Source of the DNA: Micromonospora carbonacea
GTDB lineage: Bacteria; Actinomycetota; Actinomycetes; Mycobacteriales; Micromonosporaceae
Assembly (NCBI RefSeq): GCF_014205165.1
Contig: NZ_JACHMZ010000001.1
Coordinates: 7,360,501 to 7,424,500, forward strand
Direction: 5' to 3'
Length of the DNA stretch: 64,000 bases
The position numbers were made by a program, and so were the translations under genes. The notes under the pieces are model-generated. The model did no database searches. It saw nothing but the letters and a program-made list of their open reading frames with translations, and was not told where the DNA came from. Positions 1-64,000 of this stretch are shown piece after piece; positions within the stretch are counted from its first letter, which is position 1, and every line of letters begins with the position of its first letter.

Positions 1-545
1 CCAGGCGGGACTTCATCCGTGAGTCGATGGAGTAGCCGACGATCCGGTGGGACCACACGTCCTTGATCGCGCAGAGGTAGAGCTTGCCTTCGGCGGTGCG
101 GTGTTCGGTGATGTCGGCCAGCCACAACCGGTTCGGGCCGTCCGTGGTGAACTTGCGGCGCACGAGGTCGTCGTGCACGGGCGGACCGACCTTGCCGCCC
201 TTGCCCCGACGCTTGCGTTTGCTGAACGCGCTCTACCAGCCCATGCGGCGGTGCGCTCGACCATCGGCTGGCCGGCGGCGCGGGCCTCATCGGCCGGGAA
301 CCGGTAGCCGAACTCCGGGTCGTCGCGATGGCGTCGAACAACGCGTCCGCCCGGTACGCCGCAGCCAGTTCGGCGTCGCCGACGGGCTGGGCACGCCACC
401 GGTAGTAGGGCTGACGAGCGATGTTCAACACCCGGCACGTCACCGCGACGGGGATCCCGTCGGCGGCCAGCTCGCTCACGAGCGGGTAGAGCCTTTTCCC
501 GGCAGGTTCGGCCTCCAATGGTCGGCGCAAAGCTATCGAAACAGC
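1..545 (-). pseudogene. Degenerate IS3-family transposase (OrfB) remnant, cut by the window edge
   Basis: Read on the minus strand, three different frames give pieces of an IS3-type transposase in the right order. About 430-480 encodes VSELAADGIPVAVTCRVLN. About 290-330 encodes HRDDPEFGYRF. From about 160 down to 1 comes LWLADITEHRTAEGKLYLC, then VWSHRIVGYSIDSRMKSRL, which is the start of the DDE integrase core (the first catalytic Asp is in ADIT). The family carries out cut-and-paste or copy-out transposition. At least two frameshifts and the lack of one open frame mean this copy is dead. The C-terminal DDE residues lie left of the window, and I saw no terminal inverted repeat on the right side. 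The family call is secure; the IS subgroup is not. Confidence 0.85.
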
Positions 546-833
546 ACACCCCTATCGTCATGCAGCACACGACGTCGACCGCTGCCGCGACTCAGCCGGC
601 CTACTCCGCGCCAGGACCGGCCGCTCCAATGCTTGGTGATCACGTGGCTGTGGCCAGGGTGGATGGGGTTATCGGCATCCACAGCGCTGTGCCCGGCCAC
701 CGCGCCGGACCTGGCGTTCGTCTATCTCTGATCAGTACCGAAACCGTGCGCCAGCGGCCGGCTGTCCGCGCGGACAATCGACAAGAATGACCACTTTGCT
801 GATACACGTCAGCTTTGTTGAGATCGGGTCGTG
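546..833. other. Intergenic stretch without a recognisable gene
   Basis: Between the transposase remnant and the end of the GH2 gene. The short reading frames here have no ribosome binding site, no recognisable motif and no consistent codon pattern. It may contain decayed insertion-sequence flank. Confidence 0.5.
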
Positions 834-870
834 GTCTACTCGGGCACGGGAACCCCACGCCCGAGTAGAC
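834..870 (-). terminator. Strong hairpin downstream of the GH2 gene
   Basis: A perfect 12-bp stem (GTCTACTCGGGC at 834-845 with GCCCGAGTAGAC at 859-870) encloses a 13-nt loop about 60 bp beyond the stop codon of the GH2 gene. Further imperfect pairing (TCGTGGT with ACCACGA) extends it outward. There is no T tract, which is common for actinomycete terminators. Confidence 0.7.
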
Positions 871-931
871 ATCACCACGATCGTCGGCTGGTTGCCGGCG
901 GTCGGACTTGCCAACTCGCCTTTGGTGCTGG

Positions 932-3631
932 TCAGGCGGGTACGAACTGCCACTGTTGGTTGGTGCCGCCGGTGGCGGTCCACTGTACGACCTGCGCTCC
1001 GTCGTTGGTCGCCGCGCCGTAGACGTCGGCTGCCAGTCCGCTGCCGCGGCTGACGATGGTGTAGTAGCCGTCGCCGGTGGGCCGCAGGTACCACATCTGG
1101 TTGGTGCCGCCGTTGGCCGACCACTGCTGTAGTTGCAGGCCCTGGGTGGTGCTGCCGCCGTTGACGTCGAGCACCTTTCCGGAGGTGGTGTAGCGCAGGG
1201 TGTAGGCGTCCTGTGTGGCGCTGATCGTCCAGGTGGGGGTGCCGCTCTGCTGGATCGTCTTGGCGCCGTCGGTGGTGGAGTTGCCGGCGATGGCGAGGGG
1301 CTTTCCGCTGTTGCGGTTGACGATGCGGTAGGTGCCGGGAGTGGGTCCGGTTCCGCTGCCTCCGCTGAGGTTGAAGTATTCGACCGCGTCGGTGAAGACG
1401 GTGCTGCCGGCTTTGGTGGTCGACAGTTGCAGGTACACGCGGCTGCCGGTGGCGGGGGTGGTGAAGGTCACCGGTTGGGTGACCCGGGAGCCGAGCGGGA
1501 CGGTCAGGGTCGTGTTGCCGGACGCGACGACCGCGCCGGTCGGGCTGTCGAGCCGTGCGGTCCAGGTGAAGCCCACCGAGGTGTCGGTGAGGTCGTCGTT
1601 GAACACGGTGATGGTGCGGGTCACCGTGGCGTTGCGGGCGTAGCTGGGCACCGCCTGCGGCAGCGGGAAGGTGCCGTTCGAGTCCGAGTTGCCGGAGGCG
1701 GACCAGTAGGGGAGGTCGACCGCGGCCACCGGGTTGAACGCCGCCTGCACGCGCTGGATCTGCGGGTTGCCCCACGGGTCGGGCAGGTTGTCCACGCCGT
1801 AGACCGGGCGAGAGTTCTCCTCCGTGGTGAAGTCGGTGGTTCGCACGCCGGGCACGACGCTGGCCCAGGCGGACAGCAGCGTGTACGGGCGCAGGTCGCT
1901 GGCGTCCTTGCCGCGCTTGGCGGCAGTCGCGGTGGCGAACCACGTGAAGCCCTGCCTGGTGCTGCAGGCGGGCCAGATGTACTCACCTTCGCCGTCCGGG
2001 CGCCCGGTATGGCGATTCAGGGCCTCGCCGTAGCGGCCGACGCCGTCCAGGTAGTGCGCGAAGATGGCGAAGTTGGGGTAGGTCATGGCCGGGTACCGGC
2101 TGGGCGAGTCCGCGCCAATGCCGGCGTCGATGCTGATCGGCCGGGTGCCGTCGTTGCCGTTTATCGCCGCGTACAGGTCCTGTTGGAACTGCTGGGAGTC
2201 GTTGTTGTTGGAGCTGGGCTCGTTGATCTGGCTCCAGCGGATGATCGCCGGATGGTTGCGGTCGCGCAGGGTCAGCGCACGCGCGTGGGCCACCATGTTG
2301 TTGCGTCCGGACACGAAGTCCTGGGAACCACTGCGGATGGCGGTTTCGTCGATGATCATGAGGCCCATCTCGTCGGCCACGTCGAGCATGTAGGGGCTGG
2401 CCGGTTCCATGTGGATGCGCACCACGTTGTAGTTGAGGCGCTGGTAGTTGTCCACCGCCTGCGGCCAGCCGCCGTTGCCGGACGACGGGGGCAGGAAGCC
2501 GGGCAGGGTGTCGTACGCGTCGCCCTTGCCGCCGTTGTTGACCCGGTCGTAGTTGGCGCCCTGCAGGCTGTCGCCGCGGAAGTTCACCCGCACGCCGTTG
2601 AGGTAGTAGTACTCGCCGTTCTGCGTGCTCTCGCGGAATCCGAAGCGGTACGTGGCATCACTGGTGCGGCCGTCGTCAACGGTGGCGTGGATCGCCAGGC
2701 GGTGCAGTTGGGCCCGGTAGCCGGGCCGGTACGGCACGTTGGGCCACCAGTACGAGGTGGTGCCGAGGTCCCACGCTACGGGACCCACCGTGACCTTCGC
2801 CGTCGACCGGGCCGCCACCGTCACGGTCTGCTGCGGCAGCTGCGGGTAGCTGAAGGAGCCTGCCCCGTCGGACGCGAGCGATCCGGTCAGGGTGACAGTT
2901 CTGGTCGCGGCCGAGGAGTTGGTTACCGACACGTCGTAGCTGATGGTGCGGTTCGCCACCGAGGTGCGGACGAACGCGTCGCTGACGTACACCGCCGGGT
3001 ACACCCGCAGGGACGCGGACCGGTAGATGCCCTGCGGTATCGCCTCGGACCAGTCGGCCGCTATGGGGACCAGGTACTTGCCGTCGGACGACCTCAACGC
3101 ACCGCGGCCCTTCACCTGCACGCTGATCGTGTGGGTGGTGCCCGGTGCGGCGTAGCTACTGATGTCGAAGTTCGATGGGGTGAACGCGGTGGTCTGGGTC
3201 GCCACCACCCGGCCGTCGACCGACAGTGTCGCCTGGTGGTTGACGGCGCCGAACTCGATCCAGGTCGACTGCGGCTGCCCCGTGTCCGGCACGGTGATGC
3301 TGCGCGAGTACACCGCCTCGTTTACGTCGGTGAAGCCCTGCTTGTACCAGCCGCCGCCGGGTACCGTGATCGAGGTCGTTGCCCGACCCGCGGGCGTGAA
3401 GCTCCACGTCCCGCTCAGATCGACCGAGGTGATCGCGGCGTTCCCGGCCGCCACACCGTCAAGTCCGGCGGCCGCGATACTCTGCGTCGCGACCGGCGCG
3501 GCCAGGGCCGGCCCGGGGGTTGCCAGGGTCAGGCCGCCCAGCGTCAGGGGCAGGCTGAGCGCCACGGTCGCGGCCAGCCCTCTGGCCGACGCCGACAATC
3601 GACCGCACCAGCGGACGTTCGTACGATGCAC
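932..3631 (-). CDS. Secreted glycoside hydrolase family 2 protein with C-terminal ricin-type (CBM13) lectin domain
   Basis: An 899-residue exported enzyme of the beta-galactosidase/beta-glucuronidase/mannosidase (GH2) superfamily. Residues 1-44 are a signal peptide ending PALA. A sugar-binding jelly roll follows (about 60-205), then an Ig-like sandwich (210-330) and a TIM barrel. The barrel has the family NEP motif (N470-E471, WSQINEPSS; Glu as acid/base) and a later GEGEYIW segment (E548/E550) where the nucleophile is expected. Residues from about 763 to 899 are a ricin B trefoil with QMW and QQW repeats, probably binding galactose or xylose polymers. The GTG start is fixed by a full Shine-Dalgarno AGGAGGT at 3637-3643. 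Substrate is not predictable from sequence alone. It is a lone gene with an operator-like palindrome upstream and a hairpin downstream. Confidence 0.9.
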   Translation of the reverse strand: MHRTNVRWCGRLSASARGLAATVALSLPLTLGGLTLATPGPALAAPVATQSIAAAGLDGVAAGNAAITSVDLSGTWSFTPAGRATTSITVPGGGWYKQGFTDVNEAVYSRSITVPDTGQPQSTWIEFGAVNHQATLSVDGRVVATQTTAFTPSNFDISSYAAPGTTHTISVQVKGRGALRSSDGKYLVPIAADWSEAIPQGIYRSASLRVYPAVYVSDAFVRTSVANRTISYDVSVTNSSAATRTVTLTGSLASDGAGSFSYPQLPQQTVTVAARSTAKVTVGPVAWDLGTTSYWWPNVPYRPGYRAQLHRLAIHATVDDGRTSDATYRFGFRESTQNGEYYYLNGVRVNFRGDSLQGANYDRVNNGGKGDAYDTLPGFLPPSSGNGGWPQAVDNYQRLNYNVVRIHMEPASPYMLDVADEMGLMIIDETAIRSGSQDFVSGRNNMVAHARALTLRDRNHPAIIRWSQINEPSSNNNDSQQFQQDLYAAINGNDGTRPISIDAGIGADSPSRYPAMTYPNFAIFAHYLDGVGRYGEALNRHTGRPDGEGEYIWPACSTRQGFTWFATATAAKRGKDASDLRPYTLLSAWASVVPGVRTTDFTTEENSRPVYGVDNLPDPWGNPQIQRVQAAFNPVAAVDLPYWSASGNSDSNGTFPLPQAVPSYARNATVTRTITVFNDDLTDTSVGFTWTARLDSPTGAVVASGNTTLTVPLGSRVTQPVTFTTPATGSRVYLQLSTTKAGSTVFTDAVEYFNLSGGSGTGPTPGTYRIVNRNSGKPLAIAGNSTTDGAKTIQQSGTPTWTISATQDAYTLRYTTSGKVLDVNGGSTTQGLQLQQWSANGGTNQMWYLRPTGDGYYTIVSRGSGLAADVYGAATNDGAQVVQWTATGGTNQQWQFVPA

Positions 3632-3664
3632 GGTTACCTCCTGTGACTCACCCGACAGTCCTTA

Positions 3665-3677
3665 TGACTCCGAGTCA
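3665..3677. promoter_or_regulatory. TGACTC-C-GAGTCA dyad upstream of the GH2 gene
   Basis: A perfect 6+1+6 inverted repeat 34 bp upstream of the GH2 start. A second copy of the half site TGACTC lies at 3644-3649, 21 bp (two helical turns) closer to the gene. A regulator binding site is an inference. Confidence 0.4.
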
Positions 3678-3998
3678 AGGTGCACGTGCCGGCTGTAATC
3701 GAATCGATTCGACGACCGGCCGGTGTCGTCGACCACCCGGGAGGGTGAACACGGCCGACATGTAGATGTGATTAACCGGCAACACGAGCACTAAGTCAAT
3801 GATCTGCGATCGTCGATCTATCGTCGAAGCCTGAAAGGCGATCAATTCTGACAAAAGCCGCAGCGAAGGGAGGCGGCCGATCAGGGCGGCCAGGCCGATC
3901 AGCATGATTCCGAGCAGCGCGCCGAGGGCGACCTCGGCGCGCTGCGCCCGGCGTACCGTCGACTCCCGGACGCGGCCGCCGTGTGCGGTCAGCGCCAC
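3675..3998 (-). other. Possible truncated gene for a small membrane protein (doubtful)
   Basis: Read from a GTG at 3998, the first ~55 codons show strong GC bias at third positions. They encode a basic start (RVRESTVRRAQRAEV) followed by one hydrophobic segment (ALGALLGIMLIGLAALIG). Beyond that the codon bias fades toward 3675 and the residues look random, and the frame runs across the operator region of the GH2 gene. This is best read as the N-terminal part of a broken gene. No family was recognised. Confidence 0.25.
3699..3712. promoter_or_regulatory. 14-bp perfect palindrome, LacI-type operator candidate
   Basis: TCGAATCGATTCGA is its own reverse complement and has the central CG dyad usual for LacI/GalR-family operators. 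It is 68 bp upstream of the GH2 start, in the expected promoter zone. No LacI gene is present in the window, so the regulator would be encoded elsewhere. Confidence 0.5.
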
Positions 3999-4298
3999 GA
4001 ATGTGCCAATGACATCAAGGTCGCGACGGTCGACCTTCAGGCGTTCAACTCCCCCGACGGGTACGACGAGCCGCCCTCGGTGACGCTGGCCATCGACAAC
4101 CCGGAACAGCGCCCCACCGACATGACCAAGCTCGACGGGATGAGTGACAACACGGTCCGGAACCTGGCCGCATCGCTGCTGTCGGGCTTCTGGGACCGCG
4201 CCACGATCCGGCTCACCCCTCAGAAAGCGGCGAACCTCGGCGCGCCACTGATCGCCGCATCCCGCGCCGCCTGCGACAACACGCCAGTCAAAGCCTGA
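3981..4298 (+). pseudogene. C-terminal remnant of an unidentified protein
   Basis: From about 4011 the frame has clear coding character (GC-rich third positions, soluble mixed composition) and encodes IKVATVDLQAFNSPDG, later NTVRNLAASLLSGFWDRA, with a TGA stop at 4296-4298. There is no ribosome binding site or plausible start. It overlaps head-on with the other truncated frame (3675-3998), so it looks like the surviving 3' end of a larger gene. It lies just inside the tRNA-fragment boundary, which fits debris of an integrative element. Family unknown. Confidence 0.35.
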
Positions 4299-4621
4299 CC
4301 ACGGCGAGGATGTGAAGCGGCCCGCTGCCAGTGACTGGTTGAACGCTGCGGTCCGTCACCAGCGACTCCCTGGCTCGGCGAAGCGCGGCCCTCGCACCCG
4401 ACCCTGATCCGGCCCGGTCGGGCGCACGCATGGGTACTCCATGGGTGCTCGGACGTCGGCGAACTGTGGGTGGGTAGGCTGGACTGCGCCGGATTTTCGA
4501 CTCTATTCACAATGGTCCTCTGATTGATGTCCATCGTGCTGATCCTGTACCAGCGATAACGTGTCTGGATTGGGCTGTACGCGGCCAGGCTGGGCTGGAC
4601 TATTTATGCATTGACACTTCT

Positions 4622-4665
4622 CACTGCGGATCAGAAGGTTGGGGGTTCGAGTCCCTTCGGGCGCA
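4622..4665 (+). other. 3' half of a tRNA gene: probable attachment site (att) of an integrative element
   Basis: The sequence runs from the 3' side of an anticodon arm (CTGCGGATCAGAAGG) through a T arm containing GGTTCGAGTCC to an acceptor 3' strand CGGGCGCA. No 5' half (D arm, GCGCCCG acceptor strand) lies upstream, so this is not a working tRNA. From memory the layout resembles actinomycete tRNA-Arg, but the identity is uncertain. A detached 3' end is what site-specific integration into a tRNA gene leaves at the far end of the element. The orientation puts the intact tRNA and the element to the left. Confidence 0.7.
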
Positions 4666-4913
4666 CTTCACAATCAAGGTCGTGACCAGCGGAAACGCCG
4701 GTCGCGGCCTTGATCGCTTTCGCGGGTTGGGACGGATGGTCCCATGAATTGGAATCTGGTGCTCCGTGGTCGATGTGCTGGTTCGGCAGGGGTTCGTGCT
4801 GGTTGGTGTTGACCAGCGCTCCAGGCGTCCACCAACACTTGTGAGTGGGGGATAGATTGCGGTCCGTGATTGCACGGACCACGTCATCCGACCGTCCCGC
4901 GGACGGCGAAGGC

Positions 4914-5936
4914 ATGTCCGCCGTCCGCCGCGCGCATCTGGTCGGCAGCTTCCCGGCCGACGACGCTGCCGAGGCGATGCGGATCGTCGCCACCCGGCTC
5001 GGGCCGAGTCTGGACTACCTGCCCGACGGCGAGACCGGCGAGCGACGTTCCTGGATCACCACCACCATCGACCGGTTCCGGCACCACCCGGCGCTGGAAC
5101 TGAGCCGGCCCGGCGACTGGTCCAGCTACGAGTCGACGCCACGGTTTCGGGTGCGGCGCGGCGAACGGCTCGACGCTGACACGATCGACCTCGGCATCGC
5201 CGCCGCCGCGAAAGCCTCCCTACCGGCGTATCTCGACCAGCGCGGGACGATCGGCGGAGGCGGGCTTCAGATCGGCATCCCCGGGGCCCTCGACCTGGCC
5301 ATGTTCGCCTTCGGACCGGCCGGCATGCTGCGCTACGCGGACCGGTTCGCCGACGCCCTCACCCGCGAGATGCACGACGTCCACGCGACGGCCGGCGACG
5401 TCCTGTTCCAGATCGAGATCCCGGTCGAGCTGATTCTGCTCACTCGCATGCCCGGACCCTCCCGCAAGCCACTCGCCCGATTGCTGGCCAAGCGCGTCGG
5501 CGCCCTCGCCGGCGCCGCCCCGGCCGGCGCCCAGTTCGGCGTCCATCTGTGCCTCGGCGACCTCAACCACCGGGCCCTCGGCGCGCTGAACGACGCCCGG
5601 CCGGTGGTCGACCTGGCCAACGCGCTGGCCGCCCGCTGGCCCGCCGGCCGCCCGCTGCGCTACGTCCACGGCCCGCTGGCCGCCGCCGACCTTCCCCCGG
5701 CCGACGATCCCGCCTTCTACCGCCCGTTGCGCGACCTGCGTCTGGGCGGCGCCCGGTTCATCGCGGGCTACGCGCACGAGAGGCAGAACCTGAGCACCCA
5801 GCAGCGCATCCGCGGCTACCTTGAGGACGCCCTCGGCGCCCCCGCCGATGTCTCCACCAGCTGCGGGCTCGGGCGCCGCGACCGGCCGTCCGCCATCGCC
5901 GCCCTGGACCGCATCAAGGAACTGCTGGCCGGGTAG
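4914..5936 (+). CDS. MetE/UROD-like fold protein of unknown function
   Basis: A 340-residue cytosolic protein beginning SAVRRAHLVGSFPADD, with LDYLPDGETGERRSW near the N-terminus. This layout (HLVGSFP... then DGETGERR) is seen in uncharacterised relatives of cobalamin-independent methionine synthase and uroporphyrinogen decarboxylase, which share a barrel fold. A His-rich C-terminal stretch (FIAGYAHERQNLST, then TSCGLGRR) could hold a metal or substrate site, with the Cys in the place used for zinc in MetE; this is inference. I chose the ATG at 4914. A GTG at 4845 in the same frame would add 23 residues of low-complexity character. It is the first intact gene to the right of the tRNA fragment. 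Confidence 0.75.
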   Translation: MSAVRRAHLVGSFPADDAAEAMRIVATRLGPSLDYLPDGETGERRSWITTTIDRFRHHPALELSRPGDWSSYESTPRFRVRRGERLDADTIDLGIAAAAKASLPAYLDQRGTIGGGGLQIGIPGALDLAMFAFGPAGMLRYADRFADALTREMHDVHATAGDVLFQIEIPVELILLTRMPGPSRKPLARLLAKRVGALAGAAPAGAQFGVHLCLGDLNHRALGALNDARPVVDLANALAARWPAGRPLRYVHGPLAAADLPPADDPAFYRPLRDLRLGGARFIAGYAHERQNLSTQQRIRGYLEDALGAPADVSTSCGLGRRDRPSAIAALDRIKELLAG

Positions 5937-6046
5937 GCAGGACTCCGCCTCGCCACATCGTCCGCGGCCGGGACCGCGCTCGCCAGGCCGAGTGACGACC
6001 GCGCGTCGCGGCGGCTCCACGAAGCGGGATCCCCGGCACACCAGCG

Positions 6047-6142
6047 CCGGACCTGGTCAACCGGCAGTTCGCCGCCGGCGGACCGAACCGGCTCTGGGTC
6101 GCCGACGCCACCCGCATCCCCTGCGGCGAGGGCGTGTTCTGA
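6047..6142 (+). pseudogene. Short IS3-family transposase fragment
   Basis: Encodes PDLVNRQFAAGGPNRLWVAD, then ATRIPCGEGVF and a TGA stop. This matches the segment leading into the IS3 OrfB integrase core (RLWVAD contains the first catalytic Asp). Only about 31 codons remain. Similarity may extend in frame to about 6008. It is on the opposite strand to the remnant at 1-545 and differs in sequence, so it is a second, independent insertion scar. Confidence 0.75.
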
Positions 6143-6274
6143 CTCGCTGCCGTCCGCGACGCTTCTCCCGCCGGATCGTCGGGACCAGCCGAACCACCTA
6201 TCGCCACCCCTGTACCAGCCGGCGGCGGGTAACCGCCGCTCCAGCAACGTGGGGGGACTCACGCCCGCCCACCG

Positions 6275-7279
6275 TCAGAACCCGGGGTCGGCGGCGAGGC
6301 CCCTCGGGGCTGGCAACTGGCGTCCGTTGCGCTCCGCGACCGTCCACAAGTACATTCCGACGTCGTCGCACTCCTTGACGATGTAGTTCTCGAGTAGGGT
6401 GCCGTCGGGGTCCAGGGCGTCGTACCGCTCCCACTGCTCGGTGCAGAAGAGGAAGGCCGGCAACAGGTCCGGCGAGTCCGGCTCCTGGCCACTGTCCGCG
6501 ACGGCAGCCAGCGCCTCGAAGAAGCCATCGGTGACGAGCTCGCACAGTCGCTCGCGGCCCGGGCCGGGACCCAGGGCACGTAGCCACCGGCGCCACCCCT
6601 CGGTCGCTGGTGCCGGGAACCCCCTGTCGTCGAGGCGCACCAACTCTGCCACCAGGGATGCCGGGTCGTAGCTGTCGAACAGGTCGAACCGCCCCTTCAG
6701 GATCGCCACGACGGCGAGCCCCGTGCGCCTCCTGCCGACCGGCGCGGGCTGGCACAGATGGGTGTTGGTCAGCGCGAGATCGAGCACCGCGCGAGCCTCC
6801 AGCTCCACGTCCCCGGGACTGCGCGGCATCGGCCAGCTTCTCAGCGCGTACTCGAAGTCACCGAGGAGGACCGGGTGGTCGGTGACGCGCAGGAGGTCGG
6901 CCATCGCCCCGCGCAACTCGGGATCGGCGGACTTGAGGGCTGCCGCAAGCACCCGTCTGCCGTTCGGTGGTGCGGTGACCAGTCGTACCCGTGGTTCGTG
7001 CGGGCAGTCCGGCGCGGGCGCGAGCAGGAACCGCAACGCCGGCCCCGGCGTGGCGGTCAGGGCGTCCCAGACGTGGTTGGTCACCTTCTGGTCGTTGCCC
7101 CAGGCCAGGGCCAGGGCCTCCTCGGCCATCGCCGCGACCCGCTCGTCTCGCGCCCCCGCCATCAGCCGGGCCACCGCAGCGACGTTGCGGACATACGGGT
7201 GCCTCAGTCGTCTACACAGGATTCGGGCGGCGAGCCTCGCCGACGGGCCGGTGCCGCTGACCGCGATCTGCTCCAGCAT
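6275..7279 (-). CDS. Helical-repeat (HEAT-like) protein, function unknown
   Basis: A 334-residue soluble protein. The N-terminal half has alternating amphipathic helices with regular Arg/Leu/Ala spacing (ARLAARILCRRLRHPYVRNV, VAAVARLMAGARDERVAAMA), which suggests HEAT/ARM-type packing. The C-terminal half is acidic and rich in aromatic residues (LFCTEQWERYDALDPDGT). No catalytic motif is visible. The start is uncertain: ATG at 7279 sits directly behind GGAGGG, too close to be ideal, and the upstream in-frame sequence looks non-coding. A second HEAT-like gene is at 25240-25953. Such repeats usually mediate protein contacts; nothing here identifies the partner. Confidence 0.7.
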   Translation of the reverse strand: MLEQIAVSGTGPSARLAARILCRRLRHPYVRNVAAVARLMAGARDERVAAMAEEALALAWGNDQKVTNHVWDALTATPGPALRFLLAPAPDCPHEPRVRLVTAPPNGRRVLAAALKSADPELRGAMADLLRVTDHPVLLGDFEYALRSWPMPRSPGDVELEARAVLDLALTNTHLCQPAPVGRRRTGLAVVAILKGRFDLFDSYDPASLVAELVRLDDRGFPAPATEGWRRWLRALGPGPGRERLCELVTDGFFEALAAVADSGQEPDSPDLLPAFLFCTEQWERYDALDPDGTLLENYIVKECDDVGMYLWTVAERNGRQLPAPRGLAADPGF

Positions 7280-7538
7280 CCCTCCATCATCGGGTTCACC
7301 CGAAGCCCGTGGGGTCCTACGGAAAGTCAGGGGTCGGTGGCGTTTAGTGCCGGGGGTTCGCTGCCGGAATCGACCATTCGAGGCCCGCGCGATCCGGCCG
7401 GCGCGCCAAGCAGCGGATCGATGAGACGGGATTCGCCCGCCCGAGTCGTCAGCGGACTGGTAGGCGCCGTAGGGATTCGAAGGGTCACGCTGTCGTCGGC
7501 GGTCCACTGGGCTCTGTCGCCATCGGGCCATCGGGCCA

Positions 7539-7570
7539 ACCCGCCACCAGGCCGGAAACCGGTGGCGGGT
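7539..7570 (-). terminator. Hairpin terminator behind the VioB-like pair
   Basis: A perfect 10-bp stem (ACCCGCCACC at 7539-7548, GGTGGCGGGT at 7561-7570) with a 12-nt loop, 58 bp past the stop of the gene ending at 7629. The rest of 7280-7628 holds no gene that I can see. Confidence 0.6.
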
Positions 7571-7628
7571 CGTCGTCCGGAGCTGTCACGTCGGCGGTGT
7601 GGGAACCGACGGGGTGGCGGCCCTCAGG

Positions 7629-9641
7629 TCAGATCTTCAGCTCCTTACGGCACCAGCGTCGCACCAGGGCACGTTTACCCGCGGACAGCTCCCGGGTGAT
7701 CGGCATCTCCAGGGCGGTGCCCCGACGGCTCTCGTCGATCACGTCCAGCATCAGTCCCGCGAAGTGGGTCACCCGGTTCGGATCGTGAGGGGTGTTGGCC
7801 GGCCCCCACGGAATGATCGTCCCCATGATCGGGTAGAGCAGCGCGTAGTAGCTGAACACCTCCCGGTACACCAGGTCGAAGGTGAGCTGGTCGTCCGGTA
7901 TGCCGCTGTAGTCGTCGTACGGCAGTGCCCGGACCGTGGAGAAGTACTCCACCGCCCAGGCCGGGTTGTCCGGGTCGGCGTGGGTGTCCGGCGGCAGGTA
8001 CCGCAGCTTGTAGCAGGCCGGGGCGTCGACCTCGATCGGCACGTCCACCCGGCCGCCGGCCGGCACCCGCACGGTGAACTCGCCGACCTTCTCCTCACCG
8101 AGTGAGGTCGCGGTCAGCACCAGCGGGTTCACCGAGTTCACCCGGCCGGGTGTCTGCACGTCCCGCCAGACCTGCACGGTCAGGGTCAGGGGCTCGGTGA
8201 TCGGCTCGCCCTTGCGGAACAGCCGCAGCGCGGCTGTCCCCTTCGCCCGCTGGCCGGGGCCGTCCGGCGCCATGTCCAGGTACACCGCCTGGTCGTCGGT
8301 GGCGACCTGGACCGTCCCGATCTCCCGCAGCAGCAGCACGGGACGGTGGTCGACCCAGGCCCGCAGTTGCAGCACGCCGTCGTGGATGTGCTGCCCGATC
8401 TCGCTGCGCGGACTGAAGTCGAACTCGACCACTCCGCCGTACGTCTCGTAGGGGCCCTGCTCGTAGTCCACCACGCCGATCATCGTGCGCCGCTGCTGGC
8501 CCCCGACCTCGTAGAGCAGCTCCAGGAACACGCCCCCGTCGAAATCGATCTTGCTGAAGTCGCCGCCGCCGACCTCAGGGAACGCGGTGCCCAGGTCGAG
8601 CACCACCCGGTTCTCGTCGATGTACGCCATGGCCGGGCCGACCAGCTCCGCGTCCGCGCTCGACGCGCTCAGCGCGTTCAGGGTGGTGCCGGGGATTTCG
8701 ACGCGTTCCACGTCCTCGTGGGTCTTGACCCGCATCCGGGTCACCGCCCGGGGGGCGCCCCCGTCGGCCGGGAAGTAGGGCGGGCCGGGCTGGTGCAGGG
8801 CCCGGCCGACCGGGGCGGAGATCATGTCGGTGCCGTTCCACACGCCGACGGTGCCGACCACCCGACCGATCTTCGGGTTCATCGCCCGCTCGCCCCGCTG
8901 GAACTTGTCGTACATGGTCATCTGGTCGAAGCTGGTCCGCATCCCGTAGAAGCACCAGCGCAGCAGCAGACCACCGCCGTCGGCAGCGCCCTCGCGCAGA
9001 GCACGCAGGCCGTCCGAGTCCGGCGCTCGCTCCGGGTCGACGAAGACCAGCGTGGAGTTCGGGATGACGGCCTGGAAGGAGCCGGCACCGCCGGGACGGA
9101 AGAAGTTCAGCCACCTGGTGAACGAGGTGGTCGGCACCCCCCGCACCAGCTCGGTCGGCTCGCCGTCGCGGTCCGGGCCGATGATCCGGAAGCCGGCCGC
9201 CACGAACTGGGTGCCGTAGCTGTCGGCCGGGTTCACGTCGACGATCCGGGCGTTGAACGCGAGATACGCGTTGAGCAGCGGATCCCGGGCGGCTCTGGTC
9301 ACCGGTTGGTCGTCCACCCACACGCTTGTCGCCTGCGCGTTGCCGAACGTGGCGAGGTGGTCACCCCAGTAGTTCCAGTAGCCCGGCATGCCGGACTGCC
9401 AGTTGGGGTTGGGCGTGGCCGCCGTGTCCGGGTCCGCGTACACCACCAGGCTGGTCATCCATTCCCGGTACGCGGCGTCGTCCATCGCCGGCAGGGTCGC
9501 GCCCTCCACCACCGGCGGATTCAACACCTGGACCCGGTCGTAGTCCAGCAGATGGACGATGTTCTCGTTGTTGGCGGTGGACGGGTTGACCATCGCGTCG
9601 GTGCCGAAGAACCCGATTCTGGGCCGGGCCAGATAGCTCAT
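7629..9641 (-). CDS. VioB/RebD N-terminal-domain-like protein (stand-alone subunit)
   Basis: A 670-residue protein that resembles the N-terminal two thirds of VioB, the violacein-pathway enzyme that couples two indolepyruvate imines. The order of shared stretches is the same: VNPSTANNENI near the start (VioB: NAPTAN), GTVGVWNGTDMISAPVGRAL in the middle (VioB: GVVGLWRRGELASYPAGRLL), DLVYREVFSYYALLYPIM and TRELSAGKRALVRR at the end (VioB: RHVMAYYELVYPFM, TRELSAPKARL). The comparison is from memory, not an alignment run. VioB continues from here into a ferritin-like domain; here that domain is the separate gene just upstream, overlapping by ATGA (9638-9641). No tryptophan oxidase lies nearby, so the substrate may not be tryptophan-derived. 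Confidence 0.75.
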   Translation of the reverse strand: MSYLARPRIGFFGTDAMVNPSTANNENIVHLLDYDRVQVLNPPVVEGATLPAMDDAAYREWMTSLVVYADPDTAATPNPNWQSGMPGYWNYWGDHLATFGNAQATSVWVDDQPVTRAARDPLLNAYLAFNARIVDVNPADSYGTQFVAAGFRIIGPDRDGEPTELVRGVPTTSFTRWLNFFRPGGAGSFQAVIPNSTLVFVDPERAPDSDGLRALREGAADGGGLLLRWCFYGMRTSFDQMTMYDKFQRGERAMNPKIGRVVGTVGVWNGTDMISAPVGRALHQPGPPYFPADGGAPRAVTRMRVKTHEDVERVEIPGTTLNALSASSADAELVGPAMAYIDENRVVLDLGTAFPEVGGGDFSKIDFDGGVFLELLYEVGGQQRRTMIGVVDYEQGPYETYGGVVEFDFSPRSEIGQHIHDGVLQLRAWVDHRPVLLLREIGTVQVATDDQAVYLDMAPDGPGQRAKGTAALRLFRKGEPITEPLTLTVQVWRDVQTPGRVNSVNPLVLTATSLGEEKVGEFTVRVPAGGRVDVPIEVDAPACYKLRYLPPDTHADPDNPAWAVEYFSTVRALPYDDYSGIPDDQLTFDLVYREVFSYYALLYPIMGTIIPWGPANTPHDPNRVTHFAGLMLDVIDESRRGTALEMPITRELSAGKRALVRRWCRKELKI

Positions 9642-10903
9642 GCGGACAACTCCACGGACGACGGGGCGAAGAGCGGGACCAGCGTTTCCAGCCGGGCGGC
9701 GATGGTGGCCAGCGCGTCCTGCGCCTCAGCGCCGATCCCGGAGCCGGTGAGGCCGAGCACCCGGCACCGTCCGGCGACCGCGAGCAGTCGTCCGGCCAGC
9801 GCGTCGATCGTGGCCGGCGGGCCGGTCGGCTGGGGTTGCGGTAGCTCGAAGCTGGGTCCGGCGTACCGGCCCGGGTGGTCCGCGCCGGCCGGCAGCCGGG
9901 TCAGCAGCGCCGCGAGCGGCTTGATGCCCAGCGGCATCAGAGCGGTGATCACGCGCGCCAGGCCCCGCCGCTGTGCGGCGCTCTCGCCGTCCGGCGTGAA
10001 CAGCCGGGTCAGCATGTCCACGAAGAGCAGGTACAGCTCGTTGAAGGCGGCGCCGACCGACCGCGCCGCCGGGTCGGTGATCAGGGTGCCGCCGGTGCTC
10101 GTCGCGTCGTAGGCCGGGTTCTCCACGGTCGGCCAGCCTGGGACGAAGTCCGGCTGCGTGCGGTTGAGCCCGTCCAACTGGTCGGCGATCTGGTGGAAGT
10201 ACGCGAAGTGCGAGTTCGACTGCCAGTCCGGCACGCCCTCGCCCTCCAGCACGATGAGGTCGATGTACCGGGCGGCCTGCTCGGCGGTGGTTATCGCTTC
10301 CAGCGTCGGGGTCAGCGGAATGAGGGCGCTGGTGACCTGCCGGGTCGCGGACGCCCGGTCGATCCACTCCGGATGACCCAGGATCGCCTTCTTGATCTGG
10401 TCGTAGAGTTCGGCGATCGAGCCGTACGGCCGCTCCTGGCTGGGGGGCATCGCCAGGTTCAGCCGGGCGTGCGCCTGCCGCCCGCACTCGGCGCAGAAGG
10501 CGTCCCACCAGCCGTCCGGCTCCGGCTTCTCCCAGCACAGGAACCGGTTGACGGTGTCCCGGTCGAACGGTGTCAACGTGGACGGCAGGTTTATGTCCGA
10601 GTACCGGCTGGCCGGCTGCGGGAAGTTGGGCCGCCACAGCAACGGCGGGGCACCCAGCGCGATCAGGATGTTGTTGGCCAGGGTGAGGTGGTACATCTCC
10701 TGCACGGCGATGCGGGTGAGCTGATGGCTCCACTGCTCGGTCAGGGCAGCCCGGACCGCGGTGATCCCGGGATCACCGCCGTGGGCCAGGGTCGCCGCCG
10801 CGTACAGGTACTGCACGCAGAGCATGTGTTCCAGCTCGCAAGCATCGTGGAGCATCTTGATGGTCGTGGGCTTGTCCAGCAACGCGGGCTCGATGGCGGC
10901 CAC
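9638..10903 (-). CDS. Ferritin-like iminophenyl-pyruvate dimer synthase-domain protein
   Basis: A 421-residue protein carrying the helical ferritin-like domain found at the C-terminus of VioB and in RebD/StaD-type enzymes. The N-terminal stretch IKMLHDACELEHMLCVQYLY and the helix IAVQEMYHLTLANNILIALG supply Glu and His residues (ELEH, QEMYH) expected to bind iron; VioB has EEMIHYLVVNNLLMALG at the latter position. A later HFAYFHQI gives more His. GTG at 10903 is chosen because GGGGGAGG lies 6 nt upstream; a TTG at 10909 in frame would sit on the Shine-Dalgarno. It overlaps the downstream partner by 4 bp, so equal synthesis and a complex are likely. Confidence 0.75.
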   Translation of the reverse strand: MAAIEPALLDKPTTIKMLHDACELEHMLCVQYLYAAATLAHGGDPGITAVRAALTEQWSHQLTRIAVQEMYHLTLANNILIALGAPPLLWRPNFPQPASRYSDINLPSTLTPFDRDTVNRFLCWEKPEPDGWWDAFCAECGRQAHARLNLAMPPSQERPYGSIAELYDQIKKAILGHPEWIDRASATRQVTSALIPLTPTLEAITTAEQAARYIDLIVLEGEGVPDWQSNSHFAYFHQIADQLDGLNRTQPDFVPGWPTVENPAYDATSTGGTLITDPAARSVGAAFNELYLLFVDMLTRLFTPDGESAAQRRGLARVITALMPLGIKPLAALLTRLPAGADHPGRYAGPSFELPQPQPTGPPATIDALAGRLLAVAGRCRVLGLTGSGIGAEAQDALATIAARLETLVPLFAPSSVELSA

Positions 10904-11282
10904 GCACAACCTCCCCCTCGTGAGCGGAAAGTGTTCCGATGACTACCCGACGCTACAAACGGGGGGTCCGGCCGCCAACCCATTGGCCAGGATCTATCGA
11001 ATCATGGGAAGGTCGAGCGCCACGCGGTACAATGCCGCACCGCCCTCGGTGGCAGTCGGGATCCGGTGGGACAGCGCTCCGCCCAGGACCGCTGGAGGAA
11101 GCCCGTGCACAGGCTGCCGGTGGCTCGATGAGGGCTTTCCGGGTAACAGGCTGAGCACCGTAGGGTCGCGGGCGATCGTCGGTCGAGTGGACACGGACCT
11201 GTGGTGGTGCAACGAAAGAGCGCAGAACCCCGGCGGCCGATGGCGACCCAGGACGCCGGCCGCATCCGGCCGATGGCTTCGG
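10904..11282. other. Intergenic region with no gene seen
   Basis: 379 bp upstream of the VioB-like operon and downstream of the next minus-strand gene. It should contain the operon promoter, but I could not identify clear -35/-10 boxes or dyads. Confidence 0.4.
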
Positions 11283-11720
11283 TCAGGCCCGCTTGCGCCT
11301 CGCGATCTCGTCGGAGAGCTGCCGCACGAGGGCAGGGTCCGCGTCCCGGGCGAGGGCGACGTAGTGGTCCATGACGGCCGGCCGGTAGCGCACGGGCAAC
11401 GTCTGTCCTGGGGCGAGTCGGGTCAGCTCGGTGATCGTGAGGTCTTCGTCTGCGATACCGCGGAACGAGATGCCCTCGGCGGTCTCCACGTCGAACATCA
11501 GGACCACGCGAGGATTGCTGTTCACCTCCCGCCAGTCGACGAGAACGCCGAGCGCGAGCGCCCCCGTGCGCAGTTCCGCGTTGCGCTTCCGGGCATCACT
11601 GCTCAGGAGCGGGTTCGGGGCGACGCCCGGGAAGTCGGGCCCGACGCCGAGCGATTCCCGACTCAGGTCGGGCCTGAGCTGCGCCATCAGATCGTTGAGC
11701 TTCTTCTTCGAACCGAACAC
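11283..11720 (-). CDS. Small conserved-type hypothetical protein
   Basis: A 145-residue protein starting MFGSKKKLNDLMAQL, with a beta-rich middle (ALALGVLVDWREVNSNPRVV, then LMFDVETAEG) and a segment GQTLPVRYRPAVMDHYVAL. The C-terminus is basic and helical. The VRY/RPAVMDHYVA stretch resembles small SHOCT-less, DUF3592-like proteins where a velocity of beta strands leads to 'VRYDPxxP', but I do not assign a family. The GTG start has a purine-rich GGGAGGGGGCAGG just upstream. It is a single gene. Confidence 0.7.
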   Translation of the reverse strand: MFGSKKKLNDLMAQLRPDLSRESLGVGPDFPGVAPNPLLSSDARKRNAELRTGALALGVLVDWREVNSNPRVVLMFDVETAEGISFRGIADEDLTITELTRLAPGQTLPVRYRPAVMDHYVALARDADPALVRQLSDEIARRKRA

Positions 11721-12071
11721 CCTGCCCCCTCCCGCACACCGCTGCCGGAGTCTCGGCTTGGTGCTTCACCCTCATCGCGATGATACGTCGCCGGCCATTC
11801 CCTTCCGGCCCGGCCGTCCCGTCGGTTCTGGTCGCCAGGCGGGGCGAAGCGTCCTCCGGGCAGGCGGCAGGTCTCCGGATAGCCGTTGGCCCGCTCGACC
11901 AGATCTTTGGGCGTTCAGGTTGGACGGCCGGCAGCGGGTAGGTCGGACCCTGGCGGAGCGACGCGAGCGCTCAGCCGTGCCTGCGCTCCAGATCCGCTCG
12001 GCACCAATATCGAAAAATAGATGTGCGACAGTTGATCTGGGAAGATCTCAGCGTTACCGGACGGGTGCTCG
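11721..12071. other. Divergent promoter region with an AT-richer patch
   Basis: Separates the small gene at 11283-11720 (minus) from the secreted protein gene (plus). The part from about 12000 to 12055 is noticeably AT-rich (AATATCGAAAAATAGATG) and probably carries the promoter of the secreted protein gene. No gene seen. Confidence 0.4.
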
Positions 12072-12089
12072 ATGACCGAAAGGAATGCC

Positions 12090-12446
12090 GTGCTGCGTCG
12101 AATCCTAGCCGTTCTTGCCCTGGCGGCCGTCTCGCTCATCATCGCCCCAGCATCAATTCCCGCCAATGCGAATCCGGTGTCGGAAAAGATCGCCCTGAAT
12201 GGGAATTCCGCGCCGGGGGCCTTCGGCCTCGACGGGACCTGGTCCTGCTACGTCCCGAGCGGCTACACCTGGGACCAGGTGGAGCCCACCGGCACCTGCG
12301 GATCGCTCTCGTACCGCTACCGGCTGCGGACCCCGGTCAGCGGCCTGTGGGCCTGCGCGATCCCGTTTGGCTGGACGTACGACTCGGTCCGGTCCACGAG
12401 TGTCTGTGGCTCGACGAGCCCTTACCAGTATCGCCTACTGGGCTGA
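12090..12446 (+). CDS. Small secreted protein with two cysteine-bearing tandem repeats
   Basis: A 118-residue exported protein. A signal peptide (RRILAVLALAAVSLIIAP... to ANA) is followed by two repeats of about 33-36 residues. The first contains GTWSCYVPSGYTWDQV...GTCGS then YRYRL; the second contains GLWACAIPFGWTYDSV...SVCGS then YQYRL. Each repeat has two Cys that could form an internal disulfide. GTG at 12090 is preferred because AAAGGA is 5 nt upstream; ATG at 12072 would add six residues. No family name came to mind. Secretion and disulfides suggest an extracellular binding or inhibitory role, which is inference. Confidence 0.75.
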   Translation: MLRRILAVLALAAVSLIIAPASIPANANPVSEKIALNGNSAPGAFGLDGTWSCYVPSGYTWDQVEPTGTCGSLSYRYRLRTPVSGLWACAIPFGWTYDSVRSTSVCGSTSPYQYRLLG

Positions 12447-12565
12447 CCGCCCTCGGTCCGCGCGGCCGATCGCGCCGCGGCTCGGGCTTCCCGTGCTGCC
12501 GTTCGTCGCGGAAGTTTCGGTCTTCCAACACCTGGGTGTGGTTGCCGCCGTCGTGGGCGTCGGGG

Positions 12566-14071
12566 CTACCGGACGAGCAACGGGAGCGCGGCGAAGGTGT
12601 GGTCCTGCCACAGTCGCCGTGAGGTTTCCTCCGGGTACGCGACGACCACCGGCTGTTCGTCGAAGATCCGCGTGCTGCGACCGGCGTCGTACGACGGCCA
12701 GCCGGGGCCGCCGTTCGCGGCGAACGCCGTCCACGCCCCGCGAATCTGCCCGGACAGTTCCTGCGCCGCCGGGGTGGGCGGATCACCGATCAGCATCGCG
12801 GGTTGCCCGCTGGTCAGGTTGCCGAAGACCAACGGCACGTCCAGGCCGTGACAGGCGCCCAGGGTGCCGCCCAGGCCCGGCGCCGGCCAGGTCAGCTCGT
12901 AGAGGTAGGCCCGGCCGCCAGCGGCGAGTTGCGCGTCGGCCAGGTGCAGGCTCGGCATCCGGAACAGCCAGTCCGCGTTGACCAGCTCGTACAGTTGCTC
13001 ATCGGTCGCATCGGGGAACGCCTCCCGGTATCGGCTGGAGCCGTCCGGGCCCGGTGCCAACATCCGCAGCGCGGTCTCGGCCTGCTCCGGCGTGACCTGG
13101 CCGAGTACGCCGTCGAGCAGGCTGAACAGCCGGTGCTCGTCCCGGGTGTGTCCGACGAGCAGCGCGACGTCCCGCGCGGCGCCGTCGGCAAGCGCCCGCC
13201 AGGGGGTCGCCGGCAGCACGTCGCCGTCGACGACCGGCGCGAACGGGATCGGCCGGTGGGTGATCCGCCCCCAACGCTCCCGCCACTGGACGATCCTGGC
13301 CGAGATCGCCTGGCCCACGGCCGGCAGCCGGTCCGGCGCCACCGTCGACAGGTCGGCCAGGGTCGGTCGTACCCCCAGCTCGGCGGCGCAGGCGGCGGTG
13401 ACGTCGGCGGCCAGCTCGGGCGAGAAGAACGTACCCGGGATGCTCTGCGCGACCGCGCGCCGGAACAGTCCGGCGGCGCGCGGCATGGCCAGCAGCGCGG
13501 CGACCGAGCCGCCGCCGGCCGACTGCCCGAAGACCGTCACCCGCTCCGGGTCACCACCGAAGGCACGGATGTTGTCCCGCACCCACTCCAGGGCCGCGAC
13601 CTGGTCGAGCAGCCCCCGGTTGGCCGGGGCCCCGTCGACCATCCCGAAACCCTCGAAACCGAGGCGGTAGTTGAGCGTCACCACCACGGTTCCGCTGCGG
13701 GCGAGCTGCCCGCCGTCGTACTCCGCAAGGCCGGAACAGCCGACGAGGTAACCACCACCGGGGATCCACACCATGACCGGCAACCGCGCCGCCGGGTCGG
13801 GGTCCGGCGTCCAGACGTTGAGCGTCAGCCAGTCGTCGCCGACGCCCTGCGGGGACATCCCGAACGCGCCGGGCTGCGGGGGCGGCGGACCGTAGGCGAC
13901 CGCCGGACGCACGCCCTCCCAGCCGCGCCCCGGCCGCGGCGCGGCGAACCGGAGGCCGCCAACCGGAGGCTCGGCGTACGGGATGCCGCGAAACACGGCG
14001 AGGCCCGCCTCCCGGCCGCCACGCAGGACACCGACCACGGTACGCACTTCCGGCTCGGACTCCGACTGCAT
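12566..14071 (-). CDS. Type B carboxylesterase (para-nitrobenzyl esterase family)
   Basis: A 501-residue alpha/beta hydrolase that cleaves carboxylic esters. It has the family start FRGIPYAEPPVGGLRF, the oxyanion loop GGGYLVG, the nucleophile elbow GQSAGGGS, an acidic residue in TRDEHRLF and the catalytic His in ACHGLDVPLVFG. No signal peptide, so it is cytosolic. The ATG at 14071 has GGGGAGG 7 nt upstream, which fixes the start. It is convergent with the small secreted protein gene and stands alone; the physiological ester is unknown. Confidence 0.9.
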   Translation of the reverse strand: MQSESEPEVRTVVGVLRGGREAGLAVFRGIPYAEPPVGGLRFAAPRPGRGWEGVRPAVAYGPPPPQPGAFGMSPQGVGDDWLTLNVWTPDPDPAARLPVMVWIPGGGYLVGCSGLAEYDGGQLARSGTVVVTLNYRLGFEGFGMVDGAPANRGLLDQVAALEWVRDNIRAFGGDPERVTVFGQSAGGGSVAALLAMPRAAGLFRRAVAQSIPGTFFSPELAADVTAACAAELGVRPTLADLSTVAPDRLPAVGQAISARIVQWRERWGRITHRPIPFAPVVDGDVLPATPWRALADGAARDVALLVGHTRDEHRLFSLLDGVLGQVTPEQAETALRMLAPGPDGSSRYREAFPDATDEQLYELVNADWLFRMPSLHLADAQLAAGGRAYLYELTWPAPGLGGTLGACHGLDVPLVFGNLTSGQPAMLIGDPPTPAAQELSGQIRGAWTAFAANGGPGWPSYDAGRSTRIFDEQPVVVAYPEETSRRLWQDHTFAALPLLVR

Positions 14072-14470
14072 GCTGGCGCCTCCCCGCTCCCGGTCGGCCG
14101 CAGCATCCCAGCGCCCGCCGAGCACCGGCAAACCATTTAGGGCCTTCGTTGCCCGGCGCCAGATCATGAGGGGTCTGGACCGAGGAACGCGGGTAGGGCC
14201 CTTCTTGCTGCCTGGCCTGTCAATGCTGGCGCTGCCGCTCGGGGTTCTCCCGAGCGCCGACGTCCGGGCTGGCGTTGAGGCCGTCGGCGATCCGGTTTGG
14301 GAGAGGATAGCCGTGCTCGACGGACAGCGCGCGTTCCTGGCCCGGTTTGGTGGCCCAGCCGCAGCGGTACGTCATCCGACCGTTCCACCCGGATTCCGCA
14401 TCAACGAGCACGCTCATCCGACAGGCTTTCCGACTCGCTTTCTCGAACCGCTCTCCTCGCGCCTTTCCGC
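14072..14470. other. Intergenic region with no gene seen
   Basis: 399 bp between the esterase start and the aldo/keto reductase stop, both genes on the minus strand. Short frames here have neither ribosome binding sites nor recognisable products. It should hold the esterase promoter. Confidence 0.4.
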
Positions 14471-15349
14471 TCAGGCGGTCGTGTCCTGGGCCAGTGCGTC
14501 GAAGGCCGTCGTGGCTTCCCGGTCCAGCTCGATCCGGGCGACCGCCATGTTGTCGGCCAGGTGCGCGAGGTTGCGGGTGCCGGGGATCAGCAGTGTGGCC
14601 GAGCTGTGCCCGAGCAGCCACGCCAGGCCGGCCTGAGCCGGGGTGATGGCGAGGCGTCGGGCGTGCGCGGTGACGACCGGGTTGTCGGTGACGTTGGGCA
14701 GCCAGTCGAAGGCCGATCCGAGCGGGCAGTACGGCACCCAGGCGACGCCCTGCTCGGCGCATTCGGTCAGCACGTCCTCCTGGCCACGGGTGAGGACGTT
14801 GTACAGGTTCTGCACGCAGACGATGCCGGCCGGAAGAGCCTGCCGCAGTTGTACGAGGCTGACGTGGCTCAGGCCGATGCCGCCGATCTTGCCCTCGTCG
14901 CGTAGGGCGATCAGCTCGGCGAGCTGGCTGTCCAGGTCGACCACCTGGTCGCCGGTGACGGTGATGCCCGGCGGCACGTCGGCCCGGCGAAGATTGACCA
15001 CGGCGAGGTGTTCGGTGCCGAGGGTGCGCAGGTTCTCCTCGACCGACGCCCGTAGCTGCGCCGGCTTCTGGGCGGCGACCAGTCGCTCGGTCGGGTGGGA
15101 CACCGCGCCGACCTTGGTGACGATCCGCAGGCTTCCGGTGTACGGATGCAGAGCGGTCCTGATCAGTTCGTTGACTGTGCCGTAGAACTGGGCCGTGTCG
15201 ATGTGGTCGACGCCGAGTTCGACCGCGCGGCGCAGCACCGTGACGGCATCCGCGGGGTCGGCGTGTTCCAGCTGCATGGCGCCGAAGCCGACCCGCAGGA
15301 CCTCGTGATCGCCCAGCTTTCCGTGCGCGTACCCCTGCGATGTGGTCAT
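14471..15349 (-). CDS. Aldo/keto reductase
   Basis: A 292-residue NAD(P)H-dependent oxidoreductase with a TIM barrel. The tetrad positions are visible: Asp and Tyr in DHIDTAQFYG, Lys in RIVTKVG. The usual His position is in AVVNLRRAD, where Asn replaces His, as in a common actinomycete subgroup. The cofactor phosphate loop is LLIPGTRNLAHLADN. The start has GGAGGT 8 nt upstream. It is transcribed divergently from the TetR gene at 15451, with two matching operators between them, so its expression is most likely repressed by that protein and induced by an unknown ligand. Confidence 0.9.
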   Translation of the reverse strand: MTTSQGYAHGKLGDHEVLRVGFGAMQLEHADPADAVTVLRRAVELGVDHIDTAQFYGTVNELIRTALHPYTGSLRIVTKVGAVSHPTERLVAAQKPAQLRASVEENLRTLGTEHLAVVNLRRADVPPGITVTGDQVVDLDSQLAELIALRDEGKIGGIGLSHVSLVQLRQALPAGIVCVQNLYNVLTRGQEDVLTECAEQGVAWVPYCPLGSAFDWLPNVTDNPVVTAHARRLAITPAQAGLAWLLGHSSATLLIPGTRNLAHLADNMAVARIELDREATTAFDALAQDTTA

Positions 15350-15378
15350 GGTCGTGGACCTCCAGATACGATGACCGC

Positions 15379-15398
15379 AAGCGGAACCGGTTCCGTTT
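15379..15398. promoter_or_regulatory. TetR operator candidate 1
   Basis: AAGCGGAACCGGTTCCGTTT, a 20-bp palindrome with one mismatched pair, 30 bp upstream of the aldo/keto reductase start. Confidence 0.75.
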
Positions 15399-15419
15399 GT
15401 CTCAGCTCGACCCTAGCAG

Positions 15420-15439
15420 AAGCGGAAGCGGTTCCGCTT
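15420..15439. promoter_or_regulatory. TetR operator candidate 2
   Basis: AAGCGGAAGCGGTTCCGCTT, again 20 bp with one mismatched pair and nearly identical to candidate 1. Centres are 41 bp apart (about four helical turns). It ends 11 bp before the TetR start codon, so repressor binding would block its own gene. Confidence 0.75.
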
Positions 15440-15450
15440 AAGAGGTGATC

Positions 15451-16026
15451 ATGGTTTCCGAGATCGAGCGACGCCCCGGCGCGCGCAGGGACGCCCAGCG
15501 CAACCGGCAGCGCATCATCGAGGCCGCCAAGCGCGCCCTCACCACCGGTCCGGACCCTGTCAAGATCGAGACCATCGCCCGTGAGGCGGGAGTCGGCGTC
15601 GGGACGCTCTACCGCAACTTCCCGTCCCGCGAGGCCCTGGTCGAGGAGGTCTACCGCAGCGAACTCACCCACCTCTGCGCCGTCGCCACGCAACTGGTGG
15701 CCGACCACCCGCCAGCCGATGCCATGCGCGAATGGATGCGCTGCTACCAGGACTTCGTCGCCACCAAACACGGCATGGCCGAGGCCCTACGCGCGGTGAT
15801 CGCCAGCGGTGCGATCAGCTCCGGCCAGACCCGCGAACACCTCGACGGCGCCATCGCCACCATCCTCGACGCCGGCCGGACCGACGGCAGCCTGCGTGCC
15901 GACGTCCAACCGGCCGACGTGTCCGCCAGCATGGCCGGCATCATGCTGACCGCCGCCGACATCGACCAGGCCAGCCGGATGCTGCAACTGCTCGTCGACG
16001 GCCTGCTCGCCCGCGACGCCTCCTGA
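15451..16026 (+). CDS. TetR/AcrR-family repressor
   Basis: A 191-residue regulator. The helix-turn-helix is at about residues 35-65 (IETIAREAGVGVGTLYRNFP), followed by an all-helical ligand domain. ATG at 15451 is chosen because AGAGGTG is just upstream; a GTG at 15445 lies inside that Shine-Dalgarno. Divergent from the aldo/keto reductase, with twin palindromes in the gap, so autoregulation and control of the reductase are likely. The ligand is unknown. Confidence 0.9.
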   Translation: MVSEIERRPGARRDAQRNRQRIIEAAKRALTTGPDPVKIETIAREAGVGVGTLYRNFPSREALVEEVYRSELTHLCAVATQLVADHPPADAMREWMRCYQDFVATKHGMAEALRAVIASGAISSGQTREHLDGAIATILDAGRTDGSLRADVQPADVSASMAGIMLTAADIDQASRMLQLLVDGLLARDAS

Positions 16027-16137
16027 AGGGCCCCTCGTCGCCGCGTCCGCTCTCGATGTTCGGGTCCGCGCCGGCGGCGACCAGGATCCGTACGGCCGTC
16101 CGCTTGTCGTGCAGCGGGGCCAGGTAGCGGGGTGTGG
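16024..16137 (-). pseudogene. Ankyrin-repeat remnant
   Basis: The minus strand between the TetR and CPBP genes encodes HTPRYLAPLHDKRTAVRILV, then AAGADPNIESGRGDEG. This is one ankyrin repeat (consensus TPLHLA...LL..GADPN). There is no start codon with a ribosome binding site and no neighbouring repeats, so it is a remnant of a lost ankyrin-repeat protein. Confidence 0.6.
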
Positions 16138-16141
16138 TCCC

Positions 16142-17041
16142 CTACGAGCGGGTCGGCGTGAGGTGCGTGGAGCTTCGGGCAGCCGCCCGGAGCAGCAACG
16201 CGCCCGCGCAGCCGATGACGACCCAGGTCACCAACTGGAGCGTCCAGAACGCGCCGTCGGCCAGCTCGGTGGCCGGAGTGACAAGATTGGAGGAGGTGAA
16301 CACCAGAGTGGTGTTCATCAGCGCGTGGGCCCACGCTGCCGGCCAGACCGATGCCGACAACGCCCGCGCCGCGCTCAGCACGAGCGCTGCGAACAGCAGG
16401 TTGACCGTGGTGGCGACGACCTCCCGCCCCGCCATCGCTCCGTCGAGGTGGTATCCGAGCAGCAACGGCAGGTGCCACAGCGCCCACAGGCCGCCGATCG
16501 AGGCGCTCGCGCGAACCAGCCCGTACCGGGCCAGGCTCGTGTGCAGCGCGCCGCGCCATCCGATCTCCTCACCCGTGACCGTCAGCATGCCCACCAGGGC
16601 CAACGGCAGCACCAGCGGCACCAGGCGCAGCGCCTCCCCGCTCGGCTGCCAGGCGACGACGCCCAGCGCCAGGGCCAGCAGGGTGATCACCGCCGGGATG
16701 GCCACGAACACCGCGAGCATCAGCGCGCCGGTGCGCAGCACACGTCCGGTGCGCAGCGGACGGACCGCCGACCAGGTCAGGAAGGACGTGCGGCGACCGG
16801 TGCCCAGGTGTGCCACGAACGCCGACAAGGCCGGCGCCCAGGACAGGAGGGGGACGGTGGCATTGAAGGTGTCGGCGTCCGCGCCGCCGGCGAACAGCGG
16901 CACGAGGACGACCGCCGTGACGACGGTCAACGTCCCGACGAACCACGCCAGGACCCGTCGCGGGTCGCGGGCCGTGGACGAGGTCGCCTCGGTCGTGCCG
17001 GGGACGGTGTCCCCGGAGGTGCGGCTCCGCGGTGCGGTCAT
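16142..17041 (-). CDS. CPBP-family intramembrane glutamic protease (Abi/CAAX type)
   Basis: A 299-residue polytopic membrane protein with about seven hydrophobic segments. It has the three family motifs: EEIGWRG (double Glu and Arg), the FWHLPL-type stretch LWALWHLPLLL, and WAHALMNTT (His and Asn). These build the active site of Rce1/CPBP proteases, which cleave membrane or secreted peptides or act in bacteriocin immunity. The start has GAGGAG 9 nt upstream. It lies 94 bp downstream of a response regulator gene on the same strand, with a palindrome in that gap, so it is the probable target or last gene of that two-component system. Confidence 0.88.
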   Translation of the reverse strand: MTAPRSRTSGDTVPGTTEATSSTARDPRRVLAWFVGTLTVVTAVVLVPLFAGGADADTFNATVPLLSWAPALSAFVAHLGTGRRTSFLTWSAVRPLRTGRVLRTGALMLAVFVAIPAVITLLALALGVVAWQPSGEALRLVPLVLPLALVGMLTVTGEEIGWRGALHTSLARYGLVRASASIGGLWALWHLPLLLGYHLDGAMAGREVVATTVNLLFAALVLSAARALSASVWPAAWAHALMNTTLVFTSSNLVTPATELADGAFWTLQLVTWVVIGCAGALLLRAAARSSTHLTPTRS

Positions 17042-17110
17042 GGTGCTGGTCTCCTCGCCGGGTCACGGTGACCCTCGCCGTCGAGCCTCGCAGTGGGGAA
17101 CCGTCCGCCG

Positions 17111-17154
17111 CCTCACCCCGGCTGGCGGGTGGCCCTCACCCCGCGGGGTGAGGG
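17111..17154. promoter_or_regulatory. Palindrome and repeated half-site upstream of the CPBP gene
   Basis: A perfect 22-bp palindrome, CCCTCACCCCG joined to CGGGGTGAGGG, occupies 17133-17154 and overlaps the stop of the response regulator gene. Another copy of CCTCACCCCG is at 17111-17120. It could be the binding site of the adjacent response regulator or a terminator hairpin; the extra half-site favours a binding role. Confidence 0.5.
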
Positions 17155-17801
17155 GGACCGGCTAGACCGTTCTCGTAGGCGAAGATCACGACGTGTACCC
17201 GGTCACGCAGGTCGAGCTTGGTCAGGACCGCGCGTACGTGTGTCTTGACGGTGTTCTGCGTCAGGTGCAGCTGCGCGCCGATCTCGCCGTTCGACCGCCC
17301 CGCAGCGATCAGGTCGAACACCTCCCGTTCGCGGGGGGACAGCTGCGCGACCGCTTGGGGCCGGGGCTCTGCCGTCCGCCGCACGTGCTCCACCAGGGAA
17401 GCCGCCGCCGCGGGCGCCAGGGCTGAGTTGCCGGCGGCCACGTCGCAGATCGCGTCGATGAGCACCGCAGGGCGGGCATCCTTCGTCAGGTATCCGCTGG
17501 CCCCGGCGCGCAGCGCGGCCAGGACCAGCTCGTCCAGGTCGAACGTCGTCAGGGCCAGCACGCGGGTGCGCGGGCTGAGGCGCACGACCTGCGCGGTGGC
17601 GGCGATGCCGTCCAGCACCGGCATGCGGATGTCCATCAGCACCACGTCGACTGAGCGTTGCTGCACCGCCGTGACGGCGGCACGGCCGTCGGCGACTGTG
17701 CCGACCACCTCGATCCGCTCGTCGGCTCCCAGCACCGTGGCGAGCGACACGCGCAACAGGGCCTGGTCGTCGGCGAGCAGCACCCGCACCGGCGGCGTCA
17801 C
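17136..17801 (-). CDS. NarL/LuxR-type response regulator
   Basis: A 221-residue two-component regulator. The receiver domain (1-120) has the acidic pair in LLADDQALLRV, the phospho-acceptor Asp in VDVVLMDIRMP, the Thr in LALTTFD and the Lys in YLTKDARP. The C-terminal LuxR helix-turn-helix includes LSPREREVFDLIAAGRSNGE and TVKTHVRAVLTKL. It overlaps the sensor kinase gene by 4 bp (17798-17801), so the two are translated together. A palindrome behind it is a candidate binding site in front of the CPBP protease gene. Confidence 0.93.
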   Translation of the reverse strand: MTPPVRVLLADDQALLRVSLATVLGADERIEVVGTVADGRAAVTAVQQRSVDVVLMDIRMPVLDGIAATAQVVRLSPRTRVLALTTFDLDELVLAALRAGASGYLTKDARPAVLIDAICDVAAGNSALAPAAAASLVEHVRRTAEPRPQAVAQLSPREREVFDLIAAGRSNGEIGAQLHLTQNTVKTHVRAVLTKLDLRDRVHVVIFAYENGLAGPPHPAG

Positions 17802-19009
17802 GCCGCACCCACCGTCGGCAGCCGCGCGCAGAGCGTCCAGCCCCGCCCGCGCACGACTGCGAACTCACCGCCCGCGGCCTCGACCCGCCTCGCCGCCCCC
17901 GCCAGCCCGGAGCCGGTGCCCGGAGACCCCCCTGGGTCGCCTGCCGCGCGTGGTCCCGAACCGCCGTCGTCCTGCACGCGCACCTGCACCACGTCGCGAC
18001 CCCCGCCCTCGTCCAGCTCGACATCCCAGTCCACGTCCACCGCCACGCTCAGCGGCGGTTCGACATGCCGCAGCGCGTTGGTGATGCCCTCCTGCACCAG
18101 CCGCACCAGCGCCGACTCGGCATCGGCCGGCATGGCGCGCCGGTCCCCGCGCTGGGTCAGGGTCACCCGGTGCATCGCTGTCGTCGCCGCCGCGACGAGC
18201 GCCGGCAGCCCGTCGAGGGACGGGACGACGTCACCCGCCGCGCTGGGGGCAGCATCGAGCACCCGCAGCATCCCGCGCAGACCCAACAGCGCCGCGCGAG
18301 CCGTGTCCGCCACCTGAGCCAGAGCCCGCTCGGTTTCGCGCTCGGCAGTGCCGACCCGCGCTGCCTCCGCCTGTGCCACGACCAGGGTGAGCGAGTGCGC
18401 GATGACGTCGTGCAGGTCCCGACGGATCTCCGCGCGCTCGGTGCGCCGGGCGGCGGCAAGTCGCTGTGACGCCTGGATCACCGCGCGTCGTCGTTGTGCC
18501 CGGACGACGCGGGCGAAAACCCACACTCCGACGACCACGGCCAGGAGCAGGGTCGCCTCCAGCACCGGCATCCACACCGGCAGCCGCGCGTCGGCCGGCT
18601 CGCGGAGCGTCGAGGCCGTCCCGGTGAGCGCCACGCCCGCCACCGCGGTCGCCAGCGCCGGGACCACCCACCGGTCCGGCCCCACCGCTACCAGCCGCCA
18701 CAAGACGAGCAGGAAGCACAGGGACGACGGGGTCAGCACCCCGCTGGACCAGCCCGGCATCGGCACGAGCGCCAGGACCACCATGGCAAGAGCCGCCGCC
18801 ACGAACGCCCTGACAGGCTGCGGAGCCGCCCGCCACGCCGTGATGTGCAGCACCGTCGCCGCCACTCCCACCGCCACGAGCTGCACCGTGTCCGCCCCGC
18901 TGAGCGCCATGGCCACGAGCAGGGCCAACGTCCCGGGCGGAAGGACGGTCGCGGACAGCAGCACGAGCAGCCGCCACGCGTAGTCGTCGCCGGATGGCCG
19001 GATCTGCAT
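17798..19009 (-). CDS. Sensor histidine kinase (HisKA_3 type)
   Basis: A 403-residue membrane kinase. The N-terminal half has about six hydrophobic segments in pairs with short loops, so it probably senses within the membrane. The dimerisation/phosphorylation helix reads ERAEIRRDLHDVIAHSLTLV, with the phospho-accepting His in DLHD. An ATP-binding domain follows with VQEGITNALRH (N box) and GSGLAGAARRVEAAGGEF (G box). ATG at 19009 is used; a GTG at 19042 in frame would add 11 residues without a better ribosome site. Cognate regulator is the coupled gene downstream. Confidence 0.9.
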   Translation of the reverse strand: MQIRPSGDDYAWRLLVLLSATVLPPGTLALLVAMALSGADTVQLVAVGVAATVLHITAWRAAPQPVRAFVAAALAMVVLALVPMPGWSSGVLTPSSLCFLLVLWRLVAVGPDRWVVPALATAVAGVALTGTASTLREPADARLPVWMPVLEATLLLAVVVGVWVFARVVRAQRRRAVIQASQRLAAARRTERAEIRRDLHDVIAHSLTLVVAQAEAARVGTAERETERALAQVADTARAALLGLRGMLRVLDAAPSAAGDVVPSLDGLPALVAAATTAMHRVTLTQRGDRRAMPADAESALVRLVQEGITNALRHVEPPLSVAVDVDWDVELDEGGGRDVVQVRVQDDGGSGPRAAGDPGGSPGTGSGLAGAARRVEAAGGEFAVVRGRGWTLCARLPTVGAA

Positions 19010-19084
19010 GACGCGATTGTCTCCCAGGCCAGAGGCCGTCACCCCGGTGCCGGGTCGGCCGCCGGGCTTCAGCCTGAATGCGCT

Positions 19085-19546
19085 TCACGAGGCGTATTCG
19101 TCCGAGATCTCGGTGGCGTAGTTCTTCCACAGCGGTGTCATGGTTTCGGCGTTGACGGGCTGCCCGGAATCGATCATGGCCTTGAAGTCGCGGAAGTACT
19201 GCACGTACAGGTCCGGCGTGAACGTGTTCAGCATGACCGCGTTCTCGTCGCCGACGTTGGCGAACGTGTGCGGCGCGCCGGTCGGCACGATGACCCAGGT
19301 GCCCGGCCCGGCGTCGTACTGGTCCTCGCCGACGGTGAACCGGAACGTTCCCGCCAGCACGTAGAAGCCCTCGTCGTGCTGGGCGTGGCGGTGCTGCAAC
19401 GGGCTCGGGGTGCCCGGTGGAATGGTGACCTCGGCGAACCCCAGCCGGTGGTCGGTGTGCTCGCCGTTCTCCAGGATGCGGATCTGCTGCGCCCCGCTGC
19501 CGAGGATCTCGCCCTCACCGGGGCGGACGATGTTCACCTTCGCCAC
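19085..19546 (-). CDS. Cupin-domain protein
   Basis: A 153-residue single-domain cupin. Motif 1 is LQHRHAQHDEGFYVLAGTFRF (shown in part: HRHAQHDEGFYVL), giving two or three His and a Glu for metal binding. Motif 2 is PTGAPHTFAN with the last His. Such proteins are dioxygenases, isomerases or ligand sensors. The C-terminal part (YFRDFKAMIDSGQPVNAETM) resembles quercetinase-type or sugar-binding cupins, not decisive. GTG at 19546 is chosen because GGGAGA lies 6 nt upstream. It follows the AraC gene by 14 bp on the same strand, so they form an operon. Confidence 0.85.
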   Translation of the reverse strand: MAKVNIVRPGEGEILGSGAQQIRILENGEHTDHRLGFAEVTIPPGTPSPLQHRHAQHDEGFYVLAGTFRFTVGEDQYDAGPGTWVIVPTGAPHTFANVGDENAVMLNTFTPDLYVQYFRDFKAMIDSGQPVNAETMTPLWKNYATEISDEYAS

Positions 19547-19560
19547 GACGTTCTCCCAAT

Positions 19561-20514
19561 CTATTGCCGGCCTTGGTGACCACCATCCTGTTCCGGGCCG
19601 GCTGCGCGCGTCCTGGTCGTCCGTGCACGGTTGTTGGCTGTCAGCGCACGGGCGTTGTAGCCGTACGTCGCCTTGAAGAGCTTGCTGAAATGGGCGGGAT
19701 CGGAGAATCCCCACCGGGCGGCCACGGCGGTGACCGTACGTCCGCCTCCGGTCAGCTCTGCCCGGCAGCGTTCCAGGCGGCGACGGCGGATCAGGGCCGC
19801 GACGGTGAGCGGCTGGTCCTCGAACAGCTTGTGCAGCCGGCGTACGGAGATGTGGTGGGCGGCGGCGATGCCGGGTGGGGACAGACCGGGATCGGCCAGG
19901 CGGGCCTCGATGTAGCCGGCGATCCGGTTCCGCAGCCGCTCGTCGGGGGCCGGTTGTTCGTCGCCCAGCCTGGCCTCCAGCGCGACCGCGATCAACTCGA
20001 TGACGGCCGCCGCCGACCGCAGCGCCTCCGCCTCGCGGAACTCGGCCGCCGACCGCGCCGACTCCCGGGCCAGCACGGAGACGAGCGCGCCCGGACCGTG
20101 GCTGCCGTCGATGCGTACGCCGATGAGCCGGTCGATCTGCGCGGGCCGCATCCGGAGCTCCCGGCGCGGAACCAGGACGGTGACGTGCGTCGCCGCGGTG
20201 CTCTCGAACCGGAGAGGACGCGTGGGGTCGAGCAGCACCAGGTCGGTCGGCCCGAGTTCGGCGTCGCCGCGCCCCTGCTCGATCCGCGTCCGGCCCCGGG
20301 TCATCACCTTGACCGCGAGGTGGTCGCCGTCGGAGGCGTCGCGCTTCCGCCCGACGCAGGCGCTCGCGGGCGTGTCGAGGGAGACCAACCGCAGCGGCCC
20401 GAGGTCACGGGTGGCGATCCGGCCCCGGAAGCCGGCCCCGGCCAGCCTGTTGACCAGCGGCGGAAACCCGCAGGCGGCCAACTCGTCCTGGAGCGTCTCA
20501 AGGTTGCCGATCAC
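19561..20514 (-). CDS. AraC-family transcriptional regulator
   Basis: A 317-residue regulator. The N-terminal ~170 residues form a beta-rich sensor domain of the AraC-binding-like kind (LRLVSLDTPASACVGRKRD, LGPTDLVLLDPTRPLRFES). The C-terminal domain (about 205-300) holds two helix-turn-helices: GIAAAHHISVRRLHKLFED and VTAVAARWGFSDPAHFSKLF, followed by the signature YGYNARAL. It is the first gene of a two-gene operon with the cupin, which is its likely target or partner. The effector is not predictable. Confidence 0.92.
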   Translation of the reverse strand: MIGNLETLQDELAACGFPPLVNRLAGAGFRGRIATRDLGPLRLVSLDTPASACVGRKRDASDGDHLAVKVMTRGRTRIEQGRGDAELGPTDLVLLDPTRPLRFESTAATHVTVLVPRRELRMRPAQIDRLIGVRIDGSHGPGALVSVLARESARSAAEFREAEALRSAAAVIELIAVALEARLGDEQPAPDERLRNRIAGYIEARLADPGLSPPGIAAAHHISVRRLHKLFEDQPLTVAALIRRRRLERCRAELTGGGRTVTAVAARWGFSDPAHFSKLFKATYGYNARALTANNRARTTRTRAAGPEQDGGHQGRQ

Positions 20515-20665
20515 CGGTCAACGGTAACGGCGGCCCTGCCGCTCGGACATGTGTGCGGCCGGGGTTGCAGCGGCACTGCCCGGGGTCCGTCCTCCCGGCG
20601 ATGATGCCGGATGCCGTCTGCTCCGGTGCCCGGATGCGCTTCGGGCCGTCACGGTCGCCCCGGCC

Positions 20666-21298
20666 CTACCGGGTGTACTCGGCGTGCAGTTCGGCGTAGG
20701 GGCGGCGGTCGTCGGGGTGGCGTCGGATCCTGCCCATGCTGATCTCGGCGCAGCAGTGCGTCTCAGGGTCGTGGGCGCGGTGTGCCGGGCACTCCTCGGC
20801 CAGGGCGCGGACCTCGTCGGCCTGCCGCTCGAACGCCTCGCGGCTGCCGGTGAGCACCAGCGTGTCGGCGGCGACGTCCCACCGCAGGTGGTCACGGAAC
20901 TCCCGGTGCCAGGTCTTCAGGTGGTCGCCGGCAGGCCGTGCCGGCCAGGCTCGGCCGGGTAGCACGACGGTGTGCGGCCTGCCGGCCCCGAGCCGGGAGC
21001 GGACCTGCTTCCAGCGTGACGGCGGGAACGCGAGCCGGTGGTGCAGCAGCACCATGTCGAGCGGGCGTCCCCAGGCGTGGTCGGTCGGCAGCTCCGCGCG
21101 ACGCAGTGGGAGGTAGATGATCGTTCGTGGTGACCGGGCGGCCAGGCCCCATGCCAGGGCGAACGTCGCCGCGGTCTCCTTGTCGAGGCAGAACTGCGCG
21201 CCGAGGCGGCCCTCGTAGAGGCCGGCGAACCTCGGCGGCCCGGCGGGCCGCAGCACCCGGTACCGGTGGTGTCCGAGCTGCACCGTGCTGATCGTCAC
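20666..21298 (-). CDS. Hypothetical protein
   Basis: A protein of about 210 residues. The core starts VTISTVQLGHHRYRVLRPAG and continues with a beta-alpha pattern (FCLDKETAATFALAWGLA, TIIYLPLRRAELP, TLVLTGSREAFERQADEVRA). It has many His and a Cys pair (THCCAEISM) near the C-terminus. No family or catalytic motif was recognised. The start is uncertain: GTG at 21298 is taken because the sequence upstream loses protein character, though the same frame stays open to 21469 with an ATG at 21382. Confidence 0.6.
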   Translation of the reverse strand: MTISTVQLGHHRYRVLRPAGPPRFAGLYEGRLGAQFCLDKETAATFALAWGLAARSPRTIIYLPLRRAELPTDHAWGRPLDMVLLHHRLAFPPSRWKQVRSRLGAGRPHTVVLPGRAWPARPAGDHLKTWHREFRDHLRWDVAADTLVLTGSREAFERQADEVRALAEECPAHRAHDPETHCCAEISMGRIRRHPDDRRPYAELHAEYTR

Positions 21299-21698
21299 CG
21301 GCCATCTGCGGCCGCCCAGCCGTTGAGTCACTCCAGCCGCATCCTCTCGACCAACCGTCGACCCGCCTTCCCGTGCGGGCATTGTCGCCCCGGCCTGCGC
21401 GACGTGGCGACGGACTTTCCGGCGGACGCTGGGCGCGGCCGGAGAACGGCCACAGAAGTTGCGACCCACCGAAGCATCGACTACCCTCGATGACAGTGGA
21501 GCAATTGGTGCAAGTCCTCACTTTCCGACACCACGAACGCGTGGCCCGACGCGTACTCCTACCCCGGCAGTCGTCAGTGGACCATCCGCGCGTCTTCGCT
21601 CAGCTTGAACCCGCCCGACCCGGGTTCGTCATCCGTCCGCGCCACCGCAGCCGAAGGCGCGGCATCGAGACCGATCGCGAGCAGAGGAAGGTACTGGG
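21299..21698. other. Divergent intergenic region with no gene seen
   Basis: 400 bp between a minus-strand hypothetical gene and the plus-strand inhibitor gene. No dyads or promoter boxes stood out. The stretch around 21480-21540 is slightly AT-richer. Confidence 0.4.
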
Positions 21699-22121
21699 AT
21701 GCTGAATCAGCCCGTTCCACCGACCGTTCGGCGGGTGCCACGCGCCCTGGTGGCGGTCGGCCTCCTGGCAGCGGTTCTGGGCACGGCCCCGGCTCCGGCC
21801 GCGGCGAGCCCGGGCCCCGCCGCGCTTAGCACGGCGGCCGCTGCCGACTGCCCGTTCGTCAACACGCTGTGCCTGTTCGAGGGCACCAACTTCACCGGCG
21901 CGCGTCTCACCCTGAGCTCTCTGGTGTCGCCCGGCACCTGCGTGAGTCTGGTGGACGCCGGTTGGGGAGACCGCGCGCGTTCCGCGATCAACACCAACAG
22001 CCGGAGCGCTGCGATGTTCATGAACGACGACTGTGTCGGTGGGGCCTTCGAAGTCCCGGGCAACAGCTCCCTGTCGGACTTCGGGGGGTTCGCGCCCGAA
22101 AGCGCCTGGGTGCCCCGGTAA
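21699..22121 (+). CDS. Secreted peptidase inhibitor family I36 / beta-gamma-crystallin-like protein
   Basis: A 140-residue exported protein. A signal peptide (to about residue 37, AAAS) precedes a small domain with CPFVNTLCLFEGTNFTGARL, then GDRARSAINTNSRSAAMF and DDCVGGAFEVPGNSSLSDFG. The pattern (C..N.LC.FE...F.G......, then W.D...S..N....) is that of I36 inhibitors, small Greek-key proteins that block metalloproteases. Four Cys could form two disulfides. GAGGAAGG lies 7 nt before the ATG. A strong hairpin 8 bp past the stop ends the unit. Confidence 0.85.
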   Translation: MLNQPVPPTVRRVPRALVAVGLLAAVLGTAPAPAAASPGPAALSTAAAADCPFVNTLCLFEGTNFTGARLTLSSLVSPGTCVSLVDAGWGDRARSAINTNSRSAAMFMNDDCVGGAFEVPGNSSLSDFGGFAPESAWVPR

Positions 22122-22129
22122 GGCAGATG

Positions 22130-22159
22130 CCGGGTGACACGTGACCGCGTGTCACCCGG
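22130..22159 (+). terminator. Terminator hairpin behind the I36 inhibitor gene
   Basis: A perfect 12-bp stem, CCGGGTGACACG with CGTGTCACCCGG, and a 6-nt loop, starting 8 bp after the stop. It lies between converging genes and may work in both directions. Confidence 0.75.
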
Positions 22160-22263
22160 TTCCTCCGGCCCGGAGATGTCCGGTGTCCGGCCCGGGCCGG
22201 ACCGACGAAGGTGGGGCGCAGACCATCAGGCCCGCACCCCACCCGGGGCGGCGACGACCCGCG

Positions 22264-23292
22264 CTACCCCTCCTGCCCGTTCTCCAGCAGGTACTGCACC
22301 CCGCCGAGGTCGGCCCGCGCGGTGCCGTCGGCGTCCGGCCCGAACTGGGTCACGTTGAGCGTGGCCCCCTTGGCGAGGGCGGCGTCGGCCGAGAAGGCCA
22401 GTGAGAACTCGAGGCGCTCACCGGGCTTCAGGACCAGCCCGTTGATGCTGGCCTTCGCCGGATCCACGATCTCCAACTCGGTCTGGCCGACCTGGCGTAC
22501 TCCCGTGCCGACCTTGCCGGTGGCCTGCCAGCGCTCGAACAGGGTCTGGCCGAGGTCGACGAAGACCCGGGCACCCCGGACCGGCTCCGCCGGCTGGGTG
22601 AAGACCACGTCGTTCTTGGTCTCCAGGGCGGTCACGTTGCCGATGGCGAACGGCCGGACGACCCGCGGCCCGCCCGGCGTCAGCCGGACCGAGGTGACGT
22701 TGCGCCAGGCGATGTTGTTGTTGTGCAGGGTGTTGACGCTGTTGCTCGGACCCTCGAACGTCATCGGGTCGGTCGGCGACACCCAGCGCGCCAGCAGGCA
22801 GAAGTGGCCCGGTCCGGGCACCCCCGTCCACGGGATCGTCACCGTGGTGACGCCCGGATAGACGGTCACGCTGGCCGCGCCGATCTGGGTCCAGTGCGTC
22901 GGCCAGGTGGCGCCGCCGCCCGGGGTCGTCCGGTAGATCCGCAGCACCCCGTTGTCGATGCCCGAGCCGTACGGCCCGTTGTTGCGCAGCTTCACGAAGA
23001 GGTAGTTGGTGACCCCGACGATCGGGTTCTGGCTGACGGCGCATTCCACCGCAGTGGGGCAGACCTTGATGTCGGGGCTGGCCCACAGCGGGCTGTACGA
23101 GTGTGGCTGGACGCCGGTGTCGGCGGTGACGTCCTTGATGTAGACGTCGGTGCGGGCCGCCGCGGCGGCCTTCTCCTGCGGTGCCTCGCCGGGTGCTGCG
23201 GCGGCTGCGGTGACCGCCAGCAGGCCGGCCAGCGCCGCGCCCGTGAGTACGGCCAGCGTCGAGCGACGGAAACGCTTCCCTACCTTGCCCAT
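22264..23292 (-). CDS. Secreted hypothetical protein, CARDB-like beta sandwich possible
   Basis: A 342-residue exported protein. A signal peptide ends near residue 33 (VTAAAAAPG). The body has DVYIKDVTADTGVQP, then SPDIKVCP and NYLFVKLRNNGPYGSGIDNG, which is the pattern of CARDB/Ig-like adhesion domains (paired strands with RNNG). Later segments (HFCLLARWVSP, NNIAWRNVTSVRL, LEFSLAFSADAALAKGATLN) suggest a second sandwich. Similar exported proteins of actinomycetes have no known function. ATG at 23292 has GGGAGAG 8 nt upstream. Confidence 0.75.
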   Translation of the reverse strand: MGKVGKRFRRSTLAVLTGAALAGLLAVTAAAAAPGEAPQEKAAAAARTDVYIKDVTADTGVQPHSYSPLWASPDIKVCPTAVECAVSQNPIVGVTNYLFVKLRNNGPYGSGIDNGVLRIYRTTPGGGATWPTHWTQIGAASVTVYPGVTTVTIPWTGVPGPGHFCLLARWVSPTDPMTFEGPSNSVNTLHNNNIAWRNVTSVRLTPGGPRVVRPFAIGNVTALETKNDVVFTQPAEPVRGARVFVDLGQTLFERWQATGKVGTGVRQVGQTELEIVDPAKASINGLVLKPGERLEFSLAFSADAALAKGATLNVTQFGPDADGTARADLGGVQYLLENGQEG

Positions 23293-23527
23293 GACAGGTT
23301 CTCTCCCATCGACGGGGACGCCGGAGCCGGCGTGTTCCGATGCCGCGTCGGCTCGATGACACCGGGGAAGAGTTGCGACCGGGCCGGGAAATACCGTCGG
23401 CGGACCCGGCCTCAGATGGCACCAGGACGGGCAAAAGAGGCACCGATCAGAGCCACGTTGCGGGGTGGGCACGTGCGCCCTAGCGGGTGCGGTGCAGATG
23501 TACGCGAGTCGATGTTCGGGGGATGTC

Positions 23528-24072
23528 GTGCGCGCGGTGGGCGCTGTCGTTGTCGCCTGCCTCACCTTGGCCGTCGCCCCGGCCGGGGCGGCCGGCAGGG
23601 CGACCCTCGCATGGCGGGACTGCCCAGGCGTCGATGACCCGCGCCTGCGCTGCGCCACCGTCCGGTGCCGCTCGACCATGCGCGACCGGCCGGCCCCACG
23701 ATCGACGATCCCCGCATCAACCTGCGCCCCGTCGCCGCCGGCGACGGAGCGACCATCCTGCCCCTGACCCGCAGGCCCGGAGGCATCCAGGCATACAAGT
23801 TCGTCCTGCCGGCCGGCGACGACGAACGCGTACCCGACCTGCGCACCCATGAGGGCTACGACTGGGTGTACGTCCTCAACGGCAGCCTTCGTCTGGTTCT
23901 CGGCGACGAGGACCTCATCCTGCGACCCGGGGAGGCCGCCGAGTTCAACACCCGTACCCCGCACTGGTTCGGCGCCACCAGCTCCGGGCCCGTCGAGTTC
24001 CTCAGCCTGGTCGGCAGACAGGGCGAACGCGCACACGTCCGCGCCACCCCGAAGCCGGAAGCGCGCGGCTAG
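23528..24072 (+). pseudogene. Chimeric remnant: secreted alpha/beta-hydrolase N-terminus joined to a cupin C-terminus
   Basis: The first part reads from a GTG at 23528 (GGGGGA upstream): a signal peptide VRAVGAVVVACLTLAVAP, then LAWRDCPGVDDPRLRCATV. That is the mature start of tripeptidyl-aminopeptidase-like hydrolases. Next, a one-base loss at about 23664 shifts to the frame VPLDHARPAGPTI, the expected continuation. At about 23706 the sequence changes to DDPRINLRPVAAGDG and a cupin domain (HEGYDWVYVLNGSLRLVLGD, then FNTRTPHWFG), as found at the C-terminus of HTH-cupin regulators. The HTH part is missing. The cupin frame alone (23665-24072) could be expressed, but it has no ribosome site. Confidence 0.65.
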
Positions 24073-24185
24073 CCGACAACCTCGACGCGCCCGTAGTGGT
24101 CCGAGGACAACCCGCCTCGGGCGGTCGCGGTGTCAGGGGGCGGGGTTTCCGCTGCGGGGGCCGCCCGCCGGCTGCGCCCCACGCC

Positions 24186-24935
24186 TCACGTGTCGATGAA
24201 GACGGGGTCGCCGACGTCGACGTGGCCGGGCTCGACGGTCGAGCCGTAGACGCCGAGGCACACCGTGCGGTGGTGGGCGACGGCGCGCAGGACGGCCGGA
24301 TCGCGCAATGCGGTCGTGGGGTCGACGTCGACCACGCCGCATCGCTTGTCGCGCGCGTCGACGCGCATCCGCATGCGGCCCACCCGCAGGACGTGGCCCA
24401 CCCAGGCGTCCTCGGGAAAGGCGGCCGGGCCGACCGCCTCGATCAGAAGGTTGGGACGAAAGCGTCGGGCGTCGAGTTCCGCGCCGATCAGTTCGCCGAT
24501 GCCGGCGACGCTCTGCGTCGTGATCACCGACAACGGCATGGCGTCGAAGATCCCGCGATCCAGCTTGATCACCCGTAGTCCGCCGCCCAACTCGCTGGCC
24601 AGAGCGGGATCGACGACGTCGAACGCCTGACCCGATGGGGAGCACACCATGGTGCGGGACGCGTCGGGCCGGTCGGGCTTCGCGAACCAGGGGCGATAGT
24701 GGACCATGTCCGGCCGCCGCGAGATCGACAGCCAGGGCGTCCCGCTGCGCGCCTGGCCGTCGCGGATGAACGCCCAACGACGATCGCCGGCCAGGCCGTG
24801 CCAGGAGACGTCGACCGCACCTAGTTCCTCTGCGGCCATGGACTTGACCGGATAACGCCACAGCGCCGCCACCCGGCCCACCAGCCGAGCATTCTCGCCG
24901 AACGGCCTGTCCGATGCTGGACGGGGAATCGCCAT
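24186..24935 (-). CDS. MOSC-domain protein
   Basis: A 249-residue protein with the beta-barrel N-terminal part (ALWRYPVKSMAAEEL) typical of MOSC_N and a C-terminal MOSC domain: RRFRPNLLIEA, WVGHVLRVG, the conserved Cys in ARDKRCGVVDVDP, and LGVYGSTVEPGHVDVGDPV. MOSC proteins bind molybdenum cofactor and reduce N-hydroxylated compounds or carry sulfur. The ATG at 24935 has GGGAGGT 5 nt upstream. It stands alone, with no molybdopterin genes nearby. Confidence 0.9.
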   Translation of the reverse strand: MAIPRPASDRPFGENARLVGRVAALWRYPVKSMAAEELGAVDVSWHGLAGDRRWAFIRDGQARSGTPWLSISRRPDMVHYRPWFAKPDRPDASRTMVCSPSGQAFDVVDPALASELGGGLRVIKLDRGIFDAMPLSVITTQSVAGIGELIGAELDARRFRPNLLIEAVGPAAFPEDAWVGHVLRVGRMRMRVDARDKRCGVVDVDPTTALRDPAVLRAVAHHRTVCLGVYGSTVEPGHVDVGDPVFIDT

Positions 24936-25239
24936 GACCACCTCCCGGATCGGAGGCGCCCTTGCTTCGACACCGAGATGGAGCGTGGCGGACCGGGTCC
25001 GTCGCAGCGCCTCTCCAACCGGCCCTGCCGGCGGGCGGCACGACGGCCGGACCGGCAGGCAGGCGACCACCGTCGCACAACCGGCGCGCGCATGGCAACA
25101 GCCGCGACCGTGCCGACGCCGCGGTATCGGGGGCGGCGTGGCCGTACCGCCGGAACAGGGCGTCGTCCGACCGGACGTGACATGCGTGGTGCCGGTGCGC
25201 GACGACACCGGTGGCGGCCCGGGGCGGCCCCGGCGACGG
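24936..25239. other. Intergenic region with no gene seen
   Basis: 304 bp between the HEAT-like gene stop and the MOSC start, both on the minus strand. No dyad or promoter box recognised. Confidence 0.35.
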
Positions 25240-25953
25240 TCAGAGCAGTCGCGCGAGTCGGTTCTTCTTCGTGTTCTCCCGGACGATCCAGGCCACGTCG
25301 CGGTCGTCGACTGCCGCCAGCGCCTGGAAGCGCGGCAGGCCGGCCGCCGGATCGGCGGCCACCGCGACACTCCAGCAGTAGCCCAACGCCTGACGCAGCG
25401 CGCGGACGCCGTCGGCACGCCGCTGCTCGGCCGAGAGGTCGGCCAGCCCCCTGGTCGCCCGTTCGCACAGCGCGACGGCGCGGGCGGCGGCGTCCGGGGC
25501 GGTCAGCAGGCGCGGCTCGCACACGCCCGCGACCGCCGCCCGCCGGAGCAACGGGTGCGGGCGCGCGGCCCAGGCCGTCGCGAGTGCGAGCAGGCGCGGC
25601 AGGTCGGCGTCACCGAGACGCTGCAACGCCAGGGCCACCGCCTCGCGCACCCGCCAACGGGCGTCGGTGGCGTGGTCGCGTAGGCGCGCCTCGACGGCCG
25701 CGCGGGTCCGCGCGTCCGCGGCGGTGGCCAACAGCCGGCCGAGACCGAGCACCCCGCAGAACACCAGGTACTCGTCGTCCGTGGAGATCAACCGATCGAA
25801 CGAGGCCGGCTCGCCCTCGTCGGCGACGGCCTCGGCGAGCGCGATGTTGGCGCGTGGGCCGGGCAGCCCCGAGTGCTCCCGGAGGAAGTCCGGCCAGCGC
25901 GCCGGATCGAACCTGCGCAGCTCGGCCCGGTACTGAGCACGCCGGTCCACCAC
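25240..25953 (-). CDS. HEAT-repeat protein (PBS-lyase-like repeats)
   Basis: A 237-residue alpha-helical protein. Helix pairs such as RLRDHATDARWRVREAVALA, then LQRLGDADLPRLLALATAWA, match HEAT repeats (short helix, turn with D.RWRVREA, second helix). No catalytic residues. A GTG-GTG start at 25953 has no clear ribosome site. The repeat type suggests a scaffold role; partner unknown. It is distinct from the larger HEAT-like gene at 6275-7279. Confidence 0.75.
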   Translation of the reverse strand: MVDRRAQYRAELRRFDPARWPDFLREHSGLPGPRANIALAEAVADEGEPASFDRLISTDDEYLVFCGVLGLGRLLATAADARTRAAVEARLRDHATDARWRVREAVALALQRLGDADLPRLLALATAWAARPHPLLRRAAVAGVCEPRLLTAPDAAARAVALCERATRGLADLSAEQRRADGVRALRQALGYCWSVAVAADPAAGLPRFQALAAVDDRDVAWIVRENTKKNRLARLL

Positions 25954-26123
25954 GGCAGCGTACCCCGGGTGACGGCCACGCCGGGCCGGTCCGGGCGGAT
26001 CCCGGGGCGATCCGGTCCCCGCGTACCGGCACCGTGGCGGCGCGCAGTGGTGCGGCGCGGCGCCGCCCCGGCGGTCCCAGGTCGGGCGGTGTGCCGGCGG
26101 CGTGATTTCGGTGCGATCAAACG

Positions 26124-26141
26124 AATCGGTAAACTCCGATT
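26124..26141. promoter_or_regulatory. AATCGG-6-CCGATT dyad upstream of the methyltransferase gene
   Basis: A perfect 6+6+6 inverted repeat in an AT-richer patch, 45 bp before the start codon. An operator role is inferred from position only. Confidence 0.4.
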
Positions 26142-26186
26142 ACAGTGGCGGCGGCCACGTGACCGTGGTGGTGAGGAAGGGCGGCG

Positions 26187-26993
26187 ATGGAACGGCCGGA
26201 GTGGGCGCCAGCAGATGTTGATCTCAGCCGGCCGAGCGTGGCGCGAGCCTACGACTACTGGCTCGGCGGCTCGCACAACTTCGAGGTCGACCGGGAGTTC
26301 GCCCGCCAGGCGCTCGCGGCGGTGCCGGACCTTCGCCTGGTCGCGCGCGCCAACCGCGAGTTCCTGCATCGCGCGGTGCGGTTCATGCTCGACGAGGGGA
26401 TCCGGCAGTTCCTGGACATCGGGTCCGGCATCCCGACGGTGGGCAACGTGCACGAGATCGCCCAGGAGGTCGATCCGGACACCCGGGTGGTCTATGTGGA
26501 CATCGATCCGGTGGCGGTGACGCACAGCACGCACATCCTCGCCGGCCAGCCCAACGCGATCGCGCTGCTCGAAGACCTGCGCCGCCCGGAGGCCATCCTG
26601 GGCCACCCGGAGGTCCGCCGGCTGCTGGATCTCGACCGGCCGGTCGGCCTGCTGCTCGTCTCGGTCGTGCACGCCGTCCCCGACCACGACGACCCGTACG
26701 GGCTGATCAAGCGGCTGTGGACGGCGCTGGCCCCGGGGAGCTGCGTGGCGATCAGCCACGTCACCACCGACAGCCGGCCGGACGAGATGGGCGAGGGCAC
26801 CCGGCTCAGCGGCCGGACGAACACGCCGGTCACCGCCCGCACCCGCGCTCAGGTGGAGGACTTCTTCGCCGGCCTGGAACTGGTGGAACCCGGCGTGGTG
26901 TGGTCCCCGCTGTGGCGTCCCGAGTCGCGGACGGATGTCGGGGAGCACCCGGAGCGGATGAGTTTCTACGTCGGAGTCGGACGCCGCGGGTGA
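26187..26993 (+). CDS. SAM-dependent methyltransferase, SAV2177 family
   Basis: A 268-residue cytosolic protein of the family typified by Streptomyces avermitilis SAV2177 (DUF574). Diagnostic stretches are RPSVARAYDYWLGGSHNFEV at the start, FLDIGSGIPTVGNVHEIAQ (SAM-binding loop), VVYVDIDPVAVTHS and the C-terminal MSFYVGVGRR. Family members are very numerous in actinomycetes; targets are mostly unknown. GGTGAGGAAGG lies 5-10 nt before the ATG. The stop overlaps the next start (GTGA, 26990-26993), so it is co-translated with the GGDEF/EAL gene. Confidence 0.92.
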   Translation: MERPEWAPADVDLSRPSVARAYDYWLGGSHNFEVDREFARQALAAVPDLRLVARANREFLHRAVRFMLDEGIRQFLDIGSGIPTVGNVHEIAQEVDPDTRVVYVDIDPVAVTHSTHILAGQPNAIALLEDLRRPEAILGHPEVRRLLDLDRPVGLLLVSVVHAVPDHDDPYGLIKRLWTALAPGSCVAISHVTTDSRPDEMGEGTRLSGRTNTPVTARTRAQVEDFFAGLELVEPGVVWSPLWRPESRTDVGEHPERMSFYVGVGRRG

Positions 26994-28846
26994 GCGGTCG
27001 GTCCGCCGCCGACGGCCTCGACGACGGGCGTCGCCCCGGCATCGAGGAGTTCGTCACGGCGTGGACTGCGGCCCTGCACCGGGCCCACTACGTGCCGATC
27101 AGCGCCGGGCGGCGGCGTCGCATCGTGACCGGGCTGGCGGACCGTCTGGTCAGTGCGGTGCTCGCCGATCCGGCCGAGCCCGGCGACGGCCGGCGGATCG
27201 GCGAGGATCTGGTGGCGGCCGGCTTCGGGTCGCCGGAAGCGCTCGGTCGAACGATCGCGGTCGTCGGCTCGCGGTTCCTGGGCGAGCTGGGCCTCGCCGC
27301 CGACCCCACCCGCGCCGCCCGGCTGACCGGCCTGCTGGCCGAGCTCGCGGCGGGCTTCGCGTCGGCCGCGCACGACCGCATCCTGAGAGCCCAGGACACG
27401 GTCCGGCTGGCCGCGCTGGCCGCCCGCAACCAGGCCGAGGAGGCGCTCAGGGTCAGCGAGGCCAGGTTCCGCCGCTTCGCCACCCACGACCAGTTGACCG
27501 GGCTGCCCAACCTGACGTTGTTCACCGAGCGGTTGGGCCGGCTGTCCGCCGCCGACGAGCCGATCGACCGGGTCGGTGTCTGCTGCCTCGACGTCGACGA
27601 CTTCGCGGCGGTCAACGACGTGCTCGGGCATCAGGTGGGCGACCTGCTGCTCCGCGAGATCGCCGGTCGGCTCGGCGCGCTCACCGACCGGCGGATCGAC
27701 CTGGTGGCGCGCCTGGACAGCGACCGGTTCGCGATCCTGGTCCGCGACACCACCTGCGCCGAGGACACCGTCAAGATCGCCGATCAGGCGCTCGCCGCGC
27801 TCGCCGCCCCGTTCCGCGTCGACGGCACCGAGGTGCCCCTGACGGCGAGTGCGGGAGTGGCCGAGGGCGCCGTCGCCGACGGTGGCGCCGCGGCCCTGAT
27901 GCGCGCCAGCGAGATCGCGCTGCACTGGGCCAAGGCCGACGGGAAGGCCACCCTGCGCCAGTTCGACCAGGATCGCAGCAATGCCGACGCCGCGCGTTAC
28001 CGCCTGTCGGCGGCCATGCCGGCGGCGCTGCGCCGGGGCGAGTTCGTGGCCGCCTACCAGCCCATCTCCGCCTTGCGGTCCGGGCGGCTGGCCGGGGTGG
28101 AAGCCCTGGCCCGTTGGCAGCATCCCCAGCTCGGCCTGCTGAGCGCCGCCCGGTTCATCGAGCTCGCCGAACGCACCGGCGTCGTGGTGGCGCTCGGTGC
28201 CCAGCTGCTGGAGCAGGCGTGCCGACAGGCCAGCCGATGGCAGCGGATCCAACCCGGCCTGTACGTGAGCGTGAACGTGTCGGTGCGCCAGCTCCGCCAG
28301 AACGGCCTGGCCGGGGCGGTGGCGCAGATCCTCGACCGGACGGGGCTGCCGCCGCACCTGCTCCAGCTCGAAGTCACCGAGCAGGCCGTGATCGATCTGA
28401 CCGGCGTGGTGACGGAGACCCTGGCGGCGCTGATGAAGATCGGGGTCCGGATCGTCATCGACGACTTCGGCATCGGCTATGCCAACCTGGCCAATCTCCG
28501 CTCCCTCCCCCTGCACGGCCTCAAACTCGACGCGAGCCTGACCCGTTCGTCGGCGCAGCCGGCCAGGCGGCCGGGGGCCCGCCGCCCCGGCACGGACGAC
28601 GAGTTCCTCAGCACCGTCGTGTCGCTCGGGCACAAGCTCGGCCTCGTCGTGACCGCGGAGGGCATCGAGACCGCCCAGCAGGCCGACCGGCTGGCCGCGA
28701 CCGGGTGCGACAACGGGCAGGGCTGGCACTTCGGCCGCCCGGTGCCGCCCGACGAGATCACCGCCGGGATCGTGGCCCAGCAGCACCGCGACGCCGTGTC
28801 ACCACCCGATTCCGGGCAGCCGGGGCTCCCGGCCCGGCGGCGCTGA
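26990..28846 (+). CDS. Degenerate-GGDEF/intact-EAL cyclic-di-GMP protein
   Basis: A 618-residue protein. Residues 1-165 are helical (possible sensor or globin-like part, RAHYVPISAGRRRRIV). The GGDEF domain (about 165-330) keeps HDQLTGLPN and DVDDFAAVNDVLGHQVGD but has LDSDRF instead of GGDEF, so diguanylate cyclase activity is unlikely. The EAL domain (about 345-600) keeps EALARW, NVSVRQL, LEVTEQAV, IDDFGIGYANL, GLKLDASL and AEGIET, so c-di-GMP hydrolysis is plausible. A poly-Arg/Pro insert (QPARRPGARRPGTDDE) follows the DASL segment. The GTG start at 26990 overlaps the methyltransferase stop. Confidence 0.9.
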   Translation: MSGRSAADGLDDGRRPGIEEFVTAWTAALHRAHYVPISAGRRRRIVTGLADRLVSAVLADPAEPGDGRRIGEDLVAAGFGSPEALGRTIAVVGSRFLGELGLAADPTRAARLTGLLAELAAGFASAAHDRILRAQDTVRLAALAARNQAEEALRVSEARFRRFATHDQLTGLPNLTLFTERLGRLSAADEPIDRVGVCCLDVDDFAAVNDVLGHQVGDLLLREIAGRLGALTDRRIDLVARLDSDRFAILVRDTTCAEDTVKIADQALAALAAPFRVDGTEVPLTASAGVAEGAVADGGAAALMRASEIALHWAKADGKATLRQFDQDRSNADAARYRLSAAMPAALRRGEFVAAYQPISALRSGRLAGVEALARWQHPQLGLLSAARFIELAERTGVVVALGAQLLEQACRQASRWQRIQPGLYVSVNVSVRQLRQNGLAGAVAQILDRTGLPPHLLQLEVTEQAVIDLTGVVTETLAALMKIGVRIVIDDFGIGYANLANLRSLPLHGLKLDASLTRSSAQPARRPGARRPGTDDEFLSTVVSLGHKLGLVVTAEGIETAQQADRLAATGCDNGQGWHFGRPVPPDEITAGIVAQQHRDAVSPPDSGQPGLPARRR

Positions 28847-28853
28847 CGCCGCC
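28836..28853. terminator. Hairpin between converging genes
   Basis: GGCGGCG-CTGA-CGCCGCC overlaps the stop codon of the EAL gene, flanked by CCC/GGG that can lengthen it. It could end transcription from both sides. Confidence 0.5.
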
Positions 28854-28903
28854 ACCGGGCGCAGGCCCGACCGGGCCGCCGCCGATCGGGCCGGGCTGCC
28901 GCC

Positions 28904-30112
28904 TCAGGCCGTGACGCAGGGGACGCCGTTGAGGGCGAAGCCGGTCGGCGGCGCGTTGCTGACGCCCCACCTTCCCTGGATGCCGAAGGTCGCGGAGCCG
29001 TTCGCCGCCAGCGCGCGGTTCCAGTCGACGTTACGCGCCGTCGCCGTGGTGTCGCTCTGGCTGACCGTGGCGTTCCAGGCGGAGGTGACCTGCTGGTCGC
29101 CCCGGAAGCTGAAGGTCAGCACCCAGCCGTCGATCGGGGCCGCGCCGGTGTTCTGGACGGTCACCGCGGCGACGAATCCGTCCTGCCACTCGGACTGGTT
29201 CTGGTAGGTCACGCGGCAGGTCGACGGTGGCGGGGTGGGTGGGGTGGGCGGGGTCGGCACGGTGGGCGGGGTGACGGTGTTGGACGCGATCGACAGGTTG
29301 CCCACCGCGTCCCGGGCCCGCACGTAGTAGAGGTTGCGCAGCGGAGGCGTCGACGACGGGAGCGCAATCGTGTGCGTCGTCGTCGTGACGGTGGCGATCA
29401 CGACGGAGGTGAACCAGCCGTCGAAGCGGTAGACGTTGTAGCCGCGCACGCCGACGTCGTCCGTCGACGGCGACCAGGACAGGGCGGCGGTCGACTCGGT
29501 CACGTCGCCCATGGTCAGGTTCTGCGGCGCGCTCGGCGGGGTGGTGTCCGGGCCGGTGTCGGTCACCGGGGTGACCACGGTCACGGGCTCCGACGAGTTG
29601 GAGCGGTGCCCGAAGCCGTCCTTGGCGGAGACCCGGAACTGGTACTGCCGGCCGGGCCCGATGTAGTTGCTGATCGTGGTGGTGGTGACGTTGCCGACGC
29701 TGGCGGAGAAGACGACGTCGTCGAAGGCCATGTAGTAGGTGATGTCGTAGCCGGTGACGGGGCAGCAGCCGGGCGTCGACGCCGTCCAGGTGAGGGTGAC
29801 CGACCCTGTCCGGACGTCGGTGGCGGTGACGTTCGTGGGCGTACTCGGCGGAAACGGCGAGGGGTTCGGCGCGGTGGGCCCGGTCGGCGCCGGGGACGTG
29901 GTCGCGGCGGCCCCCGTGATCGACGCCGAGGCCGCGCCGGGCGCGGGGGCGGGGCGGGCGACGGGTGCCGTCGCGGTGCGCGCTGCGGTGCCGGCATCGG
30001 CGGCCGGTGCGGTGACCAGCCCGACGCCGAGCATCGTGACCGACGAGACGACGGCGGCCAGCAGGCCGGACCGTACGCGGCGACGCCGCGAGTGCGAGTG
30101 GACGCCTACCAT
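28904..30112 (-). CDS. Secreted cellulose-binding protein: two FN3 domains and a CBM2, no catalytic domain
   Basis: A 402-residue exported protein. A signal peptide (to about residue 40, ADAG) and a Pro/Thr/Ala linker are followed by two fibronectin type III domains (about 90-180, PTNVTATDVRTGSVTLTWTA; about 195-285, PQNLTMGDVTESTAALSWSP). A PTPPTPPTPPP linker leads to a CBM2 (about 300-402) with the Cys pair CRVTY...GVPC and Trp residues in SEWQDGF, GWVLTF and SAWNATV. It binds cellulose or chitin but has no hydrolase module. There is no clear ribosome site at the ATG. It is 85 bp behind the S8 peptidase gene on the same strand. Confidence 0.88.
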   Translation of the reverse strand: MVGVHSHSRRRRVRSGLLAAVVSSVTMLGVGLVTAPAADAGTAARTATAPVARPAPAPGAASASITGAAATTSPAPTGPTAPNPSPFPPSTPTNVTATDVRTGSVTLTWTASTPGCCPVTGYDITYYMAFDDVVFSASVGNVTTTTISNYIGPGRQYQFRVSAKDGFGHRSNSSEPVTVVTPVTDTGPDTTPPSAPQNLTMGDVTESTAALSWSPSTDDVGVRGYNVYRFDGWFTSVVIATVTTTTHTIALPSSTPPLRNLYYVRARDAVGNLSIASNTVTPPTVPTPPTPPTPPPSTCRVTYQNQSEWQDGFVAAVTVQNTGAAPIDGWVLTFSFRGDQQVTSAWNATVSQSDTTATARNVDWNRALAANGSATFGIQGRWGVSNAPPTGFALNGVPCVTA

Positions 30113-30197
30113 GCGTCAAAGATGCGGCAATCCATCGATGCCTGTCAACTTGATCCGGGGTCGGGCCGCCACCGCGCCCGGCCGGCGGCCGGAGAGG

Positions 30198-31439
30198 TCA
30201 GAGCGCCGGGGACAGGTACAGGAGGCGGTTGGGCGAGCCGGCACCCGGGTTGAGCACCGCCGGATTGGCGACGCTGAACAGGTAGCTGGACACCTGCGCC
30301 GGCGTCCAGGTCGGGTTGTTGCCGAGCACCCGGGCGGCGACGCCGGCGACGAGCGGCGCGGCGTGTGAGGTGCCGCTGAGCGTCTGGGTCGCGGTGGTCG
30401 AACTCCACCAGGCCGAGGTGATGCGCTCGCCGGGGGCGAAGATGTCCAGGCAGGGGCCGAAGTTCGACCAGCTCGCCCGGTTGTCGTTGGTCAGCGTCGC
30501 GCCCACCGTCAGCGCGGTCGGCACCGACGCGGGCGAGACGTTGCAGGCGCTGGCGTTCGAGTTTCCGGCCGGGACCGTCACCGTGATGCCGTCGGCGACC
30601 GCGTTCGCCACGGCGGCGTCGAGCGCGGCGGTGGGGCTGGTCAGCACGCCGATGTTCGCCACGGCCGGCTGCCCGGCGGGGTGGTTGGCGACCATCCAGT
30701 TGATTCCGTTGATCAACATCGAGAGGGTGCTCGGCAGTGCGCAGTCGAACACCTTGACCGCGACCAGCACGACGTTCTTGGCCACCCCGAACGTCGTCCC
30801 GCCGACGGTGCCGGCGGCGTGCGTGCCGTGTCCGGTGCAGTCGTTCGCCGGGAGCGTGCCGTCGACGGCGTCGTAGCCGTACACCGCCTGGCCGCCGAAG
30901 TCGGCGTGGCCGATCTGGATCCCGCTGTCCACGATGTACGCGCGGACACCCGTCCCGACGCTGGTGAAGTTGTAGGTGCCGGTGAGCCCCAGCGGGGCGT
31001 CGATCCGGTCGAGGTTCCACGGGGCGTTCGGCTGGGTGGTGGCCAGGCTGGTCAACCGGTCCTGCTCCACGACCGCCACCGCCGGATCGGCGGCCAGCCG
31101 GCGGGCCACCGGCTCGGTGGTCCGCACGGAGAAGCCGTTGAGCGCGTCGCGCCAGATCTGGTCCGGCCGGAGGCCGTACCGCTCGGCGAGGCGGGTCACG
31201 CCCGTGCGCCGATCGGCGGCCGAACCCGCGCCCTCCTTGAGGACGACCACGTAGCTGCCGGGCACACGCTCCGCGTGGCCGGCGTCGAGGAGCACGCCGG
31301 TCGTCACCGCCGCCGGGTCGGCGACGGATGCCGCCGCGGCGGGGCCGGCCGCCATGGCCAGGAGCATGACCGCGGCGCCGAGCGTGGCCGCGCCGGCCCG
31401 ATGCGCGCGCCCGAAGATCGTGTGCCAGTGGAGTTTCAT
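30198..31439 (-). CDS. Secreted subtilisin-like serine peptidase (S8) with I9 propeptide
   Basis: A 413-residue exported protease. Signal peptide to about residue 35 (AAAAS), then an inhibitor-I9 propeptide (VPGSYVVVLKEGAG... VVEQD) and the catalytic domain. The triad is Asp in YIVDSGIQ, His in TGHGTHAAGT and Ser in LSGTSHAAPLVAG; the oxyanion Asn is in PAGNSNASACNVSPAS. This is the proteinase K/aqualysin type. ATG at 31439 has GGAGGG 9 nt upstream. The CBM2-FN3 gene follows and may be co-transcribed. Confidence 0.92.
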   Translation of the reverse strand: MKLHWHTIFGRAHRAGAATLGAAVMLLAMAAGPAAAASVADPAAVTTGVLLDAGHAERVPGSYVVVLKEGAGSAADRRTGVTRLAERYGLRPDQIWRDALNGFSVRTTEPVARRLAADPAVAVVEQDRLTSLATTQPNAPWNLDRIDAPLGLTGTYNFTSVGTGVRAYIVDSGIQIGHADFGGQAVYGYDAVDGTLPANDCTGHGTHAAGTVGGTTFGVAKNVVLVAVKVFDCALPSTLSMLINGINWMVANHPAGQPAVANIGVLTSPTAALDAAVANAVADGITVTVPAGNSNASACNVSPASVPTALTVGATLTNDNRASWSNFGPCLDIFAPGERITSAWWSSTTATQTLSGTSHAAPLVAGVAARVLGNNPTWTPAQVSSYLFSVANPAVLNPGAGSPNRLLYLSPAL

Positions 31440-31625
31440 CTCCCAGCCCTCCCATGGGTTCTCCCAGCGGACATCGGGCAGGTTTCCATGCAGGAAGGCA
31501 CTCGAACAATCGACGTGCGTCTTGTTGTGCTCGGGGTGGGGAGAGTTCCTGTCCGATGTATCAGGACCGTCTCCGGAACCTCGCCCCATCGATCGACGCC
31601 CGCCGTGACGCGGGCGTGTAGCGTA

Positions 31626-31654
31626 CGGTTCAGGAGCGGTGACCTCGGTTCAGG
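31626..31654 (+). promoter_or_regulatory. Direct repeat CGGTTCAGG upstream of the zinc-ribbon peptide gene
   Basis: Two perfect copies (31626-31634 and 31646-31654) spaced 20 bp start to start, 20-48 bp before the ATG at 31674. An activator site or part of a promoter is possible. Confidence 0.35.
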
Positions 31655-31673
31655 CGGCGTCGGGAGGAACACC

Positions 31674-31760
31674 ATGATCGCGGAGACGGTGGAGTGCGCC
31701 TACTGCGGGCAGCCCAAGTCGGACCGGGTGCGCAAGTGCCCGCACTGCGGCAACGGGTGA
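31674..31760 (+). CDS. 28-residue zinc-ribbon microprotein
   Basis: A short gene with an excellent ribosome site (GGGAGGA, 5 nt spacing) and an ATG. It encodes MIAETVECAYCGQPK, then SDRVRKCPHCGNG and a stop. Two CxxC knuckles (CAYC, CPHC) 11 residues apart are exactly a rubredoxin-like zinc ribbon. The whole protein is just the ribbon. It lies between the divergent S8 peptidase gene and the CHAT locus and converges with the next small gene. A role as a zinc-dependent adaptor is inference. It is too short for most annotation pipelines. Confidence 0.65.
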   Translation: MIAETVECAYCGQPKSDRVRKCPHCGNG

Positions 31761-31767
31761 GGATCCG

Positions 31768-32172
31768 CTACCGCACCCGCATCTGCATGACCTGCCCCTC
31801 GGGGTCGGTGCGGACCTCGAACGGGCGCTGGTCGGCGATTCCCTCCGCAGACCACGACCTGTCCACCAGCTGCGCGACCTGTCGGATCTCGATCGTCCGG
31901 TATCCGACCGAGGTGAGGTGGACCGTTATCGCCGAGGCGATGCTGACAGCGCTCGCCGGGGGACGCTGCGCCAGGAATCCGCGTGCGCGCAGCTGGAGCG
32001 CCACGGCCTTCAGCACGTCGTAGGTGAAGTTGCCGGTCACGCCAGCCAGGACGGCGTCCCGGAGGAAATCGGCGACGTCGAGCGTGTGGGCCGCCCCGGA
32101 CAGTTCCTCTTTGGCGACTCCGTCCAGCACCAGGGAGGAACCGTCATCCAGCGGAACGATCAGTTGCGTCAT
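31768..32172 (-). CDS. Hypothetical protein divergent from the CHAT gene
   Basis: A 134-residue protein starting TQLIVPLDDGSSLVLDGVA. A central segment DFLRDAVLAGVTGNFTYDVL is mildly hydrophobic, and the C-terminal half is a beta-alpha unit (SVGYRTIEIRQVAQLVDRSW) ending PFEVRTDPEGQVMQMRVR. Segments like AGVTGNFTYDVLK occur in small proteins encoded beside CHAT and STAND proteins, from general knowledge, so a link to the neighbouring module is possible. ATG at 32172 or GTG at 32178. It is 47 bp from the CHAT start, so both likely share a promoter region. Confidence 0.65.
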   Translation of the reverse strand: MTQLIVPLDDGSSLVLDGVAKEELSGAAHTLDVADFLRDAVLAGVTGNFTYDVLKAVALQLRARGFLAQRPPASAVSIASAITVHLTSVGYRTIEIRQVAQLVDRSWSAEGIADQRPFEVRTDPEGQVMQMRVR

Positions 32173-32219
32173 GCGCACATGCTGGCAGATCCGCGCACCG
32201 TGATCGTAGGGAGGACCGG

Positions 32220-35093
32220 GTGGGGGGTGGCCCCGAATCCGGGAGCGTGTGGTGGCTCGGTTTCTGGCAGACCGCCAGGCACGCCCACTGGTGGCTCAGC
32301 GCGGACGTGCGCCTGCCCGACCGCGCCGACCCCCTGGCCGTGGGCTCCATCGAGCTCGACCGGCTGACCGAGCCCCTGGCCGCTCTGGCGGCCGCGCTCC
32401 CGGGCCTCGTCGCGACGGAACGGGCGGCCCTCGTCGACGTCGACCGCCGCATCGCCGACACGCTTCCCCGGGGCGACGACCCCGCCTCGACGGCGTCCGC
32501 CATCGCGACCCGCATCGAGCTGCTCGGTGACCGGGCCGCGGTGCTCGGTGCCGCCGCACGCCGCGCCTGGACCGGCGCGATGGTCGACCCGGCCGGCAAC
32601 CTCGCGCTGTTCCGCGAGTTGGGCGGCATCCTGCTGCCGCAGGAACTCCGCGACCGGCTCAGGACGGCGCACGCAGCCGACACGACGCTCGTCGTGGCCC
32701 CCGGTCCCGGCCTGTCGGGCGTGCCGTGGGAGCTTCTCGTCGTCGACGACGACCACGACGTCCGTCTCGTCGAGCGCGCCACCGTGCTCGGTGGGGTCAG
32801 CCCGGCGATGCTGGTCAACCTGGCCAGACCGGCGTCCCGGGCCGGGGGCGGCCGGGCCGTACGGGTCGTCGACCCCACCGCGGCCGGGAGCCGCACCGGG
32901 GGCGGGCGCATCTACCCCGACGGGGTGCCCGAGGCGTGGCGCAGCCGCACCGGCGACGGCGACGCGCTGCTCGGCGCGGGCGCGGCGGGCGGCTGCTCGC
33001 CCGCGGAACTGTCCGCCGCCCTCCAGTCGCAGGAGTGGTCCCGCCTGGTGTTCGTCGGCCACGCCTCGGCCACGGACCCGGCGATGCCGACCTCGGCCGG
33101 GCTGGAGCTGGCCGGCGACGGGGAGACCGGGGACTCACGGCTCACCGCCGGGCAGTGGCTCAGGGATCCCACCCGGTGGCCCGCCCCCCGTCGGGTGGGC
33201 TTCGTCGCCTGCCAGTCCGACGACGCCGGCTACACCGAGCAGATCGGCCTCACCCTCGCGGCGTTGAACGCGGGCGCGCGTACCGTGGTCGCGACCCGCT
33301 GGAGCCTGCCGAGCGACGGTTCGGAGCGCCTGGTGGCCGGCGGGGCGCCGATCGGCTCGGCCACGACCGCGCTCGCCCTGGCCGTCGACGCGGCGCTGGG
33401 CACGACCGATCCCGTCGGGGCCATCGGCGAGTGGCAACGCGACCGGCTCGCCTGCTGGCGTTCCGCGCGCAGCGACGCCGCCCGCCGCCTGCACGCACCG
33501 CTGGTGTGGTCGGCGTTGGTCACGTACGACGTTCCCGACGCTGCGGTCAGCGCGATCCCGGGGGCCGAGGACCAGCCCGTCACGCGGCGGCCGGCGCCCG
33601 GGTCGCCACGTCACGACGCCCCCCGGGTGCCGCCCGCCGGCGACGCCGCCGAGGTCGCGAAGACCAGCCTGGCGGCCGGCGTGGCGGCGTTCGGCCGCGC
33701 CGACTGGCAGGAGGCGCGCGAGCACTACCTCGCCGCCCTCGCCGCCTTCACCGCCTGCGGCGACCTGAAGGGCGTCGCCGACGCCACGACCAACGTCGGC
33801 AACACGGCCTACTTCCTGGGCGACCTGGAGGAGGCCGCCGACCGGTACCGGACGGCGCTGCCGCTGTACCGGGACCTCGACCTCGATCGGCAGGTGGCCG
33901 TCGTCGGGCAGAACCTGGGCAACGTGTCGTTCCAGCGCGGGGAGCTCGACGTCGCCGCGGAGCAGTACCGGGCCGCCGCCGAAGCCCTGCTCAGGGGTGA
34001 CTTCCGGCGGCACGCGGCGGACACGCTGGTGAACCTGGGCGCCGTCCTGATCGAACTCGGCCGCCCGCACGTCGCCCTCGGACACCTCGACCAGGCAGGG
34101 GCCCTCTACCGGGAGACGTGTGACGAGAGCGAACTGGGCGGCAAGCTCGCCGAACTCGACCAGAACACCGGGTTGGCGCTGGCCGGGGCGAAGTCCTTCG
34201 AGCGCGCCCGCGCCCACCTGCTCTCCGCCCTGCGGCACTGGCAGAGCGACGAACCGTCGGCGGAGCGGGCCGCCCGCGCCAACCACAACCTGGGGCTCGT
34301 CGCGTTCCGCGCGGGCGACCTGCCGGAGGCACAGCTCAGGTACACCCGCGCGCTGGAGCACTTCCACACGGTCGGCAACGAGCACGAGGCGGCCGACGCC
34401 AGGCTCGGCCTGGGGACCGTCGCCCGCCACCGGGGCGACGTGCGCGCAGCCCGGTCGAACTTCCGGCAGGCACAGGAGCACTACCGCAGGACGGGGCAGT
34501 GGCTGGCCTACGCCCAGGCCGCGTTCAACGAGGGGCTGACCCATCCGGGTGACAGCGACCGGAGGTTCGATCTGCTGGCCGGCGCGTGGGCGGCGATGCA
34601 GTCGATGTCGTGGCGGCTGGCGCACGTCAGCGAGCGGGCGGCATGGCGCGCCGCCCTCGACCACGCCAACGACGAGGTCCTGGAGACGGCTCGGCTCGGT
34701 GGCCGCGACCGGCAGTTCGCCGAGCTCGTCGAGTCGCTGCGAATCGCCGGCACGCTGCGCCGCGTCGCGCCGACGCCCCTGTCTCCGACGCCCCTGACTC
34801 CGGCGAGTCAGGAGGAGGCCGACCGGGACTCGCCGTTCGTCGAGCCGCTACCGTCGATGACCCTCTCCGCCGGGCCGGTCGTGCCCTGGGCGGCCTCGTC
34901 GGCCGCCGACGAGGCGCCCTGCGATGCGCCACCGTGGATCGACTGCGGCTGGCCGCCCACGCTGGTCGACGCCGTCGCCCGCGCCGAGGAGATCGTCGCC
35001 GTCACCGGGGCGACGACCCTTCCCCTGCGCCGGGGAGCGGTGTCGCTGATCCCGCTGCTGAGCCGCCACCCGGAAGAGGAAGGACCCGGGTAA
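32220..35093 (+). CDS. CHAT-domain caspase-like protease with tetratricopeptide repeats
   Basis: A 957-residue cytosolic protein. Residues about 110-440 form a CHAT (caspase HetF-associated) domain with the His in VFVGHAS (H281) and the Cys in FVACQSDDAGY (C331), the expected catalytic dyad. Residues about 480-800 are a run of TPRs (DWQEAREHYLAALAAFTACG, LEEAADRYRTALPLYRDLD, LPEAQLRYTRALEHFHTVG, each followed by a second helix). The last 100 residues are Pro/Ala rich, then WPPTLVDAVARAEE. CHAT-TPR proteins are protease effectors in several bacterial conflict and death pathways. GTG start with GGGAGGA 4 nt upstream. It leads a likely three-gene operon. Confidence 0.88.
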   Translation: MGGGPESGSVWWLGFWQTARHAHWWLSADVRLPDRADPLAVGSIELDRLTEPLAALAAALPGLVATERAALVDVDRRIADTLPRGDDPASTASAIATRIELLGDRAAVLGAAARRAWTGAMVDPAGNLALFRELGGILLPQELRDRLRTAHAADTTLVVAPGPGLSGVPWELLVVDDDHDVRLVERATVLGGVSPAMLVNLARPASRAGGGRAVRVVDPTAAGSRTGGGRIYPDGVPEAWRSRTGDGDALLGAGAAGGCSPAELSAALQSQEWSRLVFVGHASATDPAMPTSAGLELAGDGETGDSRLTAGQWLRDPTRWPAPRRVGFVACQSDDAGYTEQIGLTLAALNAGARTVVATRWSLPSDGSERLVAGGAPIGSATTALALAVDAALGTTDPVGAIGEWQRDRLACWRSARSDAARRLHAPLVWSALVTYDVPDAAVSAIPGAEDQPVTRRPAPGSPRHDAPRVPPAGDAAEVAKTSLAAGVAAFGRADWQEAREHYLAALAAFTACGDLKGVADATTNVGNTAYFLGDLEEAADRYRTALPLYRDLDLDRQVAVVGQNLGNVSFQRGELDVAAEQYRAAAEALLRGDFRRHAADTLVNLGAVLIELGRPHVALGHLDQAGALYRETCDESELGGKLAELDQNTGLALAGAKSFERARAHLLSALRHWQSDEPSAERAARANHNLGLVAFRAGDLPEAQLRYTRALEHFHTVGNEHEAADARLGLGTVARHRGDVRAARSNFRQAQEHYRRTGQWLAYAQAAFNEGLTHPGDSDRRFDLLAGAWAAMQSMSWRLAHVSERAAWRAALDHANDEVLETARLGGRDRQFAELVESLRIAGTLRRVAPTPLSPTPLTPASQEEADRDSPFVEPLPSMTLSAGPVVPWAASSAADEAPCDAPPWIDCGWPPTLVDAVARAEEIVAVTGATTLPLRRGAVSLIPLLSRHPEEEGPG

Positions 35094-35153
35094 ACCGACC
35101 GGGCACCGGGCAGCACGGGCACGGATGCCGACTAGACCACGGAGGACCACCCC

Positions 35154-35591
35154 ATGTTTCCACTCGAACTGTCGCAGCAGGCCAAGGGCACGCCCGTGGA
35201 GACCCTGCACCGCATCGTCGGGGCGGTCGGCCTCGTGATCACCGTGCAGGGCTCCGGCGATCTCGGGCGGATCGTCGGCGACCTGGTGACGGTCGCGCCC
35301 CGCCTCGCCGAGGACCACGAGGTCAGAGCCGACGGCCTGATCGTGAGCCGCGTGGGGCTCTACCGCGTCTTCTGGGGCGCGCTCAAGTGGCCCGGCGGAA
35401 GCCTGGCCATCCTGGCCCCGCTCTCCCTGCACGACAGACAGGAGGTCAGCGAGTGGACCCGGCACTTCATGAGGGAGGTGCTCGATCCGATCCGGACCCT
35501 GTCGCAGCAGGGCTACTCCGTCGGTGGTGGCGGCAACGGCATGGTGACCGAAGAGGGCTTCTGCCGCGCCTTCCAGCAGGCGTACGTCTAG
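35154..35591 (+). CDS. Hypothetical protein of the CHAT locus
   Basis: A 145-residue protein with no family recognised. It has mixed alpha/beta character (HRIVGAVGLVITVQGSGDLG, GLIVSRVGLYRVFWGALKW), a basic/acidic middle, and a Gly-rich stretch GYSVGGGGNGMVTEEG before the C-terminal helix. No transmembrane segment is convincing. The ATG has GGAGGA 7 nt upstream. It begins 60 bp after the CHAT gene and 52 bp before the TPR-like gene, all on the same strand. It could be the substrate, inhibitor or adaptor of the protease; this is speculation from position. Confidence 0.7.
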   Translation: MFPLELSQQAKGTPVETLHRIVGAVGLVITVQGSGDLGRIVGDLVTVAPRLAEDHEVRADGLIVSRVGLYRVFWGALKWPGGSLAILAPLSLHDRQEVSEWTRHFMREVLDPIRTLSQQGYSVGGGGNGMVTEEGFCRAFQQAYV

Positions 35592-35643
35592 CGCTTCGGC
35601 CGGGTACGACGCCACCGGCTACCTGATGCGGTGGGAGAGCCGG

Positions 35644-37176
35644 ATGCCGCTGATCGCCGCGGCGGCGGCCGGCGAGGAGCGCGCGACCCGCCCGATGGCG
35701 CTGACGGTCCAGTCGCCGGAGAAGGGGGCCGGCGGGTGGGGGCTGCCCGACGCGTTCCGGCGGATCATCGCCGGCCAACACGACGAGAGCGCCCTCGTCA
35801 GCGGCCTGAACCCGGCCGACGCCGCCGTGGTCCGCCGGGCGCTCGCGGCGATCGCCTGGCACACAAAGGTGACCGGGGCCGCCACGGAGGCCGAGCGGTT
35901 CGCGTTGACCGAGGCGGATCTGCGGGCGGCGACCGACGAGGGGGACCGGCTGCGGGCCGGTACGCGCGCAGCCGAGCTCAGCGGGCTGCTTCGCGCGCGG
36001 CAGGAGTTCACGGCCGCCCTGCGGTACGCGGACGACGCCATCGCACACGAACGGCGGGTCGGATTCGGGCCGTGGCGGCAGCGGTTCAACCTCGGCCGCC
36101 GGCTGCAACTCGTCGCGGACCTGGGACGCCCGGAGGAGGTCCTCGCGGCGTTGGAACCGCTGCGGCCGCAGCTGCGGGGGGAGCCGGACCTGCCCACCCC
36201 GGCGGATCCGGCCAACCCGTCGGTCGTGCGGGAGAACCTGCTCACGCTCGGCCAGCAGGCCGCCCTGGCCCTGGGGCGCTGGGAGCTGGCGCTGGGCTTC
36301 CACGAGGACCGGGCGGCCAGCGCGGAGCTGCGCGGGGCGGACGCCGCCGAGCTGGCGGAGCTCCGGCTGGACCGGGTCAGGTGCCTGATCGGCCTCGGGC
36401 GGCCGGCGGAGGCGCGCTCGCAGCTCGACGAGATCCGGCCGCTGCTGCGCGGGGACGATCCGGCGCTGGCGGTCGAGGTCGCGTCGTACGACGCGACGCT
36501 GGCCGGCGGGACGACGAAGGCCGCGGAGGCGCTGGCCGAGGCGTACCGGCGGTTGTCCGGTGGCGGCCTCGACCCGAGGCTGGTCGCGCGGCAGCACGTC
36601 GTGCTCGGCCAGCGGCTCGGCCAGGAGGGCGAGCCGGCCGGGGAGGCGGCCCACCTGCTCGCGGCGGCGCTCATCTGCGCGCGCGTCGGCGACCGGGACA
36701 CGGCCGCCCTGACGGTCCGCCACGCCGCGCCGCACCTCTACCAGGCGGACGGCACCCGGCTCGCGGTCACCCTGCCGATGCTCGTGGCCGAGATCGAACG
36801 TGTGCCCGGCGTGCGGTTCGGGCACCTGGTCACCCGGGTGATCGGCACGCCGGACGGTGCGACCGACCGGCTGGCCGCGGCGGTGCGGGCGGCGTACGCC
36901 ATCCCGTTGACCGAGCTGTTCGCGTTCGACCGGCTGGTGGCCGACCTGGAGGACGAGATCGCCGTGGTGGTCGCGGCGGCCACCCGAGGGGAGGGGGACC
37001 GGGCGGCCGTCGAGGCGACCCTCGCCGGGCTGGCCGGCGTGCCGGACATGGTGCCACTCGTGGCGGCCCTGCGCCGGGCCGCCGCCGGTGACCTGCCCTC
37101 GGAGTCCGAGCAGCAGGCGATGCACCCGGTGCACGCCGCCGTCCTGGCCGAGGTCCGGGCCCGGCTCGGCTGTTGA
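35644..37176 (+). CDS. TPR-like helical protein of the CHAT locus
   Basis: A 510-residue all-helical protein with degenerate tetratricopeptide-like pairs (EFTAALRYADDAIAHERRVG, ALALGRWELALGFHEDRAAS, RCLIGLGRPAEARSQLDEIR). The N-terminal 80 residues and C-terminal 130 residues look like separate helical domains (FAFDRLVADLEDEIAVVVAA). No enzyme motif. The start is set to ATG 35644 because GGGAGAG lies 5 nt upstream; ATG 35626 in frame has none. As the third gene behind the CHAT protease it is likely a scaffold or sensor of the same system. Confidence 0.72.
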   Translation: MPLIAAAAAGEERATRPMALTVQSPEKGAGGWGLPDAFRRIIAGQHDESALVSGLNPADAAVVRRALAAIAWHTKVTGAATEAERFALTEADLRAATDEGDRLRAGTRAAELSGLLRARQEFTAALRYADDAIAHERRVGFGPWRQRFNLGRRLQLVADLGRPEEVLAALEPLRPQLRGEPDLPTPADPANPSVVRENLLTLGQQAALALGRWELALGFHEDRAASAELRGADAAELAELRLDRVRCLIGLGRPAEARSQLDEIRPLLRGDDPALAVEVASYDATLAGGTTKAAEALAEAYRRLSGGGLDPRLVARQHVVLGQRLGQEGEPAGEAAHLLAAALICARVGDRDTAALTVRHAAPHLYQADGTRLAVTLPMLVAEIERVPGVRFGHLVTRVIGTPDGATDRLAAAVRAAYAIPLTELFAFDRLVADLEDEIAVVVAAATRGEGDRAAVEATLAGLAGVPDMVPLVAALRRAAAGDLPSESEQQAMHPVHAAVLAEVRARLGC

Positions 37177-37187
37177 TCGACGGGGGT

Positions 37188-37221
37188 CGGTGCGCACGGG
37201 CCCGGTGACCGTCGCGCACCG
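37188..37221 (+). terminator. Hairpin behind the CHAT locus
   Basis: An 8-bp stem (CGGTGCGC with GCGCACCG) and an 18-nt loop start 12 bp after the stop of the TPR-like gene. It separates the CHAT module from the terpenoid genes. The loop is long, so this is a weak call. Confidence 0.4.
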
Positions 37222-37433
37222 GCGGCGGGCGTGTTCCGACCGGGACGTTTGAAGGATCCGCGACCGCAGCCGTCGTCAGGGGTGTCCGGTCCGACCGCAT
37301 GGGTGGCCCGAGCGGGAGGGACGGCGTCGTGCGCCCGGACACCGCCGGGCCGCCACCGTACGGGCCGACGCGGAGCGCCCCTGCCGCGTGCCGGCAGGTG
37401 CCGGTGCCCCACCGCTGACGAGGATGGACGAGC

Positions 37434-40172
37434 GTGACCAACATGCTGTCGGTCTCCGAGACCGAGCCGGGGTGCCTGCCGAGCATCTCGGCGGCGCTGG
37501 CGGCGGCCGGCCGCACCGCCACGATCGTTGTTCGGCCGGGCACGTACCGGGAGCAGGTGCGCCTCACCGGAGACGTCACGGTGGTGGCCGAGGACGGCCC
37601 GGGAACGGTGACCATCGACGGTGGGGACGGGGTGGCGGTCCTGGTCGGCGGGGGAGAGCCGACGCTTCGCGGGCTCACGGTGCGCGGCGGTTCCGCCACC
37701 CGACCGGCGGTGCAGGTCGGGGGCGGCACGCTGCGGGCGACCGGGTGCGCGATCACCGGCCGGGGCTCCGCCGCGGTCCACGTGCCGGGTGGGCAGGTGG
37801 ACCTGCGCGACTGCCAGGTGGGCAACCCGGGCGGCGACGGTTTCCGGTTCGAGCGCGGCGGTGGCGGCACGGTCAGCGCCACCACGGTCCGGGGCGCGCA
37901 CAACGGGGTGGTGATCGCCGACGGCGCGGACCCGGTCCTGCGCGGCTGTGCCCTCGTCGATCTCCGCGGCGTGGGCGTGCTGTCGACCGGCGGCGGACGG
38001 GGCACGCTGGAGGACTGCGAGATCCGCGCGGTCGGTGGGCACGCGATCGTCGTCTCCGGGACCGCCGACCCGCTGTTCCGTCGCTGCGCGGTGCGTGGTG
38101 CCGCCGGCTACGGCCTGCTGCTGAGCGAGCAGGCCACCGGCACCTTCGCCGACGGCACGATCGTCGACGCCGGGGCGGCTGCCGTCGTGGTCACCGGCTC
38201 GGCCGCGCCGCTGATCGACGGGGGCGAGGTCGCCGGCGGGCCGGGTGGGGCACTGTTGTTCCAGGGCGAGGCGACGGGGGTGCTGCGCCGGTTGACCGTG
38301 CGCGGCGGGCCCGCCGGGATCGTGGTCGGCGGGTCGGCCGCGCCGCTGATCGAGGACTGCGTGGTGGAGGGGGCCGGCGAGTACGGCGTGCAACTGCTCG
38401 ATCAGGCCCGGCCCGTGGTCCACGGGACCCGGGTGCAGCGGTGCGTGGCCGGTGGGTTCCTGGTCGAAGCCGGGGCGACGCTCACCGTGGACCAGTCGAC
38501 GGTGCGGGACTGCGGACTCGGGTTGCAGCTCGACGGCGCGGCGACGGTGACCGGGTCGGACGTCGGCGCCGCCCACGGCGCCGGCATCCTGGTGCAGCCC
38601 GGGGCGCACCTGACCCTGCTGCGCAGCCGGGTGCACCACAGCGGCGGGCCGGGGGTCTGGTTCACCGCCGGATCGTCGGGGCGGGTGAACGGCTGTGAGC
38701 TGGTCGAGAACGCGGGGGAGGGGCTGCTGCGGGACGGCGCCGCACCGGTCCGGGTGGACGCGACCACGATGGTCGGCAACGGTGGCACGCCCGTCGGCGC
38801 GCAGCACCCCCCGCCACCGCAGGACGTCCCGGAGGCGCCCGGAGCCTGGCCGCTACTCGGCCACATCGTGCCCATGCTCCGGCAACCGCTGGGCTTCCTG
38901 CCCGGCCTGGCCAGGCACGGGGACGTCGTCCGGGTGCGCTTCGGCCGGCTCCCCGTCTACGTCGTCACCCACCCCGACGCCGTACGCGACGTGCTGGTGC
39001 CGGGGGACGTCGACTTCGAGCGCGGGATCTGTTTCGACCGGCTGGAGCCCGGGCTCGGCCAGGGGATCGCGACGGCGTCCGGCGTCGAGCACCGCCGGCT
39101 GCGCCGGCTGCTCCAGCCCGTGTTCAGCCGGGAACGCCTCGCCGGATACTCGTCGATCATGCGGACCGTGGCCGAGGAGACGACCGCGGCCTGGCGTGAC
39201 GGCCAGGAGCTTGCCGCCGACGAGGTCATGGACGACCTGGCGCTGGCCGCGCTCACCCGGAGCCTGTTCAGGTTCACCCCGGACGCCGAGACCGCCGAGG
39301 CCGTCAAGCACGGCATGCGGATGCTCACCCACGGTCTGCTCCAGCGCATCGTGCTGCCTGCGGAGTGGGAGCGGGTACCCACCTTCGGCAACATCCGGTT
39401 CCGGCGTGCGATGGCCCGGATGAACCGGGCCGTCGGCCAGGTCGTCACCGCCTACCGCCAGGCCGGCGAGGACCGGGGCGATGTGCTCTCCGCGCTGCTC
39501 ATGACACGTGACGAGGGCGGCGTCGGCCTGTCCGACCAGGAGGTGCACGCCCAGGTGGCGACGCTGGCGTTGACCGGCGTGGAGGCCCCCGGAGCGACGC
39601 TGGCCTGGCTGCTGTACGAGATCGGACGCAGCGCCGAGGTCACCGGCCGGGTCTGCGCCGAACTCGACGAGGTGCTCGGCGGCCGGACGCCGGAGCACGA
39701 CGACCTGCCCGCGCTGGAGTACACCGGCCGGGTCGTCGACGAGGTGCTGCGGCTGCACACGCCCCTGCTCTTCTCCCGCCGCACGGTGACCACGGCCAGG
39801 GTGGGCCGGTCGATCATCCCGCCCGGCGCGGAACTCGTCTACAGCCCGTACCTGCTGCACCACGACGACCGCTGGTTTCCCGACCCGGCCCGGTTCGATC
39901 CGGACAGGTGGCTCCCGGCGAACGCGCGGCAGGTCCCCAAGGGGGCCTACATCCCGTTCGCGGCCGGCTCCTTCCAGTGCATCGGCCGGCAGTTCGCGAT
40001 CTCCGAACTCGTCATGATCACGGCGGTGATCTTCAGTCGCTGGACGCTGCGACCGGTGCCGGGCGCAGCCGTGCGTGAGGTCGCCAGCGCCCTCGTGCGC
40101 CCCAGTGAGCTGCCGATGACCGTCCACCTGCGGGGCGGCGGCGAACGGCCCACCCCGGCCGGGCCGCGATGA
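37434..40172 (+). CDS. Fusion of a right-handed parallel beta-helix domain and a cytochrome P450
   Basis: A 912-residue protein. Residues 1-460 are a pectate-lyase-like beta-helix: SISAALAAAGRTATIVVRPG at the start, then about 20 coils with GG, AAPLI and VxGGxxGxxV turns (GSAAPLIEDCVVEGAGEYGV). A Pro-rich hinge (AQHPPPPQDVPEAPG) leads to a P450 (about 475-900). It has WPLLGH, I-helix TGVEAPGATLAW (Thr of the usual AGxET replaced by Ala), ExxR in DEVLRLHTP, and heme loop FAAGSFQCIGR with C849. The family normally hydroxylates small molecules. Beta-helix domains of this look are known fused to AAA ATPases in actinomycetes; fusion to P450 is, to my knowledge, rare. It overlaps the terpene synthase gene by ATGA, so it probably oxidises its product. 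Confidence 0.88.
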   Translation: MTNMLSVSETEPGCLPSISAALAAAGRTATIVVRPGTYREQVRLTGDVTVVAEDGPGTVTIDGGDGVAVLVGGGEPTLRGLTVRGGSATRPAVQVGGGTLRATGCAITGRGSAAVHVPGGQVDLRDCQVGNPGGDGFRFERGGGGTVSATTVRGAHNGVVIADGADPVLRGCALVDLRGVGVLSTGGGRGTLEDCEIRAVGGHAIVVSGTADPLFRRCAVRGAAGYGLLLSEQATGTFADGTIVDAGAAAVVVTGSAAPLIDGGEVAGGPGGALLFQGEATGVLRRLTVRGGPAGIVVGGSAAPLIEDCVVEGAGEYGVQLLDQARPVVHGTRVQRCVAGGFLVEAGATLTVDQSTVRDCGLGLQLDGAATVTGSDVGAAHGAGILVQPGAHLTLLRSRVHHSGGPGVWFTAGSSGRVNGCELVENAGEGLLRDGAAPVRVDATTMVGNGGTPVGAQHPPPPQDVPEAPGAWPLLGHIVPMLRQPLGFLPGLARHGDVVRVRFGRLPVYVVTHPDAVRDVLVPGDVDFERGICFDRLEPGLGQGIATASGVEHRRLRRLLQPVFSRERLAGYSSIMRTVAEETTAAWRDGQELAADEVMDDLALAALTRSLFRFTPDAETAEAVKHGMRMLTHGLLQRIVLPAEWERVPTFGNIRFRRAMARMNRAVGQVVTAYRQAGEDRGDVLSALLMTRDEGGVGLSDQEVHAQVATLALTGVEAPGATLAWLLYEIGRSAEVTGRVCAELDEVLGGRTPEHDDLPALEYTGRVVDEVLRLHTPLLFSRRTVTTARVGRSIIPPGAELVYSPYLLHHDDRWFPDPARFDPDRWLPANARQVPKGAYIPFAAGSFQCIGRQFAISELVMITAVIFSRWTLRPVPGAAVREVASALVRPSELPMTVHLRGGGERPTPAGPR

Positions 40173-41191
40173 ACACCTACCGCGCCGCGGACCTGAGCCT
40201 GCCCTTCGCGCGGGCCGTCCATCCCTGGTCGGGCCGGGCGCAGGAGTCGACGGAGTCGTGGGCGCGCCGCTGTGGCCTGCTGCGCTCGCCGGAGGCGGTC
40301 GCCGCGTTCCGCGCGCTGGGCTACGGCCGGCTCATGTCGACGCTCTGCCCGTACGCCCCGTTCGACGGGCTGTCCCTGGTCACCGACTGGAACAGCCTCT
40401 TCTTCGTCACCGACGACCAGCAGAACGTCGCGTGCGCCACCGGCCGGGCCGACCGGTACGAGGAACTCGTGGCCAGCATGCGGCGGATCGTCGGCGGCGA
40501 CGTCCGGCCCACGGCACACGACCGCCATCCCCTCGTGGTCGCGCTGCGCGACCTCCTGCGCCGCTCGCTGCCGGGCCGTCCCGGCCACTGGGTCGCCCGG
40601 TTCCGGCGGCACCTCGAACGGTGGCTCGACGGCCACCTGCGGGAGAACGCCCACCGCACCGGCGGCACCGTGCCCGGCCCGGACGAGTACGTCCTGCTGC
40701 GGCGGGACGCGTCGACCGTGCTGCCCACCCTCGATCTCGTGGAGCTGGTGGAGGGCGCCGAGGTGCCGGAGCGGCTCTACCTCTCGCCGCAGTACCAGAC
40801 GTTGGTGCTCGGCACCGCGGACGTCATGTGCTGGGTCAACGACATCCACTCGTGGCACATGGAGAGGGGTGACCCGATGAACCTCGTCACGGTCCTGGAC
40901 CGTCACCTGGGGCTCGGCACGCAGCGGGCCGTCGACGCGGTCGCGGCCCGTGTCGCCGGCCGGGTGGCCGAACTCCTCGCCGCGACCAGGAGCCTTCCGG
41001 CGGCGATGGACGAGCTGGGCGTCCCCGCAGCGGACCAGGGGGCCGTCCTGCGTTGCGTGCGGGACCAGCAGTCCTGGGCCGCGAGCATGGAGACCTGGGA
41101 CCGCACCGACACCATCCGCTTCGCCGACGCCGGTTCTCCCGGCGCGGGCCGGGTCGCCCCCTACGTCGAGGACCTCCTCCCCGACACGTAG
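40169..41191 (+). CDS. Class I terpene synthase
   Basis: A 340-residue bacterial terpene cyclase. The metal motif near residue 82 is a variant (TDDQQN: D82, D83, N86 for DDxxD). The NSE triad is intact: NDIHSWHME (N224, S228, E232). An Arg-Arg pair at 178-179 sits 46 residues before it, where the pyrophosphate sensor is expected. The C-terminal RY pair reads RF (DTIRFAD). It converts a linear prenyl diphosphate (probably farnesyl or geranyl; not decidable) to a cyclic terpene. Its start overlaps the stop of the beta-helix-P450 gene, and a second P450 lies 95 bp downstream: a compact terpenoid operon. Confidence 0.88.
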   Translation: MNTYRAADLSLPFARAVHPWSGRAQESTESWARRCGLLRSPEAVAAFRALGYGRLMSTLCPYAPFDGLSLVTDWNSLFFVTDDQQNVACATGRADRYEELVASMRRIVGGDVRPTAHDRHPLVVALRDLLRRSLPGRPGHWVARFRRHLERWLDGHLRENAHRTGGTVPGPDEYVLLRRDASTVLPTLDLVELVEGAEVPERLYLSPQYQTLVLGTADVMCWVNDIHSWHMERGDPMNLVTVLDRHLGLGTQRAVDAVAARVAGRVAELLAATRSLPAAMDELGVPAADQGAVLRCVRDQQSWAASMETWDRTDTIRFADAGSPGAGRVAPYVEDLLPDT

Positions 41192-41286
41192 GCGGGCCGC
41201 GAGCCGGACCGCCGGTCCCCACGCGACGCGTCCACCGGTCGTGGACGAGCGCGTGGCACACCACACCCGCCGACGATTGGACCCCC

Positions 41287-42645
41287 ATGGCCATGCCGTT
41301 GTCCCGCGAGGCCCCCGACGCTCCCGGCCGGCTGCCGCTGCTCGGGCACTCCCTGTCGCTGCTGCGACGTGACCGCCTCGGCTACGTCACGGGCCTGCGG
41401 GCGGTCGGTGACGCGTGCTGGGTCCGATTCGGCGCCCGCCGGTTCCTGGTGCTCAACGCGCCGGAGTTGGTGCACGCCGTCCTGGTGGAGCAGGGCAGGC
41501 ACTTCGACCGGGGCCGCATCTTCGACAAGGCCCGGCCGTACGTCGGCGAGGGGCTGTACACCGCGGAGGGCGCCGAACACCACCGGCAGCGTCGCATGGT
41601 GCAGCCGGCCTTCGGCTCCGCCGAGGTCGGGCGGTACACCGCGGTCATCCACGACGTGACCCGGGAGCAGGTCGCCGCCTGGCCGACCCACGGCACCGTC
41701 AACATCGAGCGCGCGATGCACGATCTGCACAGCGAGATCATCGGCCGGACGATGTTTCGCGCGCCGCAGGCCCGGCAGGTGGTCCAGGCCGCCCGCGACG
41801 AACTGCCCACTCTCGTACGGGGGCTCGGCGTGCGTACCCTCATGCCCGACGTCTTCGCCCGCGTGCCCGTCCCGGTGAACCGCCGCTACGACGCCGCCTG
41901 CGCCCGGGTGCGCGGCGCGTGCGACCGGCTCGTGGCGGCCCACCGCGAGATCCACGGGGACCTCGGCGACTTCGTGTCGATGCTCGTCCGCGCCCGGGAC
42001 GCCCGGACCGGGGTCACGATGTCGGACACCGAGATCCGGGACCACGTCATGACCCTGTTGATCTCCGCGATCGAGACCCCGGCCACCGTGCTCGCCTGGG
42101 CGTTGTACGAGGTCGCCCGGAATCCCGAGCTGCGCGACGGGCTGGAGCGGGAGGTCGCCGAGGTCGGCGGCGCGCAGGGGCGCGTCATCGAGGTCGACGA
42201 CCTGCCCCGGCTGCGCCTCACCGACGCCGTGGTCCACGAGGCCCTCCGCCTCCACCATCCGTTGTGGATGCTGATGCGGCGGGCCGTCCGTCCCGTGACC
42301 GTCGGGGGCGTCGACATCCCGGCGGGCGGTGAGGTGATCTACAGTCCGGCGGCCATGCACCGGGACCCCGCCGTGTTCCCCGACCCGTTGCGGTTCGACC
42401 CGCGTCGGTGGCTCGACGGGGCGGCGACCCCGGCCATGCGGCGGGCGTTCGTGCCCTTCAGCCTGGGCAACCGGCAGTGCCTCGGCGACAGGTTCGCCTG
42501 GAACCAGATGAAGACCACCCTCGCCGCGATCGTGGGCGGATGCCGCCTCGCGTTGCCCGACGGCTTCCGGGCGAGGACGGTGGTGAGCAGCATCGTTCAT
42601 CTTGAGCGCCTGCCGATGGTCGTGCAGCCGCGGAAGCCGTGGTGA
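41287..42645 (+). CDS. Cytochrome P450 of the terpenoid cluster
   Basis: A 452-residue monooxygenase with a eukaryote-like Pro-rich hinge (APGRLPLLGHSLSLLRRDRL) matching that of the fused P450 (PGAWPLLGHIVPMLRQPL), so the two are paralogues. I-helix LLISAIETPATVLAW keeps the Glu-Thr pair, ExxR is HEALRLHHP, and the heme loop is FSLGNRQCLGDRF (C398). Relatives from memory include sesquiterpene oxidases such as CYP170. ATG 41287, with a second ATG 6 nt on; weak ribosome site. It is last in the operon and probably makes a later oxidation. Confidence 0.92.
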   Translation: MAMPLSREAPDAPGRLPLLGHSLSLLRRDRLGYVTGLRAVGDACWVRFGARRFLVLNAPELVHAVLVEQGRHFDRGRIFDKARPYVGEGLYTAEGAEHHRQRRMVQPAFGSAEVGRYTAVIHDVTREQVAAWPTHGTVNIERAMHDLHSEIIGRTMFRAPQARQVVQAARDELPTLVRGLGVRTLMPDVFARVPVPVNRRYDAACARVRGACDRLVAAHREIHGDLGDFVSMLVRARDARTGVTMSDTEIRDHVMTLLISAIETPATVLAWALYEVARNPELRDGLEREVAEVGGAQGRVIEVDDLPRLRLTDAVVHEALRLHHPLWMLMRRAVRPVTVGGVDIPAGGEVIYSPAAMHRDPAVFPDPLRFDPRRWLDGAATPAMRRAFVPFSLGNRQCLGDRFAWNQMKTTLAAIVGGCRLALPDGFRARTVVSSIVHLERLPMVVQPRKPW

Positions 42646-42700
42646 CGGTCGGCGCGGGCCTGCCGCAGAGCCTCTTCGCGGGCGACCCGGACGGCGATGG

Positions 42701-44200
42701 TCATCGTGGCGGGCCGAAGTGCCGGGCGAGCGCGGCGCGCAGCGTGTCGGTGTCGCCGGCGGACCAGGCGACGAAGCAGTCGGGGCGCACGAGCAGCGCG
42801 GTCGCGGTCGTGCCCTCCAGCGGGCCGGCGACCACGTCGACCCGGTCGCGCCACCCGGCGGCGGTCTCCGCGTGGGCCCCCGTGGAGTCCAGCAGCAGCG
42901 GCCGGGCGGCGTGGGTCAGCTCGGCGAGGCGGGTCGGCCCGTGCGCGCCGTGCACGACCACGTCGGGGGCGTAGCGGCCAGCCAACGGGTCGGCCGGGTC
43001 GGCGGGGTAGCGGGTGTCCGCGCCGGACATCAACGCCGCGATGTGCCCGGTCACCTCCGGCATGCGGAGCAGCTCGGCGAAGAGTTGCCGCAGGCCGGTG
43101 ATCTCGTCGCCGGGGCCGGTGAGCGCCGACTGCGCCTGGGTGGACATGACGACCCGCTCGGCGACGGGTCGACGCTCGGTCTCGTACGTGTCGAGCAGGC
43201 CCGGCGGTGCCCAGCCGAGGACCGTGGCGGCGAGCTTCCAGCCCAGGTTGACGGCGTCCTGGAGGCCCAGGTTGAGGCCGGGACCGCCGATGGCGGGGTG
43301 CACGTGCGCGGCGTCGCCGAGCAGGAGCACCCGGTCGGCGCGGTAGCGGGCGGCGATCCGGGTGTTGCGACCGGTCAGCCGCCGCAGCAGGCCGGGGCCC
43401 TCGGCAGGGCCGAAGGGGACGTCCGCGCCGAGCACCCGGGCGACGCTGGCGCGCAGCTCCGCCAGGTCCATCGGGGTCTCGTCGTCCGTCGGCGCGTCGG
43501 GCCACTCCGTCGTGGTCAGGAGCGCCGGGCGGCCGGGGAACGGGGCCCAGGCGATCAGGCCGCGCGGGGTGCGGGTGTGCTGGAACGGCGGCACGACGCC
43601 GTACCCGGGGACACGCAGGCCGCCGGTCGCGGGGTCGAGGAAGGACGCGGGGACGGCCACGGTCGCGGTGCGGGAGGTCGACCGGTCGTCGGTGACGCCG
43701 GGGAAGTCGATGCCGACGAGACGGCGCACCGTGCTGCGGCCGCCGTCGGCGCCGACGAGGAACCGGGCGGTGAGCTGCGTACCGTCGGCGAGGTGGACCT
43801 CGACCGCGTCGGGCCGTTGGCGGAGGTCGACGACGTCGTGGCCGTGGCGCAGTTCGACCCCGAGCTCGGCGGCCCGGGCGGCCAGGGTGGCCTGGAGCTG
43901 GGCCTGCGGCACGCCGAGCACGTAGTGCGGGTTGTCGGCGAGCACCGTGAGGTCCAGCGGGAACGCGCCGAAGGTGAAGGCCGGCTGCGGAGCCGGCGGG
44001 GTGTTCCCGCCGCTGAGCCGGGTGTAGAGGCCACGCCGGTCGAGCAGGCGGACGACCTGGCCGACGAGGCCGTTGGCGCGGGGCTCGCCCCCGAGCGTGT
44101 CACGGCGTTCGAGGACGACGGGGCGGAGGCCGGCGAGGGCCAGTTCGCAGGCGAGCATGAGGCCGTTGGGGCCGGCTCCGGCGATGAGGACGTCGATCAT
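42701..44200 (-). CDS. FAD-dependent aromatic monooxygenase (PheA/TfdB, rifampicin/tetracycline-type)
   Basis: A 499-residue class A flavoprotein hydroxylase. GAGPNGLMLACELALAG is the Rossmann FAD loop, LVGADGGRSTVRRLVGIDF is the DG motif and GDAAHVHPAIGGPGLNLG is the second FAD motif. A thioredoxin-like C-terminal tail (VVVHGAHGPTRLAEL...) follows as in the PheA/TfdB group. It adds oxygen to a phenolic or polyketide substrate; several relatives inactivate antibiotics. Start ATG 44200 with GAAGGGA upstream. The TetR gene is 131 bp upstream on the same strand, so it is probably its regulator. Convergent with the P450. Confidence 0.9.
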   Translation of the reverse strand: MIDVLIAGAGPNGLMLACELALAGLRPVVLERRDTLGGEPRANGLVGQVVRLLDRRGLYTRLSGGNTPPAPQPAFTFGAFPLDLTVLADNPHYVLGVPQAQLQATLAARAAELGVELRHGHDVVDLRQRPDAVEVHLADGTQLTARFLVGADGGRSTVRRLVGIDFPGVTDDRSTSRTATVAVPASFLDPATGGLRVPGYGVVPPFQHTRTPRGLIAWAPFPGRPALLTTTEWPDAPTDDETPMDLAELRASVARVLGADVPFGPAEGPGLLRRLTGRNTRIAARYRADRVLLLGDAAHVHPAIGGPGLNLGLQDAVNLGWKLAATVLGWAPPGLLDTYETERRPVAERVVMSTQAQSALTGPGDEITGLRQLFAELLRMPEVTGHIAALMSGADTRYPADPADPLAGRYAPDVVVHGAHGPTRLAELTHAARPLLLDSTGAHAETAAGWRDRVDVVAGPLEGTTATALLVRPDCFVAWSAGDTDTLRAALARHFGPPR

Positions 44201-44331
44201 GATCGTGGTCCCTTCGGGGGTGCGCGTCGTCGCCACGACGGGCGCGGCGCAGTGCCGGCCCGCCGCGGAGCTGTGACGCGGCTGAGGCGTGGGTTTGACG
44301 GGGTGGAACTGTGGCTCGGGCGGGCCGGGCT

Positions 44332-44952
44332 TCAGCGGGGCGGCGTCGGGAGGCCGGCGGCGACCTGGGTGAAGGCGTCGGTGATGAGGCGCTCGATCGG
44401 GGTGGGCGGGTCGGCGCTGTCGAGGTAGTGCTGCATGGCGACGGCGACGGCGGCGCTGGCGGCGGCCGCGACGAGCCGTGGGTACATGTCGGTGGTGAGG
44501 TCGGTGCCGGTGCGCTCGGCGACGGCGGCGGCCAGCCCGGCCTCGGCGATCGCGGCGGCGCGCAGCCGCTCGCCCTGGAGCGCGGGCTCGGCGAGCATGG
44601 TCCGCACGCCGGCCACCCACTGCGCATGGGCGGGGGACGGCATCGCCTCGACCTCGGGGCCGGGCGTGAACTGTTCCAGCGCCGCCGCGGTGAGCGCCGC
44701 CCAGAGCGGCTCGTCGGCGGGGCGTTCGCGTAGCGCGGCGGCGGTGCGCAGGCTGCGGTCGAGGTGGCGGGAGGCGATCGCCTCCGCCTTGCTGGAGAAG
44801 TAGTTGTTGAAGGTGCGCGGGGAAACGCCGGCCGCCTCGGCGATGTCCTCGACGCGGACGTTGTCGTAGCCGCGCTCGGCGGTGAGGCGGATAGCTGCCC
44901 AGCCGAGCGCCGCCCGCGTCTCGGCCTTCTTGCGCTCCCGCAGCCCTGTCAT
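44332..44952 (-). CDS. TetR/AcrR-family repressor
   Basis: A 206-residue regulator with the helix-turn-helix in VRVEDIAEAAGVSPRTFNNY and the typical FxxYF(S)SK continuation. The ligand domain is Ala-rich and helical. Two palindromes (44972-45002) lie 20-50 bp upstream of its ATG, so it most likely represses itself and the FAD monooxygenase gene downstream. The ligand may be the monooxygenase substrate. Confidence 0.9.
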   Translation of the reverse strand: MTGLRERKKAETRAALGWAAIRLTAERGYDNVRVEDIAEAAGVSPRTFNNYFSSKAEAIASRHLDRSLRTAAALRERPADEPLWAALTAAALEQFTPGPEVEAMPSPAHAQWVAGVRTMLAEPALQGERLRAAAIAEAGLAAAVAERTGTDLTTDMYPRLVAAAASAAVAVAMQHYLDSADPPTPIERLITDAFTQVAAGLPTPPR

Positions 44953-44971
44953 GCGACCACCCTAGCATTAG

Positions 44972-45002
44972 TTGCGTGGAACGCAAAAATGCGTGTCACG
45001 CA
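44972..45002. promoter_or_regulatory. Paired TetR operators
   Basis: TTGCGT-GGA-ACGCAA at 44972-44986 is a perfect 6+3+6 dyad; TGCGT-GTC-ACGCA at 44990-45002 is a 5+3+5 copy. The centres are 17 bp apart. The half site TGCGT/ACGCA is shared, so one dimer species could bind both. Confidence 0.7.
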
Positions 45003-45138
45003 AAGAGTGGTCGCCGGGTGCGGCACCCGCCCGGCGCGTCCCCTGGTCGGGAGCCGCCCGGCCGCCGGCCAAGACTGGGGTCCCGGACCAGGGAGAACCC
45101 CGGTCCGTACGCGGCACCCGACGGCACACACTGCTAGG

Positions 45139-45160
45139 CGTCCGGCCGTGCGGCCGGACG
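45139..45160 (+). other. Hairpin in the leader of the small peptide gene
   Basis: CGTCCGGCC-GTGC-GGCCGGACG, a perfect 9-bp stem and 4-nt loop, ends 27 bp before the peptide start. It could be the end of an upstream transcript, an attenuator or an mRNA stabiliser. Confidence 0.45.
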
Positions 45161-45187
45161 GTCAGTCAGGGTGAGAAGGGGTACGAC

Positions 45188-45361
45188 ATGAGGCGTAGGA
45201 CCGTGCGGATCGACACCATCCCGGCCGACGGCGTGGAGCTGGCCGACGAGCAGCTCGCCCGGATGCTGGGCGGCCTGCCGAGGCGGGACGCCGGCGGTTC
45301 GTCGAAGACCATCGACGACATCCCCAACGGGGGCCGGAACGACACCGACAGCGACTTCTGA
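45188..45361 (+). CDS. 57-residue leader-like peptide, possible RiPP precursor
   Basis: A short gene with a good ribosome site (GAGAAGGGG, then ATG) and its own terminator hairpin at 45367. It begins MRRRTVRIDTIPADGVELAD and has EQLARMLGGLPRRD, ending SSKTIDDIPNGGRNDTDSDF (shown in parts). The N-terminal half looks like an amphipathic leader with a GG pair (MLGG) and the C-terminal half is polar, rich in Ser, Thr, Asp, Gly and Asn, like a modifiable core. No RiPP enzyme of a known class is adjacent. A regulatory or structural small protein is the alternative. Confidence 0.6.
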   Translation: MRRRTVRIDTIPADGVELADEQLARMLGGLPRRDAGGSSKTIDDIPNGGRNDTDSDF

Positions 45362-45366
45362 TCAGT

Positions 45367-45410
45367 CGCCGCCACCGGCCCGCCCTGTCCGGGGCCGACC
45401 GGTGGCGGCG
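45367..45410 (+). terminator. Terminator of the small peptide gene
   Basis: A perfect 12-bp stem (CGCCGCCACCGG with CCGGTGGCGGCG) and a 20-nt loop start 6 bp after the stop. Confidence 0.65.
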
Positions 45411-45512
45411 GACCGGGGTCGGCGGAGGTGTCGGTCCGCCCGCCGCCCGGGTGGTCCGGGCCGGCAGGTGGCCGCCGCGCCGGAGTCGTACCCCGGGTGC
45501 AGACTGCGTGGC

Positions 45513-46250
45513 GTGGACCTGACGCTCGCGTTCGCCGCCCTGCTCGGGCGGTCCGACTCTCCCGCCGGCTCCTACGACGCCTACTACGGCGGCGACACCC
45601 TCGACGAGTTCCTGCTCCCGGCCTCCTGGCTCACGCCGGCAGCCCTCGCGTCGTCCGCCCCGGTCGCGCTGCCGGACGTCGACGCCTGCTTCCTCGACGA
45701 CGACCACGCGGACCTGGCCTGGGAGTTCGACCTGGCCGGCTCGCTGTTTGCGATCGAGTGGGCCGAAGACGTGCTGCCGGCGGCGTTCCTCGCCGACGCG
45801 CGGGCGGCCGACCCCGACCTGCTCGTCGGCGGCGCCGACCTGGGCGTGCTGCTCGCCCGCCACGGCGTCGACCTGACGGCCGAGTCGGCGGGGCGGCTGA
45901 GCTACCGCATCTCGCCGCTGCTGCGCCTGGCCACGGACGGCACCCTTCACGACGCCATGCGGATGGCGACGTTCACGCACCGCCTGCCGGCGCTGGTCCC
46001 GTTCGGCGACGAGGGGTGGCGGCGGGTCGAGCCGGGCTGGGCGGAGGCGCTGGCCGCGGTCGAGCCGCCGGAGCTGCGTGACCACCTGAGCCTGCACTGC
46101 CTGGAGCCGTTCTCGTCGCGGGCGGCGGGGGCCCGCTACCTGGGCGCGAACGAGTGGCCGACCGGCACCTCGGCCCTCGACGGTCGACGCAAGCTGCTGG
46201 CGGGCTGGGAGTTCGGCGAGTCCCAGTCGGGGGTGGCCGTGGTCGCCTGA
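45513..46250 (+). CDS. Hypothetical protein
   Basis: A 245-residue protein, acidic, beginning VDLTLAFAALLGRSDSPAGS. It has DDDHADLAWEFDLAGSLFAI, RISPLLRLATDGTLHDAMRM and a C-terminal KLLAGWEFGESQSGVAVVA. No family recognised; no membrane segment. The start is uncertain: GTG 45513 is where protein-like composition begins; the open frame reaches back to 45402 with an Arg-rich, non-protein-like extension. It follows the peptide terminator and converges with the ABC permease gene. Confidence 0.6.
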   Translation: MDLTLAFAALLGRSDSPAGSYDAYYGGDTLDEFLLPASWLTPAALASSAPVALPDVDACFLDDDHADLAWEFDLAGSLFAIEWAEDVLPAAFLADARAADPDLLVGGADLGVLLARHGVDLTAESAGRLSYRISPLLRLATDGTLHDAMRMATFTHRLPALVPFGDEGWRRVEPGWAEALAAVEPPELRDHLSLHCLEPFSSRAAGARYLGANEWPTGTSALDGRRKLLAGWEFGESQSGVAVVA

Positions 46251-46296
46251 CCAGGGCGGTGCCCCGCCCCACCTGCGACGGCGACGCCATCGCGGT

Positions 46297-48318
46297 TCAG
46301 CCCTTCACCGCGCCCGCCGTGAGCCCCTCCGTCAGGAAGCGCTGCCCGAAGGCATAGATGATCACCACGGGGAGGCTGACGAGCAGCGATGCCGCGGCGA
46401 GCTGTCCTTGCGGCACGACGTCCCCGGTGATCATCGACTGCATCCCCACGGGCAGGGTCTTGTACTCGTCCTTCGTGATGAACACGAACGCGAAGAGGAA
46501 CTCGTTCCAGGCGTTGGTCAGGGTGAACAGCGCGACCGCCAGCAGTCCCGGCTTGGCCAGCGGCAGCACCACCCGGCCGAACGCCTGGAGCCGGGTGCAG
46601 CCGTCGACCAGCGCGGCCTCCTCCAACTCGACCGGGATCGACGCGAAGTAGCCGGTCAGCAGCCAGGTGGCGAACGGAAGCGTGAACGTCGGGTACGTCA
46701 CCACCAGCGACCACAACGAGTCGGTGAGCCGCACCCCGATGAGCAGCTGGTAGAGCGGGATGAACAGCAGCGCGCCCGGCATGACGTAGGTGATCAGCAC
46801 CGTGACGGTGAAGCTCTGCGCCCCGCGGAACCGCAGCCGGGCCAGCGCGTAGCCCGCGAGGGCGGCGCAGACCAGCGCCACCACGGTGGACGCCACGGAC
46901 ACGAGCACCGTGTTGAGGTACCAGCGGCCGAAGGGCTTGGTGGCGAAGAGGTCGGTGAACTGCTGGAGGGTCCACGGCGTCGGCCACAGGTCGTGAACGC
47001 GCATGACGATCTGCCCCTCGGACTTGAACGCCGTGACGGCGATCCAGTACAGCGGGGCCAGGACGAAGGCGAGCAACACGGCCAGGGCGGCACCGGACGC
47101 CAGGGCGGACACCAGCGACGACGACCGCCGGCTCCCCCGGGCCCCGAGCGCCGAGACCACCCGGCCGACCGCCGCCGCGACCAGCAGGAACGCCCCGAGG
47201 ACCACGGCCGCCTTCCAGGCGATGTGTGGCGACGCCCAGACCAGCAGGCCGACGACCGCCGTGGCGACCGCCCACGGCAGGGCCTTCCGCAGGGTACGGG
47301 CCCGTGGGGTGGTCCGCGCCGCGCGGACCCGGCGGGGCGGCTCGGTGCCGATGTCCCGGCGCAACAGCCGGACCAGCACGAACACCAGTCCGCCGATGAC
47401 CGGCAGCATCACGAGCGTGACCGCCGCCCCGGCCCCGTACTGGAGTTGCAGGATCGCCTTCGAGTAGGCGACCAGCACGTAGGGCGCCGTCGCGTTGCCG
47501 GGGCCGCCCTGCGTCAGCAACCAGATGAGGTCGAAGTTGTTGAACGTCCAGATCGACGACAGGGTCACCGTCACGGTGATCACGTGACGCAGCCCGGGCA
47601 GCGTCACGTGGGCGAACCGCTGCCACGGCGACGCGCCGTCGACGGTCGCCGCCTCGTAGAGGTCCGCCGGGATGGCCTTCAACCCCGCGAGGAACGCGAC
47701 GGTGAAGAACGGCACGCCCTTCCACACGTTGACCAGGATCACCGACGGCATGGCCAGCGACGCCTCGGACAGCCAGCCCGCCGGCCAGGCGTCGACCAGG
47801 TGCGCACTGGCCAGCAGCGGCCCGATCCCCGAGTCGGTGAGCAGTGTGTTGACGCTGCCGAAGATCGGGTCGAGCAGCGCGCGCCAACTGAACGCCGTGA
47901 CCACCGTCGGCACCACCCACGGCAACAGGAGCAGCCCGGCCAACACGGCCCGTCCACGGCGCAGTCGGTGCAGCAACAGGGCTGCGGACAGCCCCAGCAC
48001 CACCTTGAAGACCTCGGCGTAGGCGGTGAAGACGAACGAGTTCAGCACGCCCGTGCGGAACTGCTCGTCGTCGGCCAGCGCGGCGTAGTTGGCCAGGCCG
48101 ACGAACACGCTGTCCTGCCCGTGCCGTTCCGTGGTGCTGGTGACGACGGACCAGGCGATCGGCGCGAGGATGAGGCTGCCGACCAGCACGGCCATGGGCG
48201 CCAGGAACAGCGCCGCCAGCCGCCAGTCACGACCCAGTCGTCGCTGGGTGGCGGTGAGGGAGCCGGCCCCCGGCGGCGGGGCCGCCGCCGGGGCCGGTGC
48301 CGATCGGGTCGACGTCAC
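46297..48318 (-). CDS. ABC sugar transporter permease: MalF- and MalG-type halves in one polypeptide
   Basis: A 673-residue membrane protein. The N-terminal half (about 30-320) is a MalF-like permease with the EAA loop DLYEAATVDGASPWQRFAHV. A linker with extra membrane segments (WAVATAVVGLLVWAS, AAVVLGAFLLVAAAVG) joins it to a MalG-like half (about 410-673) with the loop ELEEAALVDGCTRLQAFGRV. In most CUT1 systems these are two genes. Start ATG overlaps the binding-protein stop (48315-48318). No ATPase gene is adjacent; actinomycetes often share one (MsiK) encoded elsewhere. Confidence 0.9.
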   Translation of the reverse strand: MTSTRSAPAPAAAPPPGAGSLTATQRRLGRDWRLAALFLAPMAVLVGSLILAPIAWSVVTSTTERHGQDSVFVGLANYAALADDEQFRTGVLNSFVFTAYAEVFKVVLGLSAALLLHRLRRGRAVLAGLLLLPWVVPTVVTAFSWRALLDPIFGSVNTLLTDSGIGPLLASAHLVDAWPAGWLSEASLAMPSVILVNVWKGVPFFTVAFLAGLKAIPADLYEAATVDGASPWQRFAHVTLPGLRHVITVTVTLSSIWTFNNFDLIWLLTQGGPGNATAPYVLVAYSKAILQLQYGAGAAVTLVMLPVIGGLVFVLVRLLRRDIGTEPPRRVRAARTTPRARTLRKALPWAVATAVVGLLVWASPHIAWKAAVVLGAFLLVAAAVGRVVSALGARGSRRSSSLVSALASGAALAVLLAFVLAPLYWIAVTAFKSEGQIVMRVHDLWPTPWTLQQFTDLFATKPFGRWYLNTVLVSVASTVVALVCAALAGYALARLRFRGAQSFTVTVLITYVMPGALLFIPLYQLLIGVRLTDSLWSLVVTYPTFTLPFATWLLTGYFASIPVELEEAALVDGCTRLQAFGRVVLPLAKPGLLAVALFTLTNAWNEFLFAFVFITKDEYKTLPVGMQSMITGDVVPQGQLAAASLLVSLPVVIIYAFGQRFLTEGLTAGAVKG

Positions 48319-49745
48319 TGCGGCAGCCCCTGCTGGGTGAAGATCTGCACCATCTTGGCGTGGGCGGCCTGCACGGCCTGCGCCGCCGGCGTGCCCTGGA
48401 TGACCTGCTGCATCATGTCGGTGAGGACGTAGGCGCCGACGGCGGCCTGCTGGCCCGCGCTGGCCTTCTGCGGGAAGCTCAGGCCGTTCTTCGTGACCAG
48501 CGGGAGCTTCTGCTGGGTGATCTTGCGCATGACGGGGAACGCCGGGTCACCGCTGGTGAAGAACGGGTCGGCGTCCCAGACCTTGTCCCAGGCGGGCAGC
48601 GCCAGGCCGGGCGCCTCCTTCGCCACCCCGAGCAGCGCGGGCGCGGTGACCAGGTACTGCGCCAGGAGCTTGGCGAGTGTGGAGTTCTTGGCCCCCCTGA
48701 AGATCACGAAGCACTGGGACTGGCCGAGCAGCAGGGAGTTGTCGGTGGCCGGCCCGGTGCAGTCGGCGAAGACGTGGGTGTTGGCGTAGACGGGGTTCTT
48801 CTTCGTCTTGGCGTCCGCGTAGACGCTGAACTGGTTGCGGGTGTAGCCGAGGATCCCGGCGAGCCAGTTCTCGTTGTTGCTGGAGTCGGTCCAGGCGGCC
48901 ACGCCCGGCGGCAGCATCGGCTTGAACCTCGGGTTGGTGTAGATGTCACCGAGGAAGGTCACCGCCTGCACCGTCTCGGGCGAGTCGAACGTGACCTTCC
49001 GGCCGTCGTTGGAGGCGATCGCCCCGCCGTACGCGTTGATCACCGCCTCGATCATGCCGTTGGCGTCACCGGACCGGTTCACGGTCATGCCCCAGCCGAA
49101 CCGGCGCTTGCCCGGATCGGAGATCGCCAGGCACAGGTCCCGCAGCTCCTCCCAGGTGTAGACGTCCCTGGGGGAGATGCCCTTGTCCTGCATCCAGTCC
49201 TTGCGCAGGAACGACCCGATCCCGATGAAGTGGTAGGGGATGGCGAACCACTTGCCGTCGAAGACGCAGTAGTTCTTGGACTCGGCGGTGGGCTCGCCGT
49301 ACTTTGCCGTCAGCGCCTGGACGACGTCCGTCACGTCCTCCAGGTCGCCCAGCGCCTGGAACTGCGCGACGAACCGCGAGTCGGTCATGAACGCGAGGTC
49401 ACGCGCCACGCCACCCTCGACCTCGGCGTGGATCTTGGCCACCGCGTCGCCGGCGTCGGCCTGTACCAGGCTGTTTCCGATCTTCGTGCCGGTGACGTCG
49501 GCGAAGTTCTTGATCGAGCTGTCGAGCGCCGCGTTGGCCGCTTCCGAGTACAGCTTCTGCGACAGCATCCCCATCGAGGAACCGCGCAACTCCGCCGCGG
49601 CGTCGATCAGCTCCTGCGGGACCGCGGCCTGCACCCGGGGCGTCGACGGCCCGGTGTCCCCGCATGCGGCCAGGCCGGCCGCGCCGAGCAGTCCCACCCC
49701 CATGCCCAGAAAGCCGCGTCGGGTACGTAACGGGTTGTCCTCCAT
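48315..49745 (-). CDS. Extracellular sugar-binding lipoprotein of the ABC transporter (family 1 solute-binding protein)
   Basis: A 476-residue exported protein. The signal has a twin-arginine (RTRRGFLGMG) and a lipobox (GLAAC), so it is probably Tat-exported and lipid-anchored. The body has the family 1 layout: VAKIHAEVEGGVARDLAFMT, KWFAIPYHFIGIGSFLRKDW, YTWEELRDLCLAI, NNENWLAGILGYTRNQF. It delivers an oligosaccharide to the fused permease. ATG 49745 with AGGAGG 9 nt upstream. First gene of the operon. Confidence 0.92.
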   Translation of the reverse strand: MEDNPLRTRRGFLGMGVGLLGAAGLAACGDTGPSTPRVQAAVPQELIDAAAELRGSSMGMLSQKLYSEAANAALDSSIKNFADVTGTKIGNSLVQADAGDAVAKIHAEVEGGVARDLAFMTDSRFVAQFQALGDLEDVTDVVQALTAKYGEPTAESKNYCVFDGKWFAIPYHFIGIGSFLRKDWMQDKGISPRDVYTWEELRDLCLAISDPGKRRFGWGMTVNRSGDANGMIEAVINAYGGAIASNDGRKVTFDSPETVQAVTFLGDIYTNPRFKPMLPPGVAAWTDSSNNENWLAGILGYTRNQFSVYADAKTKKNPVYANTHVFADCTGPATDNSLLLGQSQCFVIFRGAKNSTLAKLLAQYLVTAPALLGVAKEAPGLALPAWDKVWDADPFFTSGDPAFPVMRKITQQKLPLVTKNGLSFPQKASAGQQAAVGAYVLTDMMQQVIQGTPAAQAVQAAHAKMVQIFTQQGLPQ

Positions 49746-50196
49746 GGCCTGTCGCCTCCTCTGCCTCGCCACTGCACGTCGAAGGCGGCCGAGAGGTCTG
49801 CTGCCTCCCACTGGGCGTCCACCATCCGCACGCGAGGGCGCTTGCCCGGTCGGGTGGGTGGTCGCAGCCGGCCTCTGCCGCGCAGTCATCGGAAAATTGC
49901 CCCGGTGTGCGGCGGCCCTCCCCCGACCAGTCCCGGGACATGCGCCGCTGGCCCGATACGTCGGCTGCCCGGCGGTGCGCTCACTTTACCCATTTCGGAA
50001 AGTCGCGCCTAGAGCTGAAACGATTTCTGGAAACAGGAATGTCATCATCGAAGATCAATGTCATCGGCCGGGTTCGCCGCCCCGTTGGCGGGTCGAGTTC
50101 ATCGAGGCTGTTCATTCTGTCGATGTCGGGGCGCCGGGTCCCCGCGCCCGTCGGTCGAGGGGGCTGGCGACGCATCGAGCGAGCATCCTCGATGCC
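49746..50196. other. Divergent intergenic region with no gene seen
   Basis: Between the binding-protein gene (minus) and the GH5 gene (plus). An AT-richer patch around 50000-50060 (GAAACGATTTCTGGAAACA) may hold the transporter promoter or a loose LacI-like site; the dyad is too imperfect to call. Confidence 0.4.
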
Positions 50197-50224
50197 TTGA
50201 CACCCCGGATGAGATCGCTAACAC
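50197..50224 (+). promoter_or_regulatory. Promoter candidate of the GH5 gene
   Basis: TTGACA (perfect -35) at 50197-50202, 16-nt spacer, TAACAC (3 of 6) at 50219-50224, 63 bp before the GTG start. Confidence 0.45.
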
Positions 50225-50287
50225 TGAGCTGCAACGCGGACTTAACAGGCAGATAACATGCTGCCCCCAGCGTCCCGGGAGGACGTC

Positions 50288-51865
50288 GTGACCCTGGTTC
50301 GACGGCGCGCGGCGCGGACGACCGGCCAATTCCCGACCGGGCTCACGCCGCCCGACGGCCACGCGCCGGCCCCGTCACGGCGTCGCCGGCCGGCACGTCG
50401 GTTGCTGGCCGCCTTGACCACGCTGACGACCGCCGTGGCGGCGATGGTCGGCGTCGTCGTCACGTCGGGCCCGGCCGTTGCCGCCACCAACCAGTTCCGG
50501 GGCATGAACTGGGCCGTCCTGGGCGACAACTTCAGCACCGGCCCCCTCGTGGTGCAGGGCCTGAGCGCGTCCGACAGCAACGCGACGGTACGGGCCAAGG
50601 CGAACGCCCTCTACGACGACATGGCCGCCACCATGGGGGTCAACACCGTCCGGCTGCCGATCAACACCCACACCGTGGGGACGGCCTGGTGGGAGGCCTA
50701 CCGGGGGGCCATCGACGCCGCCACCGCCCGCGGGTTCAAGGTCATCCTGGCCTACTGGGAGGACGGCGCCGCCTCCGGCGGCAGGATCACCAACCTCACC
50801 GCCTGGAACGCGATGTGGTCCACGGTGACCAACACCTACGGCACGAACCCCAACGTCTACTTCGAGCCGATGAACGAGCCGCACGGCTACAGCTCGGCGG
50901 AGTGGCGCAACGTCGCGGCCAACTGGCTCAGCTACCACTACTCGGCGGTGCCCGGCCGGGTGCTCATCGGCGGCACCGGCTTCAGCCAGGACCTGCGCGA
51001 CATCTGCACCGACAGTCGCTTCAACGCGACGCTGCTGTCCTTTCACTACTACGCCTTCTTCTACGGCGAGATGACCTACGACGCCTTCCGGAGCCACATC
51101 CAGGCCCGCCTCGGCAACTGCGCCTCCCGCGCGGTCGCCACCGAGTTCGGCGCGCCCATGAACGACGGCCGCAACTACGCCGACGCCAACAGCACCGACA
51201 ACTTCGTGCGCTACATCCGCGCGATGGCCCAGGTCATGCGCGACAACCAGATGGGCGGCACCTACTGGCCCGCCCTCGGCGGCAAGCCCGGCAGCATCGG
51301 CTACGACTGGTACTCGATGTACTCGCTCAGCGGGAGCGGCACCGACCTCAACCTGACCGTCCGCAACCCCTCCGGGGCCGACCGGATCCGGTACGGCTGG
51401 GGCGACGCCATCGGCAGCGACCCCACGACGCCGCCGCCGACGACGGGGACGTTCTTCCGGATCGACGTGCGGCACAGCGGCAAGGCGATGGACGTCCAGC
51501 AACCGAACACCGACAACGGCGCGCGCGTCGGCCAGTACACGTACGGCGGCAACGCGTGGCAGCAGTGGCAGTTCCAGGACGCCGGCAGCGGCTACTGGCG
51601 CATCGTCAGCCGGCACAGCGGCAGGTGCCTCGACGTGGTGGGCGCCTCCAGCGCCGACGGCGCCGAACTCATCCAGTACACCTGCGGCAGCGGCACCAAC
51701 CAGCAGTTCCAGCTGGTCACGAACGGCAGCTACTTCCAGCTCCGGGCGCGGCACAGCGGCAAGTGCGTGGACGTGCCGGCCGCGTCGACGGCGGACGGTG
51801 TGGTCCTCAAGCAGTATCCGTGCAACACCGGCGCCAACCAGCAGTGGTCGCGCGCGGCAGTCTGA
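50288..51865 (+). CDS. Secreted GH5 cellulase/mannanase-type glycoside hydrolase with C-terminal CBM13 (ricin) domain
   Basis: A 525-residue exported enzyme. A long basic signal peptide (ends near PAVAAT) is followed by a GH5 barrel: FRGMNWAVLGDNF, VNTVRLPIN, acid/base Glu in YFEPMNEPHGY, HYYAFFYGEMTYD, and nucleophile Glu in VATEFGAPMNDG. A Thr/Pro linker (PTTPPPTTG) leads to a ricin trefoil (about 385-525) with three QxW-type repeats (WQQWQF, TNQQFQL, NQQWS). It likely hydrolyses beta-1,4-glucan or mannan. GTG 50288 has GGGAGGA 4 nt upstream; ATG 50258 is a weaker option. Confidence 0.9.
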   Translation: MTLVRRRAARTTGQFPTGLTPPDGHAPAPSRRRRPARRLLAALTTLTTAVAAMVGVVVTSGPAVAATNQFRGMNWAVLGDNFSTGPLVVQGLSASDSNATVRAKANALYDDMAATMGVNTVRLPINTHTVGTAWWEAYRGAIDAATARGFKVILAYWEDGAASGGRITNLTAWNAMWSTVTNTYGTNPNVYFEPMNEPHGYSSAEWRNVAANWLSYHYSAVPGRVLIGGTGFSQDLRDICTDSRFNATLLSFHYYAFFYGEMTYDAFRSHIQARLGNCASRAVATEFGAPMNDGRNYADANSTDNFVRYIRAMAQVMRDNQMGGTYWPALGGKPGSIGYDWYSMYSLSGSGTDLNLTVRNPSGADRIRYGWGDAIGSDPTTPPPTTGTFFRIDVRHSGKAMDVQQPNTDNGARVGQYTYGGNAWQQWQFQDAGSGYWRIVSRHSGRCLDVVGASSADGAELIQYTCGSGTNQQFQLVTNGSYFQLRARHSGKCVDVPAASTADGVVLKQYPCNTGANQQWSRAAV

Positions 51866-51966
51866 CGACCGGCCGGGTCGGGCGCGCCGTCGCCGGGGCG
51901 GGAGTGACCGCACCGGGACGCCGGCGCGTCTTCCCGCCCCGACCCTGACCTTGGAATACTTCCGCC

Positions 51967-52761
51967 ATGGCCAAGTTCGGACGCCGGTGGGCGTGGGTAG
52001 CGGTCCTCGTGCTCGGCGTAGCCCTCTACCTGCTGGTGCTGGCGACGCTCGTCGACACCCGGAACATCAACTTCATCCCGGCGCTCATCGTGCTCGGCGC
52101 CTCCATCGCCCCCGCGACGTTCCTGACGTTCGCGCAGGGGCGCACGGGTCAGTGGCAGGTGCCCGGGTCGGTGATCGCGGCGGCGGCGTTCTTCGGCGGC
52201 ATCATCGGGGTGGTCGCCGCCGGGTGGCTGGAGTACGACACCCTGCGCGGCCTCGGCGTCCTGCCGATGCTGTTCGTGGGGCTGATCGAGGAGACCGCCA
52301 AGCTGGTCGTCCCCGTGCTGATCCTGCTGCTCTGGTGGCCGCACCGCTCGGCCGGCAACGGCCTGGTCATCGGCGTAGCCAGCGGCGCCGGCTTCGCCGC
52401 CCTGGAAACCATGGGGTACGCCTTCACCGCCCTCGTCCAGTCCCAGGGCAACCTCGGCGACGTCGAGCAGACGCTGCTCGTGCGCGGGCTGACCGCCCCC
52501 GCCGCCCACCTGTCCTGGACCGGCCTGACCGCAGGCGCGCTGTTCGCCCTCGCCGCCGCGCCCAGCGCGCGCCGGGTGCTCGTGTTCGGGGCGACGTTCG
52601 TCGCCGCGGTGGCGTTGCACGCCTGCTGGGACACCTTCGCCAGCCAGCTCGCGTACGTGCTCGTCGGCCTCGTCTCGCTGGGCTGGGTGCTGCTGCAGAT
52701 GCACCTGTACCGGCGGGCCGACACCCGGGCCCGGAGCGCGGCCAGGCCGATCGCCGGGTGA
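51967..52761 (+). CDS. PrsW-family intramembrane metalloprotease
   Basis: A 264-residue polytopic membrane protein with about seven or eight hydrophobic segments. Family motifs: GLIEETAKL (Glu pair), GFAALETMGYA, the His in APAAHLSWTG and the His in VALHACWDTF, which together bind zinc. PrsW proteins cleave anti-sigma factors or other membrane proteins. No anti-sigma gene is adjacent. Weak ribosome site (TTGGAA). Confidence 0.9.
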   Translation: MAKFGRRWAWVAVLVLGVALYLLVLATLVDTRNINFIPALIVLGASIAPATFLTFAQGRTGQWQVPGSVIAAAAFFGGIIGVVAAGWLEYDTLRGLGVLPMLFVGLIEETAKLVVPVLILLLWWPHRSAGNGLVIGVASGAGFAALETMGYAFTALVQSQGNLGDVEQTLLVRGLTAPAAHLSWTGLTAGALFALAAAPSARRVLVFGATFVAAVALHACWDTFASQLAYVLVGLVSLGWVLLQMHLYRRADTRARSAARPIAG

Positions 52762-52789
52762 CCACCGGCCGGCCGTGCTCCGCGCCGGT

Positions 52790-53139
52790 CAGGCGCACAC
52801 TACTCCGAGGACGGCGTCACCTTCCTCGACGGCTCGGAGAGCATGGCCACCCCCAGCCCGGTCGTCCTCGGCGTCTACCAGCCCGATCTGCGCCTCACCG
52901 CCACCGCGGTCACGGCCGGCACCGCGCGGATCCGGGCGACGGTCGACAGCCGCGTGCTGGCCGACGCGGCGTACCGCCCGGTCGCCGGCGCCGCCGTCGA
53001 GGTCGCCGGGGTCACCGCGACGACGGCCACCGACGGCACCGTGTCGTTCGACGTGCCGGCCCGGTCGGGCGACGTGCTGCCGGTCCGGGCCGGCGCGGGC
53101 GGCTTCCGTCCGGCCGACGTGCGGGTGACCGCCGGGTGA
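52790..53139 (+). pseudogene. C-terminal fragment of an extracellular protein with an Ig-like domain
   Basis: The frame from about 52790 reads AHYSEDGVTFLDGSESMATP, then beta-rich RLTATAVTAGTARIRATVDS and AGAAVEVAGVTATTATDGTV with SFDVPARSG and a stop. The VAGAAVxVxGxTATTxxDGxVSF pattern is that of bacterial Ig-like/carboxypeptidase-regulatory domains. It enters mid-domain with no start or ribosome site, except an ATG at 52843 inside the fragment. It is the surviving end of a lost gene. Confidence 0.5.
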
Positions 53140-53501
53140 GCCCGGTGGGGTCGGCCGACGGCCGCGCCGGCCCCACCGCCTCCGGGCGTGCCGTGGCCCT
53201 GCCGGTCGCGCCGCCGGGCCGGGATGGCGTCGATCGTCGTCGATGTTGCCGGAACGCGTGCGGCGTGCTGGAATGGATCACATCGCCGCAGCACGGGGGC
53301 AACCGCGCTGGGAAACGGTGAGCACGGGAGCATCGCAGCGCCGGGAACGCGCCGCTTCGGCGGGCGCGCGCCGCATCGCCGGGCCGATTCCGCGACGACG
53401 GGCAGGAGCCCCGTCGTCGGCGCCCTGTCCCGCCACGACCGAGACGTCCGGCCTCCGACCCGCCACGGGCGGCCGAGCCGCGGACGTCATGGAGGATGAC
53501 C
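53140..53501. other. Intergenic region with no gene seen
   Basis: 362 bp between the Ig-like fragment and the secreted Cip1-like gene. No clear promoter boxes; GC-rich and without repeats. Confidence 0.35.
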
Positions 53502-54275
53502 ATGCGCAGTTACCTCGCGGTGCTCACCGCCGCCCTGATCCTCGGCAGCGCGGCCGGCAGCGTCCCGGCCGGCGCGTCGACCGCCTCCCCGCGGGCGTGC
53601 GACCGTGGCCTGCTCTTCTGCGAAGACTTCGAGCGGCTGCCCCCGGGCGGTCCCAGCACCCTGAAGTGGGGCGTCGACACCCGCAACGGCACGCTCACCG
53701 TCGAGCGGGCCCGCCACGGCAACCAGGTGCTGCACGTCCGCACCGTCGACAACGGGCGCGCCTTCCTGCGCGTCGACGACTTCGCCGCACCGGGCAACCG
53801 CTTCTTCGGCCGGATGCGCCTGCGCGTCGACGCCTTCCCCACCGCCCCCGACTGGGCGCACTTCACGCTGGTGGAGGCGACCGGCGCGGGCAGCTCGGAG
53901 GTCGTGCGCCCGGTCGGCGGCCAGTACGCGCCCACGGTGCCCGGCACCTTCTGGGGGGTGGGCGCCGACGGCGGCCCGACCGGCGACTGGACCAACTGGC
54001 GGGAGTCCGCCCCGGTCACCGAGGACACCTGGCAGTGCTTCGAGTGGGAGCTCGACCCGGCCGACAACCGCGTCGCGGTGTGGATCGACGGCGTGGCGAA
54101 CCCGGAGCTGACCGCCTCCACGAACGACCACGGCGGCAACGACGTGCCCTTCGTCCTGCCGGCGGTCGACACGGTGAAGATCGGCTGGCAGCTCTACCAG
54201 GGCGGCACCACGCCGGGCGAGTTCGACCTCTGGATCGACGACATCGCCCTGGCCACCAACCGGCTCGGCTGCTGA
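53502..54275 (+). CDS. Secreted concanavalin-like (Cip1-like) polysaccharide-acting protein
   Basis: A 257-residue exported protein. Signal peptide to about residue 26 (AGAST), then CDRGLLFCEDFERLPPGG, HFTLVEATGAG, DTWQCFEWELDPADNRVAVW and FDLWIDDIALATNRLGC. This beta-jelly-roll pattern (FCEDFE at the start, W.C.E.E, D..W.DD.A at the end) resembles Cip1-type proteins, some of which are lyases acting on uronic polymers. Activity is not certain. ATG 53502 has GGAGG 6 nt upstream; ATG 53496 directly abuts it. Confidence 0.7.
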   Translation: MRSYLAVLTAALILGSAAGSVPAGASTASPRACDRGLLFCEDFERLPPGGPSTLKWGVDTRNGTLTVERARHGNQVLHVRTVDNGRAFLRVDDFAAPGNRFFGRMRLRVDAFPTAPDWAHFTLVEATGAGSSEVVRPVGGQYAPTVPGTFWGVGADGGPTGDWTNWRESAPVTEDTWQCFEWELDPADNRVAVWIDGVANPELTASTNDHGGNDVPFVLPAVDTVKIGWQLYQGGTTPGEFDLWIDDIALATNRLGC

Positions 54276-54304
54276 GGCGGGTGGGGGGGCACTATCGTTC
54301 GGGC

Positions 54305-54802
54305 GTGCACATCCGCTTTGACGTACCTGCCGATCCCGGCTACCCGGGCCGCGTGGCCGCCGCGCTCAGCAGCGTCCGGCTGCGGAGGTACGGGCAGGTC
54401 GGCGCGGTGCTGCTGGTGGTCGGCGCGGTCGGGTTCGCCGTCTCGCGCGGGTCCGCGCGGGGCGAGCAGTTCTCGTCGCTGTGGCTGTCGCTGCTCGTGG
54501 GCGGCCTGCTGTCGATGCTGTACGCGCCGTGGGTGCGGTGGCGGGCCCGGCGGCGGTCCGGCCGCTACGCCGTCGAGGGCGGCTACGACATCACCGACGA
54601 CAACATCATGATGCGGAGCGGCTCGGAGTCCGGCGGCATCGCGTGGGACGGGGTCGACCAGGTGCGGGTCACCCCGGAGTTCTGGATCGTGTACGTCGGC
54701 CGGATGCCGGCGACCGTGATCCCCCGGGGCCTGATGTCCGCCGAGGACGCCGAGACGTTGCGCGCCTTCATGGCCGCACGCGGACTGCTCCAGGAGCGGT
54801 GA
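54305..54802 (+). CDS. YcxB-like membrane protein
   Basis: A 165-residue protein beginning VHIRFDVPADPGYPGRVA. Two hydrophobic segments (VGAVLLVVGAVGFAVS, SLWLSLLVGGLLSMLYAPW) are followed by a beta-strand domain: YDITDDNIMMRSGSESGGIA, WDGVDQVRVTPEFWIVYVGR, ATVIPRGLM. This is the YcxB layout. Function unknown. A GTG start at 54305 without a good ribosome site, 29 bp after the Cip1-like gene, suggests possible coupling. Confidence 0.75.
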   Translation: MHIRFDVPADPGYPGRVAAALSSVRLRRYGQVGAVLLVVGAVGFAVSRGSARGEQFSSLWLSLLVGGLLSMLYAPWVRWRARRRSGRYAVEGGYDITDDNIMMRSGSESGGIAWDGVDQVRVTPEFWIVYVGRMPATVIPRGLMSAEDAETLRAFMAARGLLQER

Positions 54803-54978
54803 CCCGTCCGCCGCGACGCGCCACGGTGGTCGCGGCGGACGGACCGGGTTCCTGCCGGGATGCCCGCGCCGAGGTTGTGCCGAGGATGGGAATCGCGCCG
54901 GAGGTCGGTTTCCCTTTCGATCTCCCTGTGGCGTGATCGAAATTTCTCAGCAAACTCAGTGGAATAATTCATCGTGGG

Positions 54979-55002
54979 ATATCAATAGATGATCATTGAT
55001 AT
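54979..55002. promoter_or_regulatory. AT-rich inverted repeat upstream of the AA10 LPMO gene
   Basis: ATATCAAT-8-ATTGATAT, a perfect 8-bp dyad with TGATCA in the centre, in an otherwise GC-rich genome, 75-98 bp before the start. A regulator binding site in the promoter is likely. Confidence 0.5.
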
Positions 55003-55076
55003 AGTGACCTATCGGTGCGATGCTGGTGTAAAGCGCTCTTAACCCGATATTGAGCGCCGGAGAAGGAGGATGTGCA

Positions 55077-55757
55077 GTGTTTCCACACCAGTCCGATCGA
55101 TCCGGTCGCCCCTCCCGGTCGGCGGTCCGTCGGTCCGTGCAGGCGCTCGTCATGGTGTTCGCCATGCTGGCCGGCACGCTGACCTGGGCCGGCGCGGCCC
55201 AGGCGCACGGCACCATCGTCAGCCCGGCGACCCGCGCCTACCAGTGTTGGCAGGCCTGGGGAAGCCATCACACCGACCCGGCCATGCAGCAGCAGGATCC
55301 GATGTGCTACCAGGCGTTCCAGGCCAACCCGGACACCATGTGGAACTGGATGAGCGCGCTCCGGGACGGCCTCGGTGGCCAGTTCCAGGCCAAGACTCCC
55401 GACGGGCAGCTGTGCAGCAACGCCCTCAGCCGGAACGACAGCCTGAACAGGCCCGGTGCGTGGAAGGCGAGCAACATCAGTCGCAACTTCTCGGTCCAGC
55501 TCTACGACCAGGCCAGCCACGGTGCCGACTACTTCCGGGTCTACGTCAGCAAGCAGGGGTTCAACCCCACCACCCAGAGCCTCGGCTGGGGGAACCTCGA
55601 CTTCATCACGCAGACCGGGCGCTACGCGCCGGCGCAGAACATCACGTTCAACGTCTCGACGTCCGGTTACACCGGCCGCCACATCGTCTTCGTCATCTGG
55701 CAGGCGTCGCACCTCGACCAGGCCTACATGTGGTGCAGTGACGTGAACTTCGTCTGA
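55077..55757 (+). CDS. Secreted AA10 lytic polysaccharide monooxygenase
   Basis: A 226-residue exported copper enzyme that cleaves crystalline cellulose or chitin oxidatively. The signal peptide ends AAQA and the mature protein begins HGTIVSPATRAY, giving the essential N-terminal His of the copper brace. The second His is in QASHGADYFRVYV. The cellulose-type segment MWNWMSALRDGLGGQ and the C-terminal CSDVNFV are typical. No carbohydrate-binding module. GTG start with AAGGAGG 7 nt upstream; an earlier TTG at 55050 is unlikely. It has its own promoter dyad and a very strong terminator. Confidence 0.93.
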   Translation: MFPHQSDRSGRPSRSAVRRSVQALVMVFAMLAGTLTWAGAAQAHGTIVSPATRAYQCWQAWGSHHTDPAMQQQDPMCYQAFQANPDTMWNWMSALRDGLGGQFQAKTPDGQLCSNALSRNDSLNRPGAWKASNISRNFSVQLYDQASHGADYFRVYVSKQGFNPTTQSLGWGNLDFITQTGRYAPAQNITFNVSTSGYTGRHIVFVIWQASHLDQAYMWCSDVNFV

Positions 55758-55772
55758 TCGGCACGACCGGCA

Positions 55773-55824
55773 GCACCGGTACCGCTCCGGCCCCGAACGC
55801 CTCGGGCCGGAGCGGTACCGGTGC
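55773..55824 (+). terminator. Very strong terminator of the LPMO gene
   Basis: A perfect 21-bp stem (55773-55793 with 55804-55824; contains GCACCGGTACCGCTCC and its complement) and a 10-nt loop, starting 16 bp after the stop. Confidence 0.85.
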
Positions 55825-55925
55825 CGCTGCGTGGCCGGACCCGGGCGCGCGACCGCCCCGGGCTGAGTCGAGGATCAGGGTGGCGCGTCTGCACGGATGG
55901 CAGGCGCATCAATGTCTTGAGGCGA

Positions 55926-55939
55926 TGGGAGCGCTCCCG
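55926..55939. promoter_or_regulatory. CebR-type cellulose-utilisation operator
   Basis: TGGGAGCGCTCCCG matches the Streptomyces CebR operator TGGGAGCGCTCCCA at 13 of 14 positions. It lies 84 bp before the GH62 start. CebR is a LacI-family repressor released by cello-oligosaccharides. Confidence 0.8.
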
Positions 55940-56022
55940 TAACATACCTGACGCGGCTGTTAACGGTCACATTGTCGGACCACCACCAATTTCGAGCCGC
56001 CGTCCCATCAGGAGGATGCCTT

Positions 56023-57462
56023 ATGGCAAGATCCAAAGCGACCAATGTCGGCGTGTTGTCCGCCGGCGTCGCGTTGTTGGCTTCGGCGACGGTCGCCGTG
56101 GCCTTGCCGGCCAACGCCGCAGCCGCCGGCTGTTCGGTGACCTATGCCGTGTCGTCCCAGTGGGGGGAGGGCTTCGGCGCCAACGTGTCGATCACGAACC
56201 TGGGCGACCCGGTGAGCAGCTGGACGCTGACGTGGTCCTACGGCGCGGGCCAGACGGTCACGCAGGCGTGGAACGCGACGGTCACCCAGAGCGGCGCCGC
56301 GGTCACCGCGAAGAACGTGAGCTACAACGGGTCGATCGCGACCAACGCCTCGGTGTCGTTCGGCTTCAACGGGTCCTGGTCGGGCAGCAACCCGGCGCCG
56401 ACGAGCTTCGCCCTGAACGGCGTGGCGTGCAACGGCGGCACGACCCCCACGACCCCGCCGACGACGCCCCCGACCAACCCGCCGACGACCCCGCCCCCCA
56501 CGACGCCCCCGCCGACGACGCCCCCGCCGACCACCCCGCCGGCCTCCTGCGCGCTGCCGACGTCCTACCGGTGGTCGTCGACCGGCCCGCTGGCGCAGCC
56601 GAAGGCCGGCTGGGCGTCACTGAAGGACTTCACCATCGCCCCCTACCAGGGCAAGCAGTTGGTGTACGCCACCACCCACAGCAGCAGCGCCACCGGCGGC
56701 TGGGGTTCGATGAACTTCGGCCTGGTCGACAACCTCAACCAGCTCGGCTCGGCCCCCCAGAACACCATGAGCCAGAGCACCGTGGCGCCGTCGCTGTTCT
56801 ACTTCGCGCCGAAGAACATCTGGGTGCTGGCCTACCAGTGGGGCGGGACGGCGTTCTCCTACCGCACGTCGACCAACCCGGCCAACGCCAACGGGTGGTC
56901 GGCCCCGCAGACGCTGTCGACTGCGGCGATCACCGGCTCCGGCACCGGGCCGATCGACCAGACGATCATCGGCGACGACCAGAACATGTACCTGTTCTTC
57001 GCCGGCGACAACGGCAAGATCTACCGCCAGATCATGCCGATCGGGAACTTCCCGGGCAGCTTCGGCTCCAGCTACACGACCATCATGAGCGACACCTCGG
57101 AGAACATCTTCGAGGCGCCGCAGGTCTACAAGGTGCAGGGCCGCAACCAGTACCTGATGATCATCGAGGCCAGGACCAGCTCCTGGGAGCGCTACTTCCG
57201 CTCGTTCACGGCGACCAGCCTGAGCGGCACCTGGACGCCGAACGCGACGACCTACAACAACCCGTTCGCGGGCAAGGCCAACAGCGGCGCCACCTGGACC
57301 AACGACATCAGCCACGGCGAACTGCTGCGCACCAGCGCGGATCAGACGAACACGATCGACCCGTGCAACTTGCAGCTGCTGTACCAAGGCCGCGCCACCA
57401 ACTCGGGCGGCGACTACGGCCTCCTGCCGTACCGGCCGGGCCTGCTGACCCTGCAACGCTGA
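56023..57462 (+). CDS. Secreted CBM2-GH62 alpha-L-arabinofuranosidase
   Basis: A 479-residue exported enzyme that removes arabinose from arabinoxylan. After the signal peptide (ends ANAAAAG), a CBM2 (about 36-135) has [17 protein letters not shown] and [12 protein letters not shown]-rich linker ([15 protein letters not shown]) joins it to the GH62 five-bladed propeller. Visible motifs are [20 protein letters not shown] (Asp base), [31 protein letters not shown] (Glu acid) and [15 protein letters not shown] 56023 with GGAGG 7 nt upstream. A near-perfect CebR box precedes it and a hairpin follows. Confidence 0.93.
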
Positions 57463-57475
57463 CCGCGTGAACCGA

Positions 57476-57496
57476 CGCTGACGGCGTGCGTCAGCG
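57476..57496 (+). terminator. Terminator of the GH62 gene
   Basis: CGCTGACG-5-CGTCAGCG, a perfect 8-bp stem 13 bp after the stop. Confidence 0.6.
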
Positions 57497-57620
57497 GCCG
57501 GCGTGAGTTCGATCGAGCGGCGGGTCCGGCGCAGGCCGGGCCCGCCGCATCGTCGTGGTGGTCCACGGCGACCGCGTCGCCGGGCTTCCTCGCCCTGCCC
57601 GCATGCGGGATGATCGATAG

Positions 57621-58823
57621 ATGTTGGACCCCGCAGTCCTGCGCCGGCTCGACGCCCTCCTCGCCGACGACGACCGGCAGCGGGCCGCGCGCTACCCGGG
57701 CCTGGCGCCGACGGGCCAGGCCGTGCACACCGTCTACGTGCCGGCCGACCGGTACGGCCCGCACACCGTCGACGAGTGGCGGGCCGCCGCGCTCGCGGCA
57801 CTCGACCGGCACGGCCCGCTGCCCGGCGTGGCCGACGCGCTGGCCGCCCGGGTCCGCGCCAAGCTCGCCGCCGAGCCGGTCGAGGACCTGCGGATCGACT
57901 TCGAGGACGGGTACGGCGTCCGGGGCGACGCCGAGGAGGACGCCGCCGTCCGGGCCGCCGCCGCCGCGCTCGCCCGGGGGCCGGTCACCCGCCACGTCGG
58001 GCTGCGGATCAAGTCGCTGGAGCCGGCGACGCGCCGCCGGGCGGTACGCACCCTCGACCTCTTCCTCGACGCGCTGCTGCGCCACCGGCCCCTGCCCGAC
58101 GGGTTCCGGGTGACCCTGCCGAAGGTGACGTCGCTGCCCCAGGTCGAGGCGATGGTGCAGCTCTGCGCCGAGCTGGAGGCCGCCCACGGGCTGTCGCTCC
58201 TGCGCTTCGAGATCCAGGTGGAGACCCCGCAGGCCGTGCTCGGCGCCGACGGCACCGCGACGGTCGCCCGGATGGTGCACGCCGCCGCCGGACGCTGCGT
58301 GGGGCTGCACTACGGCACCTACGACTACTCGGCCGCGCTGGGTGTCGCCGCCGGCCAGCAGAGCCTGGAGCATCCGGTGGCCGACCACGCCAAGGCGGTG
58401 CTCCAGGTGGCGGCAGCCGGCACCGGGGTCGCGGTCAGCGACGGGTCGACCAACGTGCTGCCGACCGGCGACCGCGCGGCGGTGCACGCCGGCTGGGCGC
58501 TGCACCTGCGGCTGGTCCGCCGGTCCCTGGAACGCGGCCTCTACCAGGGCTGGGACCTGCACCCCGGGCAACTGCCCACCCGATTCGCGGCGACCTTCGC
58601 CTTCTACCGGGACGGGCTGCCGGCGGCCGCCGCCCGGCTGCGGGCGTACCTCGACCGGGTCGACGGCGGCATCCTCGACGAGCCGGCCACCGCCCGGGCG
58701 CTCGCCGGATTCCTGCTGCGCGGGCTCGACTGCGGGGCGCTGGACGACGCCGAGGTGGCCGGCCTGGCCGGTGTCGACCGTTCCCACCTGCGCGCCGTGG
58801 CCACCATCGGCGCCCGCCCGTGA
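57621..58823 (+). CDS. HpcH/HpaI aldolase/citrate lyase-like protein (DUF6986 type)
   Basis: A 400-residue TIM-barrel protein. Key segments are DLRIDFEDGYGVRGDAEEDA (acidic metal-binding stretch), HVGLRIKSLEP, RVTLPKVTSLPQVEAMVQL, FEIQVETPQAVLG (Glu expected to bind Mg), CVGLHYGTYDYSAALGV and GWDLHPGQLPTRF. These resemble citrate lyase beta/HpcH barrels that handle oxo-acids via a divalent metal. The substrate of this subgroup is not known to me. It is a single gene. Confidence 0.8.
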   Translation: MLDPAVLRRLDALLADDDRQRAARYPGLAPTGQAVHTVYVPADRYGPHTVDEWRAAALAALDRHGPLPGVADALAARVRAKLAAEPVEDLRIDFEDGYGVRGDAEEDAAVRAAAAALARGPVTRHVGLRIKSLEPATRRRAVRTLDLFLDALLRHRPLPDGFRVTLPKVTSLPQVEAMVQLCAELEAAHGLSLLRFEIQVETPQAVLGADGTATVARMVHAAAGRCVGLHYGTYDYSAALGVAAGQQSLEHPVADHAKAVLQVAAAGTGVAVSDGSTNVLPTGDRAAVHAGWALHLRLVRRSLERGLYQGWDLHPGQLPTRFAATFAFYRDGLPAAAARLRAYLDRVDGGILDEPATARALAGFLLRGLDCGALDDAEVAGLAGVDRSHLRAVATIGARP

Positions 58824-59382
58824 CCACCGCGCCACCGGGACCGCTTCGGGGTGCGGGAAACCAGCCGGAACGGCGCACGGGCGGGCCGGACGGATCGCAT
58901 GCCGGCCAATTTCCAGCAGCACCGAACGAATGTGACCACCTTTCACGGCGGCGAGGCGCGCCGCTTCAATCCAGGCCCGCGCCGGTCGGGCGGCGAGAGC
59001 GAACTCGGCGACGCGCAGTCCGGAATTTGCTTTCGTTCGCAACTAATCGACATGCTTCAATTGCTTGTCGAGTCGGGGCGCGAGCTCGCGGGGTGGACCC
59101 GCGTCGGGGTGGGTGGTGGCGGCGGCGAAAAATTGTCAGCATGTGCTGAGATGACCACGTTCGGTGACGGTTTCGCGCTTTGTGGCCGGCCGAACGAGGG
59201 TTTTTGTCCTGAATAAGGAGTTACATCATCTGCTGGTCAGAGTGAAGCGTTCTGGGGTTTCGGTCCAAGATGTTCCGGCTGTCGACGTGCGCCTGCGGCT
59301 TACAATGGGCGGCGGTGCCGCCAGCGTTGTTGTCTCCAGCTGGCGGGAAACTGGCCGCGTTCGTTGCATTCGGGGAGTGACC
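58824..59382. other. Long leader/intergenic region before the SARP gene
   Basis: 559 bp, clearly AT-richer than its surroundings from about 58900 to 59380, as is usual before cluster regulators. It contains the dyad listed at 59047-59071. A 121-codon open frame (58851-59216) lacks a ribosome site and protein-like composition, so I do not call a gene. Confidence 0.5.
59047..59071. promoter_or_regulatory. Dyad upstream of the SARP gene
   Basis: TCGACATGC-7-GCTTGTCGA pairs at 8 of 9 positions. It lies 312 bp before the start, so it would control a distant promoter or an unseen small transcript. Confidence 0.35.
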
Positions 59383-60270
59383 GTGCGTATTGCAATCCTT
59401 GGCCCGCTCGCTGCGACTCACCACGGTCAGCCGGTCGTCCCCACCGCAGTCAAGCCGAGAACGGTTCTGGGCGTATTAGCTGTAAATGCCAATGATGTGG
59501 TTCCGGTGGATGTTCTGATCTCCGAGCTTTGGCCCGATTCGCCACCGAGACATGCGCGCACCACCATCCAGACGTACGTTCTGGGCCTGCGAAAACTGAT
59601 GCAGGGTGCCGCCGCGGCGGTGGACAAGCCAGACGACTCCAAGCAGGTCCTCGTCACGACCCCCGCCGGTTATCTGCTCCGGGTGCCCCGCGACTCCGTC
59701 GACGCCGGCCACTTCGAACGGCTGGCCAACATCGGCTACCGGGCGCGGGAGCGGCAGGAGCACGCAGCTGCCGCCCGGGCCTTCGCCGAGGCGCTCAGCT
59801 GGTGGCGGGGGCCCGCCCTCGTGGACGTCCAGGCCGGCCGGCGACTCCGGCTCTATGCGCAACGCCTCAGCGAGGGCCGGCTCAACGCCCTCTCCTGCCG
59901 GATCGAGGCCGACGTGCGCCTCGGCCGGCACCACGAGCTCATCGGGGAACTGTCCGTGGTCACCTCGCAACACCCCACCCACGAGGGACTGGTGGCCCAC
60001 CTCATGCTCGCGCTCTACCGGTCCGGCCGCCGGTGCGAGGCACTGGAGACCTACCAGCGGCTCCGCGCCAACCTTACCGACCAGCGCGGGTTGGAGCCCT
60101 CGCCGGCCCTGCGCCGCCTGCACCGCTCGATGCTCAGCGCGGACCAGGCGACGACCGACCTGGTCGAGCCCTGGCAGGGTACGCAGGGCGCGCCGCACCG
60201 GCCCGCACCGCAGCAGCGGATCCCGGCCGACGTCGCGACGATGCCGTGGTCGGTGGGCGGCCCGAACTAG
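59383..60270 (+). CDS. SARP-family pathway-specific activator
   Basis: A 295-residue regulator. An OmpR-like winged helix (about 1-95) has RIAILGPLAATHHGQPVV, PRTVLGVLAVNANDVVPVD and the DNA-binding stretch ARTTIQTYVLGLRKLM. The bacterial transcription activation (BTAD) domain follows (about 100-255): VDAGHFERLANIGYRAR, LIGELSVVTSQHPTHEGLVA, HLMLALYRSGRRCEALETYQ. SARPs switch on antibiotic clusters. GTG 59383 has GGGGAGT 6 nt upstream. Leu-32 is a TTA codon (59476-59478), so translation may depend on the rare bldA tRNA. Convergent with the P450 operon, which it probably controls together with genes to the right. Confidence 0.92.
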   Translation: MRIAILGPLAATHHGQPVVPTAVKPRTVLGVLAVNANDVVPVDVLISELWPDSPPRHARTTIQTYVLGLRKLMQGAAAAVDKPDDSKQVLVTTPAGYLLRVPRDSVDAGHFERLANIGYRARERQEHAAAARAFAEALSWWRGPALVDVQAGRRLRLYAQRLSEGRLNALSCRIEADVRLGRHHELIGELSVVTSQHPTHEGLVAHLMLALYRSGRRCEALETYQRLRANLTDQRGLEPSPALRRLHRSMLSADQATTDLVEPWQGTQGAPHRPAPQQRIPADVATMPWSVGGPN

Positions 60271-60323
60271 TGCCGCCGCTGCCCGGCCCAGATCGAGCCG
60301 CCCGGCCGCCCATCGAGGCCGTC

Positions 60324-61547
60324 TCAGCCGCCCCCCATCCCGTACGGGAACGCCCGCACCGTCTGGGCGAACCCGTCGTCGGCCAGCCGGAAACCCGACA
60401 CGTCCGGGTGGATGCCCCGGCTGCCGACCAGCCCGACCAGCCCGGCCACCACCTGCAACCGGGCGCTGGCCGCGCCGAGGCAGTAGTGGGCACCCTTGCC
60501 GAAGGTGATGTTCAGGCTCCGGCTGCGACCCGGGCAGAAGGCGAGGGGATCGGCCATCCGATTCGGGTCGCGGTTGACGGCCACGATGTCGACGACCACC
60601 GCCTCACCGGGACGCAGAGGGACACCGAGGCAGTCGCAGTCCGCCAGCACCCAGCCGTACACGCCGAGGAAGGGCGGCGCCAGCCGCATCGCCTCCTCGG
60701 CGACGTCCGCCGTGTCGGCCGTGCCCTCCCGCAGCGCGGCCAGCAACGCGGGATCGCCGTACGCGCAGCGGCAGGCCACGGCGGTGCCCGTCGTCACCTG
60801 CGGCACCCCGGCCGCTAGGAGCTGCGCCACCGCCGCCACGTCGGCCCACGGATTCGGCCCCTCCGTCTCGGCGTGTGCCTGAAAGCTCGCCACGACCGGC
60901 GTCACCGCCGCGCCGGCGGTCAGCTCGTCGACCGCCGTCCGCAGGTAGCGCAGCGCCGTGGTGAACGCCGCCGCCTGCCGGGCCGGCAGGTCCAGGACAC
61001 CGCGCGAACGCGCGAGGATCACCGACATGACGATCCGGTAGACCTTGGCCAGCGCCGGCCACCGGTCCGGGGGGAACCCCATCAGCAGCAACGTGCTGTC
61101 CAGGCAGAACGGCTCGACGAAGTCGGTGACGAGGTCACCCGCGCCGGACAGCGCGGCGGCCCGGCGCTCGGCCAACTCGGCGAATCCGGCGGCGAAGCCG
61201 GCGACGGCGGCGGGGGCGTACGCGCGCCGCAGGTGCCGGCCGAAGGCCGGCTGGTTCGCGCCCCGCTGGTACCACAACTCGAAGAACTGGGCCACGGACG
61301 GGACCTCGTCCGGGGTGGGCAGCGGCACGGGCACCCGGTCGGGGGCCAGCTCCATGCCGACGTGCGGGTCCCGCAGCACGACATCGGCGAGGTCGTGGCT
61401 GTGCACCAGCCACTGCCTCGTGTCGGCACGCCAGGACAGCCCGGCGGGCAGGGGCCGGGCACCGCCCGCGCCGTCGCCCGGCCCGCCTCCGCTGCCGTTG
61501 CCCGGAGTGATGACGGCCGCCGGGCCCCGGTCCGGTTCAGCCGACAC
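60324..61547 (-). CDS. Cytochrome P450, atypical I-helix (third gene of the operon)
   Basis: A 407-residue P450-fold protein. ExxR is EEAMRLAPP and the heme loop is FGKGAHYCLG (C356). The I-helix reads LLAAGVPQVTTGTAVA: where normal P450s have AGxE/DT, both Glu and Thr are replaced (Pro, Gln). Oxygen activation must differ from the standard or the substrate must help, as in some peptide- or phenol-coupling P450s. It is a close paralogue of the gene upstream (shared VAQFFELWY/ITQFFEMWY). GTG 61547 lies inside the end of the upstream gene (11-bp overlap). Confidence 0.88.
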   Translation of the reverse strand: MSAEPDRGPAAVITPGNGSGGGPGDGAGGARPLPAGLSWRADTRQWLVHSHDLADVVLRDPHVGMELAPDRVPVPLPTPDEVPSVAQFFELWYQRGANQPAFGRHLRRAYAPAAVAGFAAGFAELAERRAAALSGAGDLVTDFVEPFCLDSTLLLMGFPPDRWPALAKVYRIVMSVILARSRGVLDLPARQAAAFTTALRYLRTAVDELTAGAAVTPVVASFQAHAETEGPNPWADVAAVAQLLAAGVPQVTTGTAVACRCAYGDPALLAALREGTADTADVAEEAMRLAPPFLGVYGWVLADCDCLGVPLRPGEAVVVDIVAVNRDPNRMADPLAFCPGRSRSLNITFGKGAHYCLGAASARLQVVAGLVGLVGSRGIHPDVSGFRLADDGFAQTVRAFPYGMGGG

Positions 61548-62706
61548 CGTCGCCCCCGATCCGGTAGGGGACCGCCCGTACCTCCTTGAGGTTGTTGCTC
61601 GTGTCGATGTGGACGGCCGCGATGTCCACCTCCAGCCCGGGAACGCCGTGGACCAGCTGACGCAGCCCGGTGGCGACCTGGAGTCGCGCGCTGTGCGCGC
61701 CCAGGCAGTAGTGCGTGCCCTTGCCGAAGGTGAGCAGCTCACTGGGCCGGACCGGACAGCCCCGGGCCGGGTCGACGGCCGGATGGTGGCTCAGGTTGAC
61801 CGCGGCCGTGTCCACGGCGACGATCGTGCCGGGCGGCAGGCGTACGCCGAGGCAGTCGCACGGTTCGCTGACGAACCGGAAGATGTTGCCGAACGGGGGG
61901 TGCTGGCGCAGCATTTCCTCGGCGAGTTCGCCCGTGTCCACCGTCTCGCGCAGGATCGACTCCCGCAGGTGGGGGGACGACCAGATCTCGCGGCAGGCGA
62001 TGCTCGACCCCACGATCATCGGCTCGATCCCGGCCATCAGCAGCTGCCCGATCAGGGCGGCGATGGGCCAGCCGCCCGGGTCGACCGTGGCGAGCTGGCG
62101 GGCGGCCACCAGGAACGGCTCCGTGCCGGGGCCGGCGAGCAGCTCGTCGGTCAGCCGCTTGAGGTAGAGCATGGTGGTGGCGAAGGCCGCCCGCTCCCGC
62201 TCGCCGTACTCGGTGACGCCCAGCAGCTGCTGCTTGAACAGGTGGATCACGAGCCGGGAGACCTTGGCCAGCCGGGTCCACTCCCGCTCCGGCACGCCGA
62301 GCAACAGGAAGGTGCTGTGCGTCAGGTACGGCGACAGGTAGTCGCGGGCCAGGTCGCCCCGGGACGGCATGCCGACCACGAGCCGGTCCGCCTCGGCCCG
62401 GAACGCCGCCCCGAACGCCTGCACCGTCCGGGGAGTGAACGCCTTGCGCAGCTCGCTGTTGAACACCGGGTAGTGCTCGCCGACCGTGTACCACATCTCG
62501 AAGAACTGCGTGATCGTCGGAGCCTGACCGGGCGGGGGCAGCTCCCCCGCCCTGCCGGACTTCCCGTGGTCGACACCCGTGATGATGTGCGGGTCGCGGA
62601 GCACGATCTCGGCCAGCCCCGGGTCCCGTACCTTCAGCCGCCCCCGGCCGGCGTCCCAGACCAGCCCCGTCGGGAGCGTGCCGACGGCCAGCGGGCCGGC
62701 GCTCAT
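61537..62706 (-). CDS. Cytochrome P450, atypical I-helix (second gene of the operon)
   Basis: A 389-residue protein. ExxR is EEMLRQHPP, heme loop FGKGTHYCLG (C334). The I-helix is LLMAGIEPMIVGSSIA: the Glu is kept but the Thr of AGxET is Pro. The C-terminal tail (HIDTSNNLKEVRAVPYRIGG) matches its downstream paralogue in layout. ATG overlaps the upstream P450 stop by ATGA (62703-62706) and the next gene starts within its last codons, so all three are translated as a unit. Confidence 0.88.
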   Translation of the reverse strand: MSAGPLAVGTLPTGLVWDAGRGRLKVRDPGLAEIVLRDPHIITGVDHGKSGRAGELPPPGQAPTITQFFEMWYTVGEHYPVFNSELRKAFTPRTVQAFGAAFRAEADRLVVGMPSRGDLARDYLSPYLTHSTFLLLGVPEREWTRLAKVSRLVIHLFKQQLLGVTEYGERERAAFATTMLYLKRLTDELLAGPGTEPFLVAARQLATVDPGGWPIAALIGQLLMAGIEPMIVGSSIACREIWSSPHLRESILRETVDTGELAEEMLRQHPPFGNIFRFVSEPCDCLGVRLPPGTIVAVDTAAVNLSHHPAVDPARGCPVRPSELLTFGKGTHYCLGAHSARLQVATGLRQLVHGVPGLEVDIAAVHIDTSNNLKEVRAVPYRIGGDGVG

Positions 62707-63941
62707 CGCCCGTCCCCGGCGGCCGTCACCCGCAGCCCGCGCGGGTAGTAGGTGAACAGGTTGCTCGCCAGGACCACGTCGGAGAGGTCCTCGGCGGGGC
62801 GGAGCTGCGGAAAGCGCGCCAGCACCCGGGAGATCGACTCCTGCATCTCGCACCGGGCGAGCGCGGCGCCGAGGCAGTAGTGCGGGCCGTGGCTGAAGGC
62901 GAGCTGGTTGGCCGCCGACGGCCGGGTGAGGTCCAGCACGTCGGCGTCCACGCCGAAGACGGACGTGTCGCGGTTGCCCGAGCCGAGCGAGACGAAGACC
63001 GTGGCGCCGGCCGGGATCGTCGTCCCACCTACCTCGATGTCGGCGGTGGCGTGCTTCGCCACCGCGAACCCGGTGCCCATCTGCGCCCACCGCAGCAGTT
63101 CCTCCACCCCGTTGCCGATCAGCTCGGGGCGCTCCCGCAGCAGGGTGAGCTGGGTGGGATTGAGGAACAGCGCGAAGAACGCGTTGCCCAGCTGCACGGC
63201 CGTGCTCTCGTACCCGGCCATGAGCAGCAGGATCACGGTCGAGATCAGCTCCTCCGTGGACAGCTGGGACTCGTCCTCGTCGCGCAGGGTGATGAGCCGG
63301 CTCAGCAGGTCCTCACCCAGGTCGCGGCGCTTGCGCGAGATGAGCAGGGCCGCGTACCGGCCGATGCCGCCCATCGCCTCGCCGAACTCGGCGAACGACG
63401 ACTGCATGTCCCGGCGGGTGAGCTTGGCCGCGAGCGCGACGAACTCGGGCCGGTTCTCGACCTCGACGCCGAGCAGGTCGCTCATCACCCGGATGGGTAG
63501 CTCGTAGGCGAAGTCCGCCATCAGGTCGAACTCGCCGCCCCGCGCGACGATCCCGTCCAGGATCTCCTCGACGTGCGCGGCGATCCGGGGCCGCATGGCG
63601 TCCGCCTGCCGTTGGGTGAACGCCTTCGCCACGATCCGCCGCCAGCGGGTGTGCCCCGGCGGCTCCGAGATCGAGGACCCAAAGGTGAACGCGGGGCCCG
63701 ACCGGTCGGCCTGGTAGCCCGTGTCGACCCGGGACGCGCCCGCCTGGTCGATGGACCGGCTGAACCGGGAGTCGACCAGGGCGGCGCGGACGTCCTCGTA
63801 CCGGGTGACCAGCCAGGCCGGGTCGCCGCTGGCCAACTTCACCCGGGTCACCGGGGAGTGCTCACGGATCCAACCCCACTGCGGGGGCTCCAGGAAGGGC
63901 TCGGTGCGGGCGAACGGGTACGGGGTGGCGGTCACGTCCAT
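62703..63941 (-). CDS. Cytochrome P450 (first gene of the operon)
   Basis: A 412-residue bacterial class I P450 of the common actinomycete type: SEPPGHTRWRRIVAKAFTQR (C-helix), I-helix LLMAGYESTAVQL with Glu-Ser, ExxR in EELLRWAQ, heme loop FSHGPHYCLGAALAR (C356). It lacks the oddities of the next two P450s and belongs to a different subfamily. ATG 63941 has GGAGG 6 nt upstream; ATG 63947 abuts that site. No redox partner gene is in the window. Confidence 0.92.
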   Translation of the reverse strand: MDVTATPYPFARTEPFLEPPQWGWIREHSPVTRVKLASGDPAWLVTRYEDVRAALVDSRFSRSIDQAGASRVDTGYQADRSGPAFTFGSSISEPPGHTRWRRIVAKAFTQRQADAMRPRIAAHVEEILDGIVARGGEFDLMADFAYELPIRVMSDLLGVEVENRPEFVALAAKLTRRDMQSSFAEFGEAMGGIGRYAALLISRKRRDLGEDLLSRLITLRDEDESQLSTEELISTVILLLMAGYESTAVQLGNAFFALFLNPTQLTLLRERPELIGNGVEELLRWAQMGTGFAVAKHATADIEVGGTTIPAGATVFVSLGSGNRDTSVFGVDADVLDLTRPSAANQLAFSHGPHYCLGAALARCEMQESISRVLARFPQLRPAEDLSDVVLASNLFTYYPRGLRVTAAGDGR

Positions 63942-64000
63942 GGTCATCCTCCGGCGTGGGGTCGGTCAGGAAGCGGTGTGCATCAGGGCGCCGAGGCGCT
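63942..64000. other. Leader of the P450 operon, cut by the window edge
   Basis: Carries the GGAGG ribosome site of the first P450 gene. Whether the operon extends to the right cannot be seen. Confidence 0.4.

Follow-up and report, generated by a model that had tools for sequence, protein, structure and literature searches.

In the window, a 64,000-nucleotide stretch of Micromonospora carbonacea DNA, a beta-helix is fused to a cytochrome P450 (P450A), whose gene neighbours those of a terpene synthase and of another P450 (P450B); this fusion is real and rare. We propose that it is probably a recent, lineage-specific chimera, made in place, and that its beta-helix is tolerated or weakly useful as an appendage. 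Three lines of evidence lead to this reading: the front half of the protein is ATPase-like, the same cassette exists unfused elsewhere, and upstream of the gene lie probable scars of an ATPase operon.

The fusion is a single open frame on the forward strand (37434-40172), with a GTG start and 912 residues, comprising a complete beta-helix and a complete P450. Pfam places Beta_helix (E 2e-34, best stretch 98-235) and NosD (E 1.1e-10, best stretch 263-386) in the front part of the chain and p450 (E 3.2e-59, residues 466-885) in the rear part, and AlphaFold2 (mean pLDDT 93) predicts that residues 1-447 form strands along their whole length and that the remainder is helical, like a P450; the two methods agree with the earlier note, which had described 912 codons running from a beta-helix through a proline-rich hinge into a full P450. 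Segments 450-460 and 903-912 fall below pLDDT 50, and with a pTM of 0.57 for the whole fusion the model does not fix how the two domains lie relative to each other; modelled alone, the beta-helix reaches pLDDT 95.8 and pTM 0.91. P450A (residues 464-912; 38823..40172) is assigned from its profile, relatives, blastn and motifs. Both motifs claimed for it are present, the ExxR as EVLR at residue 770 and the haem loop, with its Cys, from residue 842, and together with the P450 profile and the predicted fold they identify it as a putative cytochrome P450. Its I-helix reads TGVEAPGAT from residue 714, with Ala at the usual Thr position.

A sequencing or assembly error joining two genes is unlikely, since the fusion recurs in other records under two Micromonospora names: the same fusion type is found under M. 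carbonacea (P0001, 97% identity, 6 members on 2 contigs) and under Micromonospora haikouensis (P0002, 86% identity, 955 aa). In the alignment, 45 residues, about two coils, are absent from the window copy and present in P0002 and two ATPase relatives. Many known homologues of the fusion did not emerge: both Pfam domains occur together in only 2 of the 71 protein clusters listed (7994 candidates scored), both from Micromonospora. Other long proteins from the same search, with P450 and glycosyltransferase domains in Nocardia and Tsukamurella or with P450 and reductase domains, likewise carry a P450 in a longer chain but, unlike the window fusion, have no listed beta-helix domain. Searches of an open-licence library found no description of a beta-helix/P450 fusion with a terpene synthase.

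The stop codon of the fusion overlaps the ATG of the terpene synthase (40169) as ATGA, as had been noticed earlier. The synthase (40169..41191, forward strand, 340 aa) belongs to class I by profile, motifs and relatives, with PF19086 at E 2.2e-40, an Asp-rich motif and NDIHSWHME, which fits NDxxSxxxE. The Asp-rich motif is DDQQN, as in most of 17 aligned relatives; an acid is usual where DDQQN has Asn. Isoafricanol synthase is its best NCBIfam match, and this identity was rejected at 170.5 bits against a curated cut-off of 500. No close synthase came from the 353 further genomes of the family, where the best of the rest has 34% identity (E 6.6e-39), nor, outside its own genome, from evenly drawn samples of the order (397 genomes, E 1e-60) and the class (394 genomes, E 1e-50); the 50 plasmid records are all below 60% identity, the best among the matches listed being 39%. 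A targeted genus sample gave three close synthase loci, in 2 of 80 genomes. Downstream, the second P450 described in the earlier note is an open frame on the same strand (P450B, 41287..42645). Its relatives suggest a start near 41287 and not at the first open codon, 41053; the searches used the sequence from 41251.

The cassette itself also occurs without the fusion. At all three Amycolatopsis-type loci fetched (L052, L053 and L054), P450A, synthase and P450B occur unfused and in the same order, with identities to the window of 73-75%, 60-65% and 61-64%, respectively, so that P450B has its counterpart in their third gene. These loci are like the window, where the three genes also stand in order on one strand, in gene order, strand and close or overlapping genes; unlike in the window, their P450A starts just before a PEAPGAWP motif and has no beta-helix. 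Only L054 has a short-chain dehydrogenase gene after the cassette. A terpene synthase is adjacent in the unfused loci too; by gene content the cassette does not need the beta-helix, and the earlier view that the fusion defines the biosynthetic arrangement finds no support. Relatives of the cassette are found in several actinobacterial genera and Pendulispora, and in 19 of 32 P450A-like clusters the longest contig has exactly the same size as that of one of 47 TPS-like clusters; no P450A relatives were found on viral contigs. The available parts of PMC10055836 and PMC12860625 do not describe a P450A-TPS-P450B cassette.

The I-helix Ala had been taken as a hint of altered oxygen chemistry. The substitution is there, but the window shares it, within a common EAPGA I-helix, with 22 of 22 close unfused P450A relatives aligned; it is a trait of the unfused clade and says nothing about the fusion, and fusion-specific oxygen chemistry was rejected on this ground. 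Pentalenene oxygenase, CYP170A1 (albaflavenone) and CYP184A1 are the best profile, sequence or structure matches of P450A. They are not the same enzymes: identity to solved or characterised P450s is 28-32% in structural alignments, and P450A scores 350.5 bits against the curated cut-off of 800 for pentalenene oxygenase (NF045812) and 330.6 against 700 for albaflavenone monooxygenase (NF051859, CYP170A1).

The beta-helix domain (residues 1-450; 37434..38783, forward strand) has relatives of another kind. The earlier note's remark that known beta-helix fusions in actinomycetes join AAA ATPases was right and became the key to interpretation: nine other Micromonospora loci encode beta-helix/AAA ATPases whose front half shares 50-70% identity with the domain, among them P0003 of M. 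zingiberis with 69%. The EccA/SpoVK-like ATPases of this kind, in Micromonospora and Actinoplanes, share the beta-helix with the window protein from the N-terminus up to the linker, and where they have two AAA modules the window protein has the P450. The M. zingiberis AAA half, the only one tested, scores above the NCBIfam cut-offs for EccA and SpoVK and below that for CbbX. In blastn of 38651-38900, beta-helix DNA homology mostly stops near 38785 (latest 38799) and cassette homology starts near 38823, which puts the junction in the proline-rich, low-pLDDT linker (residues 451-463; 38784..38822). No significant AAA remnant was found in the window, the two matches having E 0.07 and 0.09; the former is a 13-residue match where the beta-helix ends. 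The earlier suggestions of terpene binding or surface anchoring find no support, as no signal sequence is seen on inspection by eye and the beta-helix proteins that make up the 50 structural matches listed are of diverse kinds, with 8-16% identity.

Two further possibilities were weighed. An in-frame ATG just ahead of the linker (Met446, 38769) might serve as an internal start, giving a nearly free P450 with the full chimera as a minor product. We consider this very improbable; the same Met closes the beta-helix in two aligned ATPase relatives, and thus it need not be a start. Alternatively, the beta-helix may have kept its old binding activity and bring the P450 to the domain's former partner, such as a further AAA ATPase of this type encoded elsewhere. 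Conserved beta-helix residues are indeed retained, and AAA genes of 40-65% identity persist elsewhere in the genome; but of the old operon's other genes nothing except the scars is left at this locus, and AAA-type beta-helices have no known partner, which leaves this reading improbable.

The probable scars lie directly upstream on the forward strand. Scar 1 (37244..37293, 50 bases) is like the DNA some 98 to 50 bases upstream of gene 1 in the M. zingiberis beta-helix/AAA operon (L039 4706-4754; 84% identity, E 1.9e-8), and its local score is 56, with 500 dinucleotide shuffles reaching 35 at most. No clear match lies in the 7 further upstream regions compared. Scar 2 (37335..37362) is weak. Its codons, RPDTAGPPPY in the window, resemble QPDTELPPPY in gene 1 of L039, and 2 of 1000 shuffles reached its score of 31. 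At three of eight loci (L039, L040, L043) the best match is in the same part of gene 1; at the remaining five it lies elsewhere, and one of these, L045, scores higher (35). Scar 3 (37363..37433, about 70 bases) resembles the last part of the gene that immediately precedes beta-helix/AAA genes: in five of nine relatives (L039, L040, L042, L043, L048) blastn homology sets in at 37363, and in the other four near the start codon. Window genes picked by a GC-frame rule were also compared with 20 stretches of four genomes (398.8 kb) and the nine earlier loci, keeping matches at E 1e-15, >45% identity and >40% of the query. No shared neighbourhood with beta-helix/AAA loci appeared beyond the beta-helix, the two further matches being scattered (17136-17801, 48%; 55972-57462, 71%). 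The proposal that the chimera was made in place thus rests on the scars, and as scar 1 is matched in a single relative and scar 2 is weak, the fused piece could have been moved. No promoter consensus was found at 37150-37460, which says little for this genus.

Selection on the beta-helix looks relaxed, not clearly free. Its dN/dS is 0.50-0.61 on the fusion branch vs 0.18-0.22 on the ATPase-linked sister branch, about 2.3 to 3.4 times as high. It is conceivable, though unlikely, that the domain has a new job, docking P450A to the synthase, P450B, a redox partner or itself, so that a hydrophobic product is handled better. Under both species names the two halves have remained open, and between the window and P0002 the beta-helix (89.2%, 396/444) comes close to the P450 in conservation (92.2%, 403/437; Fisher p 0.13), is more conserved than the linker (10/16 identical, p 0.006) and is no worse kept than the synthase (87-88%), which also speaks against a mere passenger; 127 of the 137 residues invariant across nine ATPase-type beta-helices are retained. 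Against docking stand the raised omega, the absence of the beta-helix from the cassette at the three loci elsewhere, the loss of about two coils in the window lineage, the lack of a predicted fixed domain contact and the comparison with P0001, in which the beta-helix changed faster than the P450 (16/444 vs 6/437, p 0.05).

For the preferred chimera, the following course of events can be envisaged. The starting point would be a Micromonospora ancestor in which a beta-helix/AAA ATPase was encoded in an accessory operon. The three genes P450A, synthase and P450B, a cassette for an oxidised terpene that probably came from another lineage, would then have been joined in frame behind the beta-helix, with loss of the AAA half. 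Deletion of the genes upstream would have left short scars and moved the upstream region of the old operon close to the fusion, where it may now drive the cassette. The synthase would cyclise a prenyl diphosphate, likely farnesyl diphosphate, and P450A and P450B would oxidise its product using outside redox partners. Most likely P450A does act on what the synthase makes, and the beta-helix would provide the start of translation and be, beyond that, an N-terminal appendage that is tolerated and perhaps weakly useful.

Known P450 fusions mostly add redox partners; unlike these, the P450 here gains a solenoid from an unrelated system. There is a small chance that this captured solenoid, formerly of an AAA ATPase, has been taken up in a single genus as a built-in scaffold gathering the synthase and both P450s, and if so, it would be a natural domain capture caught soon after the event, at a stage when the donor operon's scars are still visible. 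Because the unfused cassette, the donor relatives and the probable scars can all be read, the effect of a captured domain on an enzyme soon after capture is open to direct inquiry. The finding further draws attention to a terpene cassette that is uncharacterised and whose first P450 lacks the I-helix Thr.

The 912-codon frame claimed by the earlier note is open throughout (37434-40172), and both Pfam and the predicted structure place a right-handed beta-helix at residues 1-450 and a full P450 at the back, from about residue 464. The ATGA overlap it described is present, the terpene synthase starting at 40169, and the second P450 does follow the synthase, ending at 42645. A search for other proteins with both domains found the fusion in two clusters, one named Micromonospora carbonacea (97% identity, 6 members) and the other Micromonospora haikouensis (86%). 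Just these two among the 71 clusters listed carry both Pfam domains, in a search whose scoring was restricted to the 7994 candidates with most words in common. A genus search gave some match in 160 of 160 genomes; among the matches listed, the own genome's match alone covers the beta-helix start through the P450, and a few P450 matches in other genomes extend back to residues 363-405. The fusion is a real and unusual chimera.

The beta-helix half shares 50-70% identity with the N-terminal half of tandem AAA proteins encoded at nine loci in other Micromonospora genomes, M. zingiberis being the closest. The M. zingiberis AAA half exceeds the NCBIfam cut-offs for EccA of type VII secretion (474.0 versus 466.65 bits) and SpoVK (523.8 versus 422.95 bits), and misses that for CbbX (427.7 versus 459.25 bits). 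These loci carry an operon with an EccA-like ATPase. At six of them (L040, L042, L043, L045, L046 and L048) the beta-helix/AAA gene overlaps the gene before it, which is 820-1200 aa long and has no Pfam match in any of the four tested (L040, L042, L045, L046). Eight of the nine loci also have a conserved upstream gene of about 385 aa, for which the single copy tested gives no Pfam match, and a sigma-factor-like gene stands downstream in six of the nine. Within the window the AAA half has no significant match; the rest of the own genome has AAA matches at other places, the best of which (65%) adjoins a beta-helix paralogue at 2.31 Mb (33-39% identical to the fusion beta-helix), and relatives of the operon's first gene (44% and 35%).

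By DNA comparison, beta-helix homology mostly stops near 38785 (38799 at the latest) and homology to the cassette starts near 38823; these limits leave both domains intact, separated by a short linker. Upstream, homology to the ATPase loci starts at 37363 in five of nine relatives, about 70 bases 5' of the start codon, where those five have the end of the preceding gene. Positions 37244-37293 resemble a stretch that precedes gene 1 of the M. zingiberis operon (score 56, against a maximum of 35 in 500 shuffles), with no clear match in the other 7 upstream regions compared, and 37335-37362 weakly resemble the operon's first gene (score reached by 2 of 1000 shuffles; best-match place consistent in only 3 of 8 loci). 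Taken together, these scar matches suggest that an old operon was eroded by deletions, which would have left the upstream region and the beta-helix in place.

The P450 half (P450A) has unfused relatives in 32 P450 clusters, at 60-75% identity, with named relatives in Amycolatopsis, Kutzneria, Nonomuraea, Spongiactinospora, Streptomyces, Actinomadura, Nocardia and the myxobacterium Pendulispora. Identity between the synthase and its own relatives is mostly 58-67%, and the genera of the latter partly overlap these. For 19 of the 32 P450 clusters, the longest contig has exactly the same length as that of one or another of 47 synthase clusters, an indirect sign of linkage. Three loci, in two genomes of a single Amycolatopsis-type genus, give direct evidence for an unfused cassette: in all three fetched, P450A, the synthase and the second P450 (P450B) lie on one strand in the same order, and a short-chain dehydrogenase gene follows in one (L054). 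One of these genomes, G1033, has two such cassettes (L053 and L054). Across the 354 genomes of the family to which the window's genome belongs, no other genome yielded a close synthase (18 matched at E 1e-25; best other 34% identity). On these sequence comparisons, the cassette was likely gained horizontally.

Both ExxR and the haem cysteine loop are conserved in P450A. Its I-helix Ala in place of Thr is shared by 22 of 22 close unfused relatives in the alignment; of the 23 more distant P450s, one has Ala and 20 have Thr. The synthase carries NDIHSWHME and DDQQN, the latter found in 15 of 18 aligned synthases (the others have DDQQD, ADQQN and DDIQD). Scores fall far short of the curated cut-offs for the nearest named families, which are isoafricanol synthase, pentalenene oxygenase and albaflavenone monooxygenase, and CYP184A1 and CYP170A1 rank first among structural matches to P450A, at about 30% identity. 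The terpene cassette behind the chimera is uncharacterised. One relative of P450A (P0015, 60-65% identical) diverges at its end from the P450 family, ahead of the haem cysteine, which may reflect a frameshift or deletion.

Just upstream of the fusion, 32220-37176 holds three frames in tandem: one of 957 aa for a CHAT domain protein that bears tetratricopeptide repeats, one of 145 aa and one of 516 aa. A further frame, of 136 aa, lies on the opposite strand (31768-32178). These may form a signalling or conflict system of their own, and the comparison with the beta-helix/AAA loci retained no relatives of them. Downstream, 42701-44952 begins 55 bases after P450B and, running convergently to the cassette, encodes a FAD monooxygenase that resembles aromatic-ring hydroxylases, together with a TetR-type regulator.

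Is the beta-helix still under constraint? It is open under both species names, and of the 137 residues invariant in the nine ATPase-type beta-helices it retains 127; leave-one-out retention is 90-93% for the window and 90-99% for those nine. Against the M. haikouensis fusion, identity is 89.2% for the beta-helix, 92.2% for the P450 and 87-88% for the synthase. On the other side, a three-sequence estimate gives the beta-helix a dN/dS of 0.50-0.61 on the window branch versus 0.18-0.22 on the M. zingiberis branch, the window branch being higher in 98.5-100% of bootstraps (four outgroups), with upper 95% limits of 0.83 to 1.07; two control pairs give 0.20-0.39. Since the window branch mixes time before and after fusion, dN/dS alone would also fit neutrality after fusion. 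Compared with the other M. carbonacea cluster, the beta-helix changes faster than the P450 (16/444 versus 6/437; p 0.05), and the window beta-helix lacks 45 residues, about two coils. We read this as constraint that is relaxed, not absent, and the chimera itself most likely arose by chance in-frame capture.
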